In this document: in pieces, positions 1 to 63,201 of the stretch
Layout: every line of letters starts with the position of its first letter
Numbering within the stretch: position 1 is the first letter of the stretch
Origin: a virus
Virus record (IMG/VR): IMGVR_UViG_3300022562_002172
Span: 1-63,201 of that record
Strand: one strand, 5' to 3'
DNA length: 63,201 bases
Position numbers and translations under genes: made by a program
Notes under the pieces: model-generated
The model's database searches: none
What the model saw: the letters and a program-made list of their open reading frames with translations, nothing else
What the model was told of the DNA's origin: nothing

Positions 1-1
1 C

Positions 2-247
2 ACGTACACGTACTTGAACGACACCCTCAGGAACTCCGGGAAGTTCTACATGGGGAATCTGAAGAACCGCGATAACCCGCTGTTCGAGCGCATGATCGGG
101 AAGATCCTGTGGCAGTCCAAGCGCATGCGCGCCATCGAATCCGGCCTCATCGACCTCAACAACGACCAGATTCTGGACGCGTCGCGGCGGATCTCCCAGG
201 GGATCGGCCTCGGAGCGGATCTCGAGAGCATGCTCATGGCAAGCTGA
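2..247 (+). CDS. Hypothetical protein, C-terminal fragment
   Basis: The frame is open to the left edge of the window, so only about the last 81 residues are present and the true start lies outside. The visible part is charged and probably helical (IGKILWQSKRMRAIESGL) and ends ESMLMAS. Its TGA overlaps the ATG of the next gene (TGATG), so the two are translationally coupled. I do not recognise a family. Confidence 0.6.
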   Translation, partial: TYTYLNDTLRNSGKFYMGNLKNRDNPLFERMIGKILWQSKRMRAIESGLIDLNNDQILDASRRISQGIGLGADLESMLMAS

Positions 248-552
248 TGGCGGGACTGGATTTTGAGGAATACGTGAGGCGGGGTCTCTCGTCCTTCGCC
301 CACGGGGACCACGCGATCAAGATCCATGCTTCCTTCATGGTGGATGAGAGCGGGCGCCAACAAATGTGCCTGTATTGCAATAGCTGCGGCTCCTACGTCA
401 AGGCCCTCTACGACGGCTTCATCGTCGACCGGAACAAGCTATCGATCGGAAACAAGACCGTGAAGAAGCTAGTGTCCGAGTTCCGGATGTTTCCGGAGGA
501 CTGCCGGGAGGCGGCCAAGTTCAATCTGGTATCTGAGATCATGGAGAGCTAG
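247..552 (+). CDS. Small Cys-containing protein ending EIMES
   Basis: A 101-residue protein. ATG 247 overlaps the upstream stop. It has a small cysteine cluster (CLYCNSCG, about residues 40-47) that could hold a metal, then a basic stretch. It ends in the motif I-M-E-S that recurs on several small proteins here. Its 3' end lies in a perfect palindrome shared with the convergent neighbour, which has the same C-terminus. Function unknown. Confidence 0.75.
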   Translation: MAGLDFEEYVRRGLSSFAHGDHAIKIHASFMVDESGRQQMCLYCNSCGSYVKALYDGFIVDRNKLSIGNKTVKKLVSEFRMFPEDCREAAKFNLVSEIMES

Positions 553-567
553 CTCTCCATGATCTCA
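534..567. terminator. 34-bp perfect palindrome between convergent genes
   Basis: The converging 3' ends of two genes that both finish ATC ATG GAG AGC TAG form a perfect inverted repeat centred between 550 and 551. As RNA it would fold into a loop-less hairpin on either strand and could act as a bidirectional terminator. It has no T-run. The symmetry is at least partly a consequence of both proteins ending EIMES. Confidence 0.5.
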
Positions 568-920
568 CGCATGGCTTCCTCATCCAAGATTTTCCGCAAG
601 TCGGACATTCTGGCGAACAAATATGTCATATACCCGTACTCAGCGTTCGTCCCGTATCCTTCCCTTCCAGTAATCCGGAACGTGGCGAAGTAGACGACGG
701 TCTTCCAGACCGGCCTATGTCCGTGCTTCCTCTCGTACATGTTGACCACATACGGTAGTCCCCGGTGCCCCTCTCTCTTGGTCAAGGTCTGGAATATGCT
801 GCGGACGTACGCTTCTGTTTCGATGGCATCGAAACAGGCTCTGGCAGCCGCGAGGCGAGCGGTTTGACTGAACTGCGTGGACGTGCTGAGGTAAACCCTC
901 CGGAATCGGAACGGGCTCAT
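549..920 (-). CDS. Hypothetical protein ending EIMES
   Basis: A 123-residue protein, mainly helical, rich in Tyr, Arg and Phe, with no recognised domain. The ATG at 920 is chosen because TAAAGC lies five bases upstream, close to the leaderless TANNNT promoters found elsewhere in the window. It ends REIMES and its stop overlaps that of the convergent gene ending at 552. Confidence 0.65.
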   Translation of the reverse strand: MSPFRFRRVYLSTSTQFSQTARLAAARACFDAIETEAYVRSIFQTLTKREGHRGLPYVVNMYERKHGHRPVWKTVVYFATFRITGREGYGTNAEYGYMTYLFARMSDLRKILDEEAMREIMES

Positions 921-960
921 GCAATGCTTTACGCCACGGCTCTCTTCACCTCCGATGATG

Positions 961-966
961 TACTCT
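961..966 (+). promoter_or_regulatory. TANNNT promoter box (TACTCT), leaderless
   Basis: TACTCT followed by GCCGG and then ATG 972. The five-base spacing puts the expected transcription start at the start codon, so this site decides the start of the next gene. Confidence 0.5.
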
Positions 967-971
967 GCCGG

Positions 972-1217
972 ATGGCGTCCATTGCCGTCATCGTGTGCGA
1001 CATTGGGGACGACCCCTTCAACCTGGTCGGTACCCAGAGGCCCATCCTCGCGTACGTCGCCTCGAACCCGCAGCTCCGCGCCGCCGGAAGGGACGAGAAG
1101 GAGGCCTTGGAGATGCTTCGGGCCAACATCCTCGGGCATGCTCACTCTTCCAAGAAGCGCAAGGCCGTCGAGATGGACTTCGACGATCTTCTTGTCGAGG
1201 AGATCATGGAATGGTGA
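972..1217 (+). CDS. Hypothetical protein ending EEIMEW
   Basis: An 81-residue protein. An upstream in-frame ATG exists at 924, but ATG 972 directly follows a TANNNT box. The N-terminus is hydrophobic (MASIAVIVCDIG), the middle is basic (SSKKRKAVEM) and the tail is acidic, ending EEIMEW, a variant of the recurrent C-terminal motif. First gene of an overlapping plus-strand operon running to 2864. Confidence 0.65.
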   Translation: MASIAVIVCDIGDDPFNLVGTQRPILAYVASNPQLRAAGRDEKEALEMLRANILGHAHSSKKRKAVEMDFDDLLVEEIMEW

Positions 1218-1408
1218 AAGCGGAGTACGAGGAATGGGGTGAGGCCAAGAGGATGGCCGACTTCATCCATGAGCAGTGGCCTCACATACCGCGCGAGGAC
1301 GCCTTCGAGTTCTACAAGGGACTCGCCCATATCCCGGCCGCGGAGGGATCCGTGAAGACATCCCTCTGGGTCCTCAAGCGCGTCCTCGACCACGAGCTGC
1401 GCAAGTGA
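1211..1408 (+). CDS. Small hypothetical protein
   Basis: A 65-residue, helical, charged protein. ATG 1211 lies inside the end of the previous gene and its own TGA overlaps the GTG of the primase-like gene (GTGA), so it belongs to the same operon. No family recognised. It could be a partner of the downstream CHC2 protein, from position only. Confidence 0.65.
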   Translation: MVKAEYEEWGEAKRMADFIHEQWPHIPREDAFEFYKGLAHIPAAEGSVKTSLWVLKRVLDHELRK

Positions 1409-2052
1409 CCGACCAGAGGACTGACCAGCAAGACTGGATCCGGCGCCGTGCCGACGCCGTCCGCCAGGTCTACTCGGCATTCGACGCTATGACGGAGTTC
1501 GGGTACGGGGAGCCCCTCGTTGATCAGGACACCGCCATTCAGGTCTCGTGCCCCTTCCACGGCGTTGACGCGCGCCCGTCCGCCAGGTACTACCCCGCCC
1601 TCGGCCACAGGTCGGACTACGTCCGTTGCTACTTCTGCCGGGAAAACTGGGACGCCCTAAACCTGTTCATGAAGTTCCGCGGCCTCCAGTTCATGGACGC
1701 GCTGAAGGAGCTAGAAAAGAGGTTCGGCATCAAGGTCCCGAAGCGGCCGGACGGGACGCAGTTCGAAGAGCCGAAGGATAGGAGCTCGTCGCAGTACACG
1801 TCCGACGCCTGGGGCGACGTCCCCAGGGTCCTCGATATCCTGGAGAAGAAGCTCGCCAGGCTCAGGGACAGGGCGTCCCTCTCCGACTACGTTAGGTTCT
1901 GCCGCGTTCTCGACCGCGTCTCCCTGGACTATGACCTGGCGAAGGGAAAACAGACGGACGCGATGGTGCAGATCCTCATGAAGCTCCGGGAGGCCATGGA
2001 TCAGGTCCCGGACGTGAGCCTGTCCGATGCCGTCGACGATCTACCCCATTGA
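1405..2052 (+). CDS. Stand-alone CHC2-type primase zinc-finger protein
   Basis: A 215-residue protein with the DnaG-type zinc-binding pattern: CPFHGVDARPSARYYP near residues 49-64, then CYFCRENWDALNLF near 76-89, followed by the typical MDALKELEKRFG helix. In bacterial and phage primases this domain recognises template DNA. No TOPRIM or other catalytic domain follows; the C-terminal half looks helical. It may be one half of a split primase whose catalytic part lies outside the window, or a DNA-binding regulator. GTG start overlaps the upstream stop. Confidence 0.8.
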   Translation: MTDQRTDQQDWIRRRADAVRQVYSAFDAMTEFGYGEPLVDQDTAIQVSCPFHGVDARPSARYYPALGHRSDYVRCYFCRENWDALNLFMKFRGLQFMDALKELEKRFGIKVPKRPDGTQFEEPKDRSSSQYTSDAWGDVPRVLDILEKKLARLRDRASLSDYVRFCRVLDRVSLDYDLAKGKQTDAMVQILMKLREAMDQVPDVSLSDAVDDLPH

Positions 2053-2500
2053 GTACGTGATCGAGCTGAGCACCGGCGAGACCGTGCTCGTGTCGGAGCT
2101 CGATCCCGGGAGGGTCCCGTCCCTCTCCGACCCGGCCGTCGTGGAGGCCGCTTCCCCTGTCCTCGATCGGTGCGCCAAAATGCCCCGAGCCGCCCTCGAG
2201 GCCGCCAAGATGGGGCACTCGAAGCACTTCGAGGAGCTGATGTCGACGCCGCCCATCGGTGCCCTCATGAAGCTCGAGCGGCACCTGTGCGCGGAGCGCA
2301 GGGAGTGCGCGATGGCCGGACACGGCTGTACAACTAGGAACGTGGTCCGCCGCGGCCCTCCGGGCCGCTTCCCAGTGTGCTGGGAGTACGAGCCCCCGGA
2401 CGAGACTGACCCGTCCGTCGCCTTCGCTGCGCGCGACCTCGCCGGGTGCGTGGTCCTGGCGTGGAGGGCCGGAAGGATTGCTGTGATCGTCGATGGGTGA
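2027..2500 (+). CDS. Cys-containing hypothetical protein
   Basis: A 157-residue protein whose ATG lies 26 bases inside the primase-like gene. The middle has a cysteine/histidine cluster (HLCAERRECAMAGHGC, then PVCWEYEPPDE) that may bind zinc. Ends in a hydrophobic strand (VVLAWRAGRIAVIVDG). Family not recognised; gene density and overlap support it as real. Confidence 0.7.
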   Translation: MPSTIYPIEYVIELSTGETVLVSELDPGRVPSLSDPAVVEAASPVLDRCAKMPRAALEAAKMGHSKHFEELMSTPPIGALMKLERHLCAERRECAMAGHGCTTRNVVRRGPPGRFPVCWEYEPPDETDPSVAFAARDLAGCVVLAWRAGRIAVIVDG

Positions 2501-2864
2501 CCCGGGAGCTCATCCGTACCGTCGCCCATGGACCACTCGGGTTCTTGACGACCTTATCTTCGCTTCCGGCCGAAACGACACCGCCGGCATGCAGTTTCGG
2601 ATGAGCCTTCGGGACTACGCCGACCTCCGCAAATTCAGTAGGGACGTCCTTGATTTTGAGGTGGACCGCGTCCATATTCAAGAAGGGTGTATGGCCCACA
2701 TTTATGGGATCCCAATCTTCGTGAGGAAGAGCGTACCGAACGGCCTCATCACCCTCTTCGACTCGGAGGACCGAGATCTCGCCCACATTATCGAGGACGG
2801 CGAGCTTCATTCCGGAGAGTGCAGGGATCCGATGTGTCTGATCAAGTCCGTGATGCTGACCTAG
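2493..2864 (+). CDS. Hypothetical protein
   Basis: A 123-residue protein starting 8 bases inside the previous gene; last gene of the plus-strand operon. Mixed alpha/beta character with an Asp/Glu-rich region near the end (LFDSEDRDLAHIIEDGE) and two late cysteines. It is followed by 20 bases and then the 3' end of dnaJ on the other strand. No recognised motif. Confidence 0.7.
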   Translation: MGDPGAHPYRRPWTTRVLDDLIFASGRNDTAGMQFRMSLRDYADLRKFSRDVLDFEVDRVHIQEGCMAHIYGIPIFVRKSVPNGLITLFDSEDRDLAHIIEDGELHSGECRDPMCLIKSVMLT

Positions 2865-2884
2865 TCCGTTTCAGTACGGACTGT

Positions 2885-4009
2885 TTATCCAGAGTTCTTC
2901 TTGAGCTCGTCCAGAAGCTCGTCCAGAAGCTTCTGACCCCGCGCCGTCCTGATGCGGGGGAGGTCGACGCTCACCGCGACGTGCAGGTCCCCGCGCCTCT
3001 TAGTCATGGCCCCGACCAGGCCCGCGCCGGGGACCGTCACGACCGTCTTTCCCGCCTGGACTCCCCCCTCGATGTCGATGTTCACCCTGGACCCATCCAG
3101 GGTCGGGACTGACACCGTCCCGCCCCTCAGGGCCACGGACAGAGGGATCACGTGCTCCGTGTAGAGGTCCGCCCCCTCACGGGCGAACCTGTCATGCTGC
3201 GCGACCCGCACCGTCACGTAGAGGTCGCCCGGCGCCCGCCCGTCCCCGGAGGATCCCATCCCGGCGAGCCTGAGTCTTTGCCCGTCTTCAATTCCGACGG
3301 GGATCCTAACCTTCACCTGCCTCTCGGAGGCCACACGCCCGGCCCCGCGGCACGCCGGACATGCGACGAGCGGGGCAGACCCGCTCCCGAAACACGCGGG
3401 GCACTTCCTGACCCTCTCCCCGATCCCGATCCTGAAGTCGAGCACCTTGCCGCTGCCGGAGCATGAGCCGCACGGGATGGTCCTGGAGCCCTTCGCGCAC
3501 CGCGTCCCGCGGCATTCCTGGCACAGGACCTTCACCTTCGACGCCGAAGATATCTCCTTCACGCACCCGGAAGCGACTTCTTCGAGGGTCACGGACACCT
3601 CGGTCTCAACGTCCTCCCCGGGGGTCCCGGCCGGGCCGTCGTCGTCAACCCACGTGTGCTCGGTCTTCGGACGCTCCCTCTGGCGTCGGCGTCCAGGACC
3701 TGGGAATCCGACGTGCCTGAGAAAGTCGTCCAGGTCTTCGGGGGAGTACGCCTGCTTCGGGTCGTACGTCCTCTTGCCCCAGCTGGTCCTCGGTCTCAGG
3801 GACTCGAGGTCGTACATCTCCCTCCGCTGCGGGTCGATCAGGACCTCGTAGGCCTTCGTGGCCTCGATGAACCTCGCCTCAGCCCCCTTGTCGCCCTGGT
3901 TCTTGTCCGGGTGGCTCTCCAGGACGACTTTCCTGTACGCCTTCTTAATGGCGTCCGCGTCCGCGTCCGACGGGACGCCCAGGACCTCGTACAGGCTTCT
4001 GTCTGACAC
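2885..4009 (-). CDS. dnaJ: DnaJ (Hsp40) co-chaperone
   Basis: A full-length type I DnaJ of 374 residues. J-domain at residues 3-67 with HPD at 33-35; a short Gly-poor linker; a zinc domain from about 160 with four CxxCxG repeats (CQECRG, CGSCSG, CPACFG, CPACRG); then the beta-rich substrate-binding C-terminal domains. It would stimulate host DnaK ATPase and deliver substrates; no DnaK or GrpE is in the window. The GTG at 4009 (VSDRSLYEVLG) is chosen over longer in-frame options that run through the upstream gene. Stop is TAA. Confidence 0.95.
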   Translation of the reverse strand: MSDRSLYEVLGVPSDADADAIKKAYRKVVLESHPDKNQGDKGAEARFIEATKAYEVLIDPQRREMYDLESLRPRTSWGKRTYDPKQAYSPEDLDDFLRHVGFPGPGRRRQRERPKTEHTWVDDDGPAGTPGEDVETEVSVTLEEVASGCVKEISSASKVKVLCQECRGTRCAKGSRTIPCGSCSGSGKVLDFRIGIGERVRKCPACFGSGSAPLVACPACRGAGRVASERQVKVRIPVGIEDGQRLRLAGMGSSGDGRAPGDLYVTVRVAQHDRFAREGADLYTEHVIPLSVALRGGTVSVPTLDGSRVNIDIEGGVQAGKTVVTVPGAGLVGAMTKRRGDLHVAVSVDLPRIRTARGQKLLDELLDELKKNSG

Positions 4010-4017
4010 CGGGGACG

Positions 4018-4305
4018 TTACGCCTCCGCCGGCGCGACCTCCGCGGTGTTGTCGCCCCGCATTGCCTCGATGCTCTTCGTCCCGGACGCCCACATGATCC
4101 CCTGGACGAACCCGAGCCACCGCATTGCCTTCTCCGTCCTGCCGGCGGCGACGTGGTCCCGGATCTGCCGGCACATCCATCGCGCGTGGCTGAGCATGGA
4201 CTCCCTTCCGCTCGGAGGGAACCCGTCCCCCTGGTGCTCAGCCGGATAGCTGACCAGCTCCGACTCGTACTTCGCTGCGACCGCCAGAATTTGTTCGTTC
4301 GTCAT
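4018..4305 (-). CDS. Small conserved protein, WMCRQI family (copy 1)
   Basis: A 95-residue protein with a paralog at 37168-37449. Both begin MT(N/D)E, then a lysine/tyrosine helix, HxxWMCRQI, and a W-L-x-F-V-x-G-x-x-W segment (WLGFVQGIMWASG here). The pattern looks like a small helical phage protein family of unknown role. Starts at ATG 4305, five bases after TAAGGA. Confidence 0.8.
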   Translation of the reverse strand: MTNEQILAVAAKYESELVSYPAEHQGDGFPPSGRESMLSHARWMCRQIRDHVAAGRTEKAMRWLGFVQGIMWASGTKSIEAMRGDNTAEVAPAEA

Positions 4306-4310
4306 TCCCG

Positions 4311-4342
4311 TCCTTACACCGGGAGGACCCTGGTTGTAAGGT
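4311..4342. promoter_or_regulatory. Divergent leaderless promoters for the 4305 gene and DNA polymerase
   Basis: Minus strand: TAAGGA then five bases to ATG 4305. Plus strand: TAAGGT (4337-4342) then eight bases to ATG 4351. Both boxes are preceded by G(T)TG or GTG (extended -10 like). The whole intergenic space is 45 bases. Confidence 0.5.
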
Positions 4343-4350
4343 CACCCGGC

Positions 4351-7233
4351 ATGCTTCAGCTCCGCCAGATGGACGACCGTGTCAGCGTTCAGCGCGATTG
4401 GTTCAAGGACTATAGCTTTCACCTCGTGGAGAGGGTCAACCAGGTCTCGAAGCTCGTCGATATCTGCGTCCAGCGCGGGATCTGCTCTCTGGACACGGAG
4501 ACGACCGGAGTGGACAACCGCGTCTATCCGGACGAGTACTTCGAGGACGGGCGCGAGACGCGTCACGGGATCAGGACTGTCGATAGGATAGTTGGCCTCT
4601 GCATCTCGTTCGACGGTCAGAACGGATATTACCTCCCCCTGTCGCACGACCCGGAGGACGCTGGGAACCTGCCGTGGGATCCGGTCTGGGATGAGATCAC
4701 GAGACTCGTCAACAACTGCCGGATCATCTTCCACAACATGAAGTTCGACGCCGAGTTCCTCTATCCGGTCACCGGGAAGGAAAACTGGGGCTTGGACGAG
4801 TTCGAGGACACGATGCTCCTGTCCAAGGTCATCAGTCCCCTGAAGAGCAACCCGGCGGGCCTGAAGCAGCGCGCCAAGATCGACTTTGGCGTCGACATGG
4901 TCGAGCTCGACGAGCTCTTCACCGCCGAGAAGAAGGACCAGCTCAAGCGGGAGAAGGTCCGATACAACTTCGCCCTCTTGCATCCGAAGGAGGGCAAGGA
5001 GTATGGGGCCTCCGACGGGATCTTCACGTACAAGGAGTGGTTCCACCACTCCCCGAAGCTCGCCGAGGGGGACCAGCGAATCTACAACCTCGAGAAGGCG
5101 TTCTGCAACGTCATCCGGAAGATGGAGCGGAACCGAGTCCACGTCGACGTGGATCGCGTAAACCAGCTCGCCGTCGAGTGCAGGTCCGAGATGACCAAGA
5201 CCGGCGACATCATCCGGGAGTTCATCGAGAAGCGCACGGGCCAAACGGGTAAGTGGCTGACCCTCAACGTCGGATCTCCGGCCCAGCTCTCAGCCGCCCT
5301 GTTCACTGACCCTGAAGGCATGAAGCTCAAGCCCACGCCCGAGATGGTGAACGAGGGCGACGGCGGATGGGGGACGAACTACGACGGCGGCGGCGGGAGC
5401 GACGATGACGACGATGACGACGACCCCGGGAAGCCGAAGACGTACTCCTTGAAGGACGAGGTCCTCAAGTCGCTTCACCGATACTACGGCAAGGACCTGT
5501 CCGTCCAGAGGGACGGCGTGGTCGACAAGGACGGGAAGCCGAAGCGCGAGAGCATCTTTGAGCTCGTGCTCGAGTATCGGCATTACGACAAGATGAAGGG
5601 CTCGTACGTCGAGAAGCTCCAGAAGTCGCACGACAAATACGGGGACGTCAGGCCGTCGTTCAACCAGATGGGCACCGACACCGCGCGCCTCTCGTGCAAG
5701 GCGGGCAAGATCGAGGAGGGGTACTCCGGGGTTAACTTCCAGGGAATCCCGCGCGACTCCGACGATGACAAGCCCGAGCTCTTCAAGCAGGTCAGGACCG
5801 TGATCATTCCACGGCCCGGCTGGTTCCTCGTGAAGCTCGACTACTCGGGCGAGGAGCTCCGCGTCGTCACGAACATGTCCGGTGATCCGATCTGGACCGA
5901 GTCCTTCCTGCACGGGGACGGGGACGTGCACTCGATCACGACGCGGACCCTGTACGGGCGGCAGAACATCACGAAGGGCGAGCGCAACATCGGGAAGCGC
6001 TGCAACTTCGCGTTCATCTACGGCGGGGGCGCCGGTGCCATCTCAAGGAACATCGGGTGCACCATCGAGGATGGCCAACGCCATATGGACAACCTCAGGC
6101 GGGACGTCCCCGTCCTGATGGGCTATGTCGACCACCAGAAGAAGTTCGCCAACAAATACAAGTGCATCTACACGGCCTTCGGCCGAAAGATGCCGATTCC
6201 GACCATCGACTCTCCGATCCGGGCAATCAAGAAGAAGGCCGAACGCTGCGCTATCAACTACACGATCCAGGCCACCTCGGCGGACGTCCTGAAGTTCGCC
6301 ATGTGTCTGATCGACAAGAAGATCCGGGAGCTCGGGTGGGAGGACAGGGTCAGGTACGTGCTGACCGTCCACGACGAGATCGTGTTCGAGATCCGTCCCG
6401 AGTACCTGATGGACGTAATCCCGCTCCTCAACGAGTGGATGGTCCTGCCGTGGAGGCTCCCGAAGGCGCACGGACGGCCATGGGTCGTCCCTCTCGAGAC
6501 TGAGCCCGGCATCGACGTCCACTGGAGGGCTAGGTTCGACTTCTTTCAGATGACGCGCGGGACCAGGGCGAAGCCAGAGGACATTGGCCCGGACGGGACG
6601 TATAAGGGCAAGCTCAAGGACGGGCAGCTCTTCGAAAACGGCCGCATCTATCAGGAGATCCCGGACTTTCTCGACACCCATGTGTGGCGGTTGCCCCTGG
6701 ACAAGAACGGGGAGCCGATCGTTGAAGGGGGGCCCACGGCCCCCCTCCCCGCCCCGGAGCCGGAGCCGGAGCCGGAGCCGGAGGTCATCGTGGCAAAGGC
6801 GGAGGAACCTGCGCTTTCGGAAGGGACGAAAAAGGTGCCGGAGCCGGTGCCGGAGCCGGTCGCGAAATCCGAGGAAACGAACATGGACCCTGGAGACATC
6901 GACATCGACATCGACATCGTCGGGACTGAGGGGTTCCCCGACGTCCAGGTTGACGCAGGCCCAGTCGAGGAGAGTCCGCCGCCGAAGATTATGGTCAAGG
7001 CTAAAGAGGCCCGTCCTGTTGGCCCGGACGAGAAGGTGCTGCGGTGGGTGTTCAAGGACGTCCCGTCGGACCAGTCGATGCGAAAGCTCCTGGCTGTGTG
7101 CATCCTGGCAGAGGGTCAGGTCCCGCTCCGGATAGTCAACAAGAAGGACCAAGTCCTCATCCCGGAGGGCGAGGGGGTCCGCGTCCATCCGGACCGCTTC
7201 CAGTATCTGGCGTCCCTGTTTGGCCTGGGCTGA
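4351..7233 (+). CDS. Family A DNA polymerase with 3'-5' exonuclease and novel C-terminal extension
   Basis: A 960-residue protein. Proofreading exonuclease: DTETTG (D48, E50), HNMKFDAEF (D133), YGASDG (Y218, D222). Polymerase: motif A DYSGEELR at 497 (usual DYSQIELR), motif B R545-x3-K549 leading to NFAFIYGGG, motif C VHDE (H674, D675). No 5'-nuclease domain. An aspartate run (about 351-358) interrupts the exo-pol linker. After about residue 735 there are some 225 extra residues: a Pro-Glu repeat near 802-812, a D-I repeat near 850-857, and a compact last domain (VLRWVFKDVPSDQSM...). The ATG at 4351 is chosen because a TANNNT box precedes it. Likely the replicative polymerase. Confidence 0.95.
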   Translation: MLQLRQMDDRVSVQRDWFKDYSFHLVERVNQVSKLVDICVQRGICSLDTETTGVDNRVYPDEYFEDGRETRHGIRTVDRIVGLCISFDGQNGYYLPLSHDPEDAGNLPWDPVWDEITRLVNNCRIIFHNMKFDAEFLYPVTGKENWGLDEFEDTMLLSKVISPLKSNPAGLKQRAKIDFGVDMVELDELFTAEKKDQLKREKVRYNFALLHPKEGKEYGASDGIFTYKEWFHHSPKLAEGDQRIYNLEKAFCNVIRKMERNRVHVDVDRVNQLAVECRSEMTKTGDIIREFIEKRTGQTGKWLTLNVGSPAQLSAALFTDPEGMKLKPTPEMVNEGDGGWGTNYDGGGGSDDDDDDDDPGKPKTYSLKDEVLKSLHRYYGKDLSVQRDGVVDKDGKPKRESIFELVLEYRHYDKMKGSYVEKLQKSHDKYGDVRPSFNQMGTDTARLSCKAGKIEEGYSGVNFQGIPRDSDDDKPELFKQVRTVIIPRPGWFLVKLDYSGEELRVVTNMSGDPIWTESFLHGDGDVHSITTRTLYGRQNITKGERNIGKRCNFAFIYGGGAGAISRNIGCTIEDGQRHMDNLRRDVPVLMGYVDHQKKFANKYKCIYTAFGRKMPIPTIDSPIRAIKKKAERCAINYTIQATSADVLKFAMCLIDKKIRELGWEDRVRYVLTVHDEIVFEIRPEYLMDVIPLLNEWMVLPWRLPKAHGRPWVVPLETEPGIDVHWRARFDFFQMTRGTRAKPEDIGPDGTYKGKLKDGQLFENGRIYQEIPDFLDTHVWRLPLDKNGEPIVEGGPTAPLPAPEPEPEPEPEVIVAKAEEPALSEGTKKVPEPVPEPVAKSEETNMDPGDIDIDIDIVGTEGFPDVQVDAGPVEESPPPKIMVKAKEARPVGPDEKVLRWVFKDVPSDQSMRKLLAVCILAEGQVPLRIVNKKDQVLIPEGEGVRVHPDRFQYLASLFGLG

Positions 7234-7468
7234 GATCTTCTTCCACCAGGGCCGCCGCGGCAACGAGCGCGGCTATGTTCATGAGCGTCAGCTCTCGCAT
7301 GACGGGATCGTCCGAAAAGCGCGCGTCTCGCAGGAGCCCGATCTCTCGCTTCGCCAGGTCCGCCAGGGCCTCCTCGAGCAAGAGCGCGGTGAAGCTCGAG
7401 GCGATCTTCTCAATCCGGGCTATCTCGTCCGGCTCCAGGAGCCCCTGCAGCTCTTCGTCCTCGACCAC
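7157..7468 (-). CDS. Hypothetical helical protein
   Basis: A 103-residue protein starting at GTG 7468, five bases after TACCGT. The first 75 residues are acidic and helical (EDEELQGLLEPDEIARIEK...). The last 25 or so (Gly/Pro/Asp-rich) are read antisense to the end of the polymerase gene, so the true C-terminus may be of low importance. Function unknown. Confidence 0.6.
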   Translation of the reverse strand: MVEDEELQGLLEPDEIARIEKIASSFTALLLEEALADLAKREIGLLRDARFSDDPVMRELTLMNIAALVAAAALVEEDLSPGQTGTPDTGSGPDGRGPPRPPG

Positions 7469-7473
7469 GCTGG

Positions 7474-7493
7474 ACGGTACCCGGGTGTAACAT
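7474..7493. promoter_or_regulatory. Divergent leaderless promoters between 7468 gene and dcd
   Basis: Minus TACCGT (7474-7479), five bases to GTG 7468. Plus TAACAT (7488-7493) within TGTAACAT, six bases to ATG 7500. Only 31 bases separate the two start codons. Confidence 0.55.
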
Positions 7494-7499
7494 TGTCGG

Positions 7500-8180
7500 A
7501 TGGACAAGGCTAACGGCGGAATCCTGTCTGGGCTCTTGATCAAGCAGGCCGTCCTCGACGGTCAGATCGTGATCGATCCATGGGACCCGACGCACGTCAA
7601 CTTCGAGGATAAACTCAACCCGGCCTCCTACGACCTGACCCTCGGGAAGTGGGTCGCGGTCTACGAAAGCGTGGTGCATGCGGACTTCGAGTGCGAGGGG
7701 TCCGGGATCCCGGGGGAGCGCCTGCACCCGAGGGCTCTCTTCATTGGGAAGAGGGGCGGCTGTCTCGACGCGGCAAAGCCGAACCCCGTCATCAGGTACG
7801 AAATGGACGACCGCGGCTTCCTGCTGAAGCCCGGGATCGGATACCTCATGCACACGGTGGAGCGAATCAGGACGGACTGCTACGTCCCGATCGTCGACGG
7901 CAAGTCGTCCGTGGGCCGCCTCTTTGTGTCGGCCCATGTGACGGCCGGGTACGGGGACCCTGGATATGACGGCCAGTACACGCTCGAGGTCGTGGCCGTC
8001 CATCCGACCATCGTCTATCCGGGGATGCGGTTCTGCCAGATGCGCTTTCACACCCTCATTGGGGAGGTGGAGAGCTATGCCGGGAAGGGTAGCTACCGCG
8101 GAGAGCTCGCGGAGGGCCCCGTCCCCTCCCGGTCGTGGAGGATGTTCGATGCCGAAAAGTCTGGGAAGGGAGCTGCTTGA
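7500..8180 (+). CDS. dcd: dCTP deaminase / dUTPase-fold protein
   Basis: A 226-residue protein with the dCTP deaminase signature: LNPASYDLTLG near the N-terminus, then KSSVGRLFVSAHVTAGYGDP, then DGQYTLEVVAVHP where the Glu of TLE matches the catalytic Glu of dCTP deaminases. The enzyme would convert dCTP to dUTP, feeding dTTP synthesis and lowering dCTP. A bifunctional deaminase/dUTPase cannot be excluded. The next gene starts inside its last 32 bases. Confidence 0.88.
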   Translation: MDKANGGILSGLLIKQAVLDGQIVIDPWDPTHVNFEDKLNPASYDLTLGKWVAVYESVVHADFECEGSGIPGERLHPRALFIGKRGGCLDAAKPNPVIRYEMDDRGFLLKPGIGYLMHTVERIRTDCYVPIVDGKSSVGRLFVSAHVTAGYGDPGYDGQYTLEVVAVHPTIVYPGMRFCQMRFHTLIGEVESYAGKGSYRGELAEGPVPSRSWRMFDAEKSGKGAA

Positions 8181-8748
8181 GCTCGAAGAGTCGGACCCGA
8201 ACGTTGCCCGGGCGGCCCGCGGGTACGAGAGAGTGAAGGAAGGCATCCTTTCCCGCCCCGTGCACAAGATCTTCGAGCGCGGAGCTGTCGTGGTCGTCAG
8301 TTGCGACAAGATGAGCCGCCAGGCTGCTTTCCGCGTGACGCTCCCCGCGAGCCTAGCCCAAGCCGTGACCCCCGCGCTTCTGGGCGCCGGCGTCATAGAT
8401 CAATACACTCTCGCGAACCCCGTGGCTGCTTGGATTCCGACGCTGGGTCCGGACAGGTTCAAGGACGTCGGGCCTGGGGTCCCGGAGGCGGTGAACGAGG
8501 CGGTCAGGATGAAGGTGATGGAGGTTTTGACGATGTTCAACGGGCTCGGCCAGGTCGTCGTGGATCCGTCGGACCTAATACCCATGCTTCCGCTCGGGAC
8601 CTACGTCAGCTTCCGTCTGCGGTTCGTCGTGGACAAACTCGTCCCGGTCCTGGACTTCCTCGAGGCCATGCCGGTCGCCGGGGCCGGGGAGCTCCGGTAC
8701 GCTCTGGCCGGCGCTCTGTCCGAGGTCCTCGAGGGCTTCGGTCCCTAG
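8149..8748 (+). CDS. Hypothetical protein downstream of dcd
   Basis: A 199-residue protein starting within the end of dcd, so co-translated with it. Hydrophobic and helical segments alternate (AAFRVTLPASLAQAVTPALL) but no clear membrane span or catalytic motif is visible. Its TAG overlaps the stop of the convergent gene at 8745. Confidence 0.75.
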   Translation: MPKSLGRELLELEESDPNVARAARGYERVKEGILSRPVHKIFERGAVVVVSCDKMSRQAAFRVTLPASLAQAVTPALLGAGVIDQYTLANPVAAWIPTLGPDRFKDVGPGVPEAVNEAVRMKVMEVLTMFNGLGQVVVDPSDLIPMLPLGTYVSFRLRFVVDKLVPVLDFLEAMPVAGAGELRYALAGALSEVLEGFGP

Positions 8749-9599
8749 GATAACCTGGCGGGGCTCCTGACCGTAACCCCTAGGACGTACCAGCGCTGCT
8801 TCCCGTTATTGCGTTCCTTGATGGTCCCAAGGCGAACCTCAGATCCGGGGCTGCAGAGGTCGGCGACCCGCCTCGCTATTGAGTCGGCGAACACGTGCGC
8901 CCGGTGGAACCCGGGGTTCGGGGACTGGAACATCACCGCCACGCTCTCGCGGCCAAACTCTATTGTCTCCTCGGGTTCGCCGTCCCCGAGGTCAGAGGGG
9001 ATGAAGCCCTCGCGCCGAAGCTTCTCGCTCGCAAGGACGACCATCTTCTCCGGCTCCGTCAAGTGTTCGAACGCTTTCTTGAGCATCGGGTTTGCCTCGG
9101 CCAGCGCACTGACCTTCCCGAGGCGCCAGTTCTCGGCCCTCTTCATGGCCAAGGACGACGACAGGCCGGGATGGACTATCGGTTTCGCCTTACGTAGCTC
9201 CCCGTCCTCCCCGACGTAGTCTGGCGGCTGGTAGATGGCCTCCTCCGGGAGCGCCATTACGGACTTTCCGGTCGTCTCGTCCACCAAATAGAGGCTCTTC
9301 GGGCCCTTTCGTTGGACCTCGAGTTCGGCCAGGACCTGACCCACGGCCTTAGCGAGGAGCTCCTCCGTCCCCTCCCTGAGGACTGGGAACGACCGTCCCG
9401 ACCTCGAGACGGACAGAATGCGGAGGAGCTCCTCGGAGGCGGACGACGCCGGGTCGGCCGCAGCAACCGTCTCTCGGGCCTCCGGGTTCTCCTCGAGCTC
9501 CCTTCGGACCATCCTCAGATACGAAAGTAGCTCTTCCCTGTCGTCCCGGACCTCGATGGCGTTCTGGGACGCCTTGGTCAGGCCCTTTTCATTCGTCAT
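8745..9599 (-). CDS. Hypothetical protein
   Basis: A 284-residue protein. ATG 9599 lies inside the final codons of the upstream gene. The N-terminal third is acidic and helical, the middle has KSLYLVDETTGKSVMALP, and the C-terminal third is beta-like and ends in a basic patch (KERNNGKQRWYVLGVTV). No recognised family. Convergent with and overlapping the gene ending at 8748. Confidence 0.7.
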   Translation of the reverse strand: MTNEKGLTKASQNAIEVRDDREELLSYLRMVRRELEENPEARETVAAADPASSASEELLRILSVSRSGRSFPVLREGTEELLAKAVGQVLAELEVQRKGPKSLYLVDETTGKSVMALPEEAIYQPPDYVGEDGELRKAKPIVHPGLSSSLAMKRAENWRLGKVSALAEANPMLKKAFEHLTEPEKMVVLASEKLRREGFIPSDLGDGEPEETIEFGRESVAVMFQSPNPGFHRAHVFADSIARRVADLCSPGSEVRLGTIKERNNGKQRWYVLGVTVRSPARLS

Positions 9600-10152
9600 C
9601 GAACACAAACGTCGACCCGGGCTTTTCGACCGGGTCGGCCCCCTTCAAGACCGTTCCTTGTACGAACGGAGTGTTTTGCATGTCGCCAACCTGTCTGGGG
9701 GCGGGGGCTGGTACGGGGGGCGGAACCGGTCTTTCCGCGGTCGTAGTTGGCGCCGTAGCGGGCGCCGGGGCCGGTTCCGGATGTGGTGCGGGAGGATCGG
9801 CTTCCTGGGCAGGAGGCGCCGGCACTCGCGGCTTCGGCATTTTGCTCGCCTCTATGACTGGAAGATTCGCCGTGGAGACCACGACCTGGGGCCTCGGTTG
9901 ACCAACCGGGAGGAATCTTTTGGCCCGGATTTTCGCATAGCGAGGGTCGTCCTCGGAAGCCCTGGGTACTTGGTCGAATAGGGCTTCCTTCCACCCCGTC
10001 ACCCTCTTCTTGAAGAGCGAGTGGTTACCTCCGCTCCTGACGCACTCCGGGTTCTGACAGCGGACGCAAAACACCCTGTTGAACTCGTCGAGCGGGGCCT
10101 GTCCGACGTCGGACATGCACTCTTTGAGAAAGTCTGGACGGACGACTGTCAT
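9589..10152 (-). CDS. Protein with Cys cluster and Pro/Ala-rich linker
   Basis: A 187-residue protein. The N-terminal part has FCVRCQNPECVRSGGNHS, a likely metal site, then FKKRVTGWKEALFDQ. A long Pro/Ala-rich stretch follows and the protein ends VFDDE. An upstream in-frame ATG at 10215 is possible; ATG 10152 is preferred because TAATGT and TAACCG boxes lie just upstream. Such linkers often tether two interaction sites. Function unknown. Confidence 0.65.
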   Translation of the reverse strand: MTVVRPDFLKECMSDVGQAPLDEFNRVFCVRCQNPECVRSGGNHSLFKKRVTGWKEALFDQVPRASEDDPRYAKIRAKRFLPVGQPRPQVVVSTANLPVIEASKMPKPRVPAPPAQEADPPAPHPEPAPAPATAPTTTAERPVPPPVPAPAPRQVGDMQNTPFVQGTVLKGADPVEKPGSTFVFDDE

Positions 10153-10287
10153 GGTCCCGGTTACATTACCCCCGTGCGCGCTTGCGTTGACGCTCGCGAT
10201 GTGATAGACTTCCATTGTCGTCGCGCACCCTCATCTCAGAGGGATGTCCATATAGTCCGGGGGGACCCCCGTCGAAGGTAGGTGAGG

Positions 10288-10935
10288 ATGGCTGCTGGTA
10301 GCTCCGTAAACCGCGTTCGGAAGGTCAAGGTGTCGGGTAAGCCAATCAAGGAGCCAGGGAGGCTCCCATGGCCCCGAAAAGCCGAAGACGGGACGGAGTT
10401 GGGGGTCAACGTCCGGGAGAAGCGGCAGGACATCATCAAGATCGTCCACAAATACTTCCGGGTCCCGGACGTTCCAATGGAGGAGCTGATGCAGGAAGTC
10501 TTCCTGCAGATCATCCACAAGAACTACGGACGCAGCGCGCACGATCCGAGGAAATCGAGCTTCGGCCACTATGTCTACCTCGTGGCCAACAATGTGTGCA
10601 TAAACCTCGTCCACCGGAAGAAGCGCTTCGAGAAGGAACGGGACTCCCTGGACGCCCCGAACGGGCACGACGACAGCAGGACGCTCCTCGACACCGTCGA
10701 GGCGTGCGAGGACCCGGAGGATCCGTTCCAGGAGCGCATGGAGGAAGTGGAGGCCGTGATGAGGCAGCGCGGGATGTGGGACCTCGCCAGGTACGTCCGG
10801 GCCGCCCGGTCCGGGGCCTCGCCGGACGTCGTGCGAGAGGCCCTGTCGTGGGGCGGGCGCGAGGTCACAAACCGCGACATCAGGGACATGAGGCACCGCC
10901 TTCAGGAAGCGGTTAGCGCCCTCGTTCCGGCCTAG
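10288..10935 (+). CDS. Sigma-70 region-2-like protein
   Basis: A 215-residue protein. Residues about 45-115 resemble sigma region 2: IIKIVHKYFRVPDVPMEEL, MQEVFLQIIHKNYG, SSFGHYVYLVANNVCINLV, HRKKRFEKER, matching the pattern DLxQExF...FxxWLxxIAxN...R. A region 4 helix-turn-helix is not clear; the C-terminal 80 residues are charged and helical. Either a divergent ECF sigma factor or a core-binding regulator. A GTG at 10282 is the alternative start. Confidence 0.75.
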   Translation: MAAGSSVNRVRKVKVSGKPIKEPGRLPWPRKAEDGTELGVNVREKRQDIIKIVHKYFRVPDVPMEELMQEVFLQIIHKNYGRSAHDPRKSSFGHYVYLVANNVCINLVHRKKRFEKERDSLDAPNGHDDSRTLLDTVEACEDPEDPFQERMEEVEAVMRQRGMWDLARYVRAARSGASPDVVREALSWGGREVTNRDIRDMRHRLQEAVSALVPA

Positions 10936-11186
10936 TTCCTGGGTTTCCAGCCCGAGATGCCTTCCATGAAGCGGTTTATCCTCCGCTTCATCGGGGCGCC
11001 CCCCTCCCTGTGCTCCAGCGTGAGCCTCCCCCTGATCAGGGGGAGGGCTGTCTCCGGCCTCTTCAGGAGCTTATTGCACCCGCCGCAGACGAAGACGTCC
11101 TCCAGGATGCCGTCGTCTCCCTTCTTGGCGACGAGCTTTCCGTCCCTGCTGCAGAACCAGCAGGGGCCTGTTATCTCAGAACTCAT
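10932..11186 (-). CDS. Zinc-ribbon small protein
   Basis: An 84-residue protein with two cysteine pairs, CWFC near residue 9 and CGGC near 34, 25 residues apart, as in a zinc ribbon. The C-terminal half is basic. Its ATG overlaps the end of the YkgJ-like gene, so they form one operon. Nucleic-acid or protein binding is inferred from fold type only. Confidence 0.75.
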   Translation of the reverse strand: MSSEITGPCWFCSRDGKLVAKKGDDGILEDVFVCGGCNKLLKRPETALPLIRGRLTLEHREGGAPMKRRINRFMEGISGWKPRN

Positions 11187-11781
11187 TCAGAAACAGAGAC
11201 ACTACCCGGTCGAGCGTCAGCCCAGCCTGGAGGTTCACCCGTTCTGACAGCAGGAGGGCGGCTGGGAGGGGGAGCTCGAGCTGGAAGATCCCGGATCCGG
11301 CGACGTTCGCGAGCATCTTCTTCAGGAAGGCCTCGACCAAATCGTTGAATTGGACTGGCTCGTACTTGCCCTGGACGACCGCGTGCGGGTCGCAAAGGCC
11401 CGGGTTTGACCTGACGAAGTGAGTCGAGCACAAGGCGGGACGGACGGGATACGCCAGACAGGTCCCGGACTCGGGCCGCAGGACGGGGCACCTCCTGCCC
11501 ATCATGAACCACGCGGCGGGACTGGCCTCCATTGCTTCCGGCATCTGCGCCTCCGCCCGGGCTCGGACCCCGACCCACTCCCCCGACTCGAGGAGATGGT
11601 CGTACATGATGAGTGCCTCGGCCATCGTCACCTTAACCAACCTACTACAGCACCCGGAGCACCCGGCTTTGCAGGGGGCCGAGCTCCCGAGGACGCGGAG
11701 CCTCCGCCTCTCCGCCTTCGAGGCTGCGTCGACGAGCGCGAGCTTCACGGGCCCGAGGGCCTGTGTAAGTCGGATGTCCAT
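11176..11781 (-). CDS. YkgJ-like cysteine-cluster (Fe/Zn-chelating) protein
   Basis: A 201-residue protein with the CKAGCSGCCSRLV cluster near residues 37-49 and later CPVLRPESGTCLAYPVRPALC, the pattern of the YkgJ/UPF0153 CxxCxxCC family thought to bind zinc or iron. In bacteria the family has no firm biochemical role. The gene overlaps both neighbours (TAATG upstream, ATGAG downstream). Confidence 0.82.
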   Translation of the reverse strand: MDIRLTQALGPVKLALVDAASKAERRRLRVLGSSAPCKAGCSGCCSRLVKVTMAEALIMYDHLLESGEWVGVRARAEAQMPEAMEASPAAWFMMGRRCPVLRPESGTCLAYPVRPALCSTHFVRSNPGLCDPHAVVQGKYEPVQFNDLVEAFLKKMLANVAGSGIFQLELPLPAALLLSERVNLQAGLTLDRVVSLFLNEF

Positions 11782-12101
11782 TAGGCCTCCGCCCTGAACA
11801 GGCTCCCTATGGCGTCCCCGACCTTGTCCGGCATCTCGCCGGGTGGGCCTCCCTCCATCAAAGCGGCCTTCGCCCAGACGAGCCTCCTGATCCAGAACTC
11901 GAGGGCGGCCCTCTCCCTCGTAAGGCCGGCGACGCCGGAGGACTTCAGGAGGTGCTCCCTACACACGGAGGAGGCCATACGGACAAGCTCTTCCTCCATG
12001 GACAGGACGGAGTGCCCCTCCGGGAGGATTTCCGACAGGCGCCAGAGCCTGGCTAGTCTCGACGCGAAAATGGAGACCGGATCCCTTCTCACTCCGTTCA
12101 C
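11781..12101 (-). CDS. Hypothetical protein
   Basis: A 106-residue helical protein (ILPEGHSVLSMEEELVRMASS...). GTG 12101 is chosen because TATCGT lies five bases upstream; a longer form from 12170 would run through the strong hairpin at 12115-12148. Stop is TAA and overlaps the next ATG. Function unknown. Confidence 0.65.
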   Translation of the reverse strand: MNGVRRDPVSIFASRLARLWRLSEILPEGHSVLSMEEELVRMASSVCREHLLKSSGVAGLTRERAALEFWIRRLVWAKAALMEGGPPGEMPDKVGDAIGSLFRAEA

Positions 12102-12106
12102 GGGCC

Positions 12107-12112
12107 ACGATA
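12107..12112 (-). promoter_or_regulatory. TANNNT promoter box (TATCGT), leaderless
   Basis: TATCGT, then GGCCC, then GTG 12101. It lies just downstream of a hairpin terminator, so transcription is expected to restart here. Confidence 0.5.
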
Positions 12113-12114
12113 CG

Positions 12115-12148
12115 CCTGCGCCCCGGACATTTACATCCGGGGCGCAGG
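12115..12148 (-). terminator. Strong hairpin after the H1-like gene
   Basis: Perfect 13-bp GC-rich stem (arms 12115-12127 and 12136-12148) with an 8-base AT-rich loop, 19 bases after the stop of the H1-like gene. No T-run follows on the minus strand, so it may be an intrinsic terminator of the GC-rich type or an mRNA-stabilising hairpin. Confidence 0.6.
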
Positions 12149-12166
12149 CGCCAAGGTCGGCGGACC

Positions 12167-12814
12167 TCACGTGGCGCTGGAGACGGATGCGTCTCCAGCG
12201 ACCTTCTCGACGAACTTCGCGGCCTCGGCGTCGGTGGTCTTCGCCGGGGAGGCCTGGACGTTGTGGACCTTCCCATCGATCTCCTTGAACGCCTTCTTGT
12301 CCTTGATGGCGTTGTAGAACGACTGGCGGGACCAGTATCCGTACTTGTCCGTCACTTTGTGGTACAGAGAGGCGCGGGAGTCCGGGCCTCCCTTGGTGAT
12401 CGTTTCGCTGATCGCCTCCTTGACCGTGGGGCGATTCGGGACCGGGGCCTTCTGCCCGGCGGGCTTCGCCTGGCTCGCACCCGCCTTGGTCGCCTTCGCC
12501 TTGGCCTTCGCCTTGGCAGGCGTCTTCTTCTCTGCCTTCTTGGCGGGTGCTTTCTCCGCCTTCTTCACGGGCGCAGTCGCCTTCTTCACGGGCGCCGCTT
12601 TCACCGGGGTGGACGCGGCGTTGGACAGTCCGGAAAGAAGGCCTGCGAGCTCGCCGGCGTTCTGGACGATGCTCGTCCTGTGCTTCTGGATTGCGGCCAC
12701 CGAGTTGTCGATACCCTTCAGCAGGCTGTTGGCCTTGATCGCCATCTGCTTCGGGGTCATTGCCTTCGTCTTGGCCTTGGCCTTTGCCTCCGCCTTGGGC
12801 TTCGCCTTCGTCAT
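12167..12814 (-). CDS. Histone H1-like Lys/Ala/Pro-rich DNA-binding protein
   Basis: A 215-residue protein. An AKAKAKTKA lysine/alanine tail opens it, a short helical region follows (about 20-60), then PVKKA and APAKKA repeats (about 70-110), then a C-terminal 75-residue globular part (RPTVKEAISETITKGGPDSR) that looks like a small winged-helix domain. Composition matches bacterial histone-H1-like nucleoid proteins, which coat and condense DNA. A clear ribosome site (AAGGAG) and an AT-rich upstream region suggest strong expression. Confidence 0.8.
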   Translation of the reverse strand: MTKAKPKAEAKAKAKTKAMTPKQMAIKANSLLKGIDNSVAAIQKHRTSIVQNAGELAGLLSGLSNAASTPVKAAPVKKATAPVKKAEKAPAKKAEKKTPAKAKAKAKATKAGASQAKPAGQKAPVPNRPTVKEAISETITKGGPDSRASLYHKVTDKYGYWSRQSFYNAIKDKKAFKEIDGKVHNVQASPAKTTDAEAAKFVEKVAGDASVSSAT

Positions 12815-12880
12815 CTTCTATGTCTCCTTCTTTCCTCTGCTTAAAGACCTTCGTTTAATTACTCCCGGGTCCCAGCGCAA
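12815..12880 (-). promoter_or_regulatory. AT-rich promoter and SD of the H1-like gene
   Basis: On the minus strand TTGCGC (a -35-like element), then TAATTA about 20 bases on, then AAGGAG ahead of ATG 12814. Unlike most starts in the window this gene has a real leader with a Shine-Dalgarno sequence. Confidence 0.4.
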
Positions 12881-12888
12881 GGGAAATC

Positions 12889-13125
12889 TTATTTGTATTC
12901 TGTCTTAGGTTTTGCCGAAGAACGGTATCCGGCCTTCAGTCCGTCCGAGATGCGGTTGATGTCCATTTCGGAGATCACGCCGAGCTTCCGGCAGATGGCT
13001 TCCTTCCGGTCCTGGTGATTGTCCAGGACTGCCACCATCCTTTGCTTCCCAGCCAGGGAGTATACCGACCGGAGCCTCGTCCAAAGCTGCCGGAAGTCCG
13101 ACCTAGCCCGGGCCATCTTCATCAC
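12889..13125 (-). CDS. Small basic hypothetical protein
   Basis: A 78-residue basic helical protein (KMARARSDFRQLWTRLRSV) ending KPKTEYK. GTG 13125 is preferred since TATGGT (13131-13136) lies five bases upstream; ATG 13122 follows directly. Stop is TAA. Its basic character suggests nucleic-acid binding, as an inference only. Confidence 0.6.
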   Translation of the reverse strand: MMKMARARSDFRQLWTRLRSVYSLAGKQRMVAVLDNHQDRKEAICRKLGVISEMDINRISDGLKAGYRSSAKPKTEYK

Positions 13126-13180
13126 ATTGCACCATACAACGGGGATGTCAACTTGTACGGTGTTCCTAGGATGACCTTTC

Positions 13181-13351
13181 ATGCGGTTTGACGAGTTCCT
13201 CGAAAAGCTGAGGGAGACCCTGGCCGAATACGAGAGGGACGTGGGTCGGAAGGCAAAAACCGTCCGGGAGCTCGAGGACTACGTCAGGCGCCGGAAGCTT
13301 CGACTCTCCGGGAGGCGGCAGCTGACCTCCCTAAAGGGTTTCAACCTATGA
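13181..13351 (+). CDS. Small basic protein (56 aa)
   Basis: A 56-residue reading frame starting at ATG 13181: acidic-then-basic helix (FDEFLEKLRETLAEYERD) and an Arg-rich end (YVRRRKLRLSGRRQ). Its TGA overlaps the ATG of the mini J-domain gene, which supports it. Possibly a partner of that protein. Confidence 0.6.
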   Translation: MRFDEFLEKLRETLAEYERDVGRKAKTVRELEDYVRRRKLRLSGRRQLTSLKGFNL

Positions 13352-13671
13352 GCAAGTTCATGGAAGTCGCGGACGCGTGGATGGTCCTCGGCGAGGACCC
13401 GTCCGCCCTCTTCCATGAACTTGTGTCCCATCCGGACGTTCCGTCCAGGGTGAAGGCCGCGGAGGCCGCGCTGGTCCGGGCGGAGAGAATAGGGAAGGCC
13501 CTGCTGTCCGTCCATCACCCGGACAAGAACCCCGGGGACTGCGCCGCCGCCGGGAGGTTCAGGAGGGTTATGGACGCCCTCGAGTCCATCCGTCACCACA
13601 CGGAGGAATTTAAGAGGACTGCGGCGAACGCCCCGAACGGAAAGAAGGGGCCGACGATAGTCATCGGATGA
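13348..13671 (+). CDS. Mini J-domain-like protein
   Basis: A 107-residue protein. KALLSVHHPDKNPGDCAAA near residues 50-68 carries an HPD tripeptide and the following helix (GRFRRVMDALESI) of a J-domain, without zinc or substrate-binding domains. The spacing is compact compared with DnaJ. It may recruit host DnaK to a phage target. Distinct from the full DnaJ at 2885-4009. Confidence 0.7.
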   Translation: MSKFMEVADAWMVLGEDPSALFHELVSHPDVPSRVKAAEAALVRAERIGKALLSVHHPDKNPGDCAAAGRFRRVMDALESIRHHTEEFKRTAANAPNGKKGPTIVIG

Positions 13672-13693
13672 GTCTCTTGTCGGAGATGTTCAC

Positions 13694-14176
13694 ATGTCCT
13701 GCTCCAGTTGCGGATACGACCCGTGCACGTGCCTGACTGAGGACTGCAGAAAATGCGGCCTCAATCCGTGCTCCTGCCCGTGCGGGACGTGCGGCGGATA
13801 TCCGTGCTCATGCGGCGTTCCGATCGACATGGACGAGAGGGTCAACCTGGACCCGAACAACTGCTCCGTCTGCGACGGGGACACATCGAACAATATCTGG
13901 TTCCAACCCGGGCCGCCCGGGTACCCTGGCAAGTGCAAGCTCGACCTGATGACGTACGGGCAGGTACATAGGGTCCTACAGAGGGTCCCATGCGCCAAAC
14001 GGGACCTTCTGCGGATCACGACCGACCAGTGCCTGGTCCGCCTGGCCAATACGACCCCGCTCATCGTCCCTCCTCAGGAGGACAACCGGGCCGTTCAGCA
14101 GCGGCTGATGAGGAACACCCTTCCCTACTACACGGTCCTCCGCGGGAACACCGGCGGGGACCCGGGGCACGGCTGA
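13694..14176 (+). CDS. Cys-rich repeat protein with a collagen-like stretch
   Basis: A 160-residue protein opening with repeated CGxxPCxC units (CSSCGYDPCTC, CRKCGLNPCSC, CGTCGGYPCSCG), then NCSVCDGD and a short collagen-like GPPGYPGKC stretch. The C-terminal 90 residues look globular. The repeats would bind metals or form disulfides. GGAG lies eight bases before ATG 13694. A virion or surface role is possible but not shown. Confidence 0.7.
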   Translation: MSCSSCGYDPCTCLTEDCRKCGLNPCSCPCGTCGGYPCSCGVPIDMDERVNLDPNNCSVCDGDTSNNIWFQPGPPGYPGKCKLDLMTYGQVHRVLQRVPCAKRDLLRITTDQCLVRLANTTPLIVPPQEDNRAVQQRLMRNTLPYYTVLRGNTGGDPGHG

Positions 14177-14177
14177 G

Positions 14178-15359
14178 TCAATCCTCGTCCGGGCCCCCGA
14201 CCGAGGGGATCACGACGTAGAAGACGTTGTGCCGCTCGCGCAAGACCTGGAGGTGGATTCCCTCCGGGATCTCCAGGCCGAGGACGCTCTTCACCGCCTC
14301 CCGCGGGCGCTTCTGGAGCTCGTAGTAGAACGCGGGGTCCGCCGCGGCCCTCTCCCTGAGGTCCCTCTCCCAGTCTTCCCTGGGCTTCTCAGAAAGGAGG
14401 GCCCTGATGTCCCTCGCTCCCTCCGGGAGGGCCTTGACCTCGAGCTCGGGCGCCGGCGGAGGGCTCGGGAGGTACAGGGTCTTGTGGCTGAGCTTCCAGT
14501 TGTTGAAGACGTCCTCGCGCGTGGTCAGGGCGTCGGGGCGGACGACGGTCCCTCCCCCGTCGTCCTTGAACAGGTAGTCGCACAGGCTCTTCGGGGCGGC
14601 CTGGTCCGAGAACATGTTCGCATTCGCGCCGAGCCAGTACTCCCAGATGTTCCATCCCTGCTGGCGGACGCAGCAGCTCCCGCCCGAGTCGTACCACTTG
14701 CCGACCACCCGGTACGCCGGATGGTCGTTGACGAAGCCCCGTGACCATCCGGACAGGTCCCAGGAGTGCTTCTCCGGAAACAGGGTCGGGTCCTGGCTCG
14801 TGATCCAGATGTTCCACTTGGCGCCCAGGGTCTCCTTCCAGAGGCCGAGGTCGAAGGCCTTCAGGACGTCGTTCGCCATATCGACGAATTGCTGGTTGTC
14901 TTTGCTCGGGACCTGGGCCGAGGCTAGATCGGACACCGGATAGTTCTTCCCGTCCAGGCCCTTGTAGGTCTTGTTCCAATTCCCGGCGACGTCGTCGTGG
15001 ATACCGGTCAGGTCCATGTTGGCCTGGATGAACGTGGCGTCGAACCTCTGCCAGACGCCGGCGAACGTCCCTTGGAGGCTCGGGGGCGTGTTTGTCGTGT
15101 AGTAGTTGAAGATTCCGGACACGATGCCGGCTACTGCGCCGGCCCCGGGGATCGGGATATCCCCGATGATCCAGATGGCCCCTCCGACGATGATGTCGAT
15201 CCAGGCCTGGCCCGGGTCGTGGTCCGGGTCCTGCGACTGGAGCAGGTAGGCGTTGTTGATCTTGTCTTGGGCGTAGTCGTGGACGAAGTTCGTCAGGTCG
15301 ATCAGGTTGTTGACGTTCGCCTGGACGGCCGCGATCTGTTCCGGGGTGGGTCCGCTCAT
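14178..15359 (-). CDS. Large protein with NHLP-leader-like C-terminal domain
   Basis: A 393-residue protein. Residues about 45-80 are hydrophobic (IIVGGAIWIIGDIPIPGAGA), followed by a Trp- and Asn-rich region. The last 60 residues read as a nitrile-hydratase-alpha-like leader (NHLP): DPAFYYELQKRPREAV, LGLEIPEGIHLQVL, FYVVIPSVGG, then PDED. In peptide natural-product systems this domain sits at the N-terminus of precursors; here it is at the C-terminus. Start at ATG 15359 after TAGGGT. Whole-protein function unknown. Confidence 0.7.
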   Translation of the reverse strand: MSGPTPEQIAAVQANVNNLIDLTNFVHDYAQDKINNAYLLQSQDPDHDPGQAWIDIIVGGAIWIIGDIPIPGAGAVAGIVSGIFNYYTTNTPPSLQGTFAGVWQRFDATFIQANMDLTGIHDDVAGNWNKTYKGLDGKNYPVSDLASAQVPSKDNQQFVDMANDVLKAFDLGLWKETLGAKWNIWITSQDPTLFPEKHSWDLSGWSRGFVNDHPAYRVVGKWYDSGGSCCVRQQGWNIWEYWLGANANMFSDQAAPKSLCDYLFKDDGGGTVVRPDALTTREDVFNNWKLSHKTLYLPSPPPAPELEVKALPEGARDIRALLSEKPREDWERDLRERAAADPAFYYELQKRPREAVKSVLGLEIPEGIHLQVLRERHNVFYVVIPSVGGPDED

Positions 15360-15366
15360 GGGGCCC

Positions 15367-15372
15367 ACCCTA
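15367..15372 (-). promoter_or_regulatory. TANNNT promoter box (TAGGGT), leaderless
   Basis: TAGGGT, seven bases, ATG 15359. Confidence 0.5.
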
Positions 15373-15376
15373 CCGC

Positions 15377-15637
15377 TCAGAAGTCGGTCCTGTCGAGGAC
15401 AAGGCCGGGCGTCATGACGGGAGCGCCGTCACGGCATTTTTTGCAGCACCTGGATTGCGCTGTATAGCACCCGTCTTCGTCCACCGTAACAGTCTGTCTA
15501 TGACCGCACGACAAGACCTCGTAGAGCTCGCTGAGCTCGTCCCCAAAGGGACGTATGAGCTCTTCTGCCACTATTCGGCGCTTTGGGCCGTTCCCCCGCC
15601 TTGGCTTTCCCGTTCGAGTCCTTGAGGGATCCGCCAT
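15377..15637 (-). CDS. Small Cys-containing protein
   Basis: An 86-residue protein with a basic N-terminus and LSCGHRQTV, CYTAQSRCCKKCRDG, probably a zinc-binding fold. It overlaps the 3' end of mazG by about 140 bases in another frame; ATG 15646 or GTG 15571 are alternative starts that change the overlap. The cysteine part (after 15540) is the most credible. Confidence 0.5.
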   Translation of the reverse strand: MADPSRTRTGKPRRGNGPKRRIVAEELIRPFGDELSELYEVLSCGHRQTVTVDEDGCYTAQSRCCKKCRDGAPVMTPGLVLDRTDF

Positions 15638-16118
15638 AGTACCCATCTAGAGCGCGCTTAACGACGATCCCGACCTTCTCGTTCACGAGCCTGGTCAGGT
15701 CGATGTCCAAAACGTACGCCAGGACGGCCGAGTAGATGATCACGTCCGGAAGCTCGGAGACGACCGCCTTCTTCGCGGCGTCTGGATCGTTCCCGTTCCG
15801 CAGGGCCTTGACGATCTTGTTCGCCATCTCTCCGGCCTCGCCGCACACCCCGAGCGTGTAGTACATGGCCGGGTCCTGGCCGTAGGCGGCGTCCTCCTCC
15901 ATCTCCTTGATGGCACACAGGGCCTTATGTGACTGCAGGACGGACCTGAACAGGTCCTCCTCCGCCCTCTCCTCCGCCACCCTGAGCTCGGCTTCCCTCG
16001 AGGCGAAGGCCTCGTCGGCCTGGACCAGGGCCGGCCCGTCCAGCAGCGGGCCCAGCGCTTCTCTCGTCCTTCGGAGCTCGTCCAGCCTTGCCCTAAGCTC
16101 GCTCTTCGTTTCGTTCAA
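15498..16118 (-). CDS. mazG: MazG-like nucleotide pyrophosphohydrolase
   Basis: A 206-residue protein. After an N-terminal coiled-coil-like helix, the MazG core appears: GVCGEAGEMANKIVKAL near residues 100-116 and SELPDVIIYSAVLAYVLDID near 135-154, giving the EExxE-type and ExxD metal-binding residues. It would hydrolyse NTPs or dNTPs, or lower ppGpp during infection. The last 45 residues are basic and may be dispensable. TTG start overlaps the upstream TGA. Confidence 0.82.
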   Translation of the reverse strand: MNETKSELRARLDELRRTREALGPLLDGPALVQADEAFASREAELRVAEERAEEDLFRSVLQSHKALCAIKEMEEDAAYGQDPAMYYTLGVCGEAGEMANKIVKALRNGNDPDAAKKAVVSELPDVIIYSAVLAYVLDIDLTRLVNEKVGIVVKRALDGYYGGSLKDSNGKAKAGERPKAPNSGRRAHTSLWGRAQRALRGLVVRS

Positions 16119-16804
16119 ACCGGCCGAGTCCAACGTCCGTCCTCCTCGAGTCCATGAAAGCAATCGGACCGTACGGCGACCGCCTCCGCGTGAAGCTCCT
16201 CGTAGAAGGATTCTGGGAAGCCCGTGTCTATCACTTCCTCGCCGGCGTCCGAGACGCCCGTGGTCTCCGCCATCTCGGAGAGGTCCGACACCATCCGGTT
16301 GTAAAACGGGATGATCTCCATGTTCCCGCGAGCGGCCTCTCGGCGCATATACTGGAAGAGGCTCAGGAAGTCCGCCGCCTTCACGACTGCCTTCGTGTAT
16401 CTGTCCCACTTCGTCTCTACGCTGCCGGTCAGCCCGGTGAAGGACCGGATGGTCTTGGACACCGCCTTCACTTCCGGATCGAGCCTCTCGGACAGGAGAG
16501 CCTCGGCGCGGTCAACCTCTGCCTTGAGCTCCGGGGTCGAGTACTTGAAGACGCGGACGACGTCTCCGGTTACGCACTCCTCGAGGTCGTGTATGAGAGA
16601 CGCGAGGACGACCTTTCCGAGCATGTCCCTGTCCGGAAGGATCTCCAGGTGGATCATCGCGGCGTAGATGGCGACCCAGTACGAATGCTCGGCTACGTTC
16701 TCCTGGACCGCGACCGGGATGCTGCTGAATCTCCAGACGGAGCTGAGGCGCCGGACGTCACCGGTCGACGCCCGTATCACCCCTCCCCAAGAGCTTTTCG
16801 ACAT
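16115..16804 (-). CDS. HD-domain phosphohydrolase (YfbR/5'-deoxynucleotidase-like)
   Basis: A 229-residue protein with the HD order of YfbR/HDDC2 enzymes: VAEHSYWVAIYAAMIH near residues 33-48, LASLIHDLEECVTGDV near 65-80 (HD pair), and VVKAADFLSLFQYM later (final Asp). Family members remove phosphate from deoxynucleoside monophosphates. Translationally coupled to mazG, so the pair is a nucleotide-pool module. ATG 16804 lies six bases after TATCCT. Confidence 0.85.
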   Translation of the reverse strand: MSKSSWGGVIRASTGDVRRLSSVWRFSSIPVAVQENVAEHSYWVAIYAAMIHLEILPDRDMLGKVVLASLIHDLEECVTGDVVRVFKYSTPELKAEVDRAEALLSERLDPEVKAVSKTIRSFTGLTGSVETKWDRYTKAVVKAADFLSLFQYMRREAARGNMEIIPFYNRMVSDLSEMAETTGVSDAGEEVIDTGFPESFYEELHAEAVAVRSDCFHGLEEDGRWTRPV

Positions 16805-16982
16805 CCAGGGAGGATACATCCGCCCCCTGTTGCCCCGACAGCCTGTTCACGGACGCTCGGATTCCCCTGGACCGGAAGCCCTCGATGAGCTTTGAGGCCT
16901 CCTCGTTCGTCATCATCCCGTGCCGTATGACCAGGTCCCCGTCCTCGTCCACGTATTCAATGGAATAGAAGTCCTTGCCCAC
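16758..16982 (-). CDS. Small hypothetical protein
   Basis: A 74-residue protein (KDFYSIEYVDEDGDLVIRHG then a helix NEEASKLIEGFRSRGI). GTG 16982 follows an AAGGAG site. The C-terminus overlaps the HD gene by 47 bases. The beta-then-helix pattern suggests a small alpha/beta fold. Function unknown. Confidence 0.65.
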   Translation of the reverse strand: MGKDFYSIEYVDEDGDLVIRHGMMTNEEASKLIEGFRSRGIRASVNRLSGQQGADVSSLDVEKLLGRGDTGVDR

Positions 16983-17030
16983 GTCGGCTCCTTGTGTAAG
17001 TTCCGATCCGGGACCCGTACCGAGCCGAAG

Positions 17031-17276
17031 ATGGAGAAAGTACCGAAGATCGGGACAGGCAAGTGCTCGGGGTGCGGGCAGAGTGAAAGGCTTCTCGACG
17101 GGGCGTGCGGAGAGTGCAGGAAGAGATACGGCAGGAACTGCGGATACTTCATGGTCCGGGTCAGGAGCGATCCGCGCTTCGCCATGATGTGCTACCGCGC
17201 GCTCCCCGGGGATCACGAGCGCAAGAAGTTCGTGGAGATGTTCGGCGACCCTAGGACGTCGATAGCCGAGCGCTGA
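17031..17276 (+). CDS. Zinc-ribbon small protein
   Basis: An 81-residue protein with CSGC near residue 11 and CGEC near 25, then NCGYFMVRVRSDPRF. Basic overall. Upstream are TAAGTT (about 30 bases) and TACCGA (seven bases). It precedes a membrane protein gene by six bases. Confidence 0.65.
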   Translation: MEKVPKIGTGKCSGCGQSERLLDGACGECRKRYGRNCGYFMVRVRSDPRFAMMCYRALPGDHERKKFVEMFGDPRTSIAER

Positions 17277-17282
17277 CGTCGG

Positions 17283-17546
17283 ATGGCGTCCCTCCTAATG
17301 GTTCTCTGGATGTCCTTGGCGTCTATCGGCGTGTGGACAGGGGGACCGCGCGTGCCGCCCCTGGATGCGCTCCAGGCCGCGATTCAGGTCACGTGCCTTG
17401 CTGCGGCGAGCGTCCAGGCCGGCTACATGGAGACCGGGAGGGACTCGAGGCTTCGCAGGCCACTGCAGGTCCTGGCGCTCGCTTTGTTCCTTGCTGCCGT
17501 CGTCCTGAACAATCCGGCCGTCGCGGTGAGGGTGTTCTCTCCCTGA
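17283..17546 (+). CDS. Small membrane protein
   Basis: An 87-residue protein with two or three hydrophobic segments (ASLLMVLWMSLASIGVW; LQAAIQVTCLAAASVQAG; LQVLALALFLAAVVL). No enzymatic motif. Could be a holin-like or envelope-modifying protein, but nothing specific supports this. Confidence 0.65.
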   Translation: MASLLMVLWMSLASIGVWTGGPRVPPLDALQAAIQVTCLAAASVQAGYMETGRDSRLRRPLQVLALALFLAAVVLNNPAVAVRVFSP

Positions 17547-17547
17547 G

Positions 17548-18015
17548 CTACTTTGACCTGCGGTAGATGTCCACGAGGCTTTCGTCGCGCCTCTCCCGCA
17601 TGGACTCCAGACGGATTATAAGCTTGGCCAGCGGTATCCTCGCTAGTCCGCCAGCGGCCCTCAGCATCGACAGGGCCTTCTCCGGATCCCCTCTGGTCGA
17701 CGTCGCCTGGCCGACAAGCTCCTGAGCCCTCTTGGCCCTTCTCTGTTCCTCCTCGCCCATCGGGAAGAGGACGGCCTCGTCTTCCTCCACGATGGCCCAG
17801 CTCCCGTCCTCCCACGGGACCTCTGCGCTTAGTGCCCGCACGAGCCCGGCTTGGACAACGCGCTGATACCATTCGGGCCCGACGTTCGCCTCCCCCGTGC
17901 GGTTCAGTCTCCAGAACCCATCGCCCTTACGGACGATGAGAAAGTCCGGGATGAGCGGAAGGTCTTCCAGGAGCTCCTCCTCCATGCCGTAGGCGACGAG
18001 GAACTTTCCGTCCAT
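17548..18015 (-). CDS. Hypothetical protein
   Basis: A 155-residue protein, N-terminal half mixed alpha/beta (FLVAYGMEEELLEDLPLIPD), C-terminal half basic and helical. ATG 18015 follows TAGGAT by six bases, so probably a leaderless message. Not recognised. Confidence 0.7.
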   Translation of the reverse strand: MDGKFLVAYGMEEELLEDLPLIPDFLIVRKGDGFWRLNRTGEANVGPEWYQRVVQAGLVRALSAEVPWEDGSWAIVEEDEAVLFPMGEEEQRRAKRAQELVGQATSTRGDPEKALSMLRAAGGLARIPLAKLIIRLESMRERRDESLVDIYRRSK

Positions 18016-18021
18016 GCCGGG

Positions 18022-18027
18022 ATCCTA
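18022..18027 (-). promoter_or_regulatory. TANNNT promoter box (TAGGAT), leaderless
   Basis: TAGGAT, six bases, ATG 18015; the TAG of the box is also the stop codon of the upstream gene. Confidence 0.5.
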
Positions 18028-18330
18028 CGCTATGGATAGGAGAAGCGCGAAGAAGACGATCATGGACACGATGGATCCGAGCACGAGGAGCCCCGCAGTC
18101 GCGAAGAAACTGCGCACCTTCTTGGCCGGCGGCAGGGCCGGCCTCCGGGGTTCGTCCGGAGCCACCAAGACGGTCGGGGCCATGTTATAGTTGATGACCC
18201 CATAGTTCACGTTCAGGACCGGTCCAAGGAGGGCGCGCTGGGCGCTGTAGTCCGGCCGTCCCTGTCCGCAGTCCGGACATGAACCCCCGCCCCCGTTCGG
18301 CTTCCCACACGTCGCGCAGATCCAATTCAT
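18025..18330 (-). CDS. Zinc-ribbon plus transmembrane protein
   Basis: A 101-residue protein with an N-terminal zinc ribbon (CATC, CPDC), a flexible middle, and one C-terminal membrane span (FATAGLLVLGSIVSMIVFFA). The layout resembles tail-anchored zinc-ribbon proteins with the ribbon in the cytosol. Function unknown. Confidence 0.7.
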   Translation of the reverse strand: MNWICATCGKPNGGGGSCPDCGQGRPDYSAQRALLGPVLNVNYGVINYNMAPTVLVAPDEPRRPALPPAKKVRSFFATAGLLVLGSIVSMIVFFALLLSIA

Positions 18331-18331
18331 G

Positions 18332-18442
18332 TCACCGGATACGCCGAAGCTCTCTGTACCTACGGCAGGCGTTGAGACCCTCGAAGCCGTGCCGGTGCTG
18401 TTCCGGGTATTCCTTGGTGTTGAACTTCTCTTTCCGGGTCAT
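18332..18442 (-). CDS. Micro-protein (36 aa)
   Basis: A 36-residue basic frame (MTRKEKFNTKEYPEQHRHGF...) whose ATG overlaps the upstream TGA (ATGA) and which ends just before the next ATG. Exact operonic fit supports translation. Function unknown. Confidence 0.5.
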   Translation of the reverse strand: MTRKEKFNTKEYPEQHRHGFEGLNACRRYRELRRIR

Positions 18443-18711
18443 CTCATCTGCTCCAGGTATGCCAGGGCGTACCTGGCATGGTGCGCCATCGTCTCGAGGT
18501 CGCGCCTCAGCCTGGCCTCAGCCTCGGGACTGAGTTTCCGCCGCGGTTTGAGCGGAATCCTCTTGCCCTGGCTCCGAAGGAGCCTAACGTGCTCCCAAAG
18601 GAACACGTCTTCGACGCCCTTCCCGCTGCTGACGTCCGGAAGGCCCCCTGGGTCCGGCTTCTCGAACCTCCCGTACTTGCCAAGGTAAACTGATTCGGAT
18701 TCTTTCCTCAT
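18439..18711 (-). CDS. Small basic hypothetical protein
   Basis: A 90-residue basic helical protein (RRKLSPEAEARLRRDLETM). TAGCGT (18718-18723) lies six bases before ATG 18711. Overlaps the micro-gene downstream. Not recognised. Confidence 0.7.
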   Translation of the reverse strand: MRKESESVYLGKYGRFEKPDPGGLPDVSSGKGVEDVFLWEHVRLLRSQGKRIPLKPRRKLSPEAEARLRRDLETMAHHARYALAYLEQMR

Positions 18712-18717
18712 TTCGGA

Positions 18718-18723
18718 ACGCTA
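18718..18723 (-). promoter_or_regulatory. TANNNT promoter box (TAGCGT), leaderless
   Basis: TAGCGT, six bases, ATG 18711; the first TAG also ends the upstream gene. Confidence 0.5.
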
Positions 18724-19380
18724 CACCGTGCGGCAGCCCTGGAGGGCGGCCTTGATCGCGTCCTCGAGGTCCATCTCGTCCACCCGTCGTCCGAGGGCGT
18801 CCACGGCCTTCTTCGCCTGGGGCTTCTTGTAGCCGAGGTCCATTAGGGCGGCCAGGGCGTCCTGGTAGTTGCGGGACTCGGCCGGGTCGAACTTCGGTTG
18901 GCGGATCGGGATGACCTTCGCCATTCCGGGGACAACTCGGGTCACGGCGGCCGGGGCCGGGGCACTCATCTTCCGGAGGGCCCGCTCTCGCTCCTCGGGA
19001 GACAGGGAGTCCTGGAAGGCCTTCGCGGTGAGAGGATCGGACGTGATCCGGGCGGGGTCGACCACGTCGACCATGAAATCCACGTACTCCACCTCCGACA
19101 CGGATCCAGACCGGATGCCGATACTAGGGCACTGGCGGTGGACCGTCATGAGCTCGCACCCGGCGCTCGCCTTTCCGTCGACGCCGACGATCCGCTCGAC
19201 CGTCTGCACGGCCTGCGGGTTCCGTGCCTCCACGAGGAGGAGCCGGGTGATACGACCCCCGACGGTCATTGCGAAGAGGAACCACGCCTGGTTGAGGCCG
19301 TACGACGGATGATCCGCGCGAAGAAGCTCGGTCTGTCCCATGTCCTCCCGTATCCGGCGGGCGGCCGGATCTACGGTCAT
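18721..19380 (-). CDS. Protein with a RuvA-type domain III
   Basis: A 219-residue protein. The last 50 residues (NYQDALAALMDLGYKKPQAK, then KAVDALGRRVDEMDLEDAI) match the three-helix domain III of RuvA, the part that binds RuvB. The DNA-binding domains I and II are absent; the N-terminal 150 residues look different (WFLFAMTVGGRITRLLLVEA). With ruvB and ruvC in the same window it may be a RuvB partner. UBA-like helical domains are the main alternative. Confidence 0.68.
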   Translation of the reverse strand: MTVDPAARRIREDMGQTELLRADHPSYGLNQAWFLFAMTVGGRITRLLLVEARNPQAVQTVERIVGVDGKASAGCELMTVHRQCPSIGIRSGSVSEVEYVDFMVDVVDPARITSDPLTAKAFQDSLSPEERERALRKMSAPAPAAVTRVVPGMAKVIPIRQPKFDPAESRNYQDALAALMDLGYKKPQAKKAVDALGRRVDEMDLEDAIKAALQGCRTV

Positions 19381-19667
19381 ACGGGGCGGAGGACGAGGTC
19401 CGAGGCCGAGACGCGGACGTCCTGCACCTCGGACCCCTCATCCTCCGCCACATACCAGATGCCGTCCCGGAGCTCCGGCGTCCCGGAGCCGAACCTCACG
19501 CCCCTGTCCTGGCTGAGGCCGACCCACCTCCCGAGCCCTGGGTGAAAGAGGCCGAAGTCGTCCCTGAAGTCGGCCATGAAGGCCGGGGTTCCGTCCTCTA
19601 CCCTCTCCATGGTGAGCAGGACCAAGTACGAATCCGGCGGGACGATGCCCCACTCTATCGGTCTCAC
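19377..19667 (-). CDS. Small beta-rich hypothetical protein
   Basis: A 96-residue, acidic, probably beta-rich protein. GTG 19667 follows TAGCGT (19673-19678) by five bases. Its TGA overlaps the ATG of the RuvA-III-like gene, so they are co-translated. Confidence 0.65.
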   Translation of the reverse strand: MRPIEWGIVPPDSYLVLLTMERVEDGTPAFMADFRDDFGLFHPGLGRWVGLSQDRGVRFGSGTPELRDGIWYVAEDEGSEVQDVRVSASDLVLRPV

Positions 19668-19672
19668 GCGTC

Positions 19673-19678
19673 ACGCTA
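19673..19678 (-). promoter_or_regulatory. TANNNT promoter box (TAGCGT), leaderless
   Basis: TAGCGT, five bases, GTG 19667. Confidence 0.5.
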
Positions 19679-19709
19679 CTTCGATCGTTTATCTGATCTG
19701 CACGGTGCG

Positions 19710-20291
19710 ATGACCCCGTCCAAAGTGTCAGCCGAGCTCCTCCGCGTCGCAGCATCCCTGGACGGAGGTGACGTGAGCCGAAGTGGGACTGAGGCCGCCC
19801 TCGCGGCGGTCCTGGACGGCATCGGGAGGACGGCGCAGGGGTCTCAGGAGGGCGAGCTTGCCGCCCCCGTTGGTCAAGTCATAGCGCACCTGAACCAGTG
19901 GCTCACCGCGAAGTACCGCATCGACGCCTCCTACCGGAGCTATGCGGACCGCGTGAAGGGACCCTGGCGCGACGCGCTCGTCGACCACTGGTATACGCAC
20001 GCCGAGGAGGAGCGCAAGCAGGCCTACGACCTGGCGATGAAGGTCGTGGCTCTCGGAGGAGACCCGATCCAGACCGTCATCGATGTGCCCGCCTCTCCGG
20101 CCTCTCTCGGAGCGTTCTGCGCGCAGCTCGCGCAGCTCGAGCTCGCAGCCATCGAGAACGGCAGGGTCGCAATTCAGCTCGCCGGCGAGAACGCTCCGCT
20201 CCGCGTCTTGGCGGAACAGATCATCTACACGGACGCCCAGCACCTGGACGACATCCGGAGGATGTGCGCCAACTTCGACGTGGCGATGTGA
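19710..20291 (+). CDS. Ferritin-like protein
   Basis: A 193-residue helical protein. WYTHAEEERKQAYDLAMKVV then ALGGDP is the helix-B pattern of bacterioferritin/Dps-like proteins (HAxxE...LGGxP), and a later helix has LAQLELAAIENGRVA. It may bind iron or protect DNA from oxidants. Only some diiron ligands can be placed by eye. Its TGA overlaps the next ATG. Confidence 0.72.
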   Translation: MTPSKVSAELLRVAASLDGGDVSRSGTEAALAAVLDGIGRTAQGSQEGELAAPVGQVIAHLNQWLTAKYRIDASYRSYADRVKGPWRDALVDHWYTHAEEERKQAYDLAMKVVALGGDPIQTVIDVPASPASLGAFCAQLAQLELAAIENGRVAIQLAGENAPLRVLAEQIIYTDAQHLDDIRRMCANFDVAM

Positions 20292-20818
20292 TGCTCGACT
20301 ACAACTCCCTCATCCAGGAGATCTCCGGGGAGTTCCCCGGGTTCGAGATCCGCAAGAAATCGGAGAGCCGGCTCATGAAGGTCATCGACGTCTGCTTGAA
20401 GGTGATCACCTTCGGCGCGATGCGAACCTTCATGACGAGGTTCATCACCACGATAGGGACGTCCGTCTATGTCCCGGACGGATGGGACGACCAGGCCCCG
20501 GTCTCGAGGATCCTCGTGCTGAGGCACGAGCGGGTCCACATGCGGCAGAGCCGCAAGTACGGGGCTATCCTCTTCAAGCTCCTCTATCTTCTGGCCCTGC
20601 CGACGGTTTGGACATACCGGGCCAAATTCGAGATGGAGGCCTACGGGGAGTCGATCAAGGCTTTGGTCGAGTACCGAGGAGAGGACGCCCTTACGGCGGA
20701 GCACAAGGCCGGCCTGATCAAGCATTTCACCTCGGCCGAGTACTTCTGGATGAATCCGTTCAAGAAGTCCGTCGAGAGATGGTACGACACGGCCGTGGCG
20801 GCCGCGAAAAAGGGGTAG
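20291..20818 (+). CDS. HExxH metallopeptidase-like protein
   Basis: A 175-residue protein with RHERVHMRQ near residue 80 (HExxH zinc motif) and FEMEAYGESIKA about 40 residues on, whose Glu could be the third ligand as in gluzincins. Between them lies a hydrophobic stretch (LLYLLALPTVW). It could be a small membrane-associated protease or a peptidase-fold protein without activity. Confidence 0.68.
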   Translation: MLDYNSLIQEISGEFPGFEIRKKSESRLMKVIDVCLKVITFGAMRTFMTRFITTIGTSVYVPDGWDDQAPVSRILVLRHERVHMRQSRKYGAILFKLLYLLALPTVWTYRAKFEMEAYGESIKALVEYRGEDALTAEHKAGLIKHFTSAEYFWMNPFKKSVERWYDTAVAAAKKG

Positions 20819-20819
20819 C

Positions 20820-21335
20820 ATGGAGCAGCTCATTGACATAGGCCTGCCGACGGCCATCGCGTCCCTCGGCGTGTTCTTCGTGGTCCTCTTCGTGGACTAC
20901 ATCCTCAACAAGATCTGGACCTACACGTCCAAGGACTGGGTGAGGGCGTCCATCAAGTGGTCCTGGACGATATGGGCCCCGCTCTGGCCGATCGCCATCG
21001 GTGCCTCCGGAGGGTTCATCAAGGGTCTCCCGATGCCGGAGATGGTGGCCAAGCTCGGCCACGTCCCGGGCCTCGTCTCGGTCATCTACGGCGCGTTCTG
21101 CGGCATGATCAGCATGGCCGTGGTCAAGCAGATCAAGTTCGCGCTGGAGAAGAAAGGGATCGACGTCACGGTCCCGGATCTATCACTGGCGAAGATTCAG
21201 GCCAAGCGCGAGCTCGTCGACAAGTCAGCGGCGAAGCTCGGCCAGAAGAAGTCTGAGTCCAAGCCTCCCCCCGCGAGCGATCCGCCACCGGCGGAGGAGT
21301 CCGCGACGGAGAAGGAAGAGCCTCAGGACGGGTGA
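20820..21335 (+). CDS. Membrane protein, holin-like in form
   Basis: A 171-residue protein with three hydrophobic segments (IASLGVFFVVLFVDYIL; WTIWAPLWPIAIGASGG; VSVIYGAFCGMISMAVV) then a basic and Pro/Glu-rich cytoplasmic tail. AAGGGG precedes the ATG. Length and three spans fit a class I holin, but no lysis gene is next to it. Confidence 0.6.
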   Translation: MEQLIDIGLPTAIASLGVFFVVLFVDYILNKIWTYTSKDWVRASIKWSWTIWAPLWPIAIGASGGFIKGLPMPEMVAKLGHVPGLVSVIYGAFCGMISMAVVKQIKFALEKKGIDVTVPDLSLAKIQAKRELVDKSAAKLGQKKSESKPPPASDPPPAEESATEKEEPQDG

Positions 21336-22504
21336 GCCGCCGGCATGGGCCTGCGGCACGTCGGGCACACCTTGATGGCGTCGAGCTCCGTCTGAACGGC
21401 GAGGACCTCTTCGTTTATCGAAGAAAGCTTCTCCTGTAGTGAGGCCTCCTCCTGCCGGAGGTCGGTAATCTCCGCCAAGAGCTCCGAGGCCCTCAAGAGG
21501 CCGTCCGGGATTCCCGGGTCCTCCGGCAGGAAGACCTCGGCGGAGAGCCTCTCCACGGCCGCCCTCTCAGACTCGATGGCGGCCAGGATGCGGGCGGCGT
21601 CAACGAGCCGGTCCACGTCCTCAGCGATGACATCCTCCGGGACCGACACGTCCTGGACCGGCTTCAGGACGGCTATCTGCATGGCTTCGGCCTGCATCGA
21701 CGCCCAGGTCCTCTCCATTTCAACGAGGGAGTCCATGTGACCGGCGAGGCGGTCCTGTGGGACCTTGACCTCACGGATCGGGTCCCGAAGCAACATGATG
21801 GCTTTGGCCTCGGACCCTATGGAGGAATGAAGCCGCTCCATCAGCTCCACCCTATCCACGTACTCCTGCAGGGACTGGACCTGGGCGTCCAGGTCGTCCC
21901 GGACCCCGAGCAGATGGTCCAGGTCCGAATACCTGGCCTCCTCCTCGCGCAGGAGGTCCGCCTCCTCCTCGCGCACCTTGGCCTGGTCCAGGCACCTCTT
22001 CTTCTGCCTGACGTTGATGGTTATCCCGTCCTGAAGGACGTTCAACCTGGAAACCTCTGACAGGAAGTCGGTGACGGCTGGGCCGGATTTGTTCATCAGG
22101 AAGACTGGCTCGAACTGCGTAGCCAGCCACGGCTGCAGGACGTCGTCCCCGACCTGAACGGACCCGAAGCCCATCGAGGCCACCTGTTCGATCTGTCCCT
22201 TCCCGACTTTGTCGAGGGCCTTGTCGGAATCGACTGGGATCCAGTACCGGTTCACCCCGCGCTCCCCCTTCTCCCACCTGAGCTCCCATCCGTCGGACCT
22301 CAGCTCGACCGTGCAGAACTTTTTCCCCTTGCGCACGTCCCCGGTCACAGGGGACCCTAGGAGAGCCCCGGAGATAGCGCGTATGATCGCGCTCTTCCCG
22401 ATGTTCGTCGGACCGGTGACGCAGGTGAAGCCCGAGATGTCGAACTCGACGTCCCCGATGCTCTGGAAGTTTGTGATCTTGACGTGGACCGGGTTCAGCT
22501 TCAC
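21323..22504 (-). CDS. Half-length Rad50/SbcC-like ATPase
   Basis: A 393-residue protein. The N-terminus has the RecF/Rad50 lobe (VKITNFQSIGDVEFDISGF, Walker A GPTNIGKS near residues 31-38), then a long acidic coiled coil, and it stops soon after a zinc-hook-like CPTCRRP. The returning coil and the C-terminal Walker B lobe of Rad50/SbcC are missing, and the flanking genes do not supply them. It may pair with a separate C-lobe elsewhere. GTG start overlaps the 55-aa gene. Confidence 0.8.
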   Translation of the reverse strand: MKLNPVHVKITNFQSIGDVEFDISGFTCVTGPTNIGKSAIIRAISGALLGSPVTGDVRKGKKFCTVELRSDGWELRWEKGERGVNRYWIPVDSDKALDKVGKGQIEQVASMGFGSVQVGDDVLQPWLATQFEPVFLMNKSGPAVTDFLSEVSRLNVLQDGITINVRQKKRCLDQAKVREEEADLLREEEARYSDLDHLLGVRDDLDAQVQSLQEYVDRVELMERLHSSIGSEAKAIMLLRDPIREVKVPQDRLAGHMDSLVEMERTWASMQAEAMQIAVLKPVQDVSVPEDVIAEDVDRLVDAARILAAIESERAAVERLSAEVFLPEDPGIPDGLLRASELLAEITDLRQEEASLQEKLSSINEEVLAVQTELDAIKVCPTCRRPMPAAHPS

Positions 22505-22668
22505 GAGCCCTCCTCCTTGCTAGCTCGCTCCTTCACCTTCCTGGTCGCCTCGAGGGCGCGCTCGAGGAAGGCCTCCATGAAATCCAAATCCCTCTGTGTG
22601 AACTTTCCGTCCTTGAGCAGCTCGTTGAGGTCCTTGAAGACCCTCTCTATCCGGTCGAACGTGGTCAT
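22501..22668 (-). CDS. Small helical protein (55 aa) between recA and the SbcC-like gene
   Basis: A 55-residue frame (MTTFDRIERVFKDLNELLKD, then helices ending KERASKEEGS). ATG overlaps the recA stop (ATGA) and its TGA overlaps the next GTG (GTGA). Likely a small recombination accessory protein, by position only. Confidence 0.65.
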   Translation of the reverse strand: MTTFDRIERVFKDLNELLKDGKFTQRDLDFMEAFLERALEATRKVKERASKEEGS

Positions 22669-23993
22669 ACCTGGATGTCCGGTGCCGTAACCGGTGCCGT
22701 ATCCTCGAGGCCCTCATCGCCGACGAGCTCCCCGTCCTCGTAGTCGGGAGGTCCGCCCCCGTCCGGGTACTCGTCGTCGTCCATCCCGTCGTGGGTGGTG
22801 ACGGCGTCCTCGGCGAGCTGGGCGAGCGTCTCGTCGTCGATGGCGCGATACCCCTGAATGATGCTCTCCTGGCAGAGCATGATGAGCTCCCGCATCATGG
22901 CCCCTCCGTTCTCCTTCTGCAGCCCGAGGCGGAAGCGCTCGATACCGTTGGCCTCCACGGACCCGGTCTCGCCCTTGAACTTGTAGACCTCCTGCTTGCT
23001 GTTCCCCTTCTTGACGACGGTCTTCTTGACGATGTCGTAGGCCTCCGCCACGTTGAGCATCGTTCGGAGCTCGTCGACCCCGACCCCGTAGCGGATCGTG
23101 ACCAGGCCGGAGTGCCCCTGCTTGGCGTCAATCTTGTTCTTGATCATCTTGCACTCGACGTCTGTCGCGATTTGGACGTCCTCCCTCTCCTTGAGGATCG
23201 GGTTCCACACCTTCGCCTTCGTCGAGCGCTTGGGCTTGAGCATCATCCGGACGGCCGCGAAGAACTTCAGGGCGTTCCCGCCAGTCGTGCTCTTGGTCGC
23301 CTCCTCACTGAACCCCATGGCCCCGATCTTGTCGCGGGTCTGGTTCAGGAAGATGACGAGGGTCCCCGTGTCTGCGATGACACGCTGGAGCTTCGGCATC
23401 CAGGTCGCCATGAGGCGCGGAATCTCCGCGACGCCCTGCTTTTCTTTCTTGTCCGTGACGTTCCGCTGGTTCTCCCTCTCGGACACGAGCGCGGCCACGG
23501 AGTCGATGACGACAACGTCCACGGAGTTCAAGGCCGCGGTCATGACGAGGGCCTCCGTCTCCTCGAACGAGTGGGGCTGCGCCCTCACCGCCTGTCCGGT
23601 CCCTCCGAGCTCCGGAGGCCTGAAGTCCACACCGAGCTTCATGGCGTAGGTGTCCACGATCGCCGTCTCGAGGTCGACGTAGAGGCCGCATCCGTCGCTC
23701 TTCCCGCCGTTCACGATTCCCTGGGCCATCGCGTGAAGGGCGATGGTCGTCTTCCCGGAGCTCTCCCTCCCGAACACCTCGACGATCTTTCCCCTCGGCC
23801 ATCCGGGGCAGATGAAGCTCCCGTCCTTCAGGCGGGACCCGCCGATCAGCATGTTCAGGACGGTGCTGCCCGTGTTGATGTGGTCCATCCTGAAGGACGG
23901 CTCCACGAACACGTCCGTAATCTTCGATCGCTTCTCCACCGACGTCTTGAGCTTCGCGAGCTTCGGATGGAGCTTGACAATGGCCTTACTCAT
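22665..23993 (-). CDS. recA: RecA recombinase
   Basis: A 442-residue protein. Walker A GRESSGKT at residues 75-82, Walker B-like VDVVVIDSVAAL, L1 region, NQTRDKIGAMG, and TTGGNALKFFAAVRM. The C-terminal 80 residues are extended and end in an acidic tail (DGMDDDEYPDGG..., DIQV), typical of RecA autoregulation. It would load on ssDNA and drive strand exchange. Downstream genes overlap it in one operon with the SbcC-like ATPase. Confidence 0.96.
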   Translation of the reverse strand: MSKAIVKLHPKLAKLKTSVEKRSKITDVFVEPSFRMDHINTGSTVLNMLIGGSRLKDGSFICPGWPRGKIVEVFGRESSGKTTIALHAMAQGIVNGGKSDGCGLYVDLETAIVDTYAMKLGVDFRPPELGGTGQAVRAQPHSFEETEALVMTAALNSVDVVVIDSVAALVSERENQRNVTDKKEKQGVAEIPRLMATWMPKLQRVIADTGTLVIFLNQTRDKIGAMGFSEEATKSTTGGNALKFFAAVRMMLKPKRSTKAKVWNPILKEREDVQIATDVECKMIKNKIDAKQGHSGLVTIRYGVGVDELRTMLNVAEAYDIVKKTVVKKGNSKQEVYKFKGETGSVEANGIERFRLGLQKENGGAMMRELIMLCQESIIQGYRAIDDETLAQLAEDAVTTHDGMDDDEYPDGGGPPDYEDGELVGDEGLEDTAPVTAPDIQV

Positions 23994-24024
23994 GCGTCAC
24001 CTTTGGCGGACATTACACTGGCCT

Positions 24025-24732
24025 TCAGGAGGACTCTAGCCACTCGAGGAGGCTCGGGTTGATCATGGATTTGTCCGGAAGCTTTACGTCCCCGGACGGG
24101 ACGGAGCTGAACGTGAAGAACCTGCTGTTCTCCCTGAATATGTGCGCCGTCCTCTTGATCGTCACGGCCTTTCCGAGCGCGGTCTTCTTCTTGCGCCGGC
24201 GCTCCAGGAAGACCTTCTTCTCCCTCGGGGAGAGGTCGTCAGGTGAGATCGCCCCGGACCTCAGGAGCATGAACCTGGCTGCCTGCCTGGCCACGCAATA
24301 CGCATCGGCCTCGTCGCTCTGGATCGGGTCCGGGTTCATTGTGTCGAGCTGGACCGCTCTCTGCATGTCCGCCTTGCTGGCGTCGCCCTTTCCAGCGGCC
24401 ATAGACTTCAGCGTCTTTGGGTCGAACAGGACGCAGTCCTTCCTGATATCGAAGACGGCCTCGAGCGAATACATCATCAGGCCGAAGTGCGTCTCGGAGA
24501 ACGGGCCGCCCCCGTACGCCGGGCTCTCTATCCCGACGACGTCCACCGCGTATTTCCTGAGGAGGTCCTCCACCATGGACCGGAAGTGCATGAACCTGGC
24601 GACGGGGACGACGTCGGACAGGGTCCCCTCGTGGCCGGAGTCGACTAGCCGGTCCCTGGGGCGGCCGGCCGAACTGTCGTAGACGCACCAGCCGTAGGAC
24701 CGGAGCGACGGATCGAGTCCCAGGGATCTCAT
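24025..24732 (-). CDS. ruvC: RuvC-like Holliday junction resolvase
   Basis: A 235-residue protein with the RuvC acidic residues in order: LGLDPSLRSYGW (first Asp), VVGIESPAYGGGP (Glu), and SDEADAYCVARQAA (last Asp pair). The extra C-terminal 70 residues are basic (LERRRKKKTALGK). Family members cut four-way junctions, and some phage versions are debranching nucleases for packaging. Placed between recA and the possible SSB gene. Confidence 0.88.
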   Translation of the reverse strand: MRSLGLDPSLRSYGWCVYDSSAGRPRDRLVDSGHEGTLSDVVPVARFMHFRSMVEDLLRKYAVDVVGIESPAYGGGPFSETHFGLMMYSLEAVFDIRKDCVLFDPKTLKSMAAGKGDASKADMQRAVQLDTMNPDPIQSDEADAYCVARQAARFMLLRSGAISPDDLSPREKKVFLERRRKKKTALGKAVTIKRTAHIFRENSRFFTFSSVPSGDVKLPDKSMINPSLLEWLESS

Positions 24733-24741
24733 GGCAATGTT

Positions 24742-24830
24742 GGGAGGCGGCCGAAGAGAGTCCCGGCCTAACTACAACGTCGGGCCGGGACTACTGACGA
24801 GTTTCGCCGCCCTTTTTCGGGCCGCCTCCC
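24742..24830. repeat. Nested inverted repeats in an intergenic region
   Basis: Outer arms GGGAGGCGGCC (24742-24752) and its complement (24820-24830); inner arms AGTCCCGGCC (24759-24768) and its complement (24783-24792) around a 14-base loop; and a small GCCC-loop-GGGC hairpin in the right part. It is the only non-coding stretch near the recombination genes. It may be a terminator array, a structured RNA or an origin element. Confidence 0.55.
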
Positions 24831-24836
24831 GTCACC

Positions 24837-25724
24837 CTACTTGAGCAGGTCGTCGTACGACGGCTGGAGCTTGGGCGTGGACGCCCCGGCTTCCGGCGAG
24901 GAGAGGGCGTGCGACGCCCCGCCGCCGAGCTTCTCGGCGAGCTTCTCGGCGTTCATCTGGAAGCCGAGCTCCTTCTTGACGTGCTTGTATGCGCGCAGGC
25001 CCTGGTCGAGAACCCAGGCGCGGATCTCCGGGTCCGTGTCGTCACGGGCCCAGAACGCGGAGAGGCCGTTCTCGATGCGCTGCTTCTGGAACTTCGGGTC
25101 GCCGTCGAGGGTGACCTTCATGTCGATCACGGGCATCGAGTTCGCCCGCGCGTCGATGTAGACACCCTCGACCTGTTTGAACTTCTTGGCCGACATGCGG
25201 TACGTCTCGATGTGGGTGTACCGGCGCTTCTTGAGCAGCTCGGGATCGACCTGCCCCTGCTCGTCGATCGGGTAGCGCAGGATGATCGTGGCCACGGTCT
25301 GGTCCGCGTCGCCCATCTGCTTGCAGCAGAGCGCGGGCTTGATGAGCGTGGTCCCCTGCCACTGGCTGAGGCAGCGGACCGAGCCGACGCCGTCTTTGTA
25401 GTGGGTGAACGCGAACGAAAAGCGGGGCTGCTTGATGTCGAGCCTGTCGATCTCGGTCAGCTCTTCGACCGGCTTCTTGAGATTCTCCGCCAGCTTGGCG
25501 TCGATCTTCGTGACGTACTCCGCCTTCTCCTCGTCGGTCAGCGGCTCGCCCTTCTCGCGGGCCTTGGCCGCGAGGACGACTTCGGCGAAAGTCTTGAAGG
25601 CGATGATGGAGACGCGGTCCATATGCCCGCTCTTCTCCTGCTTGAAGCGCTCGATGCCCTGCGGCTTGATGACCTTTGCGTCGTCCAGACCGAAATCCAG
25701 AACGTTCATGTCTTCGTTGCTCAT
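24837..25724 (-). CDS. Possible ssDNA-binding protein, C-terminus SYDDLLK
   Basis: A 295-residue protein. Central part is beta-rich (FSFAFTHYKDGVGSVRCLSQ, then CC). The C-terminal 40 residues are a flexible Ala/Ser/Pro linker ending SYDDLLK, like the acidic protein-recruiting tails of SSBs. Size and location beside recA and ruvC fit a gp32-type SSB, but no OB-fold motif can be proven by eye. The same seven residues end the gene at 25836. Confidence 0.6.
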   Translation of the reverse strand: MSNEDMNVLDFGLDDAKVIKPQGIERFKQEKSGHMDRVSIIAFKTFAEVVLAAKAREKGEPLTDEEKAEYVTKIDAKLAENLKKPVEELTEIDRLDIKQPRFSFAFTHYKDGVGSVRCLSQWQGTTLIKPALCCKQMGDADQTVATIILRYPIDEQGQVDPELLKKRRYTHIETYRMSAKKFKQVEGVYIDARANSMPVIDMKVTLDGDPKFQKQRIENGLSAFWARDDTDPEIRAWVLDQGLRAYKHVKKELGFQMNAEKLAEKLGGGASHALSSPEAGASTPKLQPSYDDLLK

Positions 25725-25835
25725 TTTCTCTCTCCGTGGCCTATGACCTTGCGGTCAGCCTCTGCTTTTTGAACCCGCCAGGTTTCCCCGGCATTATGGG
25801 AGTCACCTTACAGTGGAAGGCTATCCTTGAAATAG

Positions 25836-26645
25836 CTACTTCAGGAGGTCGTCGTAGGACATGCCGGTCGTGACCGGCGCCACGTCTTCCTGGGGCTTGG
25901 TGGGGGTCGGCCCGGTCGTCGTCCCGGGCGCCGGCCTGTTTGCGTAGAAGTTCACGATCTGCCTGGCATGGCTCGGGTTCCTCGGCTCCGGAAGGTCTTC
26001 GGGCCGCTTCTCCGGGTCCAGCAAGTCCTCGGGATTGATCTCCTCGGCACGGACTGGCGGCGGCAGTCCTCCCGGGATCGTCCTGTCCTCGCGGGACTGC
26101 GGCTTCACGTACCCTCCATCGCCGCTCTCCCACCCGGTCCGGTCGTCCTTCACGAGCTGACGCTGGAGCTTGATGTCCTGGTTCGTGTGCCTCAGGTCGT
26201 CGTATTTGGCCTTGATGATCCTGATGGTCCCGTCCAGATCCTGGAGCTCGACCTTGAACCTGGCCAGGTTCTCATGCTCGACCTTGAGCATGGACGTGGC
26301 GAGGGCCCTCCTGTCCTGGGCCGCTGACTGTTGACGGACGAGCGGATCGTCCGCGAGGAGCCCGGACATCTTGAGCTCGAGGTCCAGCTCGAAGGCCTTC
26401 TCCGCCTTCTTCAGGTTCTTCTCATACCGCCTCGTGATCTGCAGGTAGTACTGGGTCCTGTTCAGGAACTGCCTACACTGCGCGATCCGGGATTGAAGGT
26501 AACGGGCCCCGAGCTCCGGAAGGGTCGGGTCCTCCTCCAGCTTCACCTCGAACTCCGATATCTCCGTCAGGATCGAGTCGAGCTTCTCCGGATCGAGATA
26601 TCCGATGACCTCGCTCGGGCTCCCGATCAGCTCCTTGTCGCTCAC
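25836..26645 (-). CDS. Coiled-coil protein, C-terminus SYDDLLK
   Basis: A 269-residue protein: helical N-terminal 170 residues (YEKNLKKAEKAFELDLELKM...), then a Pro-rich linker, ending GMSYDDLLK, identical over seven residues to the end of its neighbour at 24837. The shared tail suggests a common partner. GTG start overlaps the upstream TGA. Possible replication or recombination mediator, inferred from context. Confidence 0.65.
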   Translation of the reverse strand: MSDKELIGSPSEVIGYLDPEKLDSILTEISEFEVKLEEDPTLPELGARYLQSRIAQCRQFLNRTQYYLQITRRYEKNLKKAEKAFELDLELKMSGLLADDPLVRQQSAAQDRRALATSMLKVEHENLARFKVELQDLDGTIRIIKAKYDDLRHTNQDIKLQRQLVKDDRTGWESGDGGYVKPQSREDRTIPGGLPPPVRAEEINPEDLLDPEKRPEDLPEPRNPSHARQIVNFYANRPAPGTTTGPTPTKPQEDVAPVTTGMSYDDLLK

Positions 26646-27013
26646 GCCCGCTTCTCCCACGGAGCCGGGTCCGGTACTCCGACGAGCGTGACGAAGGTAT
26701 GGATCTGGTCGGGGATGAAGACGGACTGTGGCACGTCCCACACCCCCGGAGCCAGCTTCATCAGCCCCCACCTGTCTTGCCGGATGCCGTCCGGATCCAC
26801 GTCGATGAAGTGTCGCTGCCGTTTCTTTCCGCGCTGCACGGAGAAGGCGAGCTGCCACTTCCCCTCCTCGTCCCTCCAGACGTGTCCGAGGGCGGGACCC
26901 GTTGGCGATCCGGCGACCTCCGGGACGGACCTCGCCCAGCGGGCGTGCACCCTCAGGACGACGGAGGCGTCGCCTGGGTCTTCCTTCGCGAGGTCCCCGG
27001 CACGCCCGGTCAT
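26642..27013 (-). CDS. Hypothetical protein
   Basis: A 123-residue protein with a beta-like centre (WQLAFSVQRGKKRQRHFIDV) and a C-terminal IHTFVTLVGVPDPAPWEKRA. Overlaps both neighbours by four bases (ATGA, GTGA). Not recognised. Confidence 0.68.
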   Translation of the reverse strand: MTGRAGDLAKEDPGDASVVLRVHARWARSVPEVAGSPTGPALGHVWRDEEGKWQLAFSVQRGKKRQRHFIDVDPDGIRQDRWGLMKLAPGVWDVPQSVFIPDQIHTFVTLVGVPDPAPWEKRA

Positions 27014-27330
27014 TCCTTCACCTCAGAGATCGCCGTCAGGAGTTTCTTGGCGAAGATGTGCTCGTGGCTTTCCCTCGAGCCGGCGATCAGCTCGTTCGCC
27101 TCCTCCACCGTGATGGCGCCCCTCGCGAGGGCCTGATAATAGGTGGCCCTGGTTACGACCATGCTGGACCGGAAGGCGAGCGCCTCCGCCTCCTCCGGAG
27201 TAACCGGGCGCTCCACGGAGAAGCGCATCGACACGAAGTGCGAGGACTTGGCCCCGTTCTTGTAGGTGTCGAAGGTGTGGGAGACCGTGTAGTCGGTCAC
27301 CTTGACGGGAGGGAGCTTTCCGGTGTCCAT
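27010..27330 (-). CDS. Hypothetical protein
   Basis: A 106-residue protein: N-terminal beta strands (KVTDYTVSHTFDTYKNGAK), C-terminal helices (TPEEAEALAFRSSMV...). ATG 27330 lies five bases after TAAATA, which overlaps the stop codon of the upstream 57-aa gene. Confidence 0.68.
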   Translation of the reverse strand: MDTGKLPPVKVTDYTVSHTFDTYKNGAKSSHFVSMRFSVERPVTPEEAEALAFRSSMVVTRATYYQALARGAITVEEANELIAGSRESHEHIFAKKLLTAISEVKE

Positions 27331-27338
27331 GCGGTTAT

Positions 27339-27512
27339 TTACACTCCGCCGTCCCCGTCCTGCCCCTCCCTGGGCTTCACTCGGTCCTTGACCCATTCGG
27401 CGCCCCACTCGACGAGTTTCGCCACTGCGGCGGAAAGCCCGGCGATGATCACCGCCTTCGCTATCTCGCGCCTCTCCTCTTCATCGAACCTCGGGCCCTC
27501 GGGAAGGAACAT
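27339..27512 (-). CDS. Small helical protein (57 aa)
   Basis: A 57-residue frame: MFLPEGPRFDEEERREIAKA, an amphipathic helix with a hydrophobic patch (VIIAGLSAAVAKLVEWGAEW), then a basic end. TACATT lies six bases before the ATG, supporting a leaderless start. Stop is TAA inside the promoter of the next gene. Confidence 0.6.
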   Translation of the reverse strand: MFLPEGPRFDEEERREIAKAVIIAGLSAAVAKLVEWGAEWVKDRVKPREGQDGDGGV

Positions 27513-27518
27513 GCCCGG

Positions 27519-27524
27519 AATGTA
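27519..27524 (-). promoter_or_regulatory. TANNNT promoter box (TACATT), leaderless
   Basis: TACATT, six bases, ATG 27512. Confidence 0.45.
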
Positions 27525-27533
27525 CAGGGACGG

Positions 27534-28493
27534 TCAATTCCCGGCGCCAAGGTGCGCCAGGCCGGCGGGCGTCGCCGTCCGGCCGCGCGGAGTCACTTCG
27601 ACGAAGCCGAGGCGCATGAGGCCCGGCTCCACGACCTCCTCCACAACGTCCTGGGACTCTCCGAGGAGGGCCGTCAGGGTCTTCAGGGCGGTCGGGACGC
27701 CACGCTCCGCCAGGATCTGGAGATAGCGGCGGGACGCCTTGTCCAGGCCCGCCCGGTCGATGCCGAGCTGGTCGCAGGTGTAGGCGACGATGTCCCTGTT
27801 CGCGGTCCGGTGGCCGGCCGCGTGCGCGAAGTCCCGGACCCGGCGCAGGATCCGGTTCGCGACGCGCGGAGTGCCGCGGCTGCGCCGGGCTACCTCCGCG
27901 GCGCCGTCCGCGTCGCATGGGACGCCGAGCTTGCGACTCGACTCCATGGCGATTCTGGACAGCTCCTCCACCGTGTAGGGCTGCATCTCGACGGTCACGC
28001 CGAAACGGTCCCGAAGGGGGCGCTGCAGCATTCCGGCGCGAGTTGTGGCGCCGATCAGCGTGAAGGGCTCGAGCCGGATGGTCAGGGCACGGTTACCCGC
28101 GACCACCTCGAGCCGAAGGTCCTCCATCGCGGGGTAGAGGACCTCTTCGATCTTCGCGTTGAGGCTGTGGATCTCGTCGAGGAAGAGGATGTCGCCCCTC
28201 CGAAGCGAGGTCAGGAGCGAGGCGAGCTCGCCCTTGGTCTTGACGCTTGGGGCGTTCACGACGACCAGGCGGGCGCCCATCTCGGCCGCCAGGATCCCAG
28301 CGAGCGTGGTCTTGCCGAGGCCGGGCGGCCCCGCGAGCAGGACGTGGTCGAGCGGCTCCCCGCGGCTCAGGGCTCCCCGGACGTAGACCTGAAGGCTTCG
28401 CTTCGACGTCTCCTGACCGAGGAACTCGGCAAAGGTCTTGGGGCGAAGCGCCCGTTCCTGGTCGGTCTGGACTGCCTGGGTCACGTTCTCCAT
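27534..28493 (-). CDS. ruvB: RuvB Holliday junction helicase
   Basis: A 319-residue protein with RuvB hallmarks: LRPKTFAEFLGQE, Walker A AGPPGLGKTT, Walker B FLDEIHSL, sensor I IGATTRAG, arginine finger region LRDRFG, and the winged-helix end (DVVEEVVEPGLMRLGFVE, TPRGR). It would drive branch migration with RuvA, or here perhaps with the RuvA-III-like protein at 18721. ATG 28493 is inside a 22-bp palindrome. Confidence 0.95.
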   Translation of the reverse strand: MENVTQAVQTDQERALRPKTFAEFLGQETSKRSLQVYVRGALSRGEPLDHVLLAGPPGLGKTTLAGILAAEMGARLVVVNAPSVKTKGELASLLTSLRRGDILFLDEIHSLNAKIEEVLYPAMEDLRLEVVAGNRALTIRLEPFTLIGATTRAGMLQRPLRDRFGVTVEMQPYTVEELSRIAMESSRKLGVPCDADGAAEVARRSRGTPRVANRILRRVRDFAHAAGHRTANRDIVAYTCDQLGIDRAGLDKASRRYLQILAERGVPTALKTLTALLGESQDVVEEVVEPGLMRLGFVEVTPRGRTATPAGLAHLGAGN

Positions 28494-28509
28494 ACCCCCG
28501 GGTATGGAG
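28488..28509. promoter_or_regulatory. 22-bp palindrome over the ruvB start codon
   Basis: Arms CTCCATACCC and GGGTATGGAG flank a two-base centre and include ATG 28493. It could be an operator or a hairpin that hides the start codon. No other copy was noticed. Confidence 0.4.
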
Positions 28510-28528
28510 GCGCCGGCGCGACTTTCGG

Positions 28529-28741
28529 TCACCTGTCCACGTTGTGTATGGAGTTCCAGGCGCCCTTCTTCCGGTACTCCTCGTACTGCTTCCGGCGCGA
28601 CTCGTCTCTCGTGTATGTCATGGCGAGACCCAGGACGAGGATTCTGTAGGTCCAAGCGCCACCCTCGAAGAGTTTGACTCCCTCCTCCCACAGGACTCGG
28701 TGCCTGACCTCGTCCGTGACCTCGACGGCCTCCCTAACCAT
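28529..28741 (-). CDS. Small hypothetical protein
   Basis: A 70-residue protein (REAVEVTDEVRHRVLWEEGV, a hydrophobic stretch RILVLGLAMTY, then a basic end). ATG 28741 overlaps the stop of the upstream gene. May be membrane-associated. Not recognised. Confidence 0.6.
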   Translation of the reverse strand: MVREAVEVTDEVRHRVLWEEGVKLFEGGAWTYRILVLGLAMTYTRDESRRKQYEEYRKKGAWNSIHNVDR

Positions 28742-29432
28742 CGGACTCGTCCGGGAGGGCCAGAGCCCCCTCTGAACCATCCCCGAGCTCCTTGGTGTCC
28801 CCGCGCTTCACTAGGGCGTCGAGCCCCGCGGCGATCACGGTCTGCGTGGTGAAGGCGTCGACCTCTGCCTTGGCATGGGAAACGACCTTCTGGGCCGACT
28901 CCTCGAAGCACTCAAGGACGAAGGGCATGTTCTGCTCCACCTCCGTGATGAAGCGGGAAAAGGCGGCCGAAATGCTTCTGCGGTCTGCGACCCCGATGCT
29001 GCCCTTCTTGGCGAGGATCTCCTCGACCTCGTCCCTCGTCTTTCGGAGCTTGTCGCCGATCCCCGCGACCCGGTTCCGGAAGGAGGTTCGGACCTTCTCG
29101 GCTTCGAGTTCCTCGTCGGGCGGGCGATCCATCTCTCGGCCATCCAGAAACCGGATGGTGCAGGGGGTCCCGTCCCCGGAATTCATGGTCGTGATCAGGT
29201 CCGCGAACTGCGCAGCAGACAGGTCCAGCTCGACGAGGATAGGGTTCTTGGCGAAGTACCAGTCGTGCGACAGGTTGTGGACGCGCTGCGCCCTCTTCAG
29301 GACGAGCCTGACGAAGGTGTGATGGTCCTTCAGGTGCGATCCGAACAGCCGTCCCGGGTGTCCGGTGATCCGGCTGAACGTGACCATCCCGTAGGACTCG
29401 TGCTCCATGACTTCTTCTTCGTCTCGGCTCAT
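28734..29432 (-). CDS. Conserved phage-type protein of unknown function
   Basis: A 232-residue protein. GMVTFSRITGHPGRLFGS, LVELDLSAAQFADLITTMN and GDGTPCTIRFLDGREMDRPP form a pattern I associate with a widespread phage and plasmid protein family lacking a known role. The C-terminal half is a long helical region (about residues 120-210). Confidence 0.72.
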   Translation of the reverse strand: MSRDEEEVMEHESYGMVTFSRITGHPGRLFGSHLKDHHTFVRLVLKRAQRVHNLSHDWYFAKNPILVELDLSAAQFADLITTMNSGDGTPCTIRFLDGREMDRPPDEELEAEKVRTSFRNRVAGIGDKLRKTRDEVEEILAKKGSIGVADRRSISAAFSRFITEVEQNMPFVLECFEESAQKVVSHAKAEVDAFTTQTVIAAGLDALVKRGDTKELGDGSEGALALPDESDG

Positions 29433-29461
29433 GTCATCCCATACGGCTCAGCTCCCCGGAC

Positions 29462-29968
29462 CTACGCCTCCATCACGTCGTGCACGGTCCTCTCTGCCGC
29501 GATCCTCCGCTTCATTTCCCCTTCGAGGAGGAATCTGGCCGCAAACCAGGAAATCATGCGGACGTCCACTTTCATGTAGTGATTAGGGAGCCCGTCCCTA
29601 ACGTCCAGTTCCACGCCGCGAGTTAGGAATACATGGAACTTCCCGGAGAAGTCTCTATAAATGGCCAGCTCCGGAGTGAAGATGTGTGTCCACTTGTCCT
29701 GCACGGTGGTCAGGAGGTCCAGGTACACAACTCCATTCGAGTTCGCTCTCACCATGAAACCCCATCCGTATGAATAGGACCCGGGGCGCATATCCTTCAC
29801 GAGAGAAGGAGGCCGCTTCAGAACGACCGGCAGCTCGTCCGACCTGAGTCGAATGAGTCTCGAGAGGACCTTCGACATGACGTCGATGGCCTTCCCGAAC
29901 CAGAAATACGTGGACATAAGGGCCAACCCGATCGCGATTCCGACAATCGCGTTTGTTATGGTTGTCAT
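29462..29968 (-). CDS. Membrane-anchored protein ending HDVMEA
   Basis: A 168-residue protein with one N-terminal membrane span (AIVGIAIGLALMSTYFWFG), a cytosolic alpha/beta domain, and the end ERTVHDVMEA, a variant of the recurring VMES C-terminus. ATG 29968 follows TAACGA by five bases. Confidence 0.68.
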   Translation of the reverse strand: MTTITNAIVGIAIGLALMSTYFWFGKAIDVMSKVLSRLIRLRSDELPVVLKRPPSLVKDMRPGSYSYGWGFMVRANSNGVVYLDLLTTVQDKWTHIFTPELAIYRDFSGKFHVFLTRGVELDVRDGLPNHYMKVDVRMISWFAARFLLEGEMKRRIAAERTVHDVMEA

Positions 29969-30005
29969 GGGCCTCGTTACGGAACCCGCGTTCGGACTTG
30001 CGCCC

Positions 30006-30623
30006 TCAGCCGACGACCTTGAGCTTCGGACGCTCCTTCTTCGCGATCTCGGACCACTGGTCCACCATCGCAGCCAGGAGTTCTCCTCGCGTCATGTCGT
30101 CGCCTTCGTCGAATTTCTTACGGGCGAGATCGATCGCCTTGTTGATGTCGCGCTGCTCTTGTTTTGTCACACCGAAGGCCATGTGAATGCCGCGTTGATC
30201 TCCGAGCAGCTCGTCCCTCATGTGGCAGCAGGTCTTACTCTTGGCCCACTTGATCTTTGACTGCACGTTCCCTCTGGTCAGTCCAGACCACGCAGCCAGG
30301 ATCGCCATCTTCGTGACCGGAAGCGGATTCCCTGAGTCCCAGGCCCCGGCCATGTCCTCACCGAAGATTCTCCCGATCTTCCGGTAGATATTCGCCGTCT
30401 GCTCATGAACCCCAACCTCCACCTCCACGAAGTCGTACCAGGTCTCGTACCCCCACGTCTGGTATACGAACACCGGGTCGTCCCCGATGTAGACGACGCT
30501 CCGGTCGCACTCATACAGGAGCCAGCACAGGTCGAAGTCTGCCTTCGCGCCCGCCTCGACGGCGCTCCTCACCTTGTCCAAAAGCGCCGAAGCCTTCTTC
30601 TCCGTCAGTCTTGTCTGTTCCAC
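30006..30623 (-). CDS. Hypothetical protein, possible DNA-binding
   Basis: A 205-residue protein. A helical N-terminus is followed by WGYETWYDFVEVEVGVHEQT and ANIYRKIGRIFGEDM, and a C-terminal helical region (VTKQEQRDINKAIDLARKKF). The middle helices resemble a helix-turn-helix but this is weak. AAGGAG precedes GTG 30623, so this gene uses a Shine-Dalgarno site. Confidence 0.62.
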   Translation of the reverse strand: MEQTRLTEKKASALLDKVRSAVEAGAKADFDLCWLLYECDRSVVYIGDDPVFVYQTWGYETWYDFVEVEVGVHEQTANIYRKIGRIFGEDMAGAWDSGNPLPVTKMAILAAWSGLTRGNVQSKIKWAKSKTCCHMRDELLGDQRGIHMAFGVTKQEQRDINKAIDLARKKFDEGDDMTRGELLAAMVDQWSEIAKKERPKLKVVG

Positions 30624-30661
30624 TGCGTTTGTCTCCTTCGTATCCCGGCGTGGCCGGCGTG

Positions 30662-31234
30662 TCAGTAGTCCAGGTCGCTCCTCCTTCGAGGAGGGTCCAT
30701 CCCGTTTCGCTTGAGGATCTCGAGATTGACGGGGGAGAAGGCGAATTGGGAGAACAGGCGCCAGGCCAGCTCCCTCTGCTCCTCTCGCGTTCCGGCCGGC
30801 CACGCCGTGAGGCCTCCCGGATGAGGGATGTGTCGGTCCGTCAGACACAGGCGAAACTCCGGCGTCTCCTCGACGCCGACGGCGACCCTCTCCGGCTCCT
30901 CGTACACAGCCAGGCTGTATCCGAAGCCGAACGATCCGGACCCCATCGTTGTGACGAGGTGGTGGTCTTGAATGAGGCGGAACACCCTGTCCAGCTCTTC
31001 CTGCGTTAGGAAGATGCGGTCCCCCTCCACCCTGTGCCGGTGCCCGAACCTGTCCGGGTCCGTCTCACGCCAGATCTGATGGTCGAGGGTTTCCAGCCAG
31101 GCCCTGTCTTCGGACCCGAGCTGAGTCGGGGCACCGGCATACGTGGCCGGGTCGGCCGGCCTTTCGTACTCCGCAGCGGCCCTCGTCCGCTTCTCTTTTT
31201 CCTCTGCGCTCACGGGCGGGTCCCATAGTCCCAT
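30662..31234 (-). CDS. Hypothetical protein
   Basis: A 190-residue protein with an acidic N-terminus, MGSGSFGFGYSLAVYEEP in the middle and a helical C-terminus. ATG 31234 follows TACTCT (31242-31247) by seven bases. Not recognised. Confidence 0.65.
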   Translation of the reverse strand: MGLWDPPVSAEEKEKRTRAAAEYERPADPATYAGAPTQLGSEDRAWLETLDHQIWRETDPDRFGHRHRVEGDRIFLTQEELDRVFRLIQDHHLVTTMGSGSFGFGYSLAVYEEPERVAVGVEETPEFRLCLTDRHIPHPGGLTAWPAGTREEQRELAWRLFSQFAFSPVNLEILKRNGMDPPRRRSDLDY

Positions 31235-31360
31235 GGACCAGAGAGTACAGCACGGCCCTAAGCCGAGCCACAATCGCCGAAGCGAACAGGTCGGGCTGAG
31301 TCAGGACGGCGAGGACGGCCATCGGGATGTCGTGTAGCCAGTTCCCGCAGAAGTGCATCA
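31065..31360 (-). CDS. Doubtful small protein
   Basis: The ATG at 31360 overlaps the TGA of the upstream gene (TGATG). The first 45 residues look coding (MHFCGNWLHDIPMAVLAVLT...), but the frame then runs 170 bases inside the next gene as Arg/Gly-rich sequence. Either a real gene with a long overlap or a remnant cut short. Confidence 0.3.
31242..31247 (-). promoter_or_regulatory. TANNNT promoter box (TACTCT), leaderless
   Basis: TACTCT, seven bases, ATG 31234. Confidence 0.5.
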
Positions 31361-31681
31361 CGCCTCCCCCGGCTTCGCCTTCTTGCCGAAGATCGTGTCC
31401 CATCCGTCCCTGTAGGCCCTGTTGTTCACCATTGCTGGGCCGGAGGAAGGGTCCGCCTCCTCGAGAGGTAGGACGTCGTACCCGAGCCCGTTCTCCCGCG
31501 GACGCATCTGGACGATCTCTCCGTAGATCGGCTTCCCGTCTTCGAGCGGCTTGAGCACCCCGGTCTCCAGGCTGTGATCGGATTTGTGCCTCAGGACGTG
31601 CACCCCGCCTCCCGGGGCCGGCGGCCCGAGAAACGCGACGTCAGATCCGTCGCATCGGTCGTCCTTCTTGTCGTCCTTCAT
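31358..31681 (-). CDS. Hypothetical protein
   Basis: A 107-residue protein: Lys/Asp-rich N-terminus, then PLEDGKPIYGEIVQMRPREN and WDTIFGKKAKPGEA at the end. Starts eight bases after the CoaB/aldolase-like gene. The pattern may be a beta-barrel-like small domain. Not recognised. Confidence 0.62.
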   Translation of the reverse strand: MKDDKKDDRCDGSDVAFLGPPAPGGGVHVLRHKSDHSLETGVLKPLEDGKPIYGEIVQMRPRENGLGYDVLPLEEADPSSGPAMVNNRAYRDGWDTIFGKKAKPGEA

Positions 31682-31689
31682 GTTTCCGC

Positions 31690-33024
31690 CTACTCCGGGA
31701 AATCCGACATCTGCGCCGGCGGCCGCAGAGACGAAGTCTTCAGCTCCTGTCCGACCCCCAACACCTCGGCCTTGATCCCGTCAGTCCTGCCAAGGAGGTC
31801 AAAATTCCTCTCTATGAACGAGACAACCTTTCCAGGGTCCGCGTCCTTGGAGAAAGCAACGGTAGGTCCGTGACCCCTCAGCATGACGGCGGTCGACTCG
31901 CCGAATCGCTTCATCCCGGAGCTTACGTTCGCGCCGCTTTCGTGGGATCCGCACTCAAACGGCCACTGCTCCCGGACTGGTATCGAGTCCGGACGGTCCG
32001 GACGGAGCGGACAGTGGAAGTGGATCACGCAGTCCACACCCTCGTGGTCCCTGAACACGGAGATCTGGTCCTGGATCTCGAAGGACGGTTTCCTTCCGTA
32101 CGCTGTCACGGCCCTATCCTCCCCGAACTCGCATCTCGTCAGCCCCTCCTCGTCGATCTTCCTCACGTCAGCCCATCGTGCCGTCGTCAAGATCGACCTA
32201 TCACCTTCCCTGACGGACACGTACCCTGGGGTAGTGTCGAGAACGGCTTTGTAGGCCCCACGGCTCACGCAGTGCTCCAGGACGGCCCTGAGTGCCTCCG
32301 GGACCACCTCGGACGCCCACGGGACGTCCGGGCCCACGGGCGTTGTCGTTCTCGTAAAAGTGAGGCGGGACCTGGAGGACACCATCGTCGTGAGCCTCTC
32401 TAGGACCTCATCCTTGTCCAGGGATGTGTGGTACCTGACTTGCTCCGGGGCCACAATCATGTTTATGCGCGTGTGCATGTCGTTCGTCATGACGAGGTTG
32501 CAGGACGCCGACCTCAAGAATCTGTATCCAGCGACGAACTGTTCGTCCTCCGACGCCCCGGCCGTGGTCCGGAATCCGATCAGGTACAGGTCCTTTCGGT
32601 AGTGGCGGACGCCCGGGATGATCTTTTCGGACGGGTCCAGGGACGCTATGTGGCGCCCGTCCCCGGACCTTAGCATGGGCTCCAGCTTCCCGCTGTCGGT
32701 CGGGACCGACCCTTTTGCGAGGACTTTCGCCGTGAAGTCGACAAGGGAAACGGGGAGGAAGAGGACCTTCACGTCCGGATCGGCCACGATCCGGACGAGA
32801 AGCCGTCGGACGTCCTCGTTCGTCTCCAGGTCCCCGGTCCCGGAGTTGGCCATCCTCGTCAGATGCAGGTGAACGTTGTCCTCGCCCCAAACGGGGGCGC
32901 ACAGGTCCTTCAGGCGGCGGGCCGTCCGTCCGTACGCGACCGAGGACAGGGATAGGTGCGGCCTCACATGGAAAACGGTCCCTCCTCCTACTATGTGGAC
33001 CTGGGGTCCCAGTCCGTTTTCCAT
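31690..33024 (-). CDS. CoaB-like / class II aldolase-like fusion protein
   Basis: A 444-residue protein. N-terminal half: VHIVGGGTVFHVRPHLSLSS, then LETNEDVRRLLVRIVADPDV and KVLFLPVSLVDF, like the nucleotide-binding CoaB half of Dfp flavoproteins. C-terminal half: CVIHFHCPLRP, FECGSHESGANVSSGM, AVMLRGHGPTVAF, matching the H-x-H and later His zinc ligands of class II aldolase/adducin folds. Neither catalytic set can be confirmed by eye, and the substrate is unknown. GTGTAACTT lies 15 bases before the ATG. Confidence 0.7.
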   Translation of the reverse strand: MENGLGPQVHIVGGGTVFHVRPHLSLSSVAYGRTARRLKDLCAPVWGEDNVHLHLTRMANSGTGDLETNEDVRRLLVRIVADPDVKVLFLPVSLVDFTAKVLAKGSVPTDSGKLEPMLRSGDGRHIASLDPSEKIIPGVRHYRKDLYLIGFRTTAGASEDEQFVAGYRFLRSASCNLVMTNDMHTRINMIVAPEQVRYHTSLDKDEVLERLTTMVSSRSRLTFTRTTTPVGPDVPWASEVVPEALRAVLEHCVSRGAYKAVLDTTPGYVSVREGDRSILTTARWADVRKIDEEGLTRCEFGEDRAVTAYGRKPSFEIQDQISVFRDHEGVDCVIHFHCPLRPDRPDSIPVREQWPFECGSHESGANVSSGMKRFGESTAVMLRGHGPTVAFSKDADPGKVVSFIERNFDLLGRTDGIKAEVLGVGQELKTSSLRPPAQMSDFPE

Positions 33025-33042
33025 ACTCGGCCTCTGAGGAAG

Positions 33043-33372
33043 TTACACCCCCGTGGTCTGGCCTAGGTCCGGATCCGCTGGCCCGTCGTCCAAGTCGACG
33101 TTGTCCATGGCGACGCTCAGCCACCTTCGATATATCGCGGCGCGTCGGACCAAGGATTGGGCCCTCGTCATGAGGGATGCCTGATTGCCTTCCTCGAGGG
33201 CGTGGACGATCTCCTTCGGCTCCACCCGCTTTGACGCTTCCTCCGCGAGAACTCTGCCTAGGGCACAGTCCTGGTTCTCCAGCATGCTCAGGACGTCCTC
33301 CCTGCCTTCGAACTCTTTCCGAACGTCCGTCGCGAAGTCCTTCGGATAGGAAATCCTCATGTCCCCGATCAT
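33043..33372 (-). CDS. Hypothetical protein
   Basis: A 109-residue, mostly helical protein (ISYPKDFATDVRKEFEGRED, RAQSLVRRAAIYRRWLSVAM). ATG overlaps the upstream TGA. Its TAA stop is part of the GTGTAACTT promoter-like element of the next gene. Confidence 0.65.
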   Translation of the reverse strand: MIGDMRISYPKDFATDVRKEFEGREDVLSMLENQDCALGRVLAEEASKRVEPKEIVHALEEGNQASLMTRAQSLVRRAAIYRRWLSVAMDNVDLDDGPADPDLGQTTGV

Positions 33373-33722
33373 CCAGCGGGGCGTCCCCTCTTGCCCCTTT
33401 CGATCCTGCGCGCGGCCGCTGCGGACAGGATGCGGTCCATCTCCCTGACGGCGGCGGCCAGACCGGACCTGGAGCCGGAGGTGGCGGCTACCACCTCGGC
33501 GCTGACCACGTCGTAAGTGCCGGGCTCGACAAGTCCGTCCGCCTCGGCGCCTGATAGCCCCGCCAGCCCGTCTTTCGCCAGACCGATGAGGGTATTTAGC
33601 CCGCCGAGGGCGTCCCAGGCATCGGCGGAGCCGGTTGTTCCGGCAGAGTCGATGGGACAGGCGGTCCTGATGATCCTGTGGGCAGCTGCCGCCAGGTTTA
33701 CGTCTCCCATCAAGGGGGACAT
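33369..33722 (-). CDS. Hypothetical protein
   Basis: A 117-residue, Ala/Gly-rich helical protein (LAAAAHRIIRTACP, SAEVVAATSGSRSGLAA). Starts 12 bases after the sigma factor gene and is probably co-transcribed. Function unknown. Confidence 0.6.
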   Translation of the reverse strand: MSPLMGDVNLAAAAHRIIRTACPIDSAGTTGSADAWDALGGLNTLIGLAKDGLAGLSGAEADGLVEPGTYDVVSAEVVAATSGSRSGLAAAVREMDRILSAAAARRIERGKRGRPAG

Positions 33723-33734
33723 TCGACAAAGGCC

Positions 33735-34892
33735 CTATTCCGAACCGGAGTGTTCGAGGACGAGGCGGGACCTGTCCTTCAGCTTCTTCAGGGCCCTGGC
33801 CTCTAGCTGCCGAATCCTCTCCCTGGACAGGTCGTACTTATCGGCTATCTGCTGGAGCGTGAGGGGCTCTGACCCGCCGAGGGCGAACCTCCACCGGATG
33901 ATCCTCGACTCGATGGGTGTCAGGACGGTCAGGAGGACATCCAGGTCGTTGGATAGCTCCTTCTTCCAGAGCTCCTCCGACGGGCTTTCCGCGGACGGGT
34001 CCGGGAGGAAAGAAACGAAGGGCTGGGCCTCATCCAGCTCGGTGACGGGGGCGTCCAGAGAAAAGGAGTGCTTCATCCTGGCTTGCCTGATCAATCTGAC
34101 CTTGTCCTCGGTGATCCCGAGGGCCTCCGCCGCCTCTTTGTCGTCCAGCTTCTCCCCGGTTTTGGCGAAGTGGACCCTCTCCAGCCGGACCAGCTTCGAG
34201 GAGGCCTCGGACATGTGAACCGGTATGCGGACGATCCTGTCCAAGTCCGCGAGGCCCCTCTTCATGGCCTGACGGATCCACCAGACGGCGTACGTTGAGA
34301 AACGGACGTCTCGCCCGCGGTCGAACTTCTCGACCGCCCGCATGAGGCCCATGTTCCCCTCCTGTATCAAGTCCGAGGACGTCATGCTGGTCCCGTGCGT
34401 CGAATAACGGTGGGCGAACATGACAACGAGCCGTAGGTTCGCCACCACTATCCGGTTCTTCTTGGAGCTCACCGAGCTCGCTGCCAACCTGACCCGTGCG
34501 GACCACCTCCTTCCCGCCGGGTCCTCCTGGGCCTCGGAGAGGGAAGACACCTCGTCGGCCGTCACGTCCATGACTTTGGCCACGGCCCTCGCCCCGACGA
34601 CAGACGCGACGAGGGACTCGAGGCTCCTTCTGTCTCCGGGCTTGAAGGCCGCGAACGCGGCCTTCATTTGCTCGAAGGCCGGGCTCTCATCGTTCCCGGA
34701 CGCGACGGCCGACGCGGACATCACGGCCGACGGCCTTGAGAACAGCTCAAGGAGGAGCTTCGTCTCCGCCCTCTCGAGGGCCATGAACGCGGACTCTTCT
34801 TCCTCCCTGGAGAGAAGGGAGAACGCAGCCATCTCCTTGAAGTAACCGGAGAGCCTCACTCCGGCATGGTTATTTCTTGCTCTGTGACTCAT
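33735..34892 (-). CDS. Sigma-70 family RNA polymerase sigma factor (RpoD/SigA-like)
   Basis: A 385-residue sigma factor with regions 1.2 to 4. Region 2.1-2.2: NLRLVVMFAHRY and SSDLIQEGNMGLMRAVEKFD (about 152-191); 2.3-2.4: RFSTYAVWWIRQAMKRGL (197-214); region 3: IPVHMSEASSKLVRLERV; region 4: PLTLQQIADKYDLSRERIRQ then LEARALKKLK. Region 1.1 is absent and 1.2 is enlarged. It should redirect host RNA polymerase, perhaps to the TANNNT promoters seen here. ATG overlaps the upstream TGA. Confidence 0.94.
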   Translation of the reverse strand: MSHRARNNHAGVRLSGYFKEMAAFSLLSREEEESAFMALERAETKLLLELFSRPSAVMSASAVASGNDESPAFEQMKAAFAAFKPGDRRSLESLVASVVGARAVAKVMDVTADEVSSLSEAQEDPAGRRWSARVRLAASSVSSKKNRIVVANLRLVVMFAHRYSTHGTSMTSSDLIQEGNMGLMRAVEKFDRGRDVRFSTYAVWWIRQAMKRGLADLDRIVRIPVHMSEASSKLVRLERVHFAKTGEKLDDKEAAEALGITEDKVRLIRQARMKHSFSLDAPVTELDEAQPFVSFLPDPSAESPSEELWKKELSNDLDVLLTVLTPIESRIIRWRFALGGSEPLTLQQIADKYDLSRERIRQLEARALKKLKDRSRLVLEHSGSE

Positions 34893-35056
34893 CTGGACGT
34901 TATCGCTACGATGACGACGAGAGCCAATAGGACGATCAAGATGATAGCGTAATCCGATGGGCGGGCAGAGCCCTCGGCCCTCCCGAACACGCGGTTCGCT
35001 TCGGCCAGGGCGTCCCGGTGCCGCCTTCGTTCTGCCGCACCGGGGTTGCGCCTCAA
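34889..35056 (-). CDS. Small single-span membrane protein (55 aa)
   Basis: A 55-residue frame starting at TTG overlapping the upstream TGA: Arg-rich start, then a C-terminal membrane span (YAIILIVLLALVVIVAITSR). It ends on the ATGA that starts the sigma factor, so the two are co-translated. An anti-sigma or membrane tether role is possible but unsupported. Confidence 0.6.
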   Translation of the reverse strand: MRRNPGAAERRRHRDALAEANRVFGRAEGSARPSDYAIILIVLLALVVIVAITSR

Positions 35057-35427
35057 GGGCCGGCCGCCCCCCGCAACATCCGGAGGCGCTCCCCGAGCCT
35101 CGAGCCCGGGTGGATCTCCGCCACGGCCTCGAGGTTAGTCCCGTGTTCCTTCATCTGCTCGATCTCGATGCTGCATGGCTCTTGCCCCTGCCCGAGAATC
35201 AAGTACGCCCGCTCCGGGTCGTCCGGATCCGGCAGAACTTCCTGGACGTCCGGAAGCCCGGACTTCCTGATCCTCCTCTGCAGCTCTTCCGTCATCTTCG
35301 CTCTATCCCCGTTACGGAACTCGAACTTCTCCTTACGCCCGAGCTCCGAAGGCACGACCTCCGCCATGTAAACGCCAAACCCGAAGGACCTGATCAGGAG
35401 ATGCTTCCTGGAAGAAATACCCGCCAC
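35053..35427 (-). CDS. Hypothetical protein
   Basis: A 124-residue alpha/beta protein (SSRKHLLIRSFGFGVYMAEV, ELGRKEKFEFRNGDRAKMTE). GTG 35427 is set by TATCGT six bases upstream, in a promoter that mirrors the divergent one. First gene of the operon containing the sigma factor. Confidence 0.62.
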   Translation of the reverse strand: MAGISSRKHLLIRSFGFGVYMAEVVPSELGRKEKFEFRNGDRAKMTEELQRRIRKSGLPDVQEVLPDPDDPERAYLILGQGQEPCSIEIEQMKEHGTNLEAVAEIHPGSRLGERLRMLRGAAGP

Positions 35428-35428
35428 A

Positions 35429-35462
35429 TCGACACGATACACGCCCGGCTGTACCGTGTCGA
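35429..35462. promoter_or_regulatory. Symmetric bidirectional promoter
   Basis: Inverted repeat of 13-base arms (one mismatch) with an 8-base centre. Each arm carries TGTAYCGTGTCGA: minus box TATCGT (35434-35439), six bases to GTG 35427; plus box TACCGT (35452-35457), seven bases to ATG 35465. The symmetry suggests one factor controls both directions. Confidence 0.6.
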
Positions 35463-35464
35463 CG

Positions 35465-35908
35465 ATGCAACAGAAGGGGACGCCGGGGGCCGGGTCGCTA
35501 GGGGCACTACACGAGATCGTGAAGAACATGCTCCGGGAGTCCGTCAAGAAGCTCTCCGGGGACGGCCCTCCGGTCCCCGAGTCCGAGGTTGACTCCCTCA
35601 CCCAGCTCTGCATGATGGGAGTGTCCGTAACGGGGACGGAAAATCCGAGGGAGTTCCTCCGCGGCGTGTCGGACAGGCTCCTCGAGTACATCGTTCAGAA
35701 CCGCGAGGAGATCAAGAAGAACCCGGTGATAGGGAAGATACACCAGTTCTTCCTCATCGAGTGGTGCTACCGAAACGGGCACCTGGACGGGGACTGGGCC
35801 TGGAAGTGGAAAAACCCGAGGGAGGGAGACCTGTTCTATAAGCCGAAGGTCCCGCTGGACCGAGTCAGGTTCCCCGACGCGGCTGTCCCAAATCCGTCAG
35901 AAGCTTGA
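35465..35908 (+). CDS. Hypothetical protein
   Basis: A 147-residue protein, N-terminal helical (LHEIVKNMLRESVKKLSG), C-terminal aromatic (IEWCYRNGHLDGDWAWKWKN). Overlaps the convergent phosphatase gene by 44 bases. Not recognised. Confidence 0.68.
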   Translation: MQQKGTPGAGSLGALHEIVKNMLRESVKKLSGDGPPVPESEVDSLTQLCMMGVSVTGTENPREFLRGVSDRLLEYIVQNREEIKKNPVIGKIHQFFLIEWCYRNGHLDGDWAWKWKNPREGDLFYKPKVPLDRVRFPDAAVPNPSEA

Positions 35909-36365
35909 GGAACCACGGGTTCGACAGGGCGCCCTCCCCTCGGGCGGACCGGATCGTCCGGATCGCCTCCGCCGGGTTCATGGCGGTTGGTCCCCGGCAG
36001 AGGGCCAGGCCGGACACGAGGCCGGACCGGTTTCTGCCGGCAAAGCAGGTTACCAGGACACGAAGGTCCTGCTCGAGCCACTTGATCACCTGCGTCGCCG
36101 CACGGACGGCCTCGTAGGCCTCCTCCCGCCGCATCGGCGTCCCGTCGTCGTTCAGGTGAGCCTGGATGACCTGGACGCCGGGAAAGCACTCCGGGACCTG
36201 ATACTCCATCGCGCAGAGAGCGAGGCAATCGAAGTGGCTGGCGAGGCGCCAGCCGGGCGGGGGCCAGCCTCCCATCCAGAGGTTTCCGTGGACCTGGCTG
36301 GCCGTGGCCGGAATGACCGGATAGGTCAGATTTGTCTCGAGCTCCATGTACACGTCCGCCTTCAT
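35865..36365 (-). CDS. Dual-specificity/tyrosine phosphatase-like protein
   Basis: A 166-residue protein with the CX5R active-site loop VTCFAGRNRSGLVSGLAL (about residues 112-129); the usual His before the Cys is Thr. Upstream segments (VHGNLWMGGWPPP, FDCLALCAMEYQ, VIQAHLNDDG) match the order of small DSP folds, with Asp in the DDG loop as possible general acid. Substrate could be protein, RNA 5' ends or a nucleotide. A longer start is possible. Confidence 0.8.
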   Translation of the reverse strand: MKADVYMELETNLTYPVIPATASQVHGNLWMGGWPPPGWRLASHFDCLALCAMEYQVPECFPGVQVIQAHLNDDGTPMRREEAYEAVRAATQVIKWLEQDLRVLVTCFAGRNRSGLVSGLALCRGPTAMNPAEAIRTIRSARGEGALSNPWFLKLLTDLGQPRRGT

Positions 36366-36402
36366 GGGAGGGCCAACGGCTCCTCCCGAATGACAGCGAC
36401 TC

Positions 36403-36948
36403 TCACAGCAGGTGTTCCGCCCGGAGGCTTTCACGAACAGCCATGACAATTCTTCCGAGCTTGTTCTGCCCGGCCCGGGTCGCGCCCCACCCCCAGTATC
36501 CGTCCCCCATCGACGCTTCCGCTATCGGCACGTCCCCGCTCCCGAGAAGGGCTTCGCGCAGGTCCCGGTGGCGCCTGAACTTCGCCAGGCAGACTTCGTA
36601 CATGACGACGTCTTTCGTCTTTGCGAACAGGGGCTCCGCGTCCTGGGACCTGCGTATTCCGTCGTCTGGTTGCCGGACGTGCTTCACTCTGACGGCCATG
36701 TCTTCTGGAGGCAGAAGGTCCCAATCGCCACGGATGGGCTTCGTGTTGTCCCTACCGGCTTCTGCAGCCTTCCTGGGCGTGATCTGGCCGTGGACCCAGT
36801 CCACCAGGTCCGGACGGTGAGGGTGGAACTTCATGGCCTGGAACGCGTGCTCGCTCGTCATCCAGTCCCGTCCGTATACGCGGACCGTGTGCCGGCTGAA
36901 GTTCGAGAGGAAGCCCCATGGGTCCCTCGGGTCGTAGAAGGTGATCAT
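36403..36948 (-). CDS. NADAR (YbiA-like) domain protein
   Basis: A 181-residue protein matching the NADAR fold: WGFLSNFSRHTVRVYGRDWM, TSEHAFQAMKF, PRKAAEAGRDNTKPIRGDWD, LREALLGSGDVPIAEASMGD, YWGWG, NKLGRIVMAVRESLR. Known members act on ADP-ribosylated or ribosylated riboflavin-type substrates, and some remove ADP-ribose from guanine in DNA. In a phage this could undo a host ADP-ribosylation defence. Confidence 0.88.
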   Translation of the reverse strand: MITFYDPRDPWGFLSNFSRHTVRVYGRDWMTSEHAFQAMKFHPHRPDLVDWVHGQITPRKAAEAGRDNTKPIRGDWDLLPPEDMAVRVKHVRQPDDGIRRSQDAEPLFAKTKDVVMYEVCLAKFRRHRDLREALLGSGDVPIAEASMGDGYWGWGATRAGQNKLGRIVMAVRESLRAEHLL

Positions 36949-36949
36949 G

Positions 36950-37168
36950 TCAGTTCATCGCGGCGAGCCGCGTCACGGAGCAGGTACGTCCGTGACAGGA
37001 CGTCCCTCCACACTCCGGGCACGGGGCTGCCTGGGCCGAAGGCCGGGCTTTCACCTCAGGGGCGCTGAACCCGCATGCACCGCACACCCCGCAGTCGTCG
37101 CAGAAGCGGTTGAGGCGACAGAGGGGGCACTCCCTGCCCGAGCGGTGCTTTAGTATTCTGGTTTCCAT
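36950..37168 (-). CDS. Small multi-zinc-ribbon protein
   Basis: A 72-residue protein with three cysteine clusters: CPLCRLNRFC, CDDCGVCGACG, and CPECGGTSCHGRTC. It could bind two or three zinc ions. ATG overlaps the upstream TGA (TGATG). Likely a nucleic-acid or protein adaptor, by fold type only. Confidence 0.68.
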   Translation of the reverse strand: METRILKHRSGRECPLCRLNRFCDDCGVCGACGFSAPEVKARPSAQAAPCPECGGTSCHGRTCSVTRLAAMN

Positions 37169-37449
37169 CACACACCGAGTATCGAGACGCCGCTCGTCAT
37201 GTCCGAGAACGACATTGCGCCCATGCTCCAGAGGGTGCCCTCGACGAACCGGAGCCACTCCCTGGCCTGGGCTCCTTTCTCCTCGACCATGAGCCTCGGT
37301 ATTTGCCTGCACATCCAGAGGCAGTGCGCCGCAATCTGGAGCTCGTTCGGCCCGCGCGCGGACGGCGCGAATGCCGCCGGCTCTACGCCAGCGGAGGCGA
37401 ACAGGGACGCGTACTTGTTTGCCTTTACCCGAAGGTTCTCGTCCGTCAT
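37168..37449 (-). CDS. Small conserved protein, WMCRQI family (copy 2)
   Basis: A 93-residue paralog of the gene at 4018-4305: MTDE start, KYASLF, HCLWMCRQIPRLM, REWLRFVEGTLWSMGAMS. TAAGGT (37457-37462) lies seven bases before ATG 37449, and the ATG also overlaps the upstream stop. Role unknown. Confidence 0.78.
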   Translation of the reverse strand: MTDENLRVKANKYASLFASAGVEPAAFAPSARGPNELQIAAHCLWMCRQIPRLMVEEKGAQAREWLRFVEGTLWSMGAMSFSDMTSGVSILGV

Positions 37450-37928
37450 TGGAGCGACCTTACCGTACGCCGGCCACCCGGAACCTCCGGGAGGTGCATG
37501 TACCCGGTCCCCTCTTTCAGAAGGGCCAGTATCCCAATGAGGGCGGCGAGGACGGTCGCCTCGTCCGGGTTGTCCAGGAGGGCCAGCGCCTCGAGCTCGA
37601 GGGAAGCGGCCTGGAGGTACGCGTCCCTTGCGTCCGCCACTTTCCTGTCCGTGAGGCAGTTCTGCCCCCTGAGCTTCATGAAGACGGCCTTCCTGCGGAG
37701 CTCCTCATAGAGCGCCGCACGGTCCTTTTTCGATATGCGCTTCCCGAAGCTCCTTGCCAAGGAGGTTCGTATTCGCTCCGACCTGCTCCAGTTCCCGTCG
37801 GGCCACTCCTTGCGGAGACGCTCCGCCTCGGCATCCAGGGCCCTGACCACGGACGGGTGGACGTCGACCGTCACCTTGACCGAGTTCTTCGCCCTCGGCC
37901 TTGGCTTCCTAGTCTTCGGCTTCGGCAT
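37446..37928 (-). CDS. Ribbon-helix-helix-like protein
   Basis: A 160-residue protein. After a basic leader (PKPKTRKPRPRAK), NSVKVTVDVHPSVVRALDAE then SRSERIRTSLARSFGKR fits a ribbon-helix-helix DNA-binding domain (about residues 15-65). The C-terminal part is helical. GGAGAG precedes ATG 37928. Possibly an autoregulator. Confidence 0.65.
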   Translation of the reverse strand: MPKPKTRKPRPRAKNSVKVTVDVHPSVVRALDAEAERLRKEWPDGNWSRSERIRTSLARSFGKRISKKDRAALYEELRRKAVFMKLRGQNCLTDRKVADARDAYLQAASLELEALALLDNPDEATVLAALIGILALLKEGTGYMHLPEVPGGRRTVRSLQ

Positions 37929-37977
37929 ACTCTCCGCCTGTCCGGACAAACCCGGACATAGGAGGCATATCGGCCGC

Positions 37978-38370
37978 CTAGCCGAGAAAGCGGATGGCGG
38001 CGGCGTTACACAGGACGTGCATCACATTGTCCGTGATGATCATGAGCCAGACGCTCATCCAGACCGGACGGTCCTTGTGGTACCCAGTCCCGGAGCACTC
38101 CGACCACGGCCAGTTCTTGAGGCTGGGTTGGGCGAAGTTCTTGACCCAGCATACGTACCGTGCGAGCCTCCAGCGATCGATGATGAAATGCGTCACAAGG
38201 ATCACAGCAAGGGCCGCGGGGCTCCTGGTCAGGATGGCGAACGGGAGCGTGTACGTAGCGGCGTGGACGAGGGCCGCCACGGACGCCTTGGTCTTCTCGT
38301 TCGCCATCCAATCGGACTGGAGGACATAGTCCCCGAACGCATGCAGGACGAGCTGGTCCGCGGTGACCAT
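37978..38370 (-). CDS. Polytopic membrane protein (DUF3307-like)
   Basis: A 130-residue protein: LHAFGDYVLQSDWMANEKTK, ALVHAATYTLPFAILT, VILVTHFIIDRWRLARYVCW, VWLMIITDNVMHVLCN. Three to four spans with conserved His/Asp residues (THFIIDR, DNVMH) typical of DUF3307-like phage and bacterial membrane proteins of unknown function. ATG overlaps the stop of the RRM gene. Confidence 0.78.
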   Translation of the reverse strand: MVTADQLVLHAFGDYVLQSDWMANEKTKASVAALVHAATYTLPFAILTRSPAALAVILVTHFIIDRWRLARYVCWVKNFAQPSLKNWPWSECSGTGYHKDRPVWMSVWLMIITDNVMHVLCNAAAIRFLG

Positions 38371-38756
38371 CAGTAGTCGTCGTCTCGTCGCCTGCGGCTG
38401 CCCTTCTTCTTCCCGCGGCCTCCACCAAAGCCGCCTCCTCCGCTGCCGCCCCCACCGAATCCGCCGCCTCCTCCGAACCCGTTCCCTCCGCCGCCTCCTC
38501 CGAACCCGCCTCGACTTGGGCGAGCCTCAGCCTCGTTGACGCGGAGGGAACGCCCGTCGAGCTCCTGTCCGTCCCAGTTGGACATGGCCTCTGCGGCCTC
38601 CGCGTCCGTCGCGTATTCGACGAAGGCGAATCCGCGGCTCCTGCCGGTCTCCCTGTCCAGAATCAGCTTGACAGATTTCGCGCCCGTGAACGCTCCGCGC
38701 AGGGAGTCCTCAGTCGTCCCGTAGGACAGGTTTCCGACATACAGCCTATTTCCCAT
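38370..38756 (-). CDS. RRM RNA-binding protein with glycine-rich tail
   Basis: A 128-residue protein: one RNA-recognition motif with RNP2 LYVGNLSY (about 5-12) and RNP1 RGFAFVEY (about 41-48), then GGGFGGGG-type repeats and a basic-acidic end (RRRRDDDY). It resembles cyanobacterial and plant glycine-rich RNA-binding proteins. It could protect or unfold mRNA, and the Gly tail may drive condensation. TAGGAG lies upstream as a ribosome site. Confidence 0.93.
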   Translation of the reverse strand: MGNRLYVGNLSYGTTEDSLRGAFTGAKSVKLILDRETGRSRGFAFVEYATDAEAAEAMSNWDGQELDGRSLRVNEAEARPSRGGFGGGGGGNGFGGGGGFGGGGSGGGGFGGGRGKKKGSRRRRDDDY

Positions 38757-38757
38757 C

Positions 38758-39027
38758 TCATACTCCTATTACGTGGGGCCTATTCTTGACCCTCCGAACT
38801 TCGCTCCCCTCGGTCATCACGGACGCCTCCACCACTTTGGCCTTGCGGTTCGAGATCGACCTGCCGTACTGGACGTCGTCCAAAACGAGGACCCTCCCCT
38901 CTCCCCAGACCTCCACGAACTTCTTGTCTCGGAGAAGGCGGGCCGCCGCGAGGCCACAGGCGCACCACCGCCATCCGTCCTTGAGCTTGACGATGTCATG
39001 GCACGACGTGCAGTTTAGGAGCTTCAA
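38758..39027 (-). CDS. Small Cys-containing protein
   Basis: An 89-residue protein with CTSC near residue 6 and CAC near 22, then a basic beta-like region (VLVLDDVQYGRSISNRKAKV). TTG 39027 lies 11 bases after TAACTT in a GTGTAACTTGTC element. Its TGA abuts the RRM gene. Confidence 0.6.
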   Translation of the reverse strand: MKLLNCTSCHDIVKLKDGWRWCACGLAAARLLRDKKFVEVWGEGRVLVLDDVQYGRSISNRKAKVVEASVMTEGSEVRRVKNRPHVIGV

Positions 39028-39051
39028 CTGGCCGGGACAAGTTACACCGGA

Positions 39052-39978
39052 TCAGCCCTTCCTAGCCAGGAAGCTCGCGAGCTCGTCCTCGGACATCTCG
39101 GACGGAGGAGACCCTTGATAGACGACAGTCTCCGGGAGGACCAGGGTCCCATCCGCCCTCGCAGCCGCCTCGGGCTCTGCGACGCTCGGCTGCCTCAGGA
39201 CTCTCAGGGCCGTCCTGCCCGGCGCCCCGTGGTTGATAGAGGAGCTCAGGGAGGGATCCGCGGCCACGTCGTATAGGTCCACCTTCTCCTGGCTCCCATC
39301 GTCTCTAACGAGCCTGGCTATCCTGTACATGAGTCGAATAACCTGGGATGGGTCGATGTGTTGATCGTTGTGTTTGGTCCCGATGCCCTGCCACACCTTG
39401 ATGCCCGGGGTAACGCCGGCGTAGGCCCCTCCGGACGAGTGCCATCCGTAGTTGCAGGCCGTGTTGCGTCCGTACGGGCGCTTGTCCGGGTTCGGGGCCT
39501 CGAGGCTGTTGCAGATGGACCAGTACTTGCCAACGCTGGCCACGATCCCGTGATCGGGATAGCCGCCGCTCGCCGCTATCTTTTTCTCGACCGCGGCGTG
39601 TACGTCGTGCACGTTCTGGTTGGCGACGATCTTCCCGGGACCGAGGTTCACGACCGGGTCGAATCTGAGGCCGGCCTGAGACCAGACGAGGTCGAGAACG
39701 CGCGGAGTCGGAAGCATGCAGAAGAGCATATCCGCGATCTCCTGCATCTCCGCCGCCGTGGCCGGCAGGCGGACGCCGTCGAACGTCCTCTCGTCCCCCC
39801 GGATGGGTTCCCTGTGCCAGTTCATTGCGGGGACGCCGTCGAAGCGCATCGCGTCCCGCATGACGCTCACGAAAAGGCGGCCTCCGTCCACGTCAGAGAA
39901 GACCTCCTCCCACTCGAACCGGGCCTGGCCGTTTCGGACGGCCGACACGATGTCCCACATTCCGTGGAGGCGCGGCAT
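39052..39978 (-). CDS. Hypothetical protein, possibly extracellular
   Basis: A 308-residue protein. The middle contains CNYGWHSSGGAYAG, GIKVWQGIGTKHNDQHIDPS and a central HDVHAAVEKK segment. Trp, His and Asn richness resembles secreted phage or bacterial proteins with peptidase-like folds, but no catalytic triad can be assigned. No signal peptide is visible. The C-terminus has an acidic helix (SEMSEDELASFLARKG). Confidence 0.68.
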   Translation of the reverse strand: MPRLHGMWDIVSAVRNGQARFEWEEVFSDVDGGRLFVSVMRDAMRFDGVPAMNWHREPIRGDERTFDGVRLPATAAEMQEIADMLFCMLPTPRVLDLVWSQAGLRFDPVVNLGPGKIVANQNVHDVHAAVEKKIAASGGYPDHGIVASVGKYWSICNSLEAPNPDKRPYGRNTACNYGWHSSGGAYAGVTPGIKVWQGIGTKHNDQHIDPSQVIRLMYRIARLVRDDGSQEKVDLYDVAADPSLSSSINHGAPGRTALRVLRQPSVAEPEAAARADGTLVLPETVVYQGSPPSEMSEDELASFLARKG

Positions 39979-39997
39979 AGGAGCTCGACGCAGGCGG

Positions 39998-40025
39998 CCC
40001 CGACGGAGGACGTCCTCCGTCGGGG
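39998..40025 (-). terminator. 28-bp palindromic terminator after the HNH gene
   Basis: A perfect GC-rich palindrome beginning CCCCGACGGAGGAC, ten bases after the TAG of the HNH gene. No T-run. It would form a loop-poor hairpin on both strands. Confidence 0.6.
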
Positions 40026-40034
40026 CTCCACAGC

Positions 40035-40622
40035 CTAGTTCAGGACGTAGTCCATCCACTCCTCGGGGACCGTGCCGGGGTCCAGCATCGGGGACGAGGC
40101 CGGGAGGGACTTCGGCTTCCTGACGTGGTCGGGTCCGTTAATGAGCCGCATCCCCGCCTGGTCCGGGGTCCTGTCGTCCTTCCTCGAGTTGCAGCCCGAA
40201 CACGCCATGACGATGTTCTCCCAGATCGTCTTCCCTCCCTGGGCGCGGGGGACGACGTGGTCGAACGTCAGCTGGGACATCGGCAGCCTCTTGCCGCAGT
40301 ACTGGCACGTGAACTTATCACGCGCGCAGACGTTGACCTTGGAGAACTTGGCCGACTGCCGGCGGACGTACACCCCGTCCCGAAGCTGGACGACCGCGGG
40401 GACGCGGATCGTAACCGTCTCCGCGTCCGTGCTGAGCACGTGGCGGAGCGACTCCCTGAGGGCCGGGAATTGCTTCATGGCTTCACGGCCGATCACGGCC
40501 AGAATCTCCGGATAGTCCTTGACCACCAGGTATTTGCCAAGGCACATGTTCGTGACGGCCGTCTTCCATCCGACGACCTCGTGCGGCATCCCGTAGTTCA
40601 GGACAAGCGTCTGCGCGTACAT
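40035..40622 (-). CDS. HNH endonuclease
   Basis: A 195-residue protein with a zinc-anchored HNH domain: CQYCGKRLPMSQLTFDHVVP (catalytic DH), RAQGGKTIWENIVMACSGCN, SRKDD. The N-terminal 90 residues (LNYGMPHEVVGWKTAVTNMC) are like the extension seen in many bacterial HNH genes. May be a restriction, homing or packaging-related nuclease. A longer SD-containing leader lies upstream. Confidence 0.93.
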   Translation of the reverse strand: MYAQTLVLNYGMPHEVVGWKTAVTNMCLGKYLVVKDYPEILAVIGREAMKQFPALRESLRHVLSTDAETVTIRVPAVVQLRDGVYVRRQSAKFSKVNVCARDKFTCQYCGKRLPMSQLTFDHVVPRAQGGKTIWENIVMACSGCNSRKDDRTPDQAGMRLINGPDHVRKPKSLPASSPMLDPGTVPEEWMDYVLN

Positions 40623-40768
40623 GATCTCACCTACCTTCCTTACCTTTCTCTATGTTTCATTTACTGGACACAGGCCCGCAATCCCGGCTCGGCCGGGCGG
40701 GCAAGTCTAGATACACGTCCGCCCGGCCTTGGGGGGGGGCCAGGCGGGATCCCCGTCCGCTTTGGCGT
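40623..40768 (-). promoter_or_regulatory. Leader region of the HNH gene with hairpin and G-tract
   Basis: A 146-base gap. It holds a hairpin with 10-bp arms (40691-40700, 40719-40728), a run of nine G at 40731-40739, AT-rich sequence, and AAGGAAGGTAGGTGAG as ribosome site before ATG 40622. The hairpin may end transcription from the upstream gene. Confidence 0.4.
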
Positions 40769-41125
40769 CTACGGGAGGCCGGGGTCCGGGTCTCCGAGCT
40801 CGATCAAACGCTTCCGGAAAGCACGCGCCTTATTGATGAGCTCCGTGCTCCGCGCCTGGGTGGCAGAGACCGAGGCATTGAGCGCCCTGTTCTCCGAAAG
40901 GAGGAGATACAGGACTTCCCGCATCCCGAGCTTCTCGACGTCGAACCGTCCGTCACCAGGGGACTTGGCCATCCTGGACCGAATCTCCGAGGACGCGCCA
41001 CTGACCTTCTCCTTGTCTTCACCCGTGATCACGACGAGGACGTTGGTCCCGTCGAAGTGGTGGAAGAGCAGCCTCTCCTCGGGGCCGCCGGAGAATCTTG
41101 AGAGGTCCCTGTCTTTCGGATCCAT
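40769..41125 (-). CDS. Hypothetical protein
   Basis: A 118-residue protein; N-terminal alpha/beta (ERLLFHHFDGTNVLVVITGE), C-terminal helical (EVLYLLLSENRALNASVSAT). TAGAGT (41132-41137) lies six bases before ATG 41125. Not recognised. Confidence 0.65.
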   Translation of the reverse strand: MDPKDRDLSRFSGGPEERLLFHHFDGTNVLVVITGEDKEKVSGASSEIRSRMAKSPGDGRFDVEKLGMREVLYLLLSENRALNASVSATQARSTELINKARAFRKRLIELGDPDPGLP

Positions 41126-41131
41126 GGCGCG

Positions 41132-41137
41132 ACTCTA
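41132..41137 (-). promoter_or_regulatory. TANNNT promoter box (TAGAGT), leaderless
   Basis: TAGAGT, six bases, ATG 41125. Confidence 0.5.
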
Positions 41138-41140
41138 CAG

Positions 41141-42112
41141 TCACCGGCGGCGCTTCAGCCATACGAACGAGATGATCAGGATCAGGGAGAAGAGGAGCCA
41201 GAACCAGGCGTACCCGTGCTCCCACTTCGTCTCCGGCATGCTCCGGAAGTTCATGCCGTAAATCGCGGCCAGGAGCGTGAGAGGTACGAACAGGACATTC
41301 ACTGCCGTCATCGCCTTAATGCTGGCGTTCATATGGTAGCTGACGATGGAGACATGGAAGTTGACGGAGTCTGAGATGACCTGCCTGTCCGTGACGAGGT
41401 CGTCTTCCAGGCGCTCGAGGACCATGATCATGTTGTCCAGGAATGGCTTCGTGTTCACGCTCACGAACAGGCCGGCCCGGCTTGCGAGGTGGGTCAACGT
41501 GTTCCTCGCCGTGTGGTCTATCTCCCTCATGACGAGGAAGTCCGTGTGAAGCTTCGAGGCTTCGACGATAATGCTCTCGTCCGCGGTGATCACCGCCCGG
41601 TCCAGGACCTTCAACTTCTCCTGCATGACCCTGTGCACGCTCAGATAGCCGTCGGTCACGTGGTGAAACATCTCGTACACGAGGAAGACCGCCGCCTTCG
41701 ACGTCGACCTGAAGTCCGTCACGTACCGGTCGACCAGCTTCTCGACTAGCTTGGACCTGCTCTCGTGGCAGGAGACGAGGAACCTCGCGCCCAGCAGGCA
41801 TCGGACCTTCTTCGGGGAGAAGTCCCCGGTCTCCAACCACTCGTCGAACGGGATGTGTCCTACGTCGAACCTGTAGAGGTTCCCCGGAAAGCTGATCACG
41901 TCCGAGACCGCGTCGCTTTGGAGGGACTGGATCGCTTCTGAGTCCAGGCCGAGCTTCTCGAGGCCGAGCGGGCCGAGTGAGTCGGAGCCGAGTACGTCTA
42001 TCCAGTATATCTTGTTCCCGACGTCTTGTATCACCACGTCCTCGAGCCCGACCTCTCGTCGGACTCCGGTGTCATAGTCGTGTTCAAACACAAGGACTGG
42101 GCTCGTCCCCAT
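41141..42112 (-). CDS. corA: CorA-family Mg2+/Co2+ channel
   Basis: A 323-residue protein. Large cytoplasmic N-terminal domain, long stalk helix, then two C-terminal spans with the selectivity motif YGMNF (NVLFVPLTLLAAIYGMNF) and a second span (FWLLFSLILIISFVWL) ending in KRRR. It would import divalent metal into the cell, perhaps to support DNA packing or polymerase activity. ATG 42112 is seven bases after the upstream stop. Confidence 0.93.
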   Translation of the reverse strand: MGTSPVLVFEHDYDTGVRREVGLEDVVIQDVGNKIYWIDVLGSDSLGPLGLEKLGLDSEAIQSLQSDAVSDVISFPGNLYRFDVGHIPFDEWLETGDFSPKKVRCLLGARFLVSCHESRSKLVEKLVDRYVTDFRSTSKAAVFLVYEMFHHVTDGYLSVHRVMQEKLKVLDRAVITADESIIVEASKLHTDFLVMREIDHTARNTLTHLASRAGLFVSVNTKPFLDNMIMVLERLEDDLVTDRQVISDSVNFHVSIVSYHMNASIKAMTAVNVLFVPLTLLAAIYGMNFRSMPETKWEHGYAWFWLLFSLILIISFVWLKRRR

Positions 42113-42119
42113 CGAGGCC

Positions 42120-42767
42120 TCAGGCGATGTCGGTCGCGTTCTGGATGGTGCAGACCGCGCGGAACTCTGTGCTCTGATTCTCGCCGCGGACGTACACGAC
42201 ACTGGAGGTCGTGTCGAAAAGCTCCAGGATCGTCGACGGTTTCAGCTTGTACTCCGGCCCCGACTCGCTGATCGAGAGGAACATGTTCACGCCGCCGAGG
42301 TTCTCGAAGATGAACTGGTGGCAGTTCTTCGGGAGTTGTATCTCGAGCGATTCTCCCATGGACGCGCCCGCGGGCGCGTCCCCCGCGAGATGGACCGGAG
42401 GGTGTCCTGATGAGGCGTAAGGCAGGACGATGTGGACAGGCCCGGGGTTCGAGAAGGACGCGGCCCCGAGGTCCTTCGTCTTGACCCTGAGGTAGATGGG
42501 CTTCGAGTCATCGACCCCCGGGTAGTCGGCGGGGTTCCACACGAACCTGACCTTCCCCCGAAAGCTGTCGTTGAACGAGAAGTCGCGGACGGTCTTTGAC
42601 CTCGTCCCGCCGGCGGACATGGTGGCTAGCGTGGTAAATGGCCCGTTGAAACTGTCCGACACCTCGTACTGCCAGAAGGCCACGGGTGGGCTCTTCAGAG
42701 GGTCAATGTCGATCAGAAGATCGACCACGTTCTGGCGCCGCCTCGTCAGGCTGAACTGTCTCGACAT
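42120..42767 (-). CDS. Beta-rich protein, possible virion component
   Basis: A 215-residue protein. N-terminal half looks like a fibronectin/Ig-type beta domain (AFWQYEVSDSFNGPFTTLAT, RVKTKDLGAASFSNPGPVHI). C-terminal half is also beta-rich (FENLGGVNMFLSISESGP). Such folds often decorate phage particles or bind surfaces. TAGCGT lies six bases before the ATG. Confidence 0.62.
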   Translation of the reverse strand: MSRQFSLTRRRQNVVDLLIDIDPLKSPPVAFWQYEVSDSFNGPFTTLATMSAGGTRSKTVRDFSFNDSFRGKVRFVWNPADYPGVDDSKPIYLRVKTKDLGAASFSNPGPVHIVLPYASSGHPPVHLAGDAPAGASMGESLEIQLPKNCHQFIFENLGGVNMFLSISESGPEYKLKPSTILELFDTTSSVVYVRGENQSTEFRAVCTIQNATDIA

Positions 42768-42773
42768 GTCCGT

Positions 42774-42779
42774 ACGCTA
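42774..42779 (-). promoter_or_regulatory. TANNNT promoter box (TAGCGT), leaderless
   Basis: TAGCGT, six bases, ATG 42767; sits between this gene and the tRNA-Leu 3' end. Confidence 0.5.
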
Positions 42780-42785
42780 CCTTCG

Positions 42786-42868
42786 TGGGCCGGGCGGGAG
42801 TCGAACCCGCAGTGGCGTTCGCCGCCGGATTTTAAATCCGGCCCCTTTGCCTGTTTGGATACCGGCCC
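42786..42868 (-). tRNA. tRNA-Leu (anticodon UAA)
   Basis: An 83-nt class II tRNA: acceptor GGGCCGG/CCGGCCC with A73, anticodon stem CCGGA/TCCGG around loop TTTAAAA (anticodon TAA), a long variable arm (GGCGAACGCC) and T-arm TTCGACT. No CCA is encoded. It reads UUA, a rare codon in GC-rich genes. The upstream gene ends one base before it. Confidence 0.93.
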
Positions 42869-42869
42869 G

Positions 42870-43193
42870 TCAGGACTCCATGACCTGACGGATCTTCTCC
42901 TGTCTACAGGCCTCCGGGTCCTTCGTGTGTTGGTCTTCTTCCCACAGCCCGCCCCCGCATTCTTCGCACTTGAACGGCGGCGTGAGCATGGACTTCCTGG
43001 GCATGGACTGGTAGTCGATGTTGTGGCGTAACGGCTCCACCCCCTGCTGGAAGTGGCGTCGTACGACGGGGAAAACGAAGTTCATGAGGTCCCTTCCCTG
43101 TGCCGCGTCAGGGGGGTCTCTGTCTTCTACGAGAGCTTTCCCCTGCTCGATGAGCCTGGCGATCCTCTCCTTAAGGTCGTCAGGCTTGCTCAT
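42870..43193 (-). CDS. Small protein with zinc pair, ending QVMES
   Basis: A 107-residue protein: helical N-terminal part (DDLKERIARLIEQGKALV), then CEECGGGLWEEDQHTKDPEAC (three or four metal ligands), ending IRQVMES. The last codons form a hairpin (CCGTCAGG/CCTGACGG, 42866-42891) touching tRNA-Leu. ATG overlaps the upstream 45-aa gene. Confidence 0.72.
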   Translation of the reverse strand: MSKPDDLKERIARLIEQGKALVEDRDPPDAAQGRDLMNFVFPVVRRHFQQGVEPLRHNIDYQSMPRKSMLTPPFKCEECGGGLWEEDQHTKDPEACRQEKIRQVMES

Positions 43194-43318
43194 CCGGCTT
43201 ATCCTGGAGCTTGCGTCGCTCCCTCGGAGGGGGTTTCCCCATGCCGTTTGATTTCCACGGCTTGCACATGAGACACCCGGCCCTACTCCTCTTTGGCCTT
43301 TTTCGCTTGTGGTTCATG
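43181..43318 (-). CDS. Small basic Cys-containing protein (45 aa)
   Basis: A 45-residue frame: MNHKRKRPKRSRAGCLMCKP, then a basic tail. The HKRxRPKxxRAGCLxCKPxKxNG pattern is one I recall from a widespread small-protein family of unknown role. Overlaps the next gene by 13 bases. Confidence 0.65.
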
Positions 43319-43332
43319 GTCCGGGTGATGAG

Positions 43333-43428
43333 TTAAAGGGTCGATACTACGCCCGCGAGGTTCACGACTAGCACGCTCTCTCGTTGTCCAGGGATCAGTG
43401 AAGCTGACCTCCACGGCCTAAGACACAT
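43333..43428 (-). CDS. Micro-protein (31 aa), uncertain
   Basis: A 31-residue frame (MCLRPWRSASLIPGQRESVL... ending VVSTL, stop TAA) filling the gap before the 45-aa gene. No ribosome site is obvious. Included because of its compact fit. Confidence 0.35.
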   Translation of the reverse strand: MCLRPWRSASLIPGQRESVLVVNLAGVVSTL

Positions 43429-43455
43429 TTTCGTGCCGGACGACCCCGTCGAACT

Positions 43456-43968
43456 TTACGGCTGCGGATAATAGTGCCGGAACGCCGTCAAAATCTCGGA
43501 CGTCGCTCTCTCCGTCAGCGGCTCGAGATTTCGTCCCGGATCCGGTCCGAGACGGTCCCAGGGCCGGCCAGTGACCATGAGCGACATCGCCGGCCCCCCG
43601 AGAGGCATCACGTAGTGCCAAGCGTCGGGATCGGGCATCTCGTAAACCGTTCCCGGGCCGATCAAGACGGTCATGGCCTCCGGCGGGGGCTCCTGGCCGG
43701 GCCCGAAGCCGACGGCCATCTCGTACGAGCCGGTGACAATCCGCATCGCGCTCGGCCATGGATGTGGATGGAACAGCGGGCGCTCGCAGGGATGGATGCG
43801 GTGCAGGCTCACTCTCAGGTCGTTCACTTGAGCCCAGACCCTCTCCACTCGCGGGGGCTCGTAATCTATGTCCAGGGAATGCCAGAGGCCGGCCCGACGC
43901 AGGAGGCCCGGGAGCATCTCTTCCACTCGGAAGAGTTTCTGGATCATCTCCCCCTTCTGCACGCCCAT
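43456..43968 (-). CDS. Cupin-like protein
   Basis: A 170-residue protein. FHPHPWPSAMRIVTGSYEMA near residues 67-86 and WHYVMPLGGPAMSLMVTG later fit the two conserved motifs of a cupin barrel, with His residues as possible metal ligands. Many cupins are dioxygenases or sugar isomerases; no substrate can be assigned. TAACCT lies five bases before ATG 43968. Stop is TAA. Confidence 0.68.
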   Translation of the reverse strand: MGVQKGEMIQKLFRVEEMLPGLLRRAGLWHSLDIDYEPPRVERVWAQVNDLRVSLHRIHPCERPLFHPHPWPSAMRIVTGSYEMAVGFGPGQEPPPEAMTVLIGPGTVYEMPDPDAWHYVMPLGGPAMSLMVTGRPWDRLGPDPGRNLEPLTERATSEILTAFRHYYPQP

Positions 43969-43973
43969 GTGGA

Positions 43974-43979
43974 AGGTTA
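43974..43979 (-). promoter_or_regulatory. TANNNT promoter box (TAACCT), leaderless
   Basis: TAACCT, five bases, ATG 43968. Confidence 0.5.
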
Positions 43980-44055
43980 CGCCGGAGGCCCTCCCTGCGC
44001 GGCATCGAAACCCTTCCGGTTCCTCGTCGGTCTCGGCCTGAGCTCCCTGGGTTGA

Positions 44056-44331
44056 CTACTGATCACCCTGCCATCCCTCGAGCCTGATGAACCTGTGGAA
44101 AGTACAGGAGCCGACGGTGCAGACGTAGCTCGGATGAACCGTCCCGTCGGGATCGACGCGATGGACGGTTGACACCATGCGCGTCACATGTCCGTTCGGG
44201 CATGTGATGAGGGCGAGGTTCTTGAAGCCGCGGTGCGGGTCCAGGTAGTCCCAGCTCAGGGGAGGGGGCTGGTGGTCGAGCTTCCCGCGCGGGACGAGCT
44301 CGTGCCTGTAGAGGACGACTTTCCTGGTCAA
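44056..44331 (-). CDS. Small protein, possible zinc-binding
   Basis: A 91-residue protein: LSWDYLDPHRGFKNLALITC, PNGHVTRM, then SYVCTVGSCTFHRFIRLEGW. The C...H...C..C pattern could hold zinc. TTG start overlaps the upstream TGA. Confidence 0.62.
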   Translation of the reverse strand: MTRKVVLYRHELVPRGKLDHQPPPLSWDYLDPHRGFKNLALITCPNGHVTRMVSTVHRVDPDGTVHPSYVCTVGSCTFHRFIRLEGWQGDQ

Positions 44332-44513
44332 AGGTCTCGCGCGTTCCGGATCAGCACGGGGATCCCCTCCCATTCCGCCGGGACGGCGCGCGGAGGCCGC
44401 GCGGCACGGACGTATACGTAGAGACAGGACGGGCCGGCCTCAACCGAGACGGTCGAAGAGAAACCGCGCAGGTGCTCGAGGAGCCGAGCGGCCGCTTCTT
44501 CCAGGTTTTCCAT
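44328..44513 (-). CDS. Small hypothetical protein starting next to tmRNA
   Basis: A 61-residue protein (NLEEAAARLLEHLRGFSSTV...). Its ATG lies four bases after the 3' end of the tmRNA (44517), so both are probably on one transcript, with 3' processing of tmRNA creating the mRNA 5' end. Function unknown. Confidence 0.62.
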   Translation of the reverse strand: MENLEEAAARLLEHLRGFSSTVSVEAGPSCLYVYVRAARPPRAVPAEWEGIPVLIRNARDL

Positions 44514-44516
44514 CAG

Positions 44517-44876
44517 TGGAGGCGCGGGGAATCGAACCCCGGTCCGCGCAGTTCCGTCAAAGTCCTCTTCACGTGCGTAGCCGGCGTAGCTGCCCCGGCT
44601 CAGATGACGGCGGGCGTCATAACGTCCCCGCCTGGAGGCTCTTGCTTCTCTCGCCCTAGGGCCGCTGACCTCGCTAAATTCCCCAGAGCCAGCCCGTGTG
44701 GGTTTATGCCGTCCGGGTTACTCGGGCTCCTGTCCCAGCCGACAGCTCACGCGGCGATGCCGACGTCAGCGATTGCGTTGTCGTTCGCAGTTGGTACGGC
44801 TCGCTTTGTCAAGGCAGATCGAGCGCTGCCTGCACGCAGACTTCTCCTTTCCCGCACGTCGAAACCGATCGCCCCC
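44517..44876 (-). ncRNA. ssrA: tmRNA (SsrA), tag ANDNAIADVGIAA
   Basis: One-piece tmRNA of about 360 nt. The ends pair as a seven-base acceptor (GGGGGCG with CGCCTCC, A73), the 5' part has the hallmark GATCGGTTTCGACG, and the 3' part has a T-arm CGGGG-TTCGATT-CCCCG. The tag reading frame at 44747-44788 is GCG AAC GAC AAC ... GCC GCG TGA. No CCA is encoded. It would rescue ribosomes stalled on stop-less messages and mark the products for proteolysis. Confidence 0.95.
44747..44788 (-). other. tmRNA proteolysis-tag reading frame
   Basis: Thirteen codons plus TGA, resume codon GCG preceded by CAACT. The tag starts ANDN, as in many proteobacterial tmRNAs, and ends in IAA rather than the common LAA. 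Confidence 0.88.
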
Positions 44877-44910
44877 GTACAATCCTTGCAGGGACTTCCG
44901 GACCCTACAA

Positions 44911-45108
44911 TCAGGACTCCATCACCTCGACGACGCGGTGGGCGTCGTCCCCAACCTCCTCAGCGTGCTTGGAGAGGTCCGTCATTTCGACGCCACAGAC
45001 CGGGCACACGCGCGGGATGACGGAGAGCTTCGACGCGCCGCGCGGGTTTATTATCCCGATCCCGATGCGTTCGTGAGCGGCAAATCCGATCTTCCCATTG
45101 ACGCTCAC
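44911..45108 (-). CDS. Small C2H2-like zinc protein ending VVEVMES (copy A)
   Basis: A 65-residue protein: RVCPVCGVEMTDLSKHAEEV, GDDAHRVVEVMES. Paralog of the next gene upstream. The CxxC plus two His could bind one zinc. GTG overlaps the upstream stop. Ends in the recurrent C-terminal motif, 35 bases before the tmRNA. Confidence 0.72.
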   Translation of the reverse strand: MSVNGKIGFAAHERIGIGIINPRGASKLSVIPRVCPVCGVEMTDLSKHAEEVGDDAHRVVEVMES

Positions 45109-45356
45109 GACTCCATCACCTCGACGACCGTGTGCTCCACGTCGTTAAACGCGGACGCGTGCGTGGCCAACTGACTCGACCAAACGGTCTCACCGCAGGC
45201 TGGACATATGACCCATCCGCCGTTGTAGTCCTTGGTCGTGCGCAGGGGCTGGGCCATGGACTGAGCGAGCTTCTGCCTCCCCTGCGCCGAGTTTATGAAG
45301 TTGGAGATCAGCTTTTCTTTGACCTCCGGGGAGAGCCCATTAGTTTGCCTCATCAT
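45105..45356 (-). CDS. Small C2H2-like zinc protein ending VVEVMES (copy B)
   Basis: An 83-residue protein: helical N-terminus, then WVICPACGETVWSSQLATHA, FNDVEHTVVEVMES. Same CPxCG...L..HA....D..H.VVEVMES plan as copy A, so a tandem duplication. ATG overlaps the end of the Nudix-fusion gene. Confidence 0.72.
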   Translation of the reverse strand: MMRQTNGLSPEVKEKLISNFINSAQGRQKLAQSMAQPLRTTKDYNGGWVICPACGETVWSSQLATHASAFNDVEHTVVEVMES

Positions 45357-46239
45357 CGGGCGGCCGCTCCCAATCCGGCGGCAGGTCTGTACGGATGGGG
45401 GGACCGCCACGGTGCCTTCCGCCGAATCCGTCCGCGAGGGTCCCGTTCCTGAGCTTCTCCCCGAACTCTCGAGCCTTCTGGCGGTAGTACTTCCTAGCGT
45501 CGGCCCGGACGTCGTCGGAGACGACGGTGCCGGCGACGATCAGCTTGAACTTCTTGCGGACGACCCCGTCCACCTCGGCGATCCGCTTTTCGACTTGGTC
45601 CCTGAAGGACTCGGTCTCAGACAGGCCGTCGATCCCCTCAACGACCGCGAGCATAGCGTCCGCGATGTCCGGATGGAGCATGCCGACGTCGACGTCCTTG
45701 AGGAAGGCGTCGATGGCCCAAACCTTGTCGATGTCCTGCAGGAAGACAAATTCGTCCAGAATGAGGTCCACGCCCTCCGTTGCCCTGTTGGACCCGTTGT
45801 CCAAGGCCTTCTGCGAGATCTTGTAAAGGTGGTCCGCGCTCACGGCGGGCCTCTGCATCCACCCGGCCCCATTGAAGACATCCCGGGCAAACAACCCCCA
45901 CCTCCCGAGGAGGGCGTCCTTGAGCTCAACGAACGCGAGTTCGGCCCCGTCTATGAGGTCGTGGCTCGGCTCCCCGTGCATGTCGGTACCGAAGGCGACG
46001 CACTGGTGGAACTTGTCACCGAGCCCCTGATGAAGCTGCCGGAAGGCGCGGGACTCGAGCCCCGTCTGCTCCGCGAGGACGCGCTTTGCGGCCTCTCTCG
46101 GGGTCTCCCCGTCCAGCATGGGCCCTCCCGGAAGGTTGAACCCGTCCTCCTCGGTTCTGAGGGCGAGGACTTTCCCATCCCCGTCCCGGACGGCCAGCCT
46201 CACCCCGACATGCTGAACGACCTTCCTGACTGAAGTCAT
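45340..46239 (-). CDS. Nudix-domain fusion protein
   Basis: A 299-residue protein. The N-terminal 140 residues hold a Nudix box, GGPMLDGETPREAAKRVLAE then QTG, where the usual REUxEE reads RVLAEQ, so activity may be altered. The C-terminal 150 residues (IDKVWAIDAFLKDVDVGMLH...) are helical and unassigned. TACCGT (46245-46250) lies five bases before the ATG. Stop is TAA. Confidence 0.75.
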   Translation of the reverse strand: MTSVRKVVQHVGVRLAVRDGDGKVLALRTEEDGFNLPGGPMLDGETPREAAKRVLAEQTGLESRAFRQLHQGLGDKFHQCVAFGTDMHGEPSHDLIDGAELAFVELKDALLGRWGLFARDVFNGAGWMQRPAVSADHLYKISQKALDNGSNRATEGVDLILDEFVFLQDIDKVWAIDAFLKDVDVGMLHPDIADAMLAVVEGIDGLSETESFRDQVEKRIAEVDGVVRKKFKLIVAGTVVSDDVRADARKYYRQKAREFGEKLRNGTLADGFGGRHRGGPPIRTDLPPDWERPPDDEAN

Positions 46240-46244
46240 TTCGG

Positions 46245-46250
46245 ACGGTA
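46245..46250 (-). promoter_or_regulatory. TANNNT promoter box (TACCGT), leaderless
   Basis: TACCGT, five bases, ATG 46239; a second box TAAAGT lies just upstream. Confidence 0.5.
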
Positions 46251-46252
46251 CT

Positions 46253-47278
46253 TTACGGTCCCGGACCCTCTGCCGGAGGAGTTCCGGCCTGGTCCAGCCA
46301 TTCGGAGCCGGGCTTTGAGTTCCAGGGCCACACCGTCCTGGGCCTCGAGGCCATTACGGAGTCCCAGGCCCTGCGTATGCCCGGGCGCGCGAGGACGAAC
46401 GCGACCGGGATAGCTATCATGGCGGCGTCGGCGAGCACCGACCAGGCAACCGGGATTCGTACGAAGTGGTCCGCTATCATCTTCGCCCCGATGAGGATTG
46501 CTATCGCGGCGAGGCTCGACTCGAGGAACCTGTGCCTCTTCAGCAATCCGACCATGACGAAGTACAGGGACCTCATCATGAGGGCGGCAAGCACGTCGGA
46601 CGTGTACACGACGATCGGGTGGTGGGACACCGTGTAGATGGCGGTTATCGAATCGACCGCGGACATGGCATCCACGATCTCGACCGTGGCGACGACGATC
46701 AGGGGCGTGACGAGGAGCTCTCCCCCGCGCAGAGACGTAAGGCCGGCCCTTCCGGCCCAGTCGGACCTCAAGACGAGCTTCAGGAGCCTGCTGTCCGGCC
46801 TCTTTCCGCGGTCGAGGAAGACCTTCAGGCCCACGACGATGAGCGCCGCCCCGAAGACGTAGCTTATCCATCCGAACCTCGGGAGGATGAAGCTTCCGGT
46901 TGCGACCCAAAAGGCCCGGGCAGGGACCATGCACAGGACGCCCCAGGACAGGAGAAAGCTCTGGTACGCCTCGGGGACCCCGTAGAGGGAGAAGATGATG
47001 GAGAACATCAGCAGGTTGTCCATCGACAGGACGCTCTCGGTGAAAAAGCCGTACCCGAACTCCGCTACATAGCTTGGCCCAAGAGACAGGGCGAACCCGG
47101 CGCAGAAGGCCCCGGCCAGGATCACCCAGGTCAGGCTCTCCAGCACGGCGAGCCCGATGCTCCTCTCGTGGGGCTCCCCGTGCACAACCCCGAGGTACAG
47201 GGAGATCACGAGGAGAAGGAGGAAAGCGAGAATGACGTAGTGCTCCGTCCCCACGTGGGTGCCAAGCATGGTGCGCAT
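46253..47278 (-). CDS. terC: TerC-family integral membrane protein
   Basis: A 341-residue protein with about eight spans and TerC signatures: TESVLSMDNLLMFSIIF (conserved Asp-Asn), ILPRFGWISYVFGAALIVVG, VEIVDAMSAVDSITAIY (Glu, Asp-Ser). TerC-like proteins are linked to tellurite resistance and Mn2+ export that supports secreted-protein metalation. Follows the SPFH gene directly, in one operon with an endolysin-like gene. Confidence 0.93.
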   Translation of the reverse strand: MRTMLGTHVGTEHYVILAFLLLLVISLYLGVVHGEPHERSIGLAVLESLTWVILAGAFCAGFALSLGPSYVAEFGYGFFTESVLSMDNLLMFSIIFSLYGVPEAYQSFLLSWGVLCMVPARAFWVATGSFILPRFGWISYVFGAALIVVGLKVFLDRGKRPDSRLLKLVLRSDWAGRAGLTSLRGGELLVTPLIVVATVEIVDAMSAVDSITAIYTVSHHPIVVYTSDVLAALMMRSLYFVMVGLLKRHRFLESSLAAIAILIGAKMIADHFVRIPVAWSVLADAAMIAIPVAFVLARPGIRRAWDSVMASRPRTVWPWNSKPGSEWLDQAGTPPAEGPGP

Positions 47279-47279
47279 G

Positions 47280-48281
47280 TCACCTCTGGGCCTTCGAGAC
47301 GTCCAGGAACGGCGTCGCTCCGGACGTGACAGAAGGGAGCTTACCGTCCCACTTGCTTATAGCTTCACGCTGCAGGTCAAGAGATGTCTTCTGGAGGTGG
47401 AGCGGCGTCAGATCCTTCAGGGTCACGTACGCCCTCTGATCTGCGGCCGTCCGGACGTCGAGGGCATCGGCGTACCCCCTGGCCCTCTCCCTTTCCTGTT
47501 CCGCCTCAGCCTTGACCTGCCGGACGCGATTCTCCTCCCTGAGGGCGTCTTCCTTCACGGCTATGGACTTGTTGATGGCGGCCGCGACATCCGGCGGAAG
47601 CCGGAGCGCCCCGTTTATTGTTATTTGGTCGATCATGAAGCCGTCCGGCTTCAGCTTCTCCGCCACCCGCTCGGTCACCTTCTTGACCAGCTCCGCCTTG
47701 CCCTTCCCGTAGATGTCGTCGATGGACATCGTGGAGGCCGTCGCGTTGAAGGCTTCCCGCACGGAGTTCCTGACGTACCCGTTCGCGACCACGTGCAGGT
47801 CCGCCTGGTGGAACCTGAGGAAGAGGTGCGGAGCCAGTGCCGGGTCGACGTGGAAGCCGAGGCCGATGTCCGCGTTCACGCTCACGCCCTCCGTCGAGGA
47901 GAACGTGACGGACTCGTCCACCGGCTTCCCCTCGTGCAGGGAGGACGTCCACACGACGTTCTGGACGCTGATCGGGAACTCTATGACCTGCTCGGTGACT
48001 GGGTTGAAGATCGTCCACCCGGTCACTATCGGGACGTCTTGCACGCCGCGGATTTTGTCCGAACCCGTGAGCTCCACCTTGATTCCGACGTGCGACGCAT
48101 CGATGCGGGTGATGGAGGCGAAGGCGAGGACGATGAGGAGGGACAGGGCCGCGACCGAGGCCAGGACGAGCTTCACCCTTTTGAACGTCCTGGCGTCCAG
48201 CCGCGGAGGAGGGAGGCTGTCCGCCGGCGGGCCCTTGCCGCCGGGCAAATCTGCCGGGGTCCCTTCGTCTTTGTCCGTCAC
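47280..48281 (-). CDS. SPFH/Band 7 (prohibitin-like) membrane protein
   Basis: A 333-residue protein: one N-terminal span (VKLVLASVAALSLLIVLAFA), then the SPFH core (IDASHVGIKVELTGSDKIRG, VNADIGLGFHVDPALAP, LVKKVTERVAEKLKPDGFMI) and a helical tail (REENRVRQVKAEAEQERERA). Relatives form membrane rings that hold or modulate proteases. GTG overlaps the stop of the peptidase gene. Confidence 0.92.
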   Translation of the reverse strand: MTDKDEGTPADLPGGKGPPADSLPPPRLDARTFKRVKLVLASVAALSLLIVLAFASITRIDASHVGIKVELTGSDKIRGVQDVPIVTGWTIFNPVTEQVIEFPISVQNVVWTSSLHEGKPVDESVTFSSTEGVSVNADIGLGFHVDPALAPHLFLRFHQADLHVVANGYVRNSVREAFNATASTMSIDDIYGKGKAELVKKVTERVAEKLKPDGFMIDQITINGALRLPPDVAAAINKSIAVKEDALREENRVRQVKAEAEQERERARGYADALDVRTAADQRAYVTLKDLTPLHLQKTSLDLQREAISKWDGKLPSVTSGATPFLDVSKAQR

Positions 48282-49096
48282 ATCGCCTCCAGGACCTGCT
48301 TGACCTCGTCCTCCGACATGAGCTTCGCGATCTCGAAATGCATGCCGTCCTTTCGGCCGAAATGCCCTCCCCAGTAGAGGCCGAGCCGGTTCGCGATCGG
48401 GACGAGCTTGCGCACGCTCCCATGCTTCCCGACGAGGGCCGGCACGGACCCGAGATAGTTCCACGGGACGTTGATGTCGAACGCGGACCCGAAGCTGTGG
48501 TTCGACAGGATGGTCCTGGACCCGCGGATGAAGCGGGCGGAGTAGGAGCCTCCCCACGAGAGGACGAGCTTCCCGAGGCCGGCCTTCTCAGCCGCCTGGA
48601 AGAAGCCGGCGAACTGCGCAGCCCCAAACCTGTGGAACGGGAAGCTCTTGTGACCCGCGGTCCCGGTGACGCCGACGAGCTGCGGGACCTCGACCTGAAC
48701 AATGTTATCCCGGTACCAGGACCCGAGGACCGTGATAGCCTCCGGGTTCCCAGGGATTCCGGCCGGCTTGTATTGGAATTGACCGAAGAGAGCGGCCTTC
48801 GCCCCATCACCGCCAAGAGGCGAGAAGTCCGGACGGGGCGGCCAATTCGGCCCTGATTCCGCTTCGGAATCATCCTCGAGCGGATCGAACCCGTCCGTCA
48901 TGGCAACTCCATACGTGAGACGCCCAACCTCCCCGTCCGGGTTCAGGTTGCGCGACCCTTGATAATCCCGGGTCGCGTCCTTCGTCATCTCGTCAAATTT
49001 GCCGTCGACCTCCAACCAATAGAAGTCGCGCCCGCGTAGGAAATACTCCCACTGCAGGACGTCGTCGCCCGACATACCGAGTCTTAGCGTCCTCAT
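48278..49096 (-). CDS. Endolysin-like M15 peptidase with peptidoglycan-binding domain
   Basis: A 272-residue protein. N-terminal PG-binding-1-like repeat (LGMSGDDVLQWEYFLRGRDF, KFDEMTKDATRDYQ), linker, then a VanY/L-alanyl-D-glutamate-type peptidase: SNHSFGSAFDINVPWN (H and D zinc ligands) and GMHFEI (H, E). It would cut the peptide stem or crosslink of peptidoglycan. No signal peptide, so release would need a holin. TAAGAT lies six bases before the ATG. Confidence 0.9.
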   Translation of the reverse strand: MRTLRLGMSGDDVLQWEYFLRGRDFYWLEVDGKFDEMTKDATRDYQGSRNLNPDGEVGRLTYGVAMTDGFDPLEDDSEAESGPNWPPRPDFSPLGGDGAKAALFGQFQYKPAGIPGNPEAITVLGSWYRDNIVQVEVPQLVGVTGTAGHKSFPFHRFGAAQFAGFFQAAEKAGLGKLVLSWGGSYSARFIRGSRTILSNHSFGSAFDINVPWNYLGSVPALVGKHGSVRKLVPIANRLGLYWGGHFGRKDGMHFEIAKLMSEDEVKQVLEAM

Positions 49097-49102
49097 GAGG
49101 TG

Positions 49103-49108
49103 ATCTTA
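49103..49108 (-). promoter_or_regulatory. TANNNT promoter box (TAAGAT), leaderless
   Basis: TAAGAT, six bases, ATG 49096. Confidence 0.5.
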
Positions 49109-49132
49109 CCTGAACCCACAGGGGCTTTGAGA

Positions 49133-49981
49133 GTGACTCGATTCTACAGGATGAGGGGAAAGGATGATGGTCTACCGGCCCCGGGATACGTAACCTGGGA
49201 CTCCAGGGATCAGCCCGACTACGCCGGCGCATACGTCACCGGCTTGGTTGGGTCCCTCGTTTCCGGAAGCGTCGTGGTCCAGAGCGAGTTCGACGCCCCG
49301 AGTCTCGTCACCCTCTACGAAGTCGATTTCACGTCTCTCGCAAATCAGACGCTCGGAGATGCCGGATCTACGCCGACAATCGACGGTCGGACATGGTATC
49401 AGGTGAGTCAGGCGGCCGGAGTTCCGACGCACTCACAGATCGTGAACGGGACCGGGCTCGTCGTTACCAACAGCGGATCTACTGGGACGTACAGGCTCGG
49501 AATTCGGTTTGCCGACGTGGACCCTGGATTCACGGCGGATCCGAGGCAGCAAAGGTACGAGGTATGGATGCTCGGGGCCCGTTCTGGGACTCCGGCCGGA
49601 GCCTCCGTATACGGGGCGTTCATCGGGGACTCGACGAATGCGACCCTCTACGTGTACGGAGTCGGATTTGAAGGCGGGACTCCGAGCCTCGAGTATTTTT
49701 CCTTCGCAACAGGCTTCGCTATCATCAACACCGCCGCGTCCAACGCACACGACGTGTTCCATCTGTCGATGATGAATAGATATGCTTTCGAAGGACGGTA
49801 CGGGGACTCGTCTGGGGGGCAGTTCCCGGGCTACGACGGGCTGACACTGATGGCAAAACACGCCAACCGGATGGACCCGGTCTCGACAAGCGTTCTCGCA
49901 GCCGGAGTCATGGCCAACAACGTCGCCGGGCCGGTCATGACGTACACCCGAATGAAAATCGTGAAAATATCGGGTGTGTGA
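49133..49981 (+). CDS. Beta-rich protein, possible virion or surface-binding protein
   Basis: A 282-residue protein rich in Gly, Ser, Thr and Tyr with many short strands (SGSVVVQSEFDAPSLVTLYE, YRLGIRFADVDPGFTA, AHDVFHLSMMNRYAFEG), like jelly-roll or lectin-type domains of phage appendages. GTG 49133 follows AGGGG; a start at 49100 is possible. The only plus-strand gene in this stretch, divergent from the endolysin-like gene. Confidence 0.62.
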   Translation: MTRFYRMRGKDDGLPAPGYVTWDSRDQPDYAGAYVTGLVGSLVSGSVVVQSEFDAPSLVTLYEVDFTSLANQTLGDAGSTPTIDGRTWYQVSQAAGVPTHSQIVNGTGLVVTNSGSTGTYRLGIRFADVDPGFTADPRQQRYEVWMLGARSGTPAGASVYGAFIGDSTNATLYVYGVGFEGGTPSLEYFSFATGFAIINTAASNAHDVFHLSMMNRYAFEGRYGDSSGGQFPGYDGLTLMAKHANRMDPVSTSVLAAGVMANNVAGPVMTYTRMKIVKISGV

Positions 49982-49990
49982 TCGATCGAA

Positions 49991-50010
49991 GGGCACGGCG
50001 GGCACGGCGG
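49991..50010. repeat. Tandem 10-base repeat at the 3' end of the UUA tRNA
   Basis: GGGCACGGCG is repeated twice (49991-50000, 50001-50010, second copy GGCACGGCGG-shifted). The second overlaps the tRNA 3' acceptor, so the trailer duplicates the tRNA end. May be slippage or a scar of past integration. Confidence 0.45.
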
Positions 50011-50070
50011 GGGTCGAACCCGCGACCGGCGGATTTAAAATCCGCAGCTCTGCCTCTGAGCTACGCGCCC
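49999..50070 (-). tRNA. tRNA with anticodon UUA (putative ochre suppressor)
   Basis: A 72-nt clean cloverleaf: acceptor GGGCGCG/CGTGCCC with G73, D-stem GCTC/GAGC, anticodon stem GCGGA/TCCGC around loop TTTTAAA, T-stem GCGGG/CCCGC. Positions 34-36 are TTA, which pairs with UAA (and perhaps UAG by wobble). Amino acid identity unknown. No CCA encoded. The stop codon of the upstream HD gene lies inside it (U8-A9-G10). Confidence 0.85.
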
Positions 50071-50690
50071 GGTTCAAGCTCCTCGATTGCCCTCCTTAAG
50101 TTCTCCCTAGCCCTGTCCTCGAGTTCCTCCCTGAACAAGTCAGTGTGGAACACGCTGTCCATACCGATAAACCTGCGGAGGACGGATAGCCTCCCCGTCC
50201 GGAAAAGGTCATCCGGGACGTGCGCGTACTCGGACCTGATCTGGCGCCCGTACTCGGAGAAGCGGTCCCACTCGGCCCCGAGGATGGACAGGTCGGCGTC
50301 GACTACGCACTTCGCGTCCGGGGTCTTGAGCTCCCCGCCCCGGTGCTGCGTCAGGAGGATGAGGCCCCGGACCCGGAAGCACTCGACCTCCCTGATCCCG
50401 GCGGCGGCCAGGGACTTGGTCGCGAAGTCCGCGCTCCTCCTCTCGCTGTCCGAGGCCCTGACGTCGTATACGGCGTCGTGAAACCAGACGGCGAGCTCGG
50501 CGCTCGCCGAGACGTCCCCGATCTTGTCCAGGGCGGCCATGCACTCCGACAGGTGGCGGGTGTTGTGGTACGCGCGGCGCGAGTCCGAATAACGAAGGAC
50601 GAGGTTGTCGAACAGGTCCTCCGGGGCGTCAAGCCCAGCCTTAGACCACGTCTTGATCCACCTGTCGAACAGATCGGCGGTCAGGGCCAT
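50061..50690 (-). CDS. HD-superfamily metal-dependent phosphohydrolase
   Basis: A 209-residue protein: YSDSRRAYHNTRHLSECMAA (first His), LAVWFHDAVYD (HD), SERRSADFATKSL, VVDADLSILGAEWDRFSEYG, IRSEYAHVPDDLF. This is the order of the COG4339-type HD proteins, predicted hydrolases of nucleotides. It ends on TAG supplied by bases 8-10 of the UUA tRNA, overlapping that gene by 10 nt. Confidence 0.9.
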   Translation of the reverse strand: MALTADLFDRWIKTWSKAGLDAPEDLFDNLVLRYSDSRRAYHNTRHLSECMAALDKIGDVSASAELAVWFHDAVYDVRASDSERRSADFATKSLAAAGIREVECFRVRGLILLTQHRGGELKTPDAKCVVDADLSILGAEWDRFSEYGRQIRSEYAHVPDDLFRTGRLSVLRRFIGMDSVFHTDLFREELEDRARENLRRAIEELEPGA

Positions 50691-50691
50691 G

Positions 50692-51096
50692 TCAGAAGGT
50701 TATCCCTACCTTCTCGAAGAGGGCCTGATTGTACTCGCCGAACGCCCCGTATGCGAGCTCGGCCGGCCGGCACCACCTGACTACTCCGGCCTCATCGGTG
50801 TGAATCTCGCCCTCCACCTCGCCCTCGAAGGTCGTGCAGTAGGAGTCTTCACACAGGGCCTCATACACGGGCTCCATGTTCTTGATATTGAGCCCGGTCT
50901 CTTCCTTGAGCTCGCGCTTCGCGGCCTGTTCGTCCGTCTCTCCCTCCTCTACGTGACCGCCGGGGAGGGAGAACTTCGACGGATCGTCCTTCCTGGATAC
51001 ACCGAGCACCATCCCGTCCTCGCGGAAGACGAGGATCGCGACTGTCCTGCCCAGTTCCTGCTCCAAGTCGTTGGAAAGGATCTCGTCGTCCGTCAT
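50692..51096 (-). CDS. Nudix hydrolase
   Basis: A 134-residue protein with a perfect Nudix box: GGHVEEGETDEQAAKRELKE then ETGL (G-x5-E-x7-REUxEExGU). Likely an (8-oxo-)dNTP or NDP-X hydrolase. TACCGT (51102-51107) is five bases before ATG 51096. The HD gene follows after one base. Confidence 0.93.
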   Translation of the reverse strand: MTDDEILSNDLEQELGRTVAILVFREDGMVLGVSRKDDPSKFSLPGGHVEEGETDEQAAKRELKEETGLNIKNMEPVYEALCEDSYCTTFEGEVEGEIHTDEAGVVRWCRPAELAYGAFGEYNQALFEKVGITF

Positions 51097-51101
51097 GGCG
51101 G

Positions 51102-51107
51102 ACGGTA
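51102..51107 (-). promoter_or_regulatory. TANNNT promoter box (TACCGT), leaderless
   Basis: TACCGT, five bases, ATG 51096. Confidence 0.5.
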
Positions 51108-51127
51108 CCGGGGAAGGGAGCGGACTT

Positions 51128-51610
51128 TCACGCAGCCTCGAGCTGCTCCGCCAGGAGCTTGCGTCCGCGGTGGAGCCTGCTCATGACGGTCCCGATGGGG
51201 ACCCCCATGGACGCGGCTGCCTCCCTGTACCGGAAGCCCTCGAGGTCGACGAGCTCGACGGCGGACCTGTATTGGGCCGGAAGGGCGCGAACAGCGGACC
51301 GGACCTGCTTCTTCGTCAGGTCGGACTCGGGGGACTCGGCGGCGGGCCTGAGCAATCCGTCATCCCGTGCCTTCGCCAGGATCCTCCTGTGGTTCGCGTC
51401 CCTGACCTTCCCGCCGATGAACAGGTTCGTGGCGATCCTGCAGAGCCAGGCGCCGATGTTTGTCCCGGACTCGTACCTGTCCTTGGCCTCCATCGCCCGG
51501 ATGACCGTGCTCTGGACGAGGTCCTTGGAATCTTCCTGGTTGCGAGTGAGCCTGATCGCTGCACGGCGCAGGGCAGGGAGACCCGACTCGAGCTCTTGCT
51601 CGAACGTCAT
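51128..51610 (-). CDS. ECF-type sigma factor
   Basis: A 160-residue sigma-70 family protein with regions 2 and 4 only. Region 2: EDSKDLVQSTVIRAMEAKDR, NIGAWLCRIATNLFIGGKVR. Region 4: ALPAQYRSAVELVDLEGFRY, REAAASMGVPIGTVMSRLHR, GRKLL. Overlaps the upstream gene by four bases (ATGA). Third sigma-like protein in the window. Confidence 0.93.
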   Translation of the reverse strand: MTFEQELESGLPALRRAAIRLTRNQEDSKDLVQSTVIRAMEAKDRYESGTNIGAWLCRIATNLFIGGKVRDANHRRILAKARDDGLLRPAAESPESDLTKKQVRSAVRALPAQYRSAVELVDLEGFRYREAAASMGVPIGTVMSRLHRGRKLLAEQLEAA

Positions 51611-51996
51611 ACCTCACCCCCTCCAGCCATATCCTGAACCAGCTCCGCACGTCCGACATTCCGAACCTCCGTGTCCCCATCCATCCAAAGGAGGGCTGCG
51701 CCCTCGTCCGTCCCGGCCGCGCCGGCCACCACGCCGACGAGGCGTGCCCTAGCATCGGGGACAAAGTCCTCGAGGCACGTCTCCTCCAGGGCCCTATATG
51801 GGACTCCGCGCAGCATGGCGTAGGCCAGCAGGGCCTCCCGTGCGTCGCTTCCGACGTGCGCCTTCTCCAGCCGGAGGGCGTGGCGCTCCGGCCCCCTCGC
51901 GGCGGAGATCCTGGCGTTGTACGACCGCCCGCGGGCGGCCAGGCGCAAGATACTCTCGCGCAGGTCCTTGATCCTCTTCCAGTCCTTCTTTTCCAT
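51607..51996 (-). CDS. Hypothetical protein coupled to the ECF sigma factor
   Basis: A 129-residue protein: basic helical N-terminus (KKDWKRIKDLRESILRLAAR) and a C-terminal alpha/beta part (ARLVGVVAGAAGTDEGAALL). AGGAGG lies five bases before ATG 51996, one of the best ribosome sites here. The position suggests a regulator of the sigma factor, unproven. Confidence 0.68.
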   Translation of the reverse strand: MEKKDWKRIKDLRESILRLAARGRSYNARISAARGPERHALRLEKAHVGSDAREALLAYAMLRGVPYRALEETCLEDFVPDARARLVGVVAGAAGTDEGAALLWMDGDTEVRNVGRAELVQDMAGGGEV

Positions 51997-52105
51997 GGCG
52001 TCCTCCTGTGTTTCCGGTGCTCGACCTGTGTGAGGGAGCTCCGTAGGGAGGGCCACGTGGCGGAAGTGCTTACAAGAACGGGATCATCTTGGGCCCAAGG
52101 ATAAC

Positions 52106-52351
52106 TCACTCGAGTTCTTCTGTCAATCCGTCTTGGATGAACTCGCTGAGAATGAAGTCACGAACTTTTCCAGGACGGACAGCCGGTGGATCCCCCTCCC
52201 ATCCTTCATGGAAAAACCTCTGACGCATCTCGCCCGTCTCCTGGTCCTCGACCGTCAAGCGGACGGAATCCAGTCCGGCCTTCCGAACCATCCAACGGTA
52301 TAGACGCCCGTCGACTTCGATTCCACGGCTCGATTTCTTCGGGAGGGTCAT
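52106..52351 (-). CDS. Small hypothetical protein
   Basis: An 81-residue beta-rich then helical protein (IEVDGRLYRWMVRKAGLDSV...). TACGCT (52358-52363) lies six bases before the ATG. Divergent from the gene at 52389. Confidence 0.65.
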   Translation of the reverse strand: MTLPKKSSRGIEVDGRLYRWMVRKAGLDSVRLTVEDQETGEMRQRFFHEGWEGDPPAVRPGKVRDFILSEFIQDGLTEELE

Positions 52352-52357
52352 GGGAGT

Positions 52358-52363
52358 AGCGTA
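52358..52363 (-). promoter_or_regulatory. TANNNT promoter box (TACGCT), leaderless
   Basis: TACGCT, six bases, ATG 52351; embedded in GCGTACGC, so a plus-strand TAGCGT overlaps it. Confidence 0.45.
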
Positions 52364-52388
52364 CGCCTCCTATTCGCGGATCTCCCTG

Positions 52389-52694
52389 ATGGACGAGAGC
52401 GCCCTAATGGCTGCCGCTTCGCGGGTCGCCGCCGAGAAGGACCCGAAGAAGAAAAGCCCGACCGGGCCGGAACCGGACGGGGAACCGGACTGGCAGAAAA
52501 TACGCGGCCAGTTCGAGACAGCTGTCAAGAGCACCTTCGCCGACCTGAGGCAGGCGATCAAGGACGAGGACTCGAAGCTGACGGTCTACCAGATGAAGCG
52601 CATGCTCGATTCCCTCATCTTCCTGGCGAAGTTCATGAAGATGAGGGACGTGTTCATGAAGCTCCAGCAGGTGGACAAGAAGCTGTTCGGGTGA
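52389..52694 (+). CDS. Small helical protein
   Basis: A 101-residue protein: Lys/Pro-rich linker (KKKSPTGPEPDGEPD), then an extended helical region (FETAVKSTFADLRQAIKDED, LDSLIFLAKFMKMRDVFMKL). An upstream ATG at 52350 is in frame and would add 13 residues. Overlaps the convergent gene by 41 bases. Confidence 0.62.
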   Translation: MDESALMAAASRVAAEKDPKKKSPTGPEPDGEPDWQKIRGQFETAVKSTFADLRQAIKDEDSKLTVYQMKRMLDSLIFLAKFMKMRDVFMKLQQVDKKLFG

Positions 52695-53217
52695 CCTCGA
52701 GCTCCGCCTTCAGCTTAGCCACGTGGTCCTCGAGCTCCTGGACCCGCTTCCAGAACCGGTCGCATGCGGCAGCCTTCTCCTCGACGGACATGAGGTCCGC
52801 GCTCTGCATCCCGGATGGCGTCTGCGCGAGGACGACCGGAAACTTGTATCTAGCCCACGTCTTCGGATAGAGGGCCTTCGCTATCCGGACGGCGTCGTCC
52901 CATGTGTGCGTCCCGCGGATCAGGAAGGTGCTGCTGCTCCCGTGCCGGCTGTCGACGGACCTGTCCCAGAAGGAGATGGCAGTCCATCCCCTCTTGTGAT
53001 GTAGGGCCGCATGCCCCTGCGGCGCCTCCTTTGAGACCTCTGGGTACCCGCCCTCCCTGCGGGACTCGCGCCTCTCGGCCGGCGGGAGTGTTCCGTCTAG
53101 CTCCGGCCACGGGAAGAGCTCGCGCGCCTCCCGCCGGGCCGTCGATCCCTCCGCTTGCCACAGGTAGTGGCCCGTGTCCCCGTAACACCCGAAGTAATAG
53201 ACGTCAGGGACGACCAT
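52654..53217 (-). CDS. Hypothetical protein with YYFGCYGDTGHYLW motif
   Basis: A 187-residue protein. The N-terminal VVPDVYYFGCYGDTGHYLW resembles the start of a small-protein family seen in phages and bacteria. The middle has SEVKEAPQ-like and WTAISFWDRSVDSR; the C-terminus is a coiled coil (FWKRVQELEDHVAKLKAELE). TACCGT (53224-53229) lies six bases before ATG 53217. Confidence 0.65.
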   Translation of the reverse strand: MVVPDVYYFGCYGDTGHYLWQAEGSTARREARELFPWPELDGTLPPAERRESRREGGYPEVSKEAPQGHAALHHKRGWTAISFWDRSVDSRHGSSSTFLIRGTHTWDDAVRIAKALYPKTWARYKFPVVLAQTPSGMQSADLMSVEEKAAACDRFWKRVQELEDHVAKLKAELEVTRTASCPPAGAS

Positions 53218-53221
53218 ATGG

Positions 53222-54100
53222 TCACGGTACTCGGACACGGGCCCACATCGTGAGGGAGTCCATCACTCCGGGCCAGCTCGGCGCCCTTATCCGCGCCGTT
53301 AGCCGAAACTCGCTCCTAAGCCTGGTATGGAAGGCATCGTCGGCCGTCACTTCCGGATCTCCGACATACGCCAGGACGTCCCCACGCCAGTTATCGAGGC
53401 AGGAGAAGGCCATTGGCCCTCGAGGGGGCCAACACAGCAGGAGGGTCCTGTCAGAGTGCTCAGCAAGGACTGTCTCGTCTCCGGGGAGGACCTCGCTCCA
53501 GGTGATCCCCTCAATGTTGCTCATGTTCAGGCTGTTGCCTCGCCTCGCGAGTCGGTCGTAGGCAACCACGTCGGCCCCGAGTGTCCTAAGGAGCCATGCC
53601 CAGTATCCGGACCCGGCCCCCATTTCGACGACAGGTCCGGGAGCTTGGATCTGCCGCAGGATCGCCTCCGTCGGAGTCCCCCACGCGTACCGCTGGACGA
53701 GGTAGTCCCTGATTCCGAGCGTGTTACTGGAGCATACGGAGATCAGCGCGGCCATCGCGTCCGCGTCCTCGAGCCCCTCCGGTGCCGGCGGACAAACGGA
53801 AGCGTGCATGCGCAGCATTTCGTTCCGCCGCCTTAGGACGTCGACGCTGCTCTTCCACGGCAGCATGCTCTCCTTCTCGGCCTTGGTGAGGGACTTGACC
53901 CTGGCCTCCTCGCGCATCGCCCCGGACTTATCCGGAAACGCCTTGGACCAGACGAGCCAGACGGGGCGGGCCGTGCGCGTGTACCTGGCCCCCTTCCCTG
54001 AGTTGTGGGCCCGAACCCGCTCCGCAAGGTCGTTCGTGGCGCCGGCATAGAGAGACCCGTCGGAGCAGCGGACCATGTACGCGAACCACCGGTCACGCAT
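53222..54100 (-). CDS. GIY-YIG nuclease fused to a methyltransferase-like domain
   Basis: A 292-residue protein. Residues 1-80: WFAYMVRCSDGSLYAGATND, LAERVRAHNSGKGARYTRTA, MREEARVKSLTKAEK, a UvrC/YhbQ-type GIY-YIG domain (GIY as YMV, YIG as YAG, catalytic Arg and Glu present). From about 150: GPVVEMGAGSGYWAWLLRTL then GADVVAYDRLA, the SAM-binding motif of Rossmann methyltransferases. Such a fusion could cut and modify DNA. ATG overlaps the upstream stop. Confidence 0.85.
   Translation of the reverse strand: MRDRWFAYMVRCSDGSLYAGATNDLAERVRAHNSGKGARYTRTARPVWLVWSKAFPDKSGAMREEARVKSLTKAEKESMLPWKSSVDVLRRRNEMLRMHASVCPPAPEGLEDADAMAALISVCSSNTLGIRDYLVQRYAWGTPTEAILRQIQAPGPVVEMGAGSGYWAWLLRTLGADVVAYDRLARRGNSLNMSNIEGITWSEVLPGDETVLAEHSDRTLLLCWPPRGPMAFSCLDNWRGDVLAYVGDPEVTADDAFHTRLRSEFRLTARIRAPSWPGVMDSLTMWARVRVP
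53224..53229 (-). promoter_or_regulatory. TANNNT promoter box (TACCGT), leaderless
   Basis: TACCGT, six bases, ATG 53217; lies within the 3' end of the upstream gene. Confidence 0.45.
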
Positions 54101-54356
54101 TGTGCACCTCCCATGCCGGGAAGTCCGGGTGTTCATACACCGCGAGTAACACGTCCGCGAGGACCTCGTCCGCGTCCGCCTTTATAGGCACCGGGCTTCC
54201 CCTGAAGGTGTTGAAGACCCACCTCCTCAGTTCGGCGACGACGCTCTGGCCAGGCCTGGGCCGGATCCACACCTCATACCCGAGAAACTGGACCATAATC
54301 GTGTCGCAGTCGAACTTGACGGTGACGTCCGTCTTCAGTCTCACATGGTCGGTCAT
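54093..54356 (-). CDS. Small hypothetical protein
   Basis: An 87-residue protein, beta-rich N-terminus (VTVKFDCDTIMVQFLGYEVW) and helical C-terminus. Overlaps both neighbours (ATGA-type). Not recognised. Confidence 0.65.
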   Translation of the reverse strand: MTDHVRLKTDVTVKFDCDTIMVQFLGYEVWIRPRPGQSVVAELRRWVFNTFRGSPVPIKADADEVLADVLLAVYEHPDFPAWEVHNA

Positions 54357-54730
54357 GTGTCGAACGGGAAAAGGTCGGGGAACTCGGACCTGACGGCGGC
54401 GCACAGCCTGTCGCAGCTGTCGACGTCGAGACTACCGATGTGGGCCTCGTGGGCCTCGACTCCGAGGATCGCCGCCATCCAGGCGTAGGCCTGGGTCCTG
54501 CTCATCAAGCCGTGGCGCCACAGCCTGTCGAACGCGTCGTGCGCCATCGTTCGCGCCCGGCGCGTGGGTGCGTCCGCCGGGGATCCCATCGGGCTCCCGT
54601 CCGGGTGCGCCCCGTGCGACGTTTTGCATCCTGGGCCGGTGCAGTGCCAGTTCACGCCCCACCTGCTCCCCATCAGGCGCATGGAGCTCCCGCAGTCCGG
54701 GCAAGTAAGGTCAGCTCTTCCTTGCGGCAT
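54353..54730 (-). CDS. Zinc-finger protein (DUF3268-like)
   Basis: A 125-residue protein: LTCPDCGSSMRLMGSRWGVN, WHCTGPGCKTSHGAHPDGSP, then RRARTMAHDAFDRLW and AYAWMAAILG. Cys pairs plus the MGSPAD...R..AH..FD.LW region match the DUF3268-type zinc-finger family of phages and plasmids. ATG lies inside the receiver gene. Confidence 0.75.
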   Translation of the reverse strand: MPQGRADLTCPDCGSSMRLMGSRWGVNWHCTGPGCKTSHGAHPDGSPMGSPADAPTRRARTMAHDAFDRLWRHGLMSRTQAYAWMAAILGVEAHEAHIGSLDVDSCDRLCAAVRSEFPDLFPFDT

Positions 54731-55082
54731 AGAGGGCCCTTCGGAGGGCGGTCGGGTCCACGGGCTTCCGGAGGAAGCCGACCTTCCCAAGCAAGGCCTT
54801 CGCCCGGCCCCGGGGCTCGCCGCCCGTCATGAGGACGATGGTCTTCGCTCTGTCTGGATCCTTGGCGAGTACGGCCTCATAGAGCTCGTCCCCGCGCATC
54901 CCCGGCATGTCCACGTCGCTCAGCACGGAGTCGAAGGATCCGCTGAGGACCATTGGTAGGGCCTCCGCCCCATCGGACGCGAAGGAGACGTCGAACTCCC
55001 TGCTTAGGAGGCGTCCCACGGCCCTGCGCATGAGCTCATCGTCTTCCACAACAAGGACCCTGTGCCTAGTCGGTTGCATCAT
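54711..55082 (-). CDS. Response-regulator receiver domain (CheY-like)
   Basis: A 123-residue stand-alone receiver. VLVVEDDELMRR (acidic pair), VLSDVDMPGMRGDELY (phospho-acceptor Asp about residue 54), VLMTGGEPRG (Thr), FLRKPVD (Lys). All key residues are present and no output domain follows. It could intercept a host histidine kinase or act as a phosphate sink. ATG overlaps the dam stop. Confidence 0.92.
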   Translation of the reverse strand: MMQPTRHRVLVVEDDELMRRAVGRLLSREFDVSFASDGAEALPMVLSGSFDSVLSDVDMPGMRGDELYEAVLAKDPDRAKTIVLMTGGEPRGRAKALLGKVGFLRKPVDPTALRRALYAARKS

Positions 55083-55926
55083 CCCAGGACGGCTCCTTCG
55101 GACCGGCGAACACGATCATCTCCTTGACCGACTTTCTGTAATCCGCCGGACCTCCGACGGATCGGGTGCCGGTAAGCCAGTCGAAGTCGAATTTCCCGTA
55201 CAGACCGACGGCCTCTTTGGCCGACGAGTTCGAGAGCACCGCACGCACGCCCTTCTTCGAGAGCGAACCGAAGAGTTTAGCTAGCCTCTCATGATCTTCG
55301 AGGCTGAAGCCGGAAGCCGTGTACCTGTCGAAGCTCGAGGTGCTGGACAGCGGGATGTACGGCGGGTCGAAGTAGACAGCGTCGCCCGGAAGCGCGCCGT
55401 CCAGCATCCCCTCGAAGTCCCCCTCGTGAAGCTCAACGGACTTCAAGAGCTCAGATACCGCCCTCAGGTTCTCGGCGTCGCAGATGACCGGGTCCTTGTA
55501 CTGGCCGAACGGCGCGTTGAACCTTCCCTCCGCGTTGACCCGGTACAGCCCGTTGAAGCATGTCCTGTTCAGGTAGATGAAGCGCGCGGCCCTCTTGACG
55601 GGATCCATCTCCCCCGGGTCCTCCCCGCGGATCCGGAGGTATACGCTCTTTTCGTATGCGTATCGCTTCTTCCTGAGCTCGGTCACGAGCTCGGTGACGG
55701 AAGACTGGACAACGCGCCAGGCGTTCATGAGCTCCGGGTTGTTGTCTCCGATCACGGCGCGTCCGAACCTGCCTGCTTTCGCCATCTCGATGAAGACGGC
55801 ACCCCCACCCACCATTGGCTCGTAGTAGGTATCGCACCGGTCCGGAAGCCTTCCGAGGACGTGCACTGCCATGCGGCCCTTTCCTCCGAGCCACTTGACG
55901 AACGGGTACGGGGGCTTCTTCGACAT
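55066..55926 (-). CDS. dam: Dam-type DNA adenine-N6 methyltransferase
   Basis: A 286-residue protein in the order of D12-class enzymes: FVKWLGGKGRM, TYYEPMVGGGAVFIEM (SAM site), NRTCFNGLYRVNAEGRFNAP, and DAVYFDPPYIPLS (catalytic DPPY). It likely modifies phage DNA against restriction or for regulation; target sequence unknown. TATTGT (55932-55937) is five bases before ATG 55926. Confidence 0.95.
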   Translation of the reverse strand: MSKKPPYPFVKWLGGKGRMAVHVLGRLPDRCDTYYEPMVGGGAVFIEMAKAGRFGRAVIGDNNPELMNAWRVVQSSVTELVTELRKKRYAYEKSVYLRIRGEDPGEMDPVKRAARFIYLNRTCFNGLYRVNAEGRFNAPFGQYKDPVICDAENLRAVSELLKSVELHEGDFEGMLDGALPGDAVYFDPPYIPLSSTSSFDRYTASGFSLEDHERLAKLFGSLSKKGVRAVLSNSSAKEAVGLYGKFDFDWLTGTRSVGGPADYRKSVKEMIVFAGPKEPSWDDATD

Positions 55927-55931
55927 GTGCG

Positions 55932-55937
55932 ACAATA
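55932..55937 (-). promoter_or_regulatory. TANNNT promoter box (TATTGT), leaderless
   Basis: TATTGT in CTGTATTGT, five bases, ATG 55926. Confidence 0.55.
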
Positions 55938-55945
55938 CAGCCGCC

Positions 55946-56173
55946 TCAGCTGCACATGACGTCGTAGACGGCGAACTCCTCTTCCGTCATGAAACAAGCT
56001 CCGCTATCAGAGTACACCCTCCTCTTACCCTCGATCTCAACGTACCCGTGCCTCACCATCCCGCGTCGGCCGTGAGCCGACACGCCATCAACGATGTCGA
56101 GCCCCTTCCACACGGTGACTTCGTCCCCCTCCCTGAATCTGTCAAGCGGAAACTTGGACGGATCCGGCCTCAC
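55946..56173 (-). CDS. Small hypothetical protein ending DVMCS
   Basis: A 75-residue beta-rich protein (FREGDEVTVWKGLDIVDGVS, GYVEIEGKRRVYSDSG) ending YDVMCS, close to the recurrent VMES C-terminus. GTG overlaps the upstream TGA. Confidence 0.62.
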   Translation of the reverse strand: MRPDPSKFPLDRFREGDEVTVWKGLDIVDGVSAHGRRGMVRHGYVEIEGKRRVYSDSGACFMTEEEFAVYDVMCS

Positions 56174-56910
56174 TCTTCCATGATACGCTTCACGAGCATC
56201 ACATTGCATTTCCTCAAGCCGTGGTCACGCCGGCGTTTCCCGTGCCGATTCCTATACTCGACGACGGAAAAACACCGCGGGCAGACTTCCTTAGGAGGAG
56301 ACGTTTCCTTCTTAGGGATGGGCTCGTCGAAGTAACCCATTCTCCTCCCATACTCGACGTACACGGCTCCGTCTTCGAGCAGCTCGAATCCGCGCCCGTC
56401 AAAGATCACGGTCCTCCGCGATCTTTCGAGTTGTCGGATTCGGCGTTGGATCTCCTTCTTCGGGACGCGCACGAACTTTCCTCTGGCGTCACGCTTCCAA
56501 CTACTGACCTCATACTCGTTGATCGATGTAACCCACTTCTTTCCGTCCCACTCAACCTGTCCTTGGTCTGTTTGGTACCGGATCGGGCTCCCATCCTCCG
56601 CGAGCTTTGGGAGGTCCATGGGGCCTCTAACAAAACCATCCTTTGCCAGGGTTAGAAGGGCCACTGCCGCGCCCCACGCCTCGATTCCGAGCCTCATAGC
56701 CACACGGCTCGGGATTAGATAATCTGGCTTCCCAGGAACCCCGAGGATCCCGAGACTCTTCCTGCGGCCAGGACGGAACGGAATGTGATACAGAGCTTGG
56801 AGCACGACAGCTCTGTGGGCGGCCGCTGGGTCCGGGGCCCTGCGAGCCTTCGCGCTCGCACGCTTCCGTCCGCGCGGATCCGCGGGCTCGTGCTCTTCCC
56901 AGTCCTCCAT
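56170..56910 (-). CDS. Hypothetical protein with C-terminal zinc finger, ending RIMEE
   Basis: A 246-residue protein: basic N-terminus (RGRKRASAKARRAPDP), middle with IPSRVAMRLGIEAWGAAVAL, and a C-terminal zinc-finger-like CPRCFSVVEYRNRHGKRRRD, HGLRKC, ending VKRIMEE, a variant of the recurring motif. GATGTAATCC lies 20 bases before the ATG. Confidence 0.66.
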   Translation of the reverse strand: MEDWEEHEPADPRGRKRASAKARRAPDPAAAHRAVVLQALYHIPFRPGRRKSLGILGVPGKPDYLIPSRVAMRLGIEAWGAAVALLTLAKDGFVRGPMDLPKLAEDGSPIRYQTDQGQVEWDGKKWVTSINEYEVSSWKRDARGKFVRVPKKEIQRRIRQLERSRRTVIFDGRGFELLEDGAVYVEYGRRMGYFDEPIPKKETSPPKEVCPRCFSVVEYRNRHGKRRRDHGLRKCNVMLVKRIMEE

Positions 56911-56937
56911 TTGGCGTCCCTGGCAGGATTACATCGG

Positions 56938-57012
56938 CACCCCAGGCAGGATTCGAACCTGCGACAGACCCGGTTTAGGAAACCGGCGCGCTATCCTCTG
57001 CGCCACTGGGGT
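56938..57012 (-). tRNA. tRNA-Arg (anticodon CCU)
   Basis: A 75-nt cloverleaf: acceptor ACCCCAG/CTGGGGT with G73, D-stem GCGC/GCGC, anticodon stem CCGGT/ACCGG around TTCCTAA, T-arm GCAGG-TTCGAAT-CCTGC. No CCA. Reads AGG. Its first 38 bases are also the end of the HNH gene, whose TAA stop is bases 36-38. Confidence 0.93.
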
Positions 57013-57370
57013 TCAAACCTAGACGCACCGCCGTCCTAAGACGATGGCATGTCGCGCATACCAAATCACATTTCGCTATCTCTTCCTGAACTTTTTTGAG
57101 AGGGGAGTTTCTCACCATGATCGACAAGTCTTTCAGTTTCTCACCGCGTACGTGATCATAGTCCATGGCGAACCAGTGGAATGACCTTCCACAATCCGTG
57201 CATGGTTCGGATTTCGCTTTACGGATGAAATCCTGATTCTCCGCTTGGTATCTGGCGTTATTCGCCTTCACCCTCCGGTGTTGCGAGGCTCTGTTTTTCT
57301 TGTACCACTCCCTGTTGTACCGCCTTTGACACTCTTTGCATCCCCGAATCTTCCCACATTCGCAGGCCAT
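56975..57370 (-). CDS. HNH endonuclease inserted beside tRNA-Arg
   Basis: A 131-residue protein. N-terminal cysteines (CECGKIRGCKECQ), a basic linker, then CTDCGRSFHWFAMDYDHVRG (catalytic DH) and KCDLVCATCHRLRT. The ATG 57370 lies beside an 11-bp hairpin and a tRNA-Arg 5' half; the C-terminus reads through 38 bases of the full tRNA-Arg and stops in its anticodon loop. Strongly resembles a homing nuclease that targets this tRNA. Confidence 0.88.
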   Translation of the reverse strand: MACECGKIRGCKECQRRYNREWYKKNRASQHRRVKANNARYQAENQDFIRKAKSEPCTDCGRSFHWFAMDYDHVRGEKLKDLSIMVRNSPLKKVQEEIAKCDLVCATCHRLRTAVRLGLNPSGAEDSAPVS

Positions 57371-57395
57371 TCCTAACTCTACTTGAGAGTTAGGA
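57371..57395. repeat. Hairpin between tRNA half and HNH start
   Basis: Arms TCCTAACTCT and AGAGTTAGGA around a five-base loop, extendable by one pair. The left (5') arm of the RNA includes the anticodon-loop end of the tRNA half (CCTAA). Confidence 0.6.
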
Positions 57396-57427
57396 AACCG
57401 ATGCGCTATCCGCTGCGCCACAGGGAC
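57390..57427 (-). pseudogene. 5' half of a tRNA-Arg (CCU) gene
   Basis: GTCCCTG-TG-GCGC-AGCGGATA-GCGC-A-TCGGT-TTCCTAA copies the acceptor 5' strand, D-arm, anticodon 5' stem and loop of tRNA-Arg, and then the sequence departs at base 38, the same base where the HNH reading frame stops in the complete tRNA 400 bases on. The 3' half is missing. Confidence 0.75.
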
Positions 57428-57478
57428 ATTCGTCTTATCAGCCCTCCCGATATTACGCCCGGCACATGCAGACCTGCG

Positions 57479-57484
57479 TAGCGT
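57479..57484 (+). promoter_or_regulatory. TANNNT promoter box (TAGCGT), leaderless
   Basis: TAGCGT, six bases, ATG 57491. Confidence 0.5.
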
Positions 57485-57490
57485 GTCCGA

Positions 57491-58114
57491 ATGCCGAAAG
57501 GAACTAGGGAAGTGTTCAAGGTCCGGCTTTTGCTCGACCGTCAGCAGAGGGCGATCTGGAGTCAGCTCGAGGTCCAGGCTGCGTCCGTGGACGGAATAGT
57601 CCGCGAGCGAATGGGGCAACAGGCGACCGCCGGCATCGATCTGCACAGGGATTTCTTCATGAAGTCGATCGTGGAACGCTGTGAGAAAGCCGCTCCGGAC
57701 CTGGATAGGCCGGCAGTGGAGAATCTCGTGGATCAATACAGGACGGCGTTCCTGTTCAGACAAAGATCGGGGGCAGATATGAACCGAAAGAGGAAGACCA
57801 TCCCTGAGGTCCTGGTTCGGAAGGAAGATGTTGCCTTCTCCGTCACCGGGCACATCGTTCGAATCCCACATCTCGGGGCCGTCCGCTACCGGCCAAACAA
57901 GTTTATAGTCGTGCCACCGGACGCTGGAGAGGTGTCGGCCGAAAAAGTGTGGCTCAATCAGAATATCCACAGGATGTTCCTTTTTCGCCAGACGGCAGAC
58001 CATCTCCTAATCATCGACTGCTCCGATCAGGAGGAGGTGGAGAGGCGGCGTACCTTCAAGAAGGAAAAGAAGCTCCGCCGGTCCGAGGCGGCGAAGAAGT
58101 GGCTCTCCGACTGA
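57491..58114 (+). CDS. Protein with weak TnpB N-terminal resemblance
   Basis: A 207-residue basic protein. The opening FKVRLLLDRQQRAIWSQLEV and the later VTGHIVRIPHLGAVRYRPNK recall the N-terminal helix and the wedge/beta part of IS605 TnpB proteins. No RuvC residues or zinc ribbon follow; the end is Lys/Arg-rich (FKKEKKLRRSEAAKKWL). It could be a truncated TnpB relative, or the match may be chance. Confidence 0.55.
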   Translation: MPKGTREVFKVRLLLDRQQRAIWSQLEVQAASVDGIVRERMGQQATAGIDLHRDFFMKSIVERCEKAAPDLDRPAVENLVDQYRTAFLFRQRSGADMNRKRKTIPEVLVRKEDVAFSVTGHIVRIPHLGAVRYRPNKFIVVPPDAGEVSAEKVWLNQNIHRMFLFRQTADHLLIIDCSDQEEVERRRTFKKEKKLRRSEAAKKWLSD

Positions 58115-58162
58115 CGAGCTAGGCCCTTTTTACGGCGTCCCCGCGTGCTTTTGGCTCTCTCC

Positions 58163-58582
58163 ATGCAGCCGAAGGAGGTCCTGGACGCCGGGTCGAAGGC
58201 GGCAGACACGCTAACCCAGAGCGTCCTCGGGGCCCTCGTCGTGATCCTCGTCATCACGACGGGAGTCGGCCTGTGGTTGGCGTGGAGAGCGAAGCAAGGG
58301 GAGCTGAACACGGTCCGCGACCTGCTCGAGGCGAACGCAGAGGAGAAGGTGGCTGCCAAGGACTTCGCCCTCGAGCAGATGAAAGCCTACCAGGGACTGG
58401 CCGAGGTCGTGGAGGACCACAGCAGAAAGCTCGAGCGTCTCGGGGACGACCTCGGAAGGGCCGTCAGGGACGGGGACGGGGCCTCCTCGGCGGCGCTCAA
58501 GGAGCTCGGGAAGAGGATAGACTCCCTCGCCGGAGCGGTGCCTGGGGTGGACACGAAGAAGTATTACGAGGGTAGGGACTGA
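58163..58582 (+). CDS. Single-span membrane protein with coiled coil
   Basis: A 139-residue protein: membrane span LGALVVILVITTGVGLWLAW near residues 20-42, then a long helical cytoplasmic or periplasmic tail (AEEKVAAKDFALEQMKAYQG). GTG 58145 is a possible earlier start. First of three adjoining plus-strand genes of similar style. Confidence 0.65.
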   Translation: MQPKEVLDAGSKAADTLTQSVLGALVVILVITTGVGLWLAWRAKQGELNTVRDLLEANAEEKVAAKDFALEQMKAYQGLAEVVEDHSRKLERLGDDLGRAVRDGDGASSAALKELGKRIDSLAGAVPGVDTKKYYEGRD

Positions 58583-58584
58583 CC

Positions 58585-58833
58585 GTGGGGATCGGGACCT
58601 TCTTCAGGACCATATTCGGCGCCTCCAAGGAAGAGGCCGATCTGAAGCGCCGGGCGGCTGAAGAGGTCAGGAAGACGAAGGACGGGACCTCCTCCATAGA
58701 GGAGGCCAAGATCCGGCTTCAGGAGGCCCAGCGCCGGATCCACAGGCGAGCGGACGAGATAAAGCAGGCCGACGGCCTGGCTGGAGGGACGGATGGCGGA
58801 AGAGAAGGGACCCCAGTCCCAGGAACCGGATGA
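58585..58833 (+). CDS. Small helical protein
   Basis: An 82-residue protein: amphipathic start (GIGTFFRTIFGASKEEADLK), long charged helix (SIEEAKIRLQEAQRRIHRRA), Gly-rich end. GTG start two bases after the previous stop. Overlaps the next gene by 41 bases. Confidence 0.6.
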   Translation: MGIGTFFRTIFGASKEEADLKRRAAEEVRKTKDGTSSIEEAKIRLQEAQRRIHRRADEIKQADGLAGGTDGGREGTPVPGTG

Positions 58834-59524
58834 CCAGTCGAAGCTCAGCGAGACCCTATCGTCAGAGAAGGGCCTCGCCGGGATAGCGAAGGGCCGGGAG
58901 ATGCTTACCGAGGCTACGAGCTCGAAGCCTCCACCCCCGCGCGAGGCAATGGGCTCTGTCAGCGAGGTCGGAGAGGCGACGGAAAAGCTGACCGGGGCCG
59001 TGGACCAGATGGTATCCCCGCTCCTGCTCGCGCTCGGATTGCTTGACTCCGCGGTCAAGTGGCTGAAGCTGCTGACCGCCGGTGTGTGCGTCGCCACGGC
59101 GCTGATCGTCTTCATCGCCGTCCGCATCGAGATGGCCTCCTCCGCGGCCCAGGCCGCCTCGAAAGAGGTCTCCGAGGCGAAGCAGGCGGTGAAGGACGCC
59201 CGGGAAGAGCTGACGAAGGCGAACGGAGAGCTCAAGCAGGTCAGGGACGACCTCCTGACTCTGAAGGCCGAGGCCGCGAAGCAGGCGGTCGACCAGGCCT
59301 CCCAGCCGAAGATCGTCCCCGGGGACAGGCCGGGGGAGGTCGCCATCGTAACGCCGGCGATAGCCCCGAGGGACATCGAGAAGGCGAAGAAGGCGGCGGA
59401 GCAGGCGGTGAAGGCCGGGAAGGAGCCGCCTCCGCTTCCGGAGGCCGGGAAGGCCACGAAGATCCCCGCCCAGCTAAAGCCGGCCGAGGTCGAGGAACTA
59501 AACGACGCCTTCAAGAAGAAGTGA
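58793..59524 (+). CDS. Membrane protein with long coiled coil
   Basis: A 243-residue protein: acidic N-terminus, two close hydrophobic segments (VSPLLLALGLLDSAVKWL; LTAGVCVATALIVFIAV, about 75-110), then an Ala/Lys/Glu coiled coil (SKEVSEAKQAVKDAREELTK) and a Pro-containing end. Layout allows a spanin- or holin-like role but no lipobox is present. Confidence 0.66.
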   Translation: MAEEKGPQSQEPDDQSKLSETLSSEKGLAGIAKGREMLTEATSSKPPPPREAMGSVSEVGEATEKLTGAVDQMVSPLLLALGLLDSAVKWLKLLTAGVCVATALIVFIAVRIEMASSAAQAASKEVSEAKQAVKDAREELTKANGELKQVRDDLLTLKAEAAKQAVDQASQPKIVPGDRPGEVAIVTPAIAPRDIEKAKKAAEQAVKAGKEPPPLPEAGKATKIPAQLKPAEVEELNDAFKKK

Positions 59525-59526
59525 CG

Positions 59527-59706
59527 TCAGCCCTCGTCCTGCTCCTCGTCGCCCCCGCATTCGGGGCATAGGACCTTCTCCCCGAGAGTCCAACCGGCGT
59601 CCCGCAGCATCTGTAGCAGGTCCCCGTACGTCTCGTCTTCTGAGTCGAACGTGATCGCCTGGCCCTGAAGGCATTTATCGCAGCGGACTCTGAAGTGCAG
59701 GCCCAT
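59527..59706 (-). CDS. Zinc-ribbon small protein (59 aa)
   Basis: A 59-residue frame: MGLHFRVRCDKCLQGQAITF, acidic helix, then EKVLCPECGGDEEQDEG. Two CxxC pairs 40 residues apart make a zinc ribbon. Starts seven bases after the AAA+ gene, so co-transcribed with it. Convergent with the gene ending 59524. Confidence 0.7.
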   Translation of the reverse strand: MGLHFRVRCDKCLQGQAITFDSEDETYGDLLQMLRDAGWTLGEKVLCPECGGDEEQDEG

Positions 59707-59713
59707 TCCGCCC

Positions 59714-61939
59714 TCAAAGGATCAGGCCAGAGCTGTCCAGGGAGTCTAGGAGTTCATGGGCCTCCTTGTAGGTGGCCCGTGCGGTCTGGATCTCCCCGTT
59801 GATCCCGACGTTCTTGAGGTGCATGTCCACGGACTTGTCGAGGTCTACCGGCTCGATGTGGACGTGCGGCCCGAGCATGCGCTTGAACTCTTGACGCCGC
59901 GCGGGCGGGAATTCCGAGATGTCGAATTTCGAGTCGGAGTTCAGCCACTTTAGCATCTCCTCCGCGCGCTCCGGCTGGTGTTTGACGAACCACGTCATCT
60001 TCTGACGCCAGATGTGGTCAACCACTTTTCGGATCACGTCGCCGGTCGCCCCATCCAGCCTCTGCGAGGCGTAGGCCCAGTGCCTGTCCTCAAAGCCCTT
60101 CGTCGGCATGAACTCCACGTAGTGCTTGAGTATGCGTCGCCGGTCCTCCTCGCACAGCTCGCCAACGATCAAGACCTTGGAGAACCTCCGGATCATGGTC
60201 ATCGGCATGCGGCCAGGGCTGTTGGTGGCAGCGACTATCGTCAGGTTGGGGTAGTGGACCACGCCGTCCATCAGGATCTGGAACTCCAGGGTCAGGTCGA
60301 CCTCCCCGCTCGTCTTGAGTTCCTGCTTCTTCATGACCGAGTCGGCCTCGTCGAGCAGGATGTATACGTGCTTGCCGGACTCCTTCTGGAGCTTGACAGC
60401 CCCCTCGAAGAGGCGCTTCGGATTCTTCTCCGCCTCCCCGAGCCAACAGGTCAGGAAGTCGGATCCCTGGGCGAAGACGGAGATAGATCCCCGGTCGGCG
60501 CCGATCGCCCGAAGGACCTGCGACTTTCCGCAGCCCTGGGGGCCGATCATGAGAACGTTGGACTTGTCGGCCGTCCGGCTCGGGCTGGTGGCTACGAACA
60601 GGTCGTGCCACTTCGAGCCAAGCTCGATAGACTCGACGTGCTCCTTGATCTCCTGGAAGCCAGACCCCCAGATCTCCTCGATGGAGACCTTAGGGCGCTC
60701 GCCAGGGACGACCGTGAGCTGTCCGTGAGCCTTCTCGTTGAGCTGGTTCTTCACGCCCATGCGGCAGATGTAGAAGGTGTTCTCTCCGAGGTTGTGGCGC
60801 CCGAGCTCCGCTCGGCGCTGCAGGACGTATTGGACGACCTTCAGCGGAGCCTCCGGGTCGTCGGATCGCAGAATCTCAACGATCCCCGCGAGAGTCTCGT
60901 TCACGAACTTGTTCTGGAAGCGCTCCTCGGGGGTCAGGAGGACGGCCCGATCCTTGTACTTGACCAGGCTCGGGTCCATGTCCGCGATGTTCTGGAGCGC
61001 GACCTCGAGCTCGGCCCTCTGCGGGACCCTCGCGTACGGGGGCTCCCAGCGGTTCGCGGCCGCCGCGATGTGCTTCGCGAACACCTTCTCGAGCTTCTCG
61101 CTCCAGCCCCAGACGTCGTAGAGGGCGCCGCACAGGAACTGGATGAAATACCCCTGCTTCCGAGCGAAGCTCCCGAGAGGCTCGTCCGAGAGGGCGCGGG
61201 CGAGGATCTGGGCCTTACGCCTCGTGTAGGCGGACACACTGTCCGGGTTGTCCCCGGCGTCAATCTCCCCGTGCAGATCGATGTTTTCGAAGATCGACAG
61301 GGCCACGTCGGTCAGGATCGGGTCACCGTGGATTTGGAGGCCGTCGATCGAGTGGCGCTTCACGAGGTCCCGGTAGTAACCGTCGAGGACCTTGATTACC
61401 TCGTACGCGTAGTCGAGCGTGTGAGCTTTGACGGCGCTGATACCGAACAGGGCCCCGGCGTACCGCTCGAGGGCCTGTCCGTTGAGGTGCGCAAACTGCT
61501 GCATCTTCTGCACGTCCGCCTCGATGGAGTCCATGCCGTCCGGCGGGAGATACAGGCCCTGTGGATCGAGGACCTTGACCAGCCCGAGGGACGCCCGAAA
61601 GAGGTCCCGGACGAGGGACAAGGCGCGGAAGGAGACACGGAGGAACTGGTTGTCCGACGCCAGATGTGCCGTCTCCAGCTTTTCGTCCTCCAACCCCTCC
61701 GTCGCGTCGTGCTGATTGATGAGCTTCATGGAGCTCCGGATCTCCTGGCTCATCACATTGTTCGCCCGGGCCAGAGGATCCATGTAGGAATCCAGCGTCC
61801 GGCTCCGCTCCTTCACGGACTCGCAGATTCGGGCGAAGGCTGCCTCGTCCTTCTTGATCTGGACGATGCTGACGGACTCCCGGAACATGGCGGGGCCGAA
61901 GGAGACGGTGGACGCGGAAGAGGAGAGATTCCAGTTCAT
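59714..61939 (-). CDS. Large AAA+ ATPase
   Basis: A 741-residue protein. The first 440 residues are a helical, family-unknown domain. The AAA+ core follows: Walker A IGPQGCGKSQVL, Walker B HVYILLDEADSV, sensor I VAATNSP, and GRMPMTMIRRFSK carrying the arginine finger pattern. Substrate threading (FtsH/p97-like) is likely, with no protease domain. The target could be a virion or replication complex. TAACGT (61951-61956) is 11 bases before the ATG. Confidence 0.9.
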   Translation of the reverse strand: MNWNLSSSASTVSFGPAMFRESVSIVQIKKDEAAFARICESVKERSRTLDSYMDPLARANNVMSQEIRSSMKLINQHDATEGLEDEKLETAHLASDNQFLRVSFRALSLVRDLFRASLGLVKVLDPQGLYLPPDGMDSIEADVQKMQQFAHLNGQALERYAGALFGISAVKAHTLDYAYEVIKVLDGYYRDLVKRHSIDGLQIHGDPILTDVALSIFENIDLHGEIDAGDNPDSVSAYTRRKAQILARALSDEPLGSFARKQGYFIQFLCGALYDVWGWSEKLEKVFAKHIAAAANRWEPPYARVPQRAELEVALQNIADMDPSLVKYKDRAVLLTPEERFQNKFVNETLAGIVEILRSDDPEAPLKVVQYVLQRRAELGRHNLGENTFYICRMGVKNQLNEKAHGQLTVVPGERPKVSIEEIWGSGFQEIKEHVESIELGSKWHDLFVATSPSRTADKSNVLMIGPQGCGKSQVLRAIGADRGSISVFAQGSDFLTCWLGEAEKNPKRLFEGAVKLQKESGKHVYILLDEADSVMKKQELKTSGEVDLTLEFQILMDGVVHYPNLTIVAATNSPGRMPMTMIRRFSKVLIVGELCEEDRRRILKHYVEFMPTKGFEDRHWAYASQRLDGATGDVIRKVVDHIWRQKMTWFVKHQPERAEEMLKWLNSDSKFDISEFPPARRQEFKRMLGPHVHIEPVDLDKSVDMHLKNVGINGEIQTARATYKEAHELLDSLDSSGLIL

Positions 61940-61950
61940 GACGGAAGGAC

Positions 61951-61956
61951 ACGTTA
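61951..61956 (-). promoter_or_regulatory. TANNNT promoter box (TAACGT)
   Basis: TAACGT in CGTAACGTGTCC, 11 bases before ATG 61939, just after tRNA-Val. Confidence 0.45.
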
Positions 61957-61976
61957 CGTTGAAGGGACACGATCGG

Positions 61977-62048
61977 TAGGCGGGACAGGGGTCGAACCTG
62001 CGACGTCCGGCTTGTAAGGCCAGCGCTCTACCACTGAGCTACCCGCCC
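61977..62048 (-). tRNA. tRNA-Val (anticodon UAC)
   Basis: A 72-nt cloverleaf: acceptor GGGCGGG/CCCGCCT (G1-U72 wobble) with A73, D-stem GCTC/GAGC, anticodon stem CTGGC/GCCGG around CTTACAA, T-arm GCAGG-TTCGACC-CCTGT. No CCA (CCG follows). Bases 8-10 (UAG) are the stop codon of the vanW-like gene upstream. Confidence 0.93.
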
Positions 62049-63013
62049 GAATCTTGTGCCGTAGCCCCGGCATCCCCAGGGTCCCACGGCGGTGGGCCGT
62101 CCGCTGTCCACGCGGCCCCGACCTCCCATATCTCGTCCACGGGAGGATAGGCGCTGACGTGGCGCTCGACCCTTTGGCCCCCGTCCGGGAGCTCGGTGCT
62201 GACGATCAAGAAGGCCCGCCTTCCGCGGACCCCGCTCTGGACCTTGTGACGGTATGTCGCCGACTTCCTCCACGGATGCCGCCTGTAGCGGCGCTGGAAG
62301 TCGTCCGTCCAGGAGAAGGTGGAACTGAAGCTGACCTTTGTTTCCTGGGCGTCGCGGCCCCAGAAGGTGACGCCGACCTCGCATTCCTTCCCTCCGTCCG
62401 AGATGACGCCGACGTCCGTGGACACGCGGATCGGCCATGGGAACGGGTTCTTGACGACGAGGTCGGAGGAGTAGCACATCCCGCCGTCGGACTCACACTC
62501 TGGCGGGAAAGCGACGGTCGCGTCCAGCCCGGCCATGATATAGGAAGACGGCCTCGAGTGCGGCAAACGGCGGACGACCTTCAAACCTGAAGCAAGGGCC
62601 GCGGCGTGCATCGTGGAGCTCACCTGACAGACGCCCCCGCCGACATCCGGGGTCAGCTCGCCCATGAAGATGACCGGGGCCTCCACGAACCCCGCCTCCT
62701 TGGAGCGGACCCCGACCGCGGCGTTGAAGCTGAGGTCCTCCCCGGGGGCGACGACCTTGCCGTCGAGCTTCTTGGCCGCGAGCTCGATGTTCTCCGCCCG
62801 TGGGGCGGCCTTGCCGGCGCAGCCGTACCTGGTCACGTACGACCCGAGAACCTGGTTAAACGGACGGACGTCGAGCTCTTCGGGGGAAAAGGTCGCCCTC
62901 GGCGCCGGGGTTGCCAGGGGGGATGAATCCGACAGATCCGGCGCCGGGGGCTGGTTAGTCTCTCTGCCGCAGGACGACAAAAGGCCTGCGGCTACCGTGA
63001 GCGCGAACGGCAT
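62039..63013 (-). CDS. VanW-family lipoprotein
   Basis: A 324-residue protein. Starts MPFALTVAAGLLSSCG, a lipoprotein signal with LSSC (Cys15); a longer TTG/GTG start is possible. The VanW domain has VAPGEDLSFNAAVG, VGGGVCQVSSTMHAAALASG, LPHSRPSSYIMAGLDATVAF. VanW proteins lie near peptidoglycan or glycopeptide-resistance genes; the role may be envelope binding. Ends on a TAG made by tRNA-Val bases 8-10. Confidence 0.88.
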   Translation of the reverse strand: MPFALTVAAGLLSSCGRETNQPPAPDLSDSSPLATPAPRATFSPEELDVRPFNQVLGSYVTRYGCAGKAAPRAENIELAAKKLDGKVVAPGEDLSFNAAVGVRSKEAGFVEAPVIFMGELTPDVGGGVCQVSSTMHAAALASGLKVVRRLPHSRPSSYIMAGLDATVAFPPECESDGGMCYSSDLVVKNPFPWPIRVSTDVGVISDGGKECEVGVTFWGRDAQETKVSFSSTFSWTDDFQRRYRRHPWRKSATYRHKVQSGVRGRRAFLIVSTELPDGGQRVERHVSAYPPVDEIWEVGAAWTADGPPPWDPGDAGATAQDSGG

Positions 63014-63044
63014 GAGCTGCGTCACGGCCAAGACATTACGCTTG

Positions 63045-63119
63045 TCGGGGTGGCGGGACTCGAACCCGCGACCTCCCGGTCCCGAACCGGGCGCGCTGCC
63101 CAGACTGCGCTACACCCCG
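63045..63119 (-). tRNA. tRNA-Pro (anticodon CGG)
   Basis: A 75-nt cloverleaf: acceptor CGGGGTG/CACCCCG with A73, anticodon stem CCCGG/CCGGG around TTCGGGA, T-arm GCGGG-TTCGAGT-CCCGC. No CCA. Its bases 8-10 (UAG) end the partial gene entering from the right edge. Confidence 0.93.
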
Positions 63120-63201
63120 TTATCTTTTCGTATCTGGTCCATCGCGGCGCGGAGAAGGTCCCCGGCCGAGACTGAGTTGATGTTGGAGTCCGTCTCCAGA
63201 T
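63110..63201 (-). CDS. Partial gene ending in tRNA-Pro
   Basis: Only the last 29 codons are inside the window: LETDSNINSVSAGDLLRAAM then DQIRKDNGV and TAG. The stop is tRNA-Pro bases 8-10, overlap 10 nt. The start lies beyond the right edge. Not recognised. Confidence 0.65.
   Translation of the reverse strand, partial: LETDSNINSVSAGDLLRAAMDQIRKDNGV

Follow-up and report, generated by a model that had tools for sequence, protein, structure and literature searches.

A UUA (ochre-type) tRNA gene in a probable huge-phage fragment that retains UAA as a stop codon

The ochre suppressors supB and supG of E. coli are sense tRNAs that acquired a UUA anticodon; both are selected laboratory mutants of host tRNAs, and they are tolerated at low efficiency. 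Stop-anticodon tRNAs are also found in unrecoded phages, where they have been proposed either to mark the beginnings of a new code or to let host stops be read through mildly. For UUA suppressor tRNAs without recoding, one phage case is on record: in the crAss-like phage OKSC01000115, a tRNA-Sup(TTA) emerged from tRNA-Gln by one mutation, TAA was not reassigned, and the case was termed suppressor pre-emergence (PMC7886860). Among 10,754 jumbo phages surveyed, none was found to recode TAA (PMC13037316), and some suppressor tRNAs seem inactive (PMC12386605).

Here we examine a UUA tRNA gene in an IMG/VR virus record of 63,201 bases and 63% GC, hereafter the window, by which we mean the whole stretch of DNA that was analysed. 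We favour, with a probability of about 0.55, the reading that this tRNA is an ochre-type suppressor of a huge phage, weakly acting if at all, akin to amber tRNAs and involved in no codon reassignment.

The tRNA gene and its genomic setting

ARAGORN calls the locus as a tRNA-Stop with anticodon tta on the minus strand, and the Rfam model RF00005 matches it over its full length (1-71) with 66.1 bits (cut-off 29; E 3.7e-12), the second highest RF00005 score among the five tRNAs of the window. The features of the locus are as follows.

49999..50070, minus strand: tRNA gene, anticodon UUA (ochre-type), 72 nt, G73 (ARAGORN, RF00005, fold z -2.59)
50036..50038, minus strand: anticodon 5'-UUA-3' (positions 34-36), with U33 and A37-A38 on either side (sequence, 5-bp anticodon stem)
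50061..50690, minus strand: gene of a 209-aa phosphohydrolase-like protein, directly upstream of the UUA tRNA (gene call; phrog_19425, E 6.6e-24)

Reading the sequence gives an acceptor stem GGGCGCG/CGUGCCC with a single G5-U68 pair, a D arm GCUC/GAGC, a T arm GCGGG-UUCGACC-CCCGC and a G73 discriminator. The anticodon arm is GCGGA-UUUUAAA-UCCGC, with a 7-base loop composed of U32 U33 U34 U35 A36 A37 A38. The perfect 5-bp stem fixes the register: a Lys-type anticodon (UUU) was rejected because the stem would break, and none of the shifted stems yields another anticodon. The anticodon is thus UUA. The sequence-only reading had proposed a well-formed UUA tRNA at this place, with U33 and A37 in a TTTTAAA loop closed by GCGGA/TCCGC and the cloverleaf otherwise intact. 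All of this is borne out, with every stem paired, and ARAGORN and Rfam concur on a full-length tRNA with this anticodon. Since the stems are perfect bar the one G-U pair, this is not a decaying gene. Of the marks of a phage suppressor tRNA, the gene shows an intact cloverleaf and an anticodon that pairs with a stop codon; the other mark, charging by a synthetase with insertion of an amino acid at the stop, is predicted. The pattern of body plus loop occurs once in the window and never in 100 shuffles of it. None of the five window tRNAs encodes a full CCA, so the UUA tRNA is not exceptional in this respect. The nine bases preceding the discriminator (GCCGTGCCC, minus strand) are tandemly repeated immediately afterwards (49991-50008); the discriminator G is base 1 of the second copy, and the repeat offers the 5' acceptor strand an alternative partner.

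The window is probably a fragment of a longer genome. Its genes include a DNA polymerase, a UvsX-like recombinase, a clamp loader, sigma factors and an AAA protein, together with nucleotide-metabolism genes, dnaJ, terC and corA; one tmRNA accompanies the five tRNAs. No near match to the window was found in the phage collection. Single genes match those of huge phages at about 30-42% identity, namely LR756511 (595 kb), LR745208 (485 kb) and two IMG/VR contigs (392 kb and 424 kb). On these matches, the window probably derives from a huge phage. Relatives of the phosphohydrolase-like protein are located on the same 392-kb and 424-kb contigs. Its gene stops at a UAG formed by positions 8-10 of the UUA tRNA, and the tRNA-Val at 61975-62048 likewise supplies the stop of its upstream gene. 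The UUA tRNA closes a same-strand run comprising sigma factor, NUDIX and phosphohydrolase-like genes.

Elsewhere in the window, a tRNA-Leu with anticodon UAA resides at 42785-42868, in a gene set using TTA only 4 times and TTG 96 times. The phage-encoded tmRNA (44514-44876) carries the tag ANDNAIADVGIAA, and no similar DNA was found in the phage collection. A search of nine large phage records recovered a protein of about 195-235 aa with an RF-1 release-factor domain from five (L368, L369, G002, W01, G006); none was found in the window.

Is UAA read as sense in the window?

A simple gene call returned 105 genes, one of which, lying within tRNA-Arg, is spurious; the remaining 104 end in TGA (69), TAG (25) or TAA (10). 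Three TAA-ended genes are of particular concern here.

2885..4009, minus strand: dnaJ, TAA stop (Pfam DnaJ_C and DnaJ)
46253..47278, minus strand: terC, TAA stop (Pfam TerC)
33043..33372, minus strand: gene of 109 aa, TAA stop, same frame as the following gene (31690-33024); no other TAA has a long open readthrough

No recognised gene of the window is interrupted by an in-frame TAA. Treating TAA as sense leaves coding coverage at 0.87 and lengthens the mean ORF from 251 to 259 aa, and the frames beyond nine of the ten TAA stops score as non-coding. Gene ends in TAA are not depleted relative to out-of-frame triplets (p 0.53) and are rarer than expected from intergenic triplets (p 0.001). Programmed readthrough from 33043-33372 into 31690-33024 was considered and rejected. 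The homologue of the downstream gene in LR756511 begins at its own ATG, behind a different upstream gene, and the TAA is therefore most likely a real stop, as judged from sequence comparison. The protein encoded at 31690-33024 carries a class II aldolase domain at its C-terminus, and its N-terminal part is common to Caulobacter and Pseudomonas phages; a full-length relative occurs only in the 595-kb LR756511. An excess of in-frame neighbours after TAA or TAG, as compared with TGA, was likewise dismissed (p 0.23, overlapping genes set aside), and we saw no pattern among the TAA-ended genes hinting at a purpose for readthrough.

Since TAA stops are in use, no gene is broken and coverage is unchanged, the window shows no sign of UAA recoding, and UAA remains a stop. 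None of three hallmarks of stop-recoded phages (in-frame TAA in conserved genes, a gain in coverage, loss of TAA as a terminator) was found in the window, with no virion genes among the genes tested; a scan of 40 window proteins against PHROGs recognised no gene of virion structure. Two expectations stand: pairing of the tRNA with UAA, and a UAA codon that is not fully reassigned, with 10 of 104 genes ending in TAA. The sequence-only reading was also right in counting at least ten such genes, dnaJ and terC among ten convincing cases, but the cupin-like gene it listed was not identified. Its analogy with stop-recoding phages finds no support in this fragment, given the ten TAA stops, the non-coding sequence beyond nine of them and the flat coverage. 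The UUA tRNA is not a mark of a new genetic code, and a reading as stop-codon recoding is not supported in the window.

Amber kinship and the rarity of UUA tRNAs

To which tRNAs is this body related? We computed class-wise position scores trained on phage tRNAs from retrieved loci, with the anticodon masked. Without an amber class, the UUA tRNA lay close to Lys, Arg and Asn, none of which stood out. An amber class was then added, excluding positions forced by the search pattern, and the scores became -39.7 for amber, -48.3 for Lys and -49.0 for Arg, a lead of 8.6 nats that has to be read with the fact that the amber set was gathered with a pattern sharing the D arm of the UUA tRNA. Leave-one-out recovered 64 of 74 amber tRNAs and miscalled as amber 18 of 640 non-amber tRNAs, none by 5 nats or more; among non-amber tRNAs of the same body pattern, 5 of 44 were miscalled, all by at most 2.1 nats. 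With the anticodon ignored, the body thus groups with CUA tRNAs, and on this sequence measure the nearest kin of the UUA tRNA are the amber tRNAs of large phages.

Two of the four huge phages sharing a gene with the window carry G73 amber tRNAs, one of them with U32 as in the UUA tRNA, and both still end genes with TAG. When TAG was taken as sense, by a crude local measure, coverage rose by at least 10% in 10 of 61 amber-carrying loci of at least 5 kb. As TAG is still used as a stop and few loci gain coverage, stop-anticodon tRNAs of the UAG type without obvious recoding look common. The window's tRNA can be regarded as their UAA counterpart, one anticodon base away.

The UAA version is far less frequent. 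IMG/VR was searched with a single fixed pattern covering the body and the anticodon loop, in a UUA and a CUA form; the CUA form retrieved 73 contigs and the UUA form only one other. By this single IMG/VR pattern, UAG-type tRNAs outnumber UAA-type ones about 70-fold, as fits a codon, UAA, that both release factors recognise. Among 84,980 genomes of bacteria and archaea, the fixed UUA pattern had three matches, all near the ends of contigs shorter than 5.3 kb. A looser UUA pattern retrieved 11 contigs; six of these have a called UUA tRNA, and all six are viral with 25-42% GC. UUA tRNAs are rare and scattered over unrelated contigs. Several candidates were discarded. The anticodon arm alone proved unsuitable as a query: its reverse complement is the tRNA-Leu(UAA) arm, and its 23 matches included no called UUA tRNA. 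For other looser ochre patterns the matches listed were dominated by tRNA-Lys and chance. The apparent UUA tRNA in LR756511 is a tRNA-Lys, and a tRNA-Glu beside a related gene in L150 differs in body and is not an orthologue.

One of the six contigs with a called UUA tRNA is a jumbo phage contig of 458,729 bases and about 36-42% GC. Eight 20-kb samples across this genome (160 kb) showed TAA ending 66 of 174 long ORFs, and helicase matches plus one weak terminase match are free of internal stops; TAA recoding is thus unsupported in the sampled regions. In part of the same genome, TGA stops are unusually abundant relative to TAA stops (L425: TGA 19, TAA 3). A 5-kb viral contig (L390) has two different UUA tRNAs (3878-3953 and 4375-4448) and five long ORFs, none with a TAA stop; judged by eye, its end encodes the start of a glutamyl-tRNA synthetase-like protein.

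Probable role and comparison with known systems

In the scenario we favour, an amber-like ancestor probably gave rise to the UUA tRNA by a change of one anticodon base, C34 to U. The tRNA would be transcribed together with the upstream genes, receive its CCA from a host enzyme and be charged by a host synthetase. The identity elements are mixed (G73, U35, A36), and the body score favours no single amino acid. G73 and U35 allow several synthetases in principle; G1-C72 and C11-G24 speak against efficient charging with Gln and Glu. Once charged, the tRNA would read UAA, and probably some UAG through U34 wobble, at low efficiency and in competition with release factors. During infection, host or phage stops would then be read through to a mild degree, with no codon reassigned. 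Judged by its sequence, low-level suppression by this tRNA is possible.

A rather doubtful alternative, yet the foremost one, is a neutral or pre-emergent point mutation to UUA, leaving a tRNA that folds and may even be made, yet has no effect under selection and is destined for decay or loss. The rarity of UUA tRNAs and their scatter across unrelated contigs agree with it, as does the crAss-like precedent in which a tRNA-Gln anticodon changed from TTG to TTA without TAA reassignment (PMC7886860). Against it are the intact stems, the loop with U33 and A36-A37-A38, and the called UUA tRNAs on six further viral contigs.

It is very unlikely that late or virion genes beyond the fragment have UAA as a sense codon; if they did, the complete phage would be the first that recodes UAA. 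Late-confined reassignment of UAG and UGA is common in crAss-like phages (PMC7886860), and the window has no recognised virion-structure gene; yet TAA is the working stop of ten window genes, no TAA recoder was found among the 10,754 jumbo phages (PMC13037316), and the 458-kb contig is not TAA-recoded where sampled. A role in trapping host proteins, as a decoy for anticodon nucleases or for others that bind tRNA, is highly improbable: the loop is U-rich like that of tRNA-Lys, a target of PrrC-type nucleases, but no feature of the window hints at such a trap. Least credible of all is that an error of sequencing or assembly altered a sense or amber tRNA, for while the three bacterial matches sit at error-prone ends of tiny MAG contigs, the UUA tRNA lies far from any contig end, and an origin from lysine requires two changes (C32U, U36A) and from asparagine three (C32U, G34U, U36A).

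A weakly acting, amber-derived ochre suppressor can be set beside several described systems. The window adds a GC-rich huge-phage case with a probable amber ancestor, and the role of such tRNAs is therefore testable by a simple reporter. Like stop-recoded phages (genetic code 15, UGA recoding), this phage encodes a stop-anticodon tRNA, but in the window, unlike in those phages, the corresponding stop codon is not used in frame. In contrast to the supB and supG host mutants, the UUA tRNA is a natural phage gene whose suppressor role is predicted. With the amber (CUA) tRNAs of large and jumbo phages it shares a short D loop, a G27-rich anticodon stem and the often present G73; unlike these, it should read UAA, and perhaps UAG too, instead of UAG alone, and is far rarer. 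The closest parallel is OKSC01000115, which also combines a UUA anticodon with no sign of TAA reassignment, but that gut phage derived its tRNA from tRNA-Gln, whereas here the body fits the amber class and the source is a GC-rich huge-phage fragment. With this precedent, the UUA tRNA is a rather rare example of an already known type.
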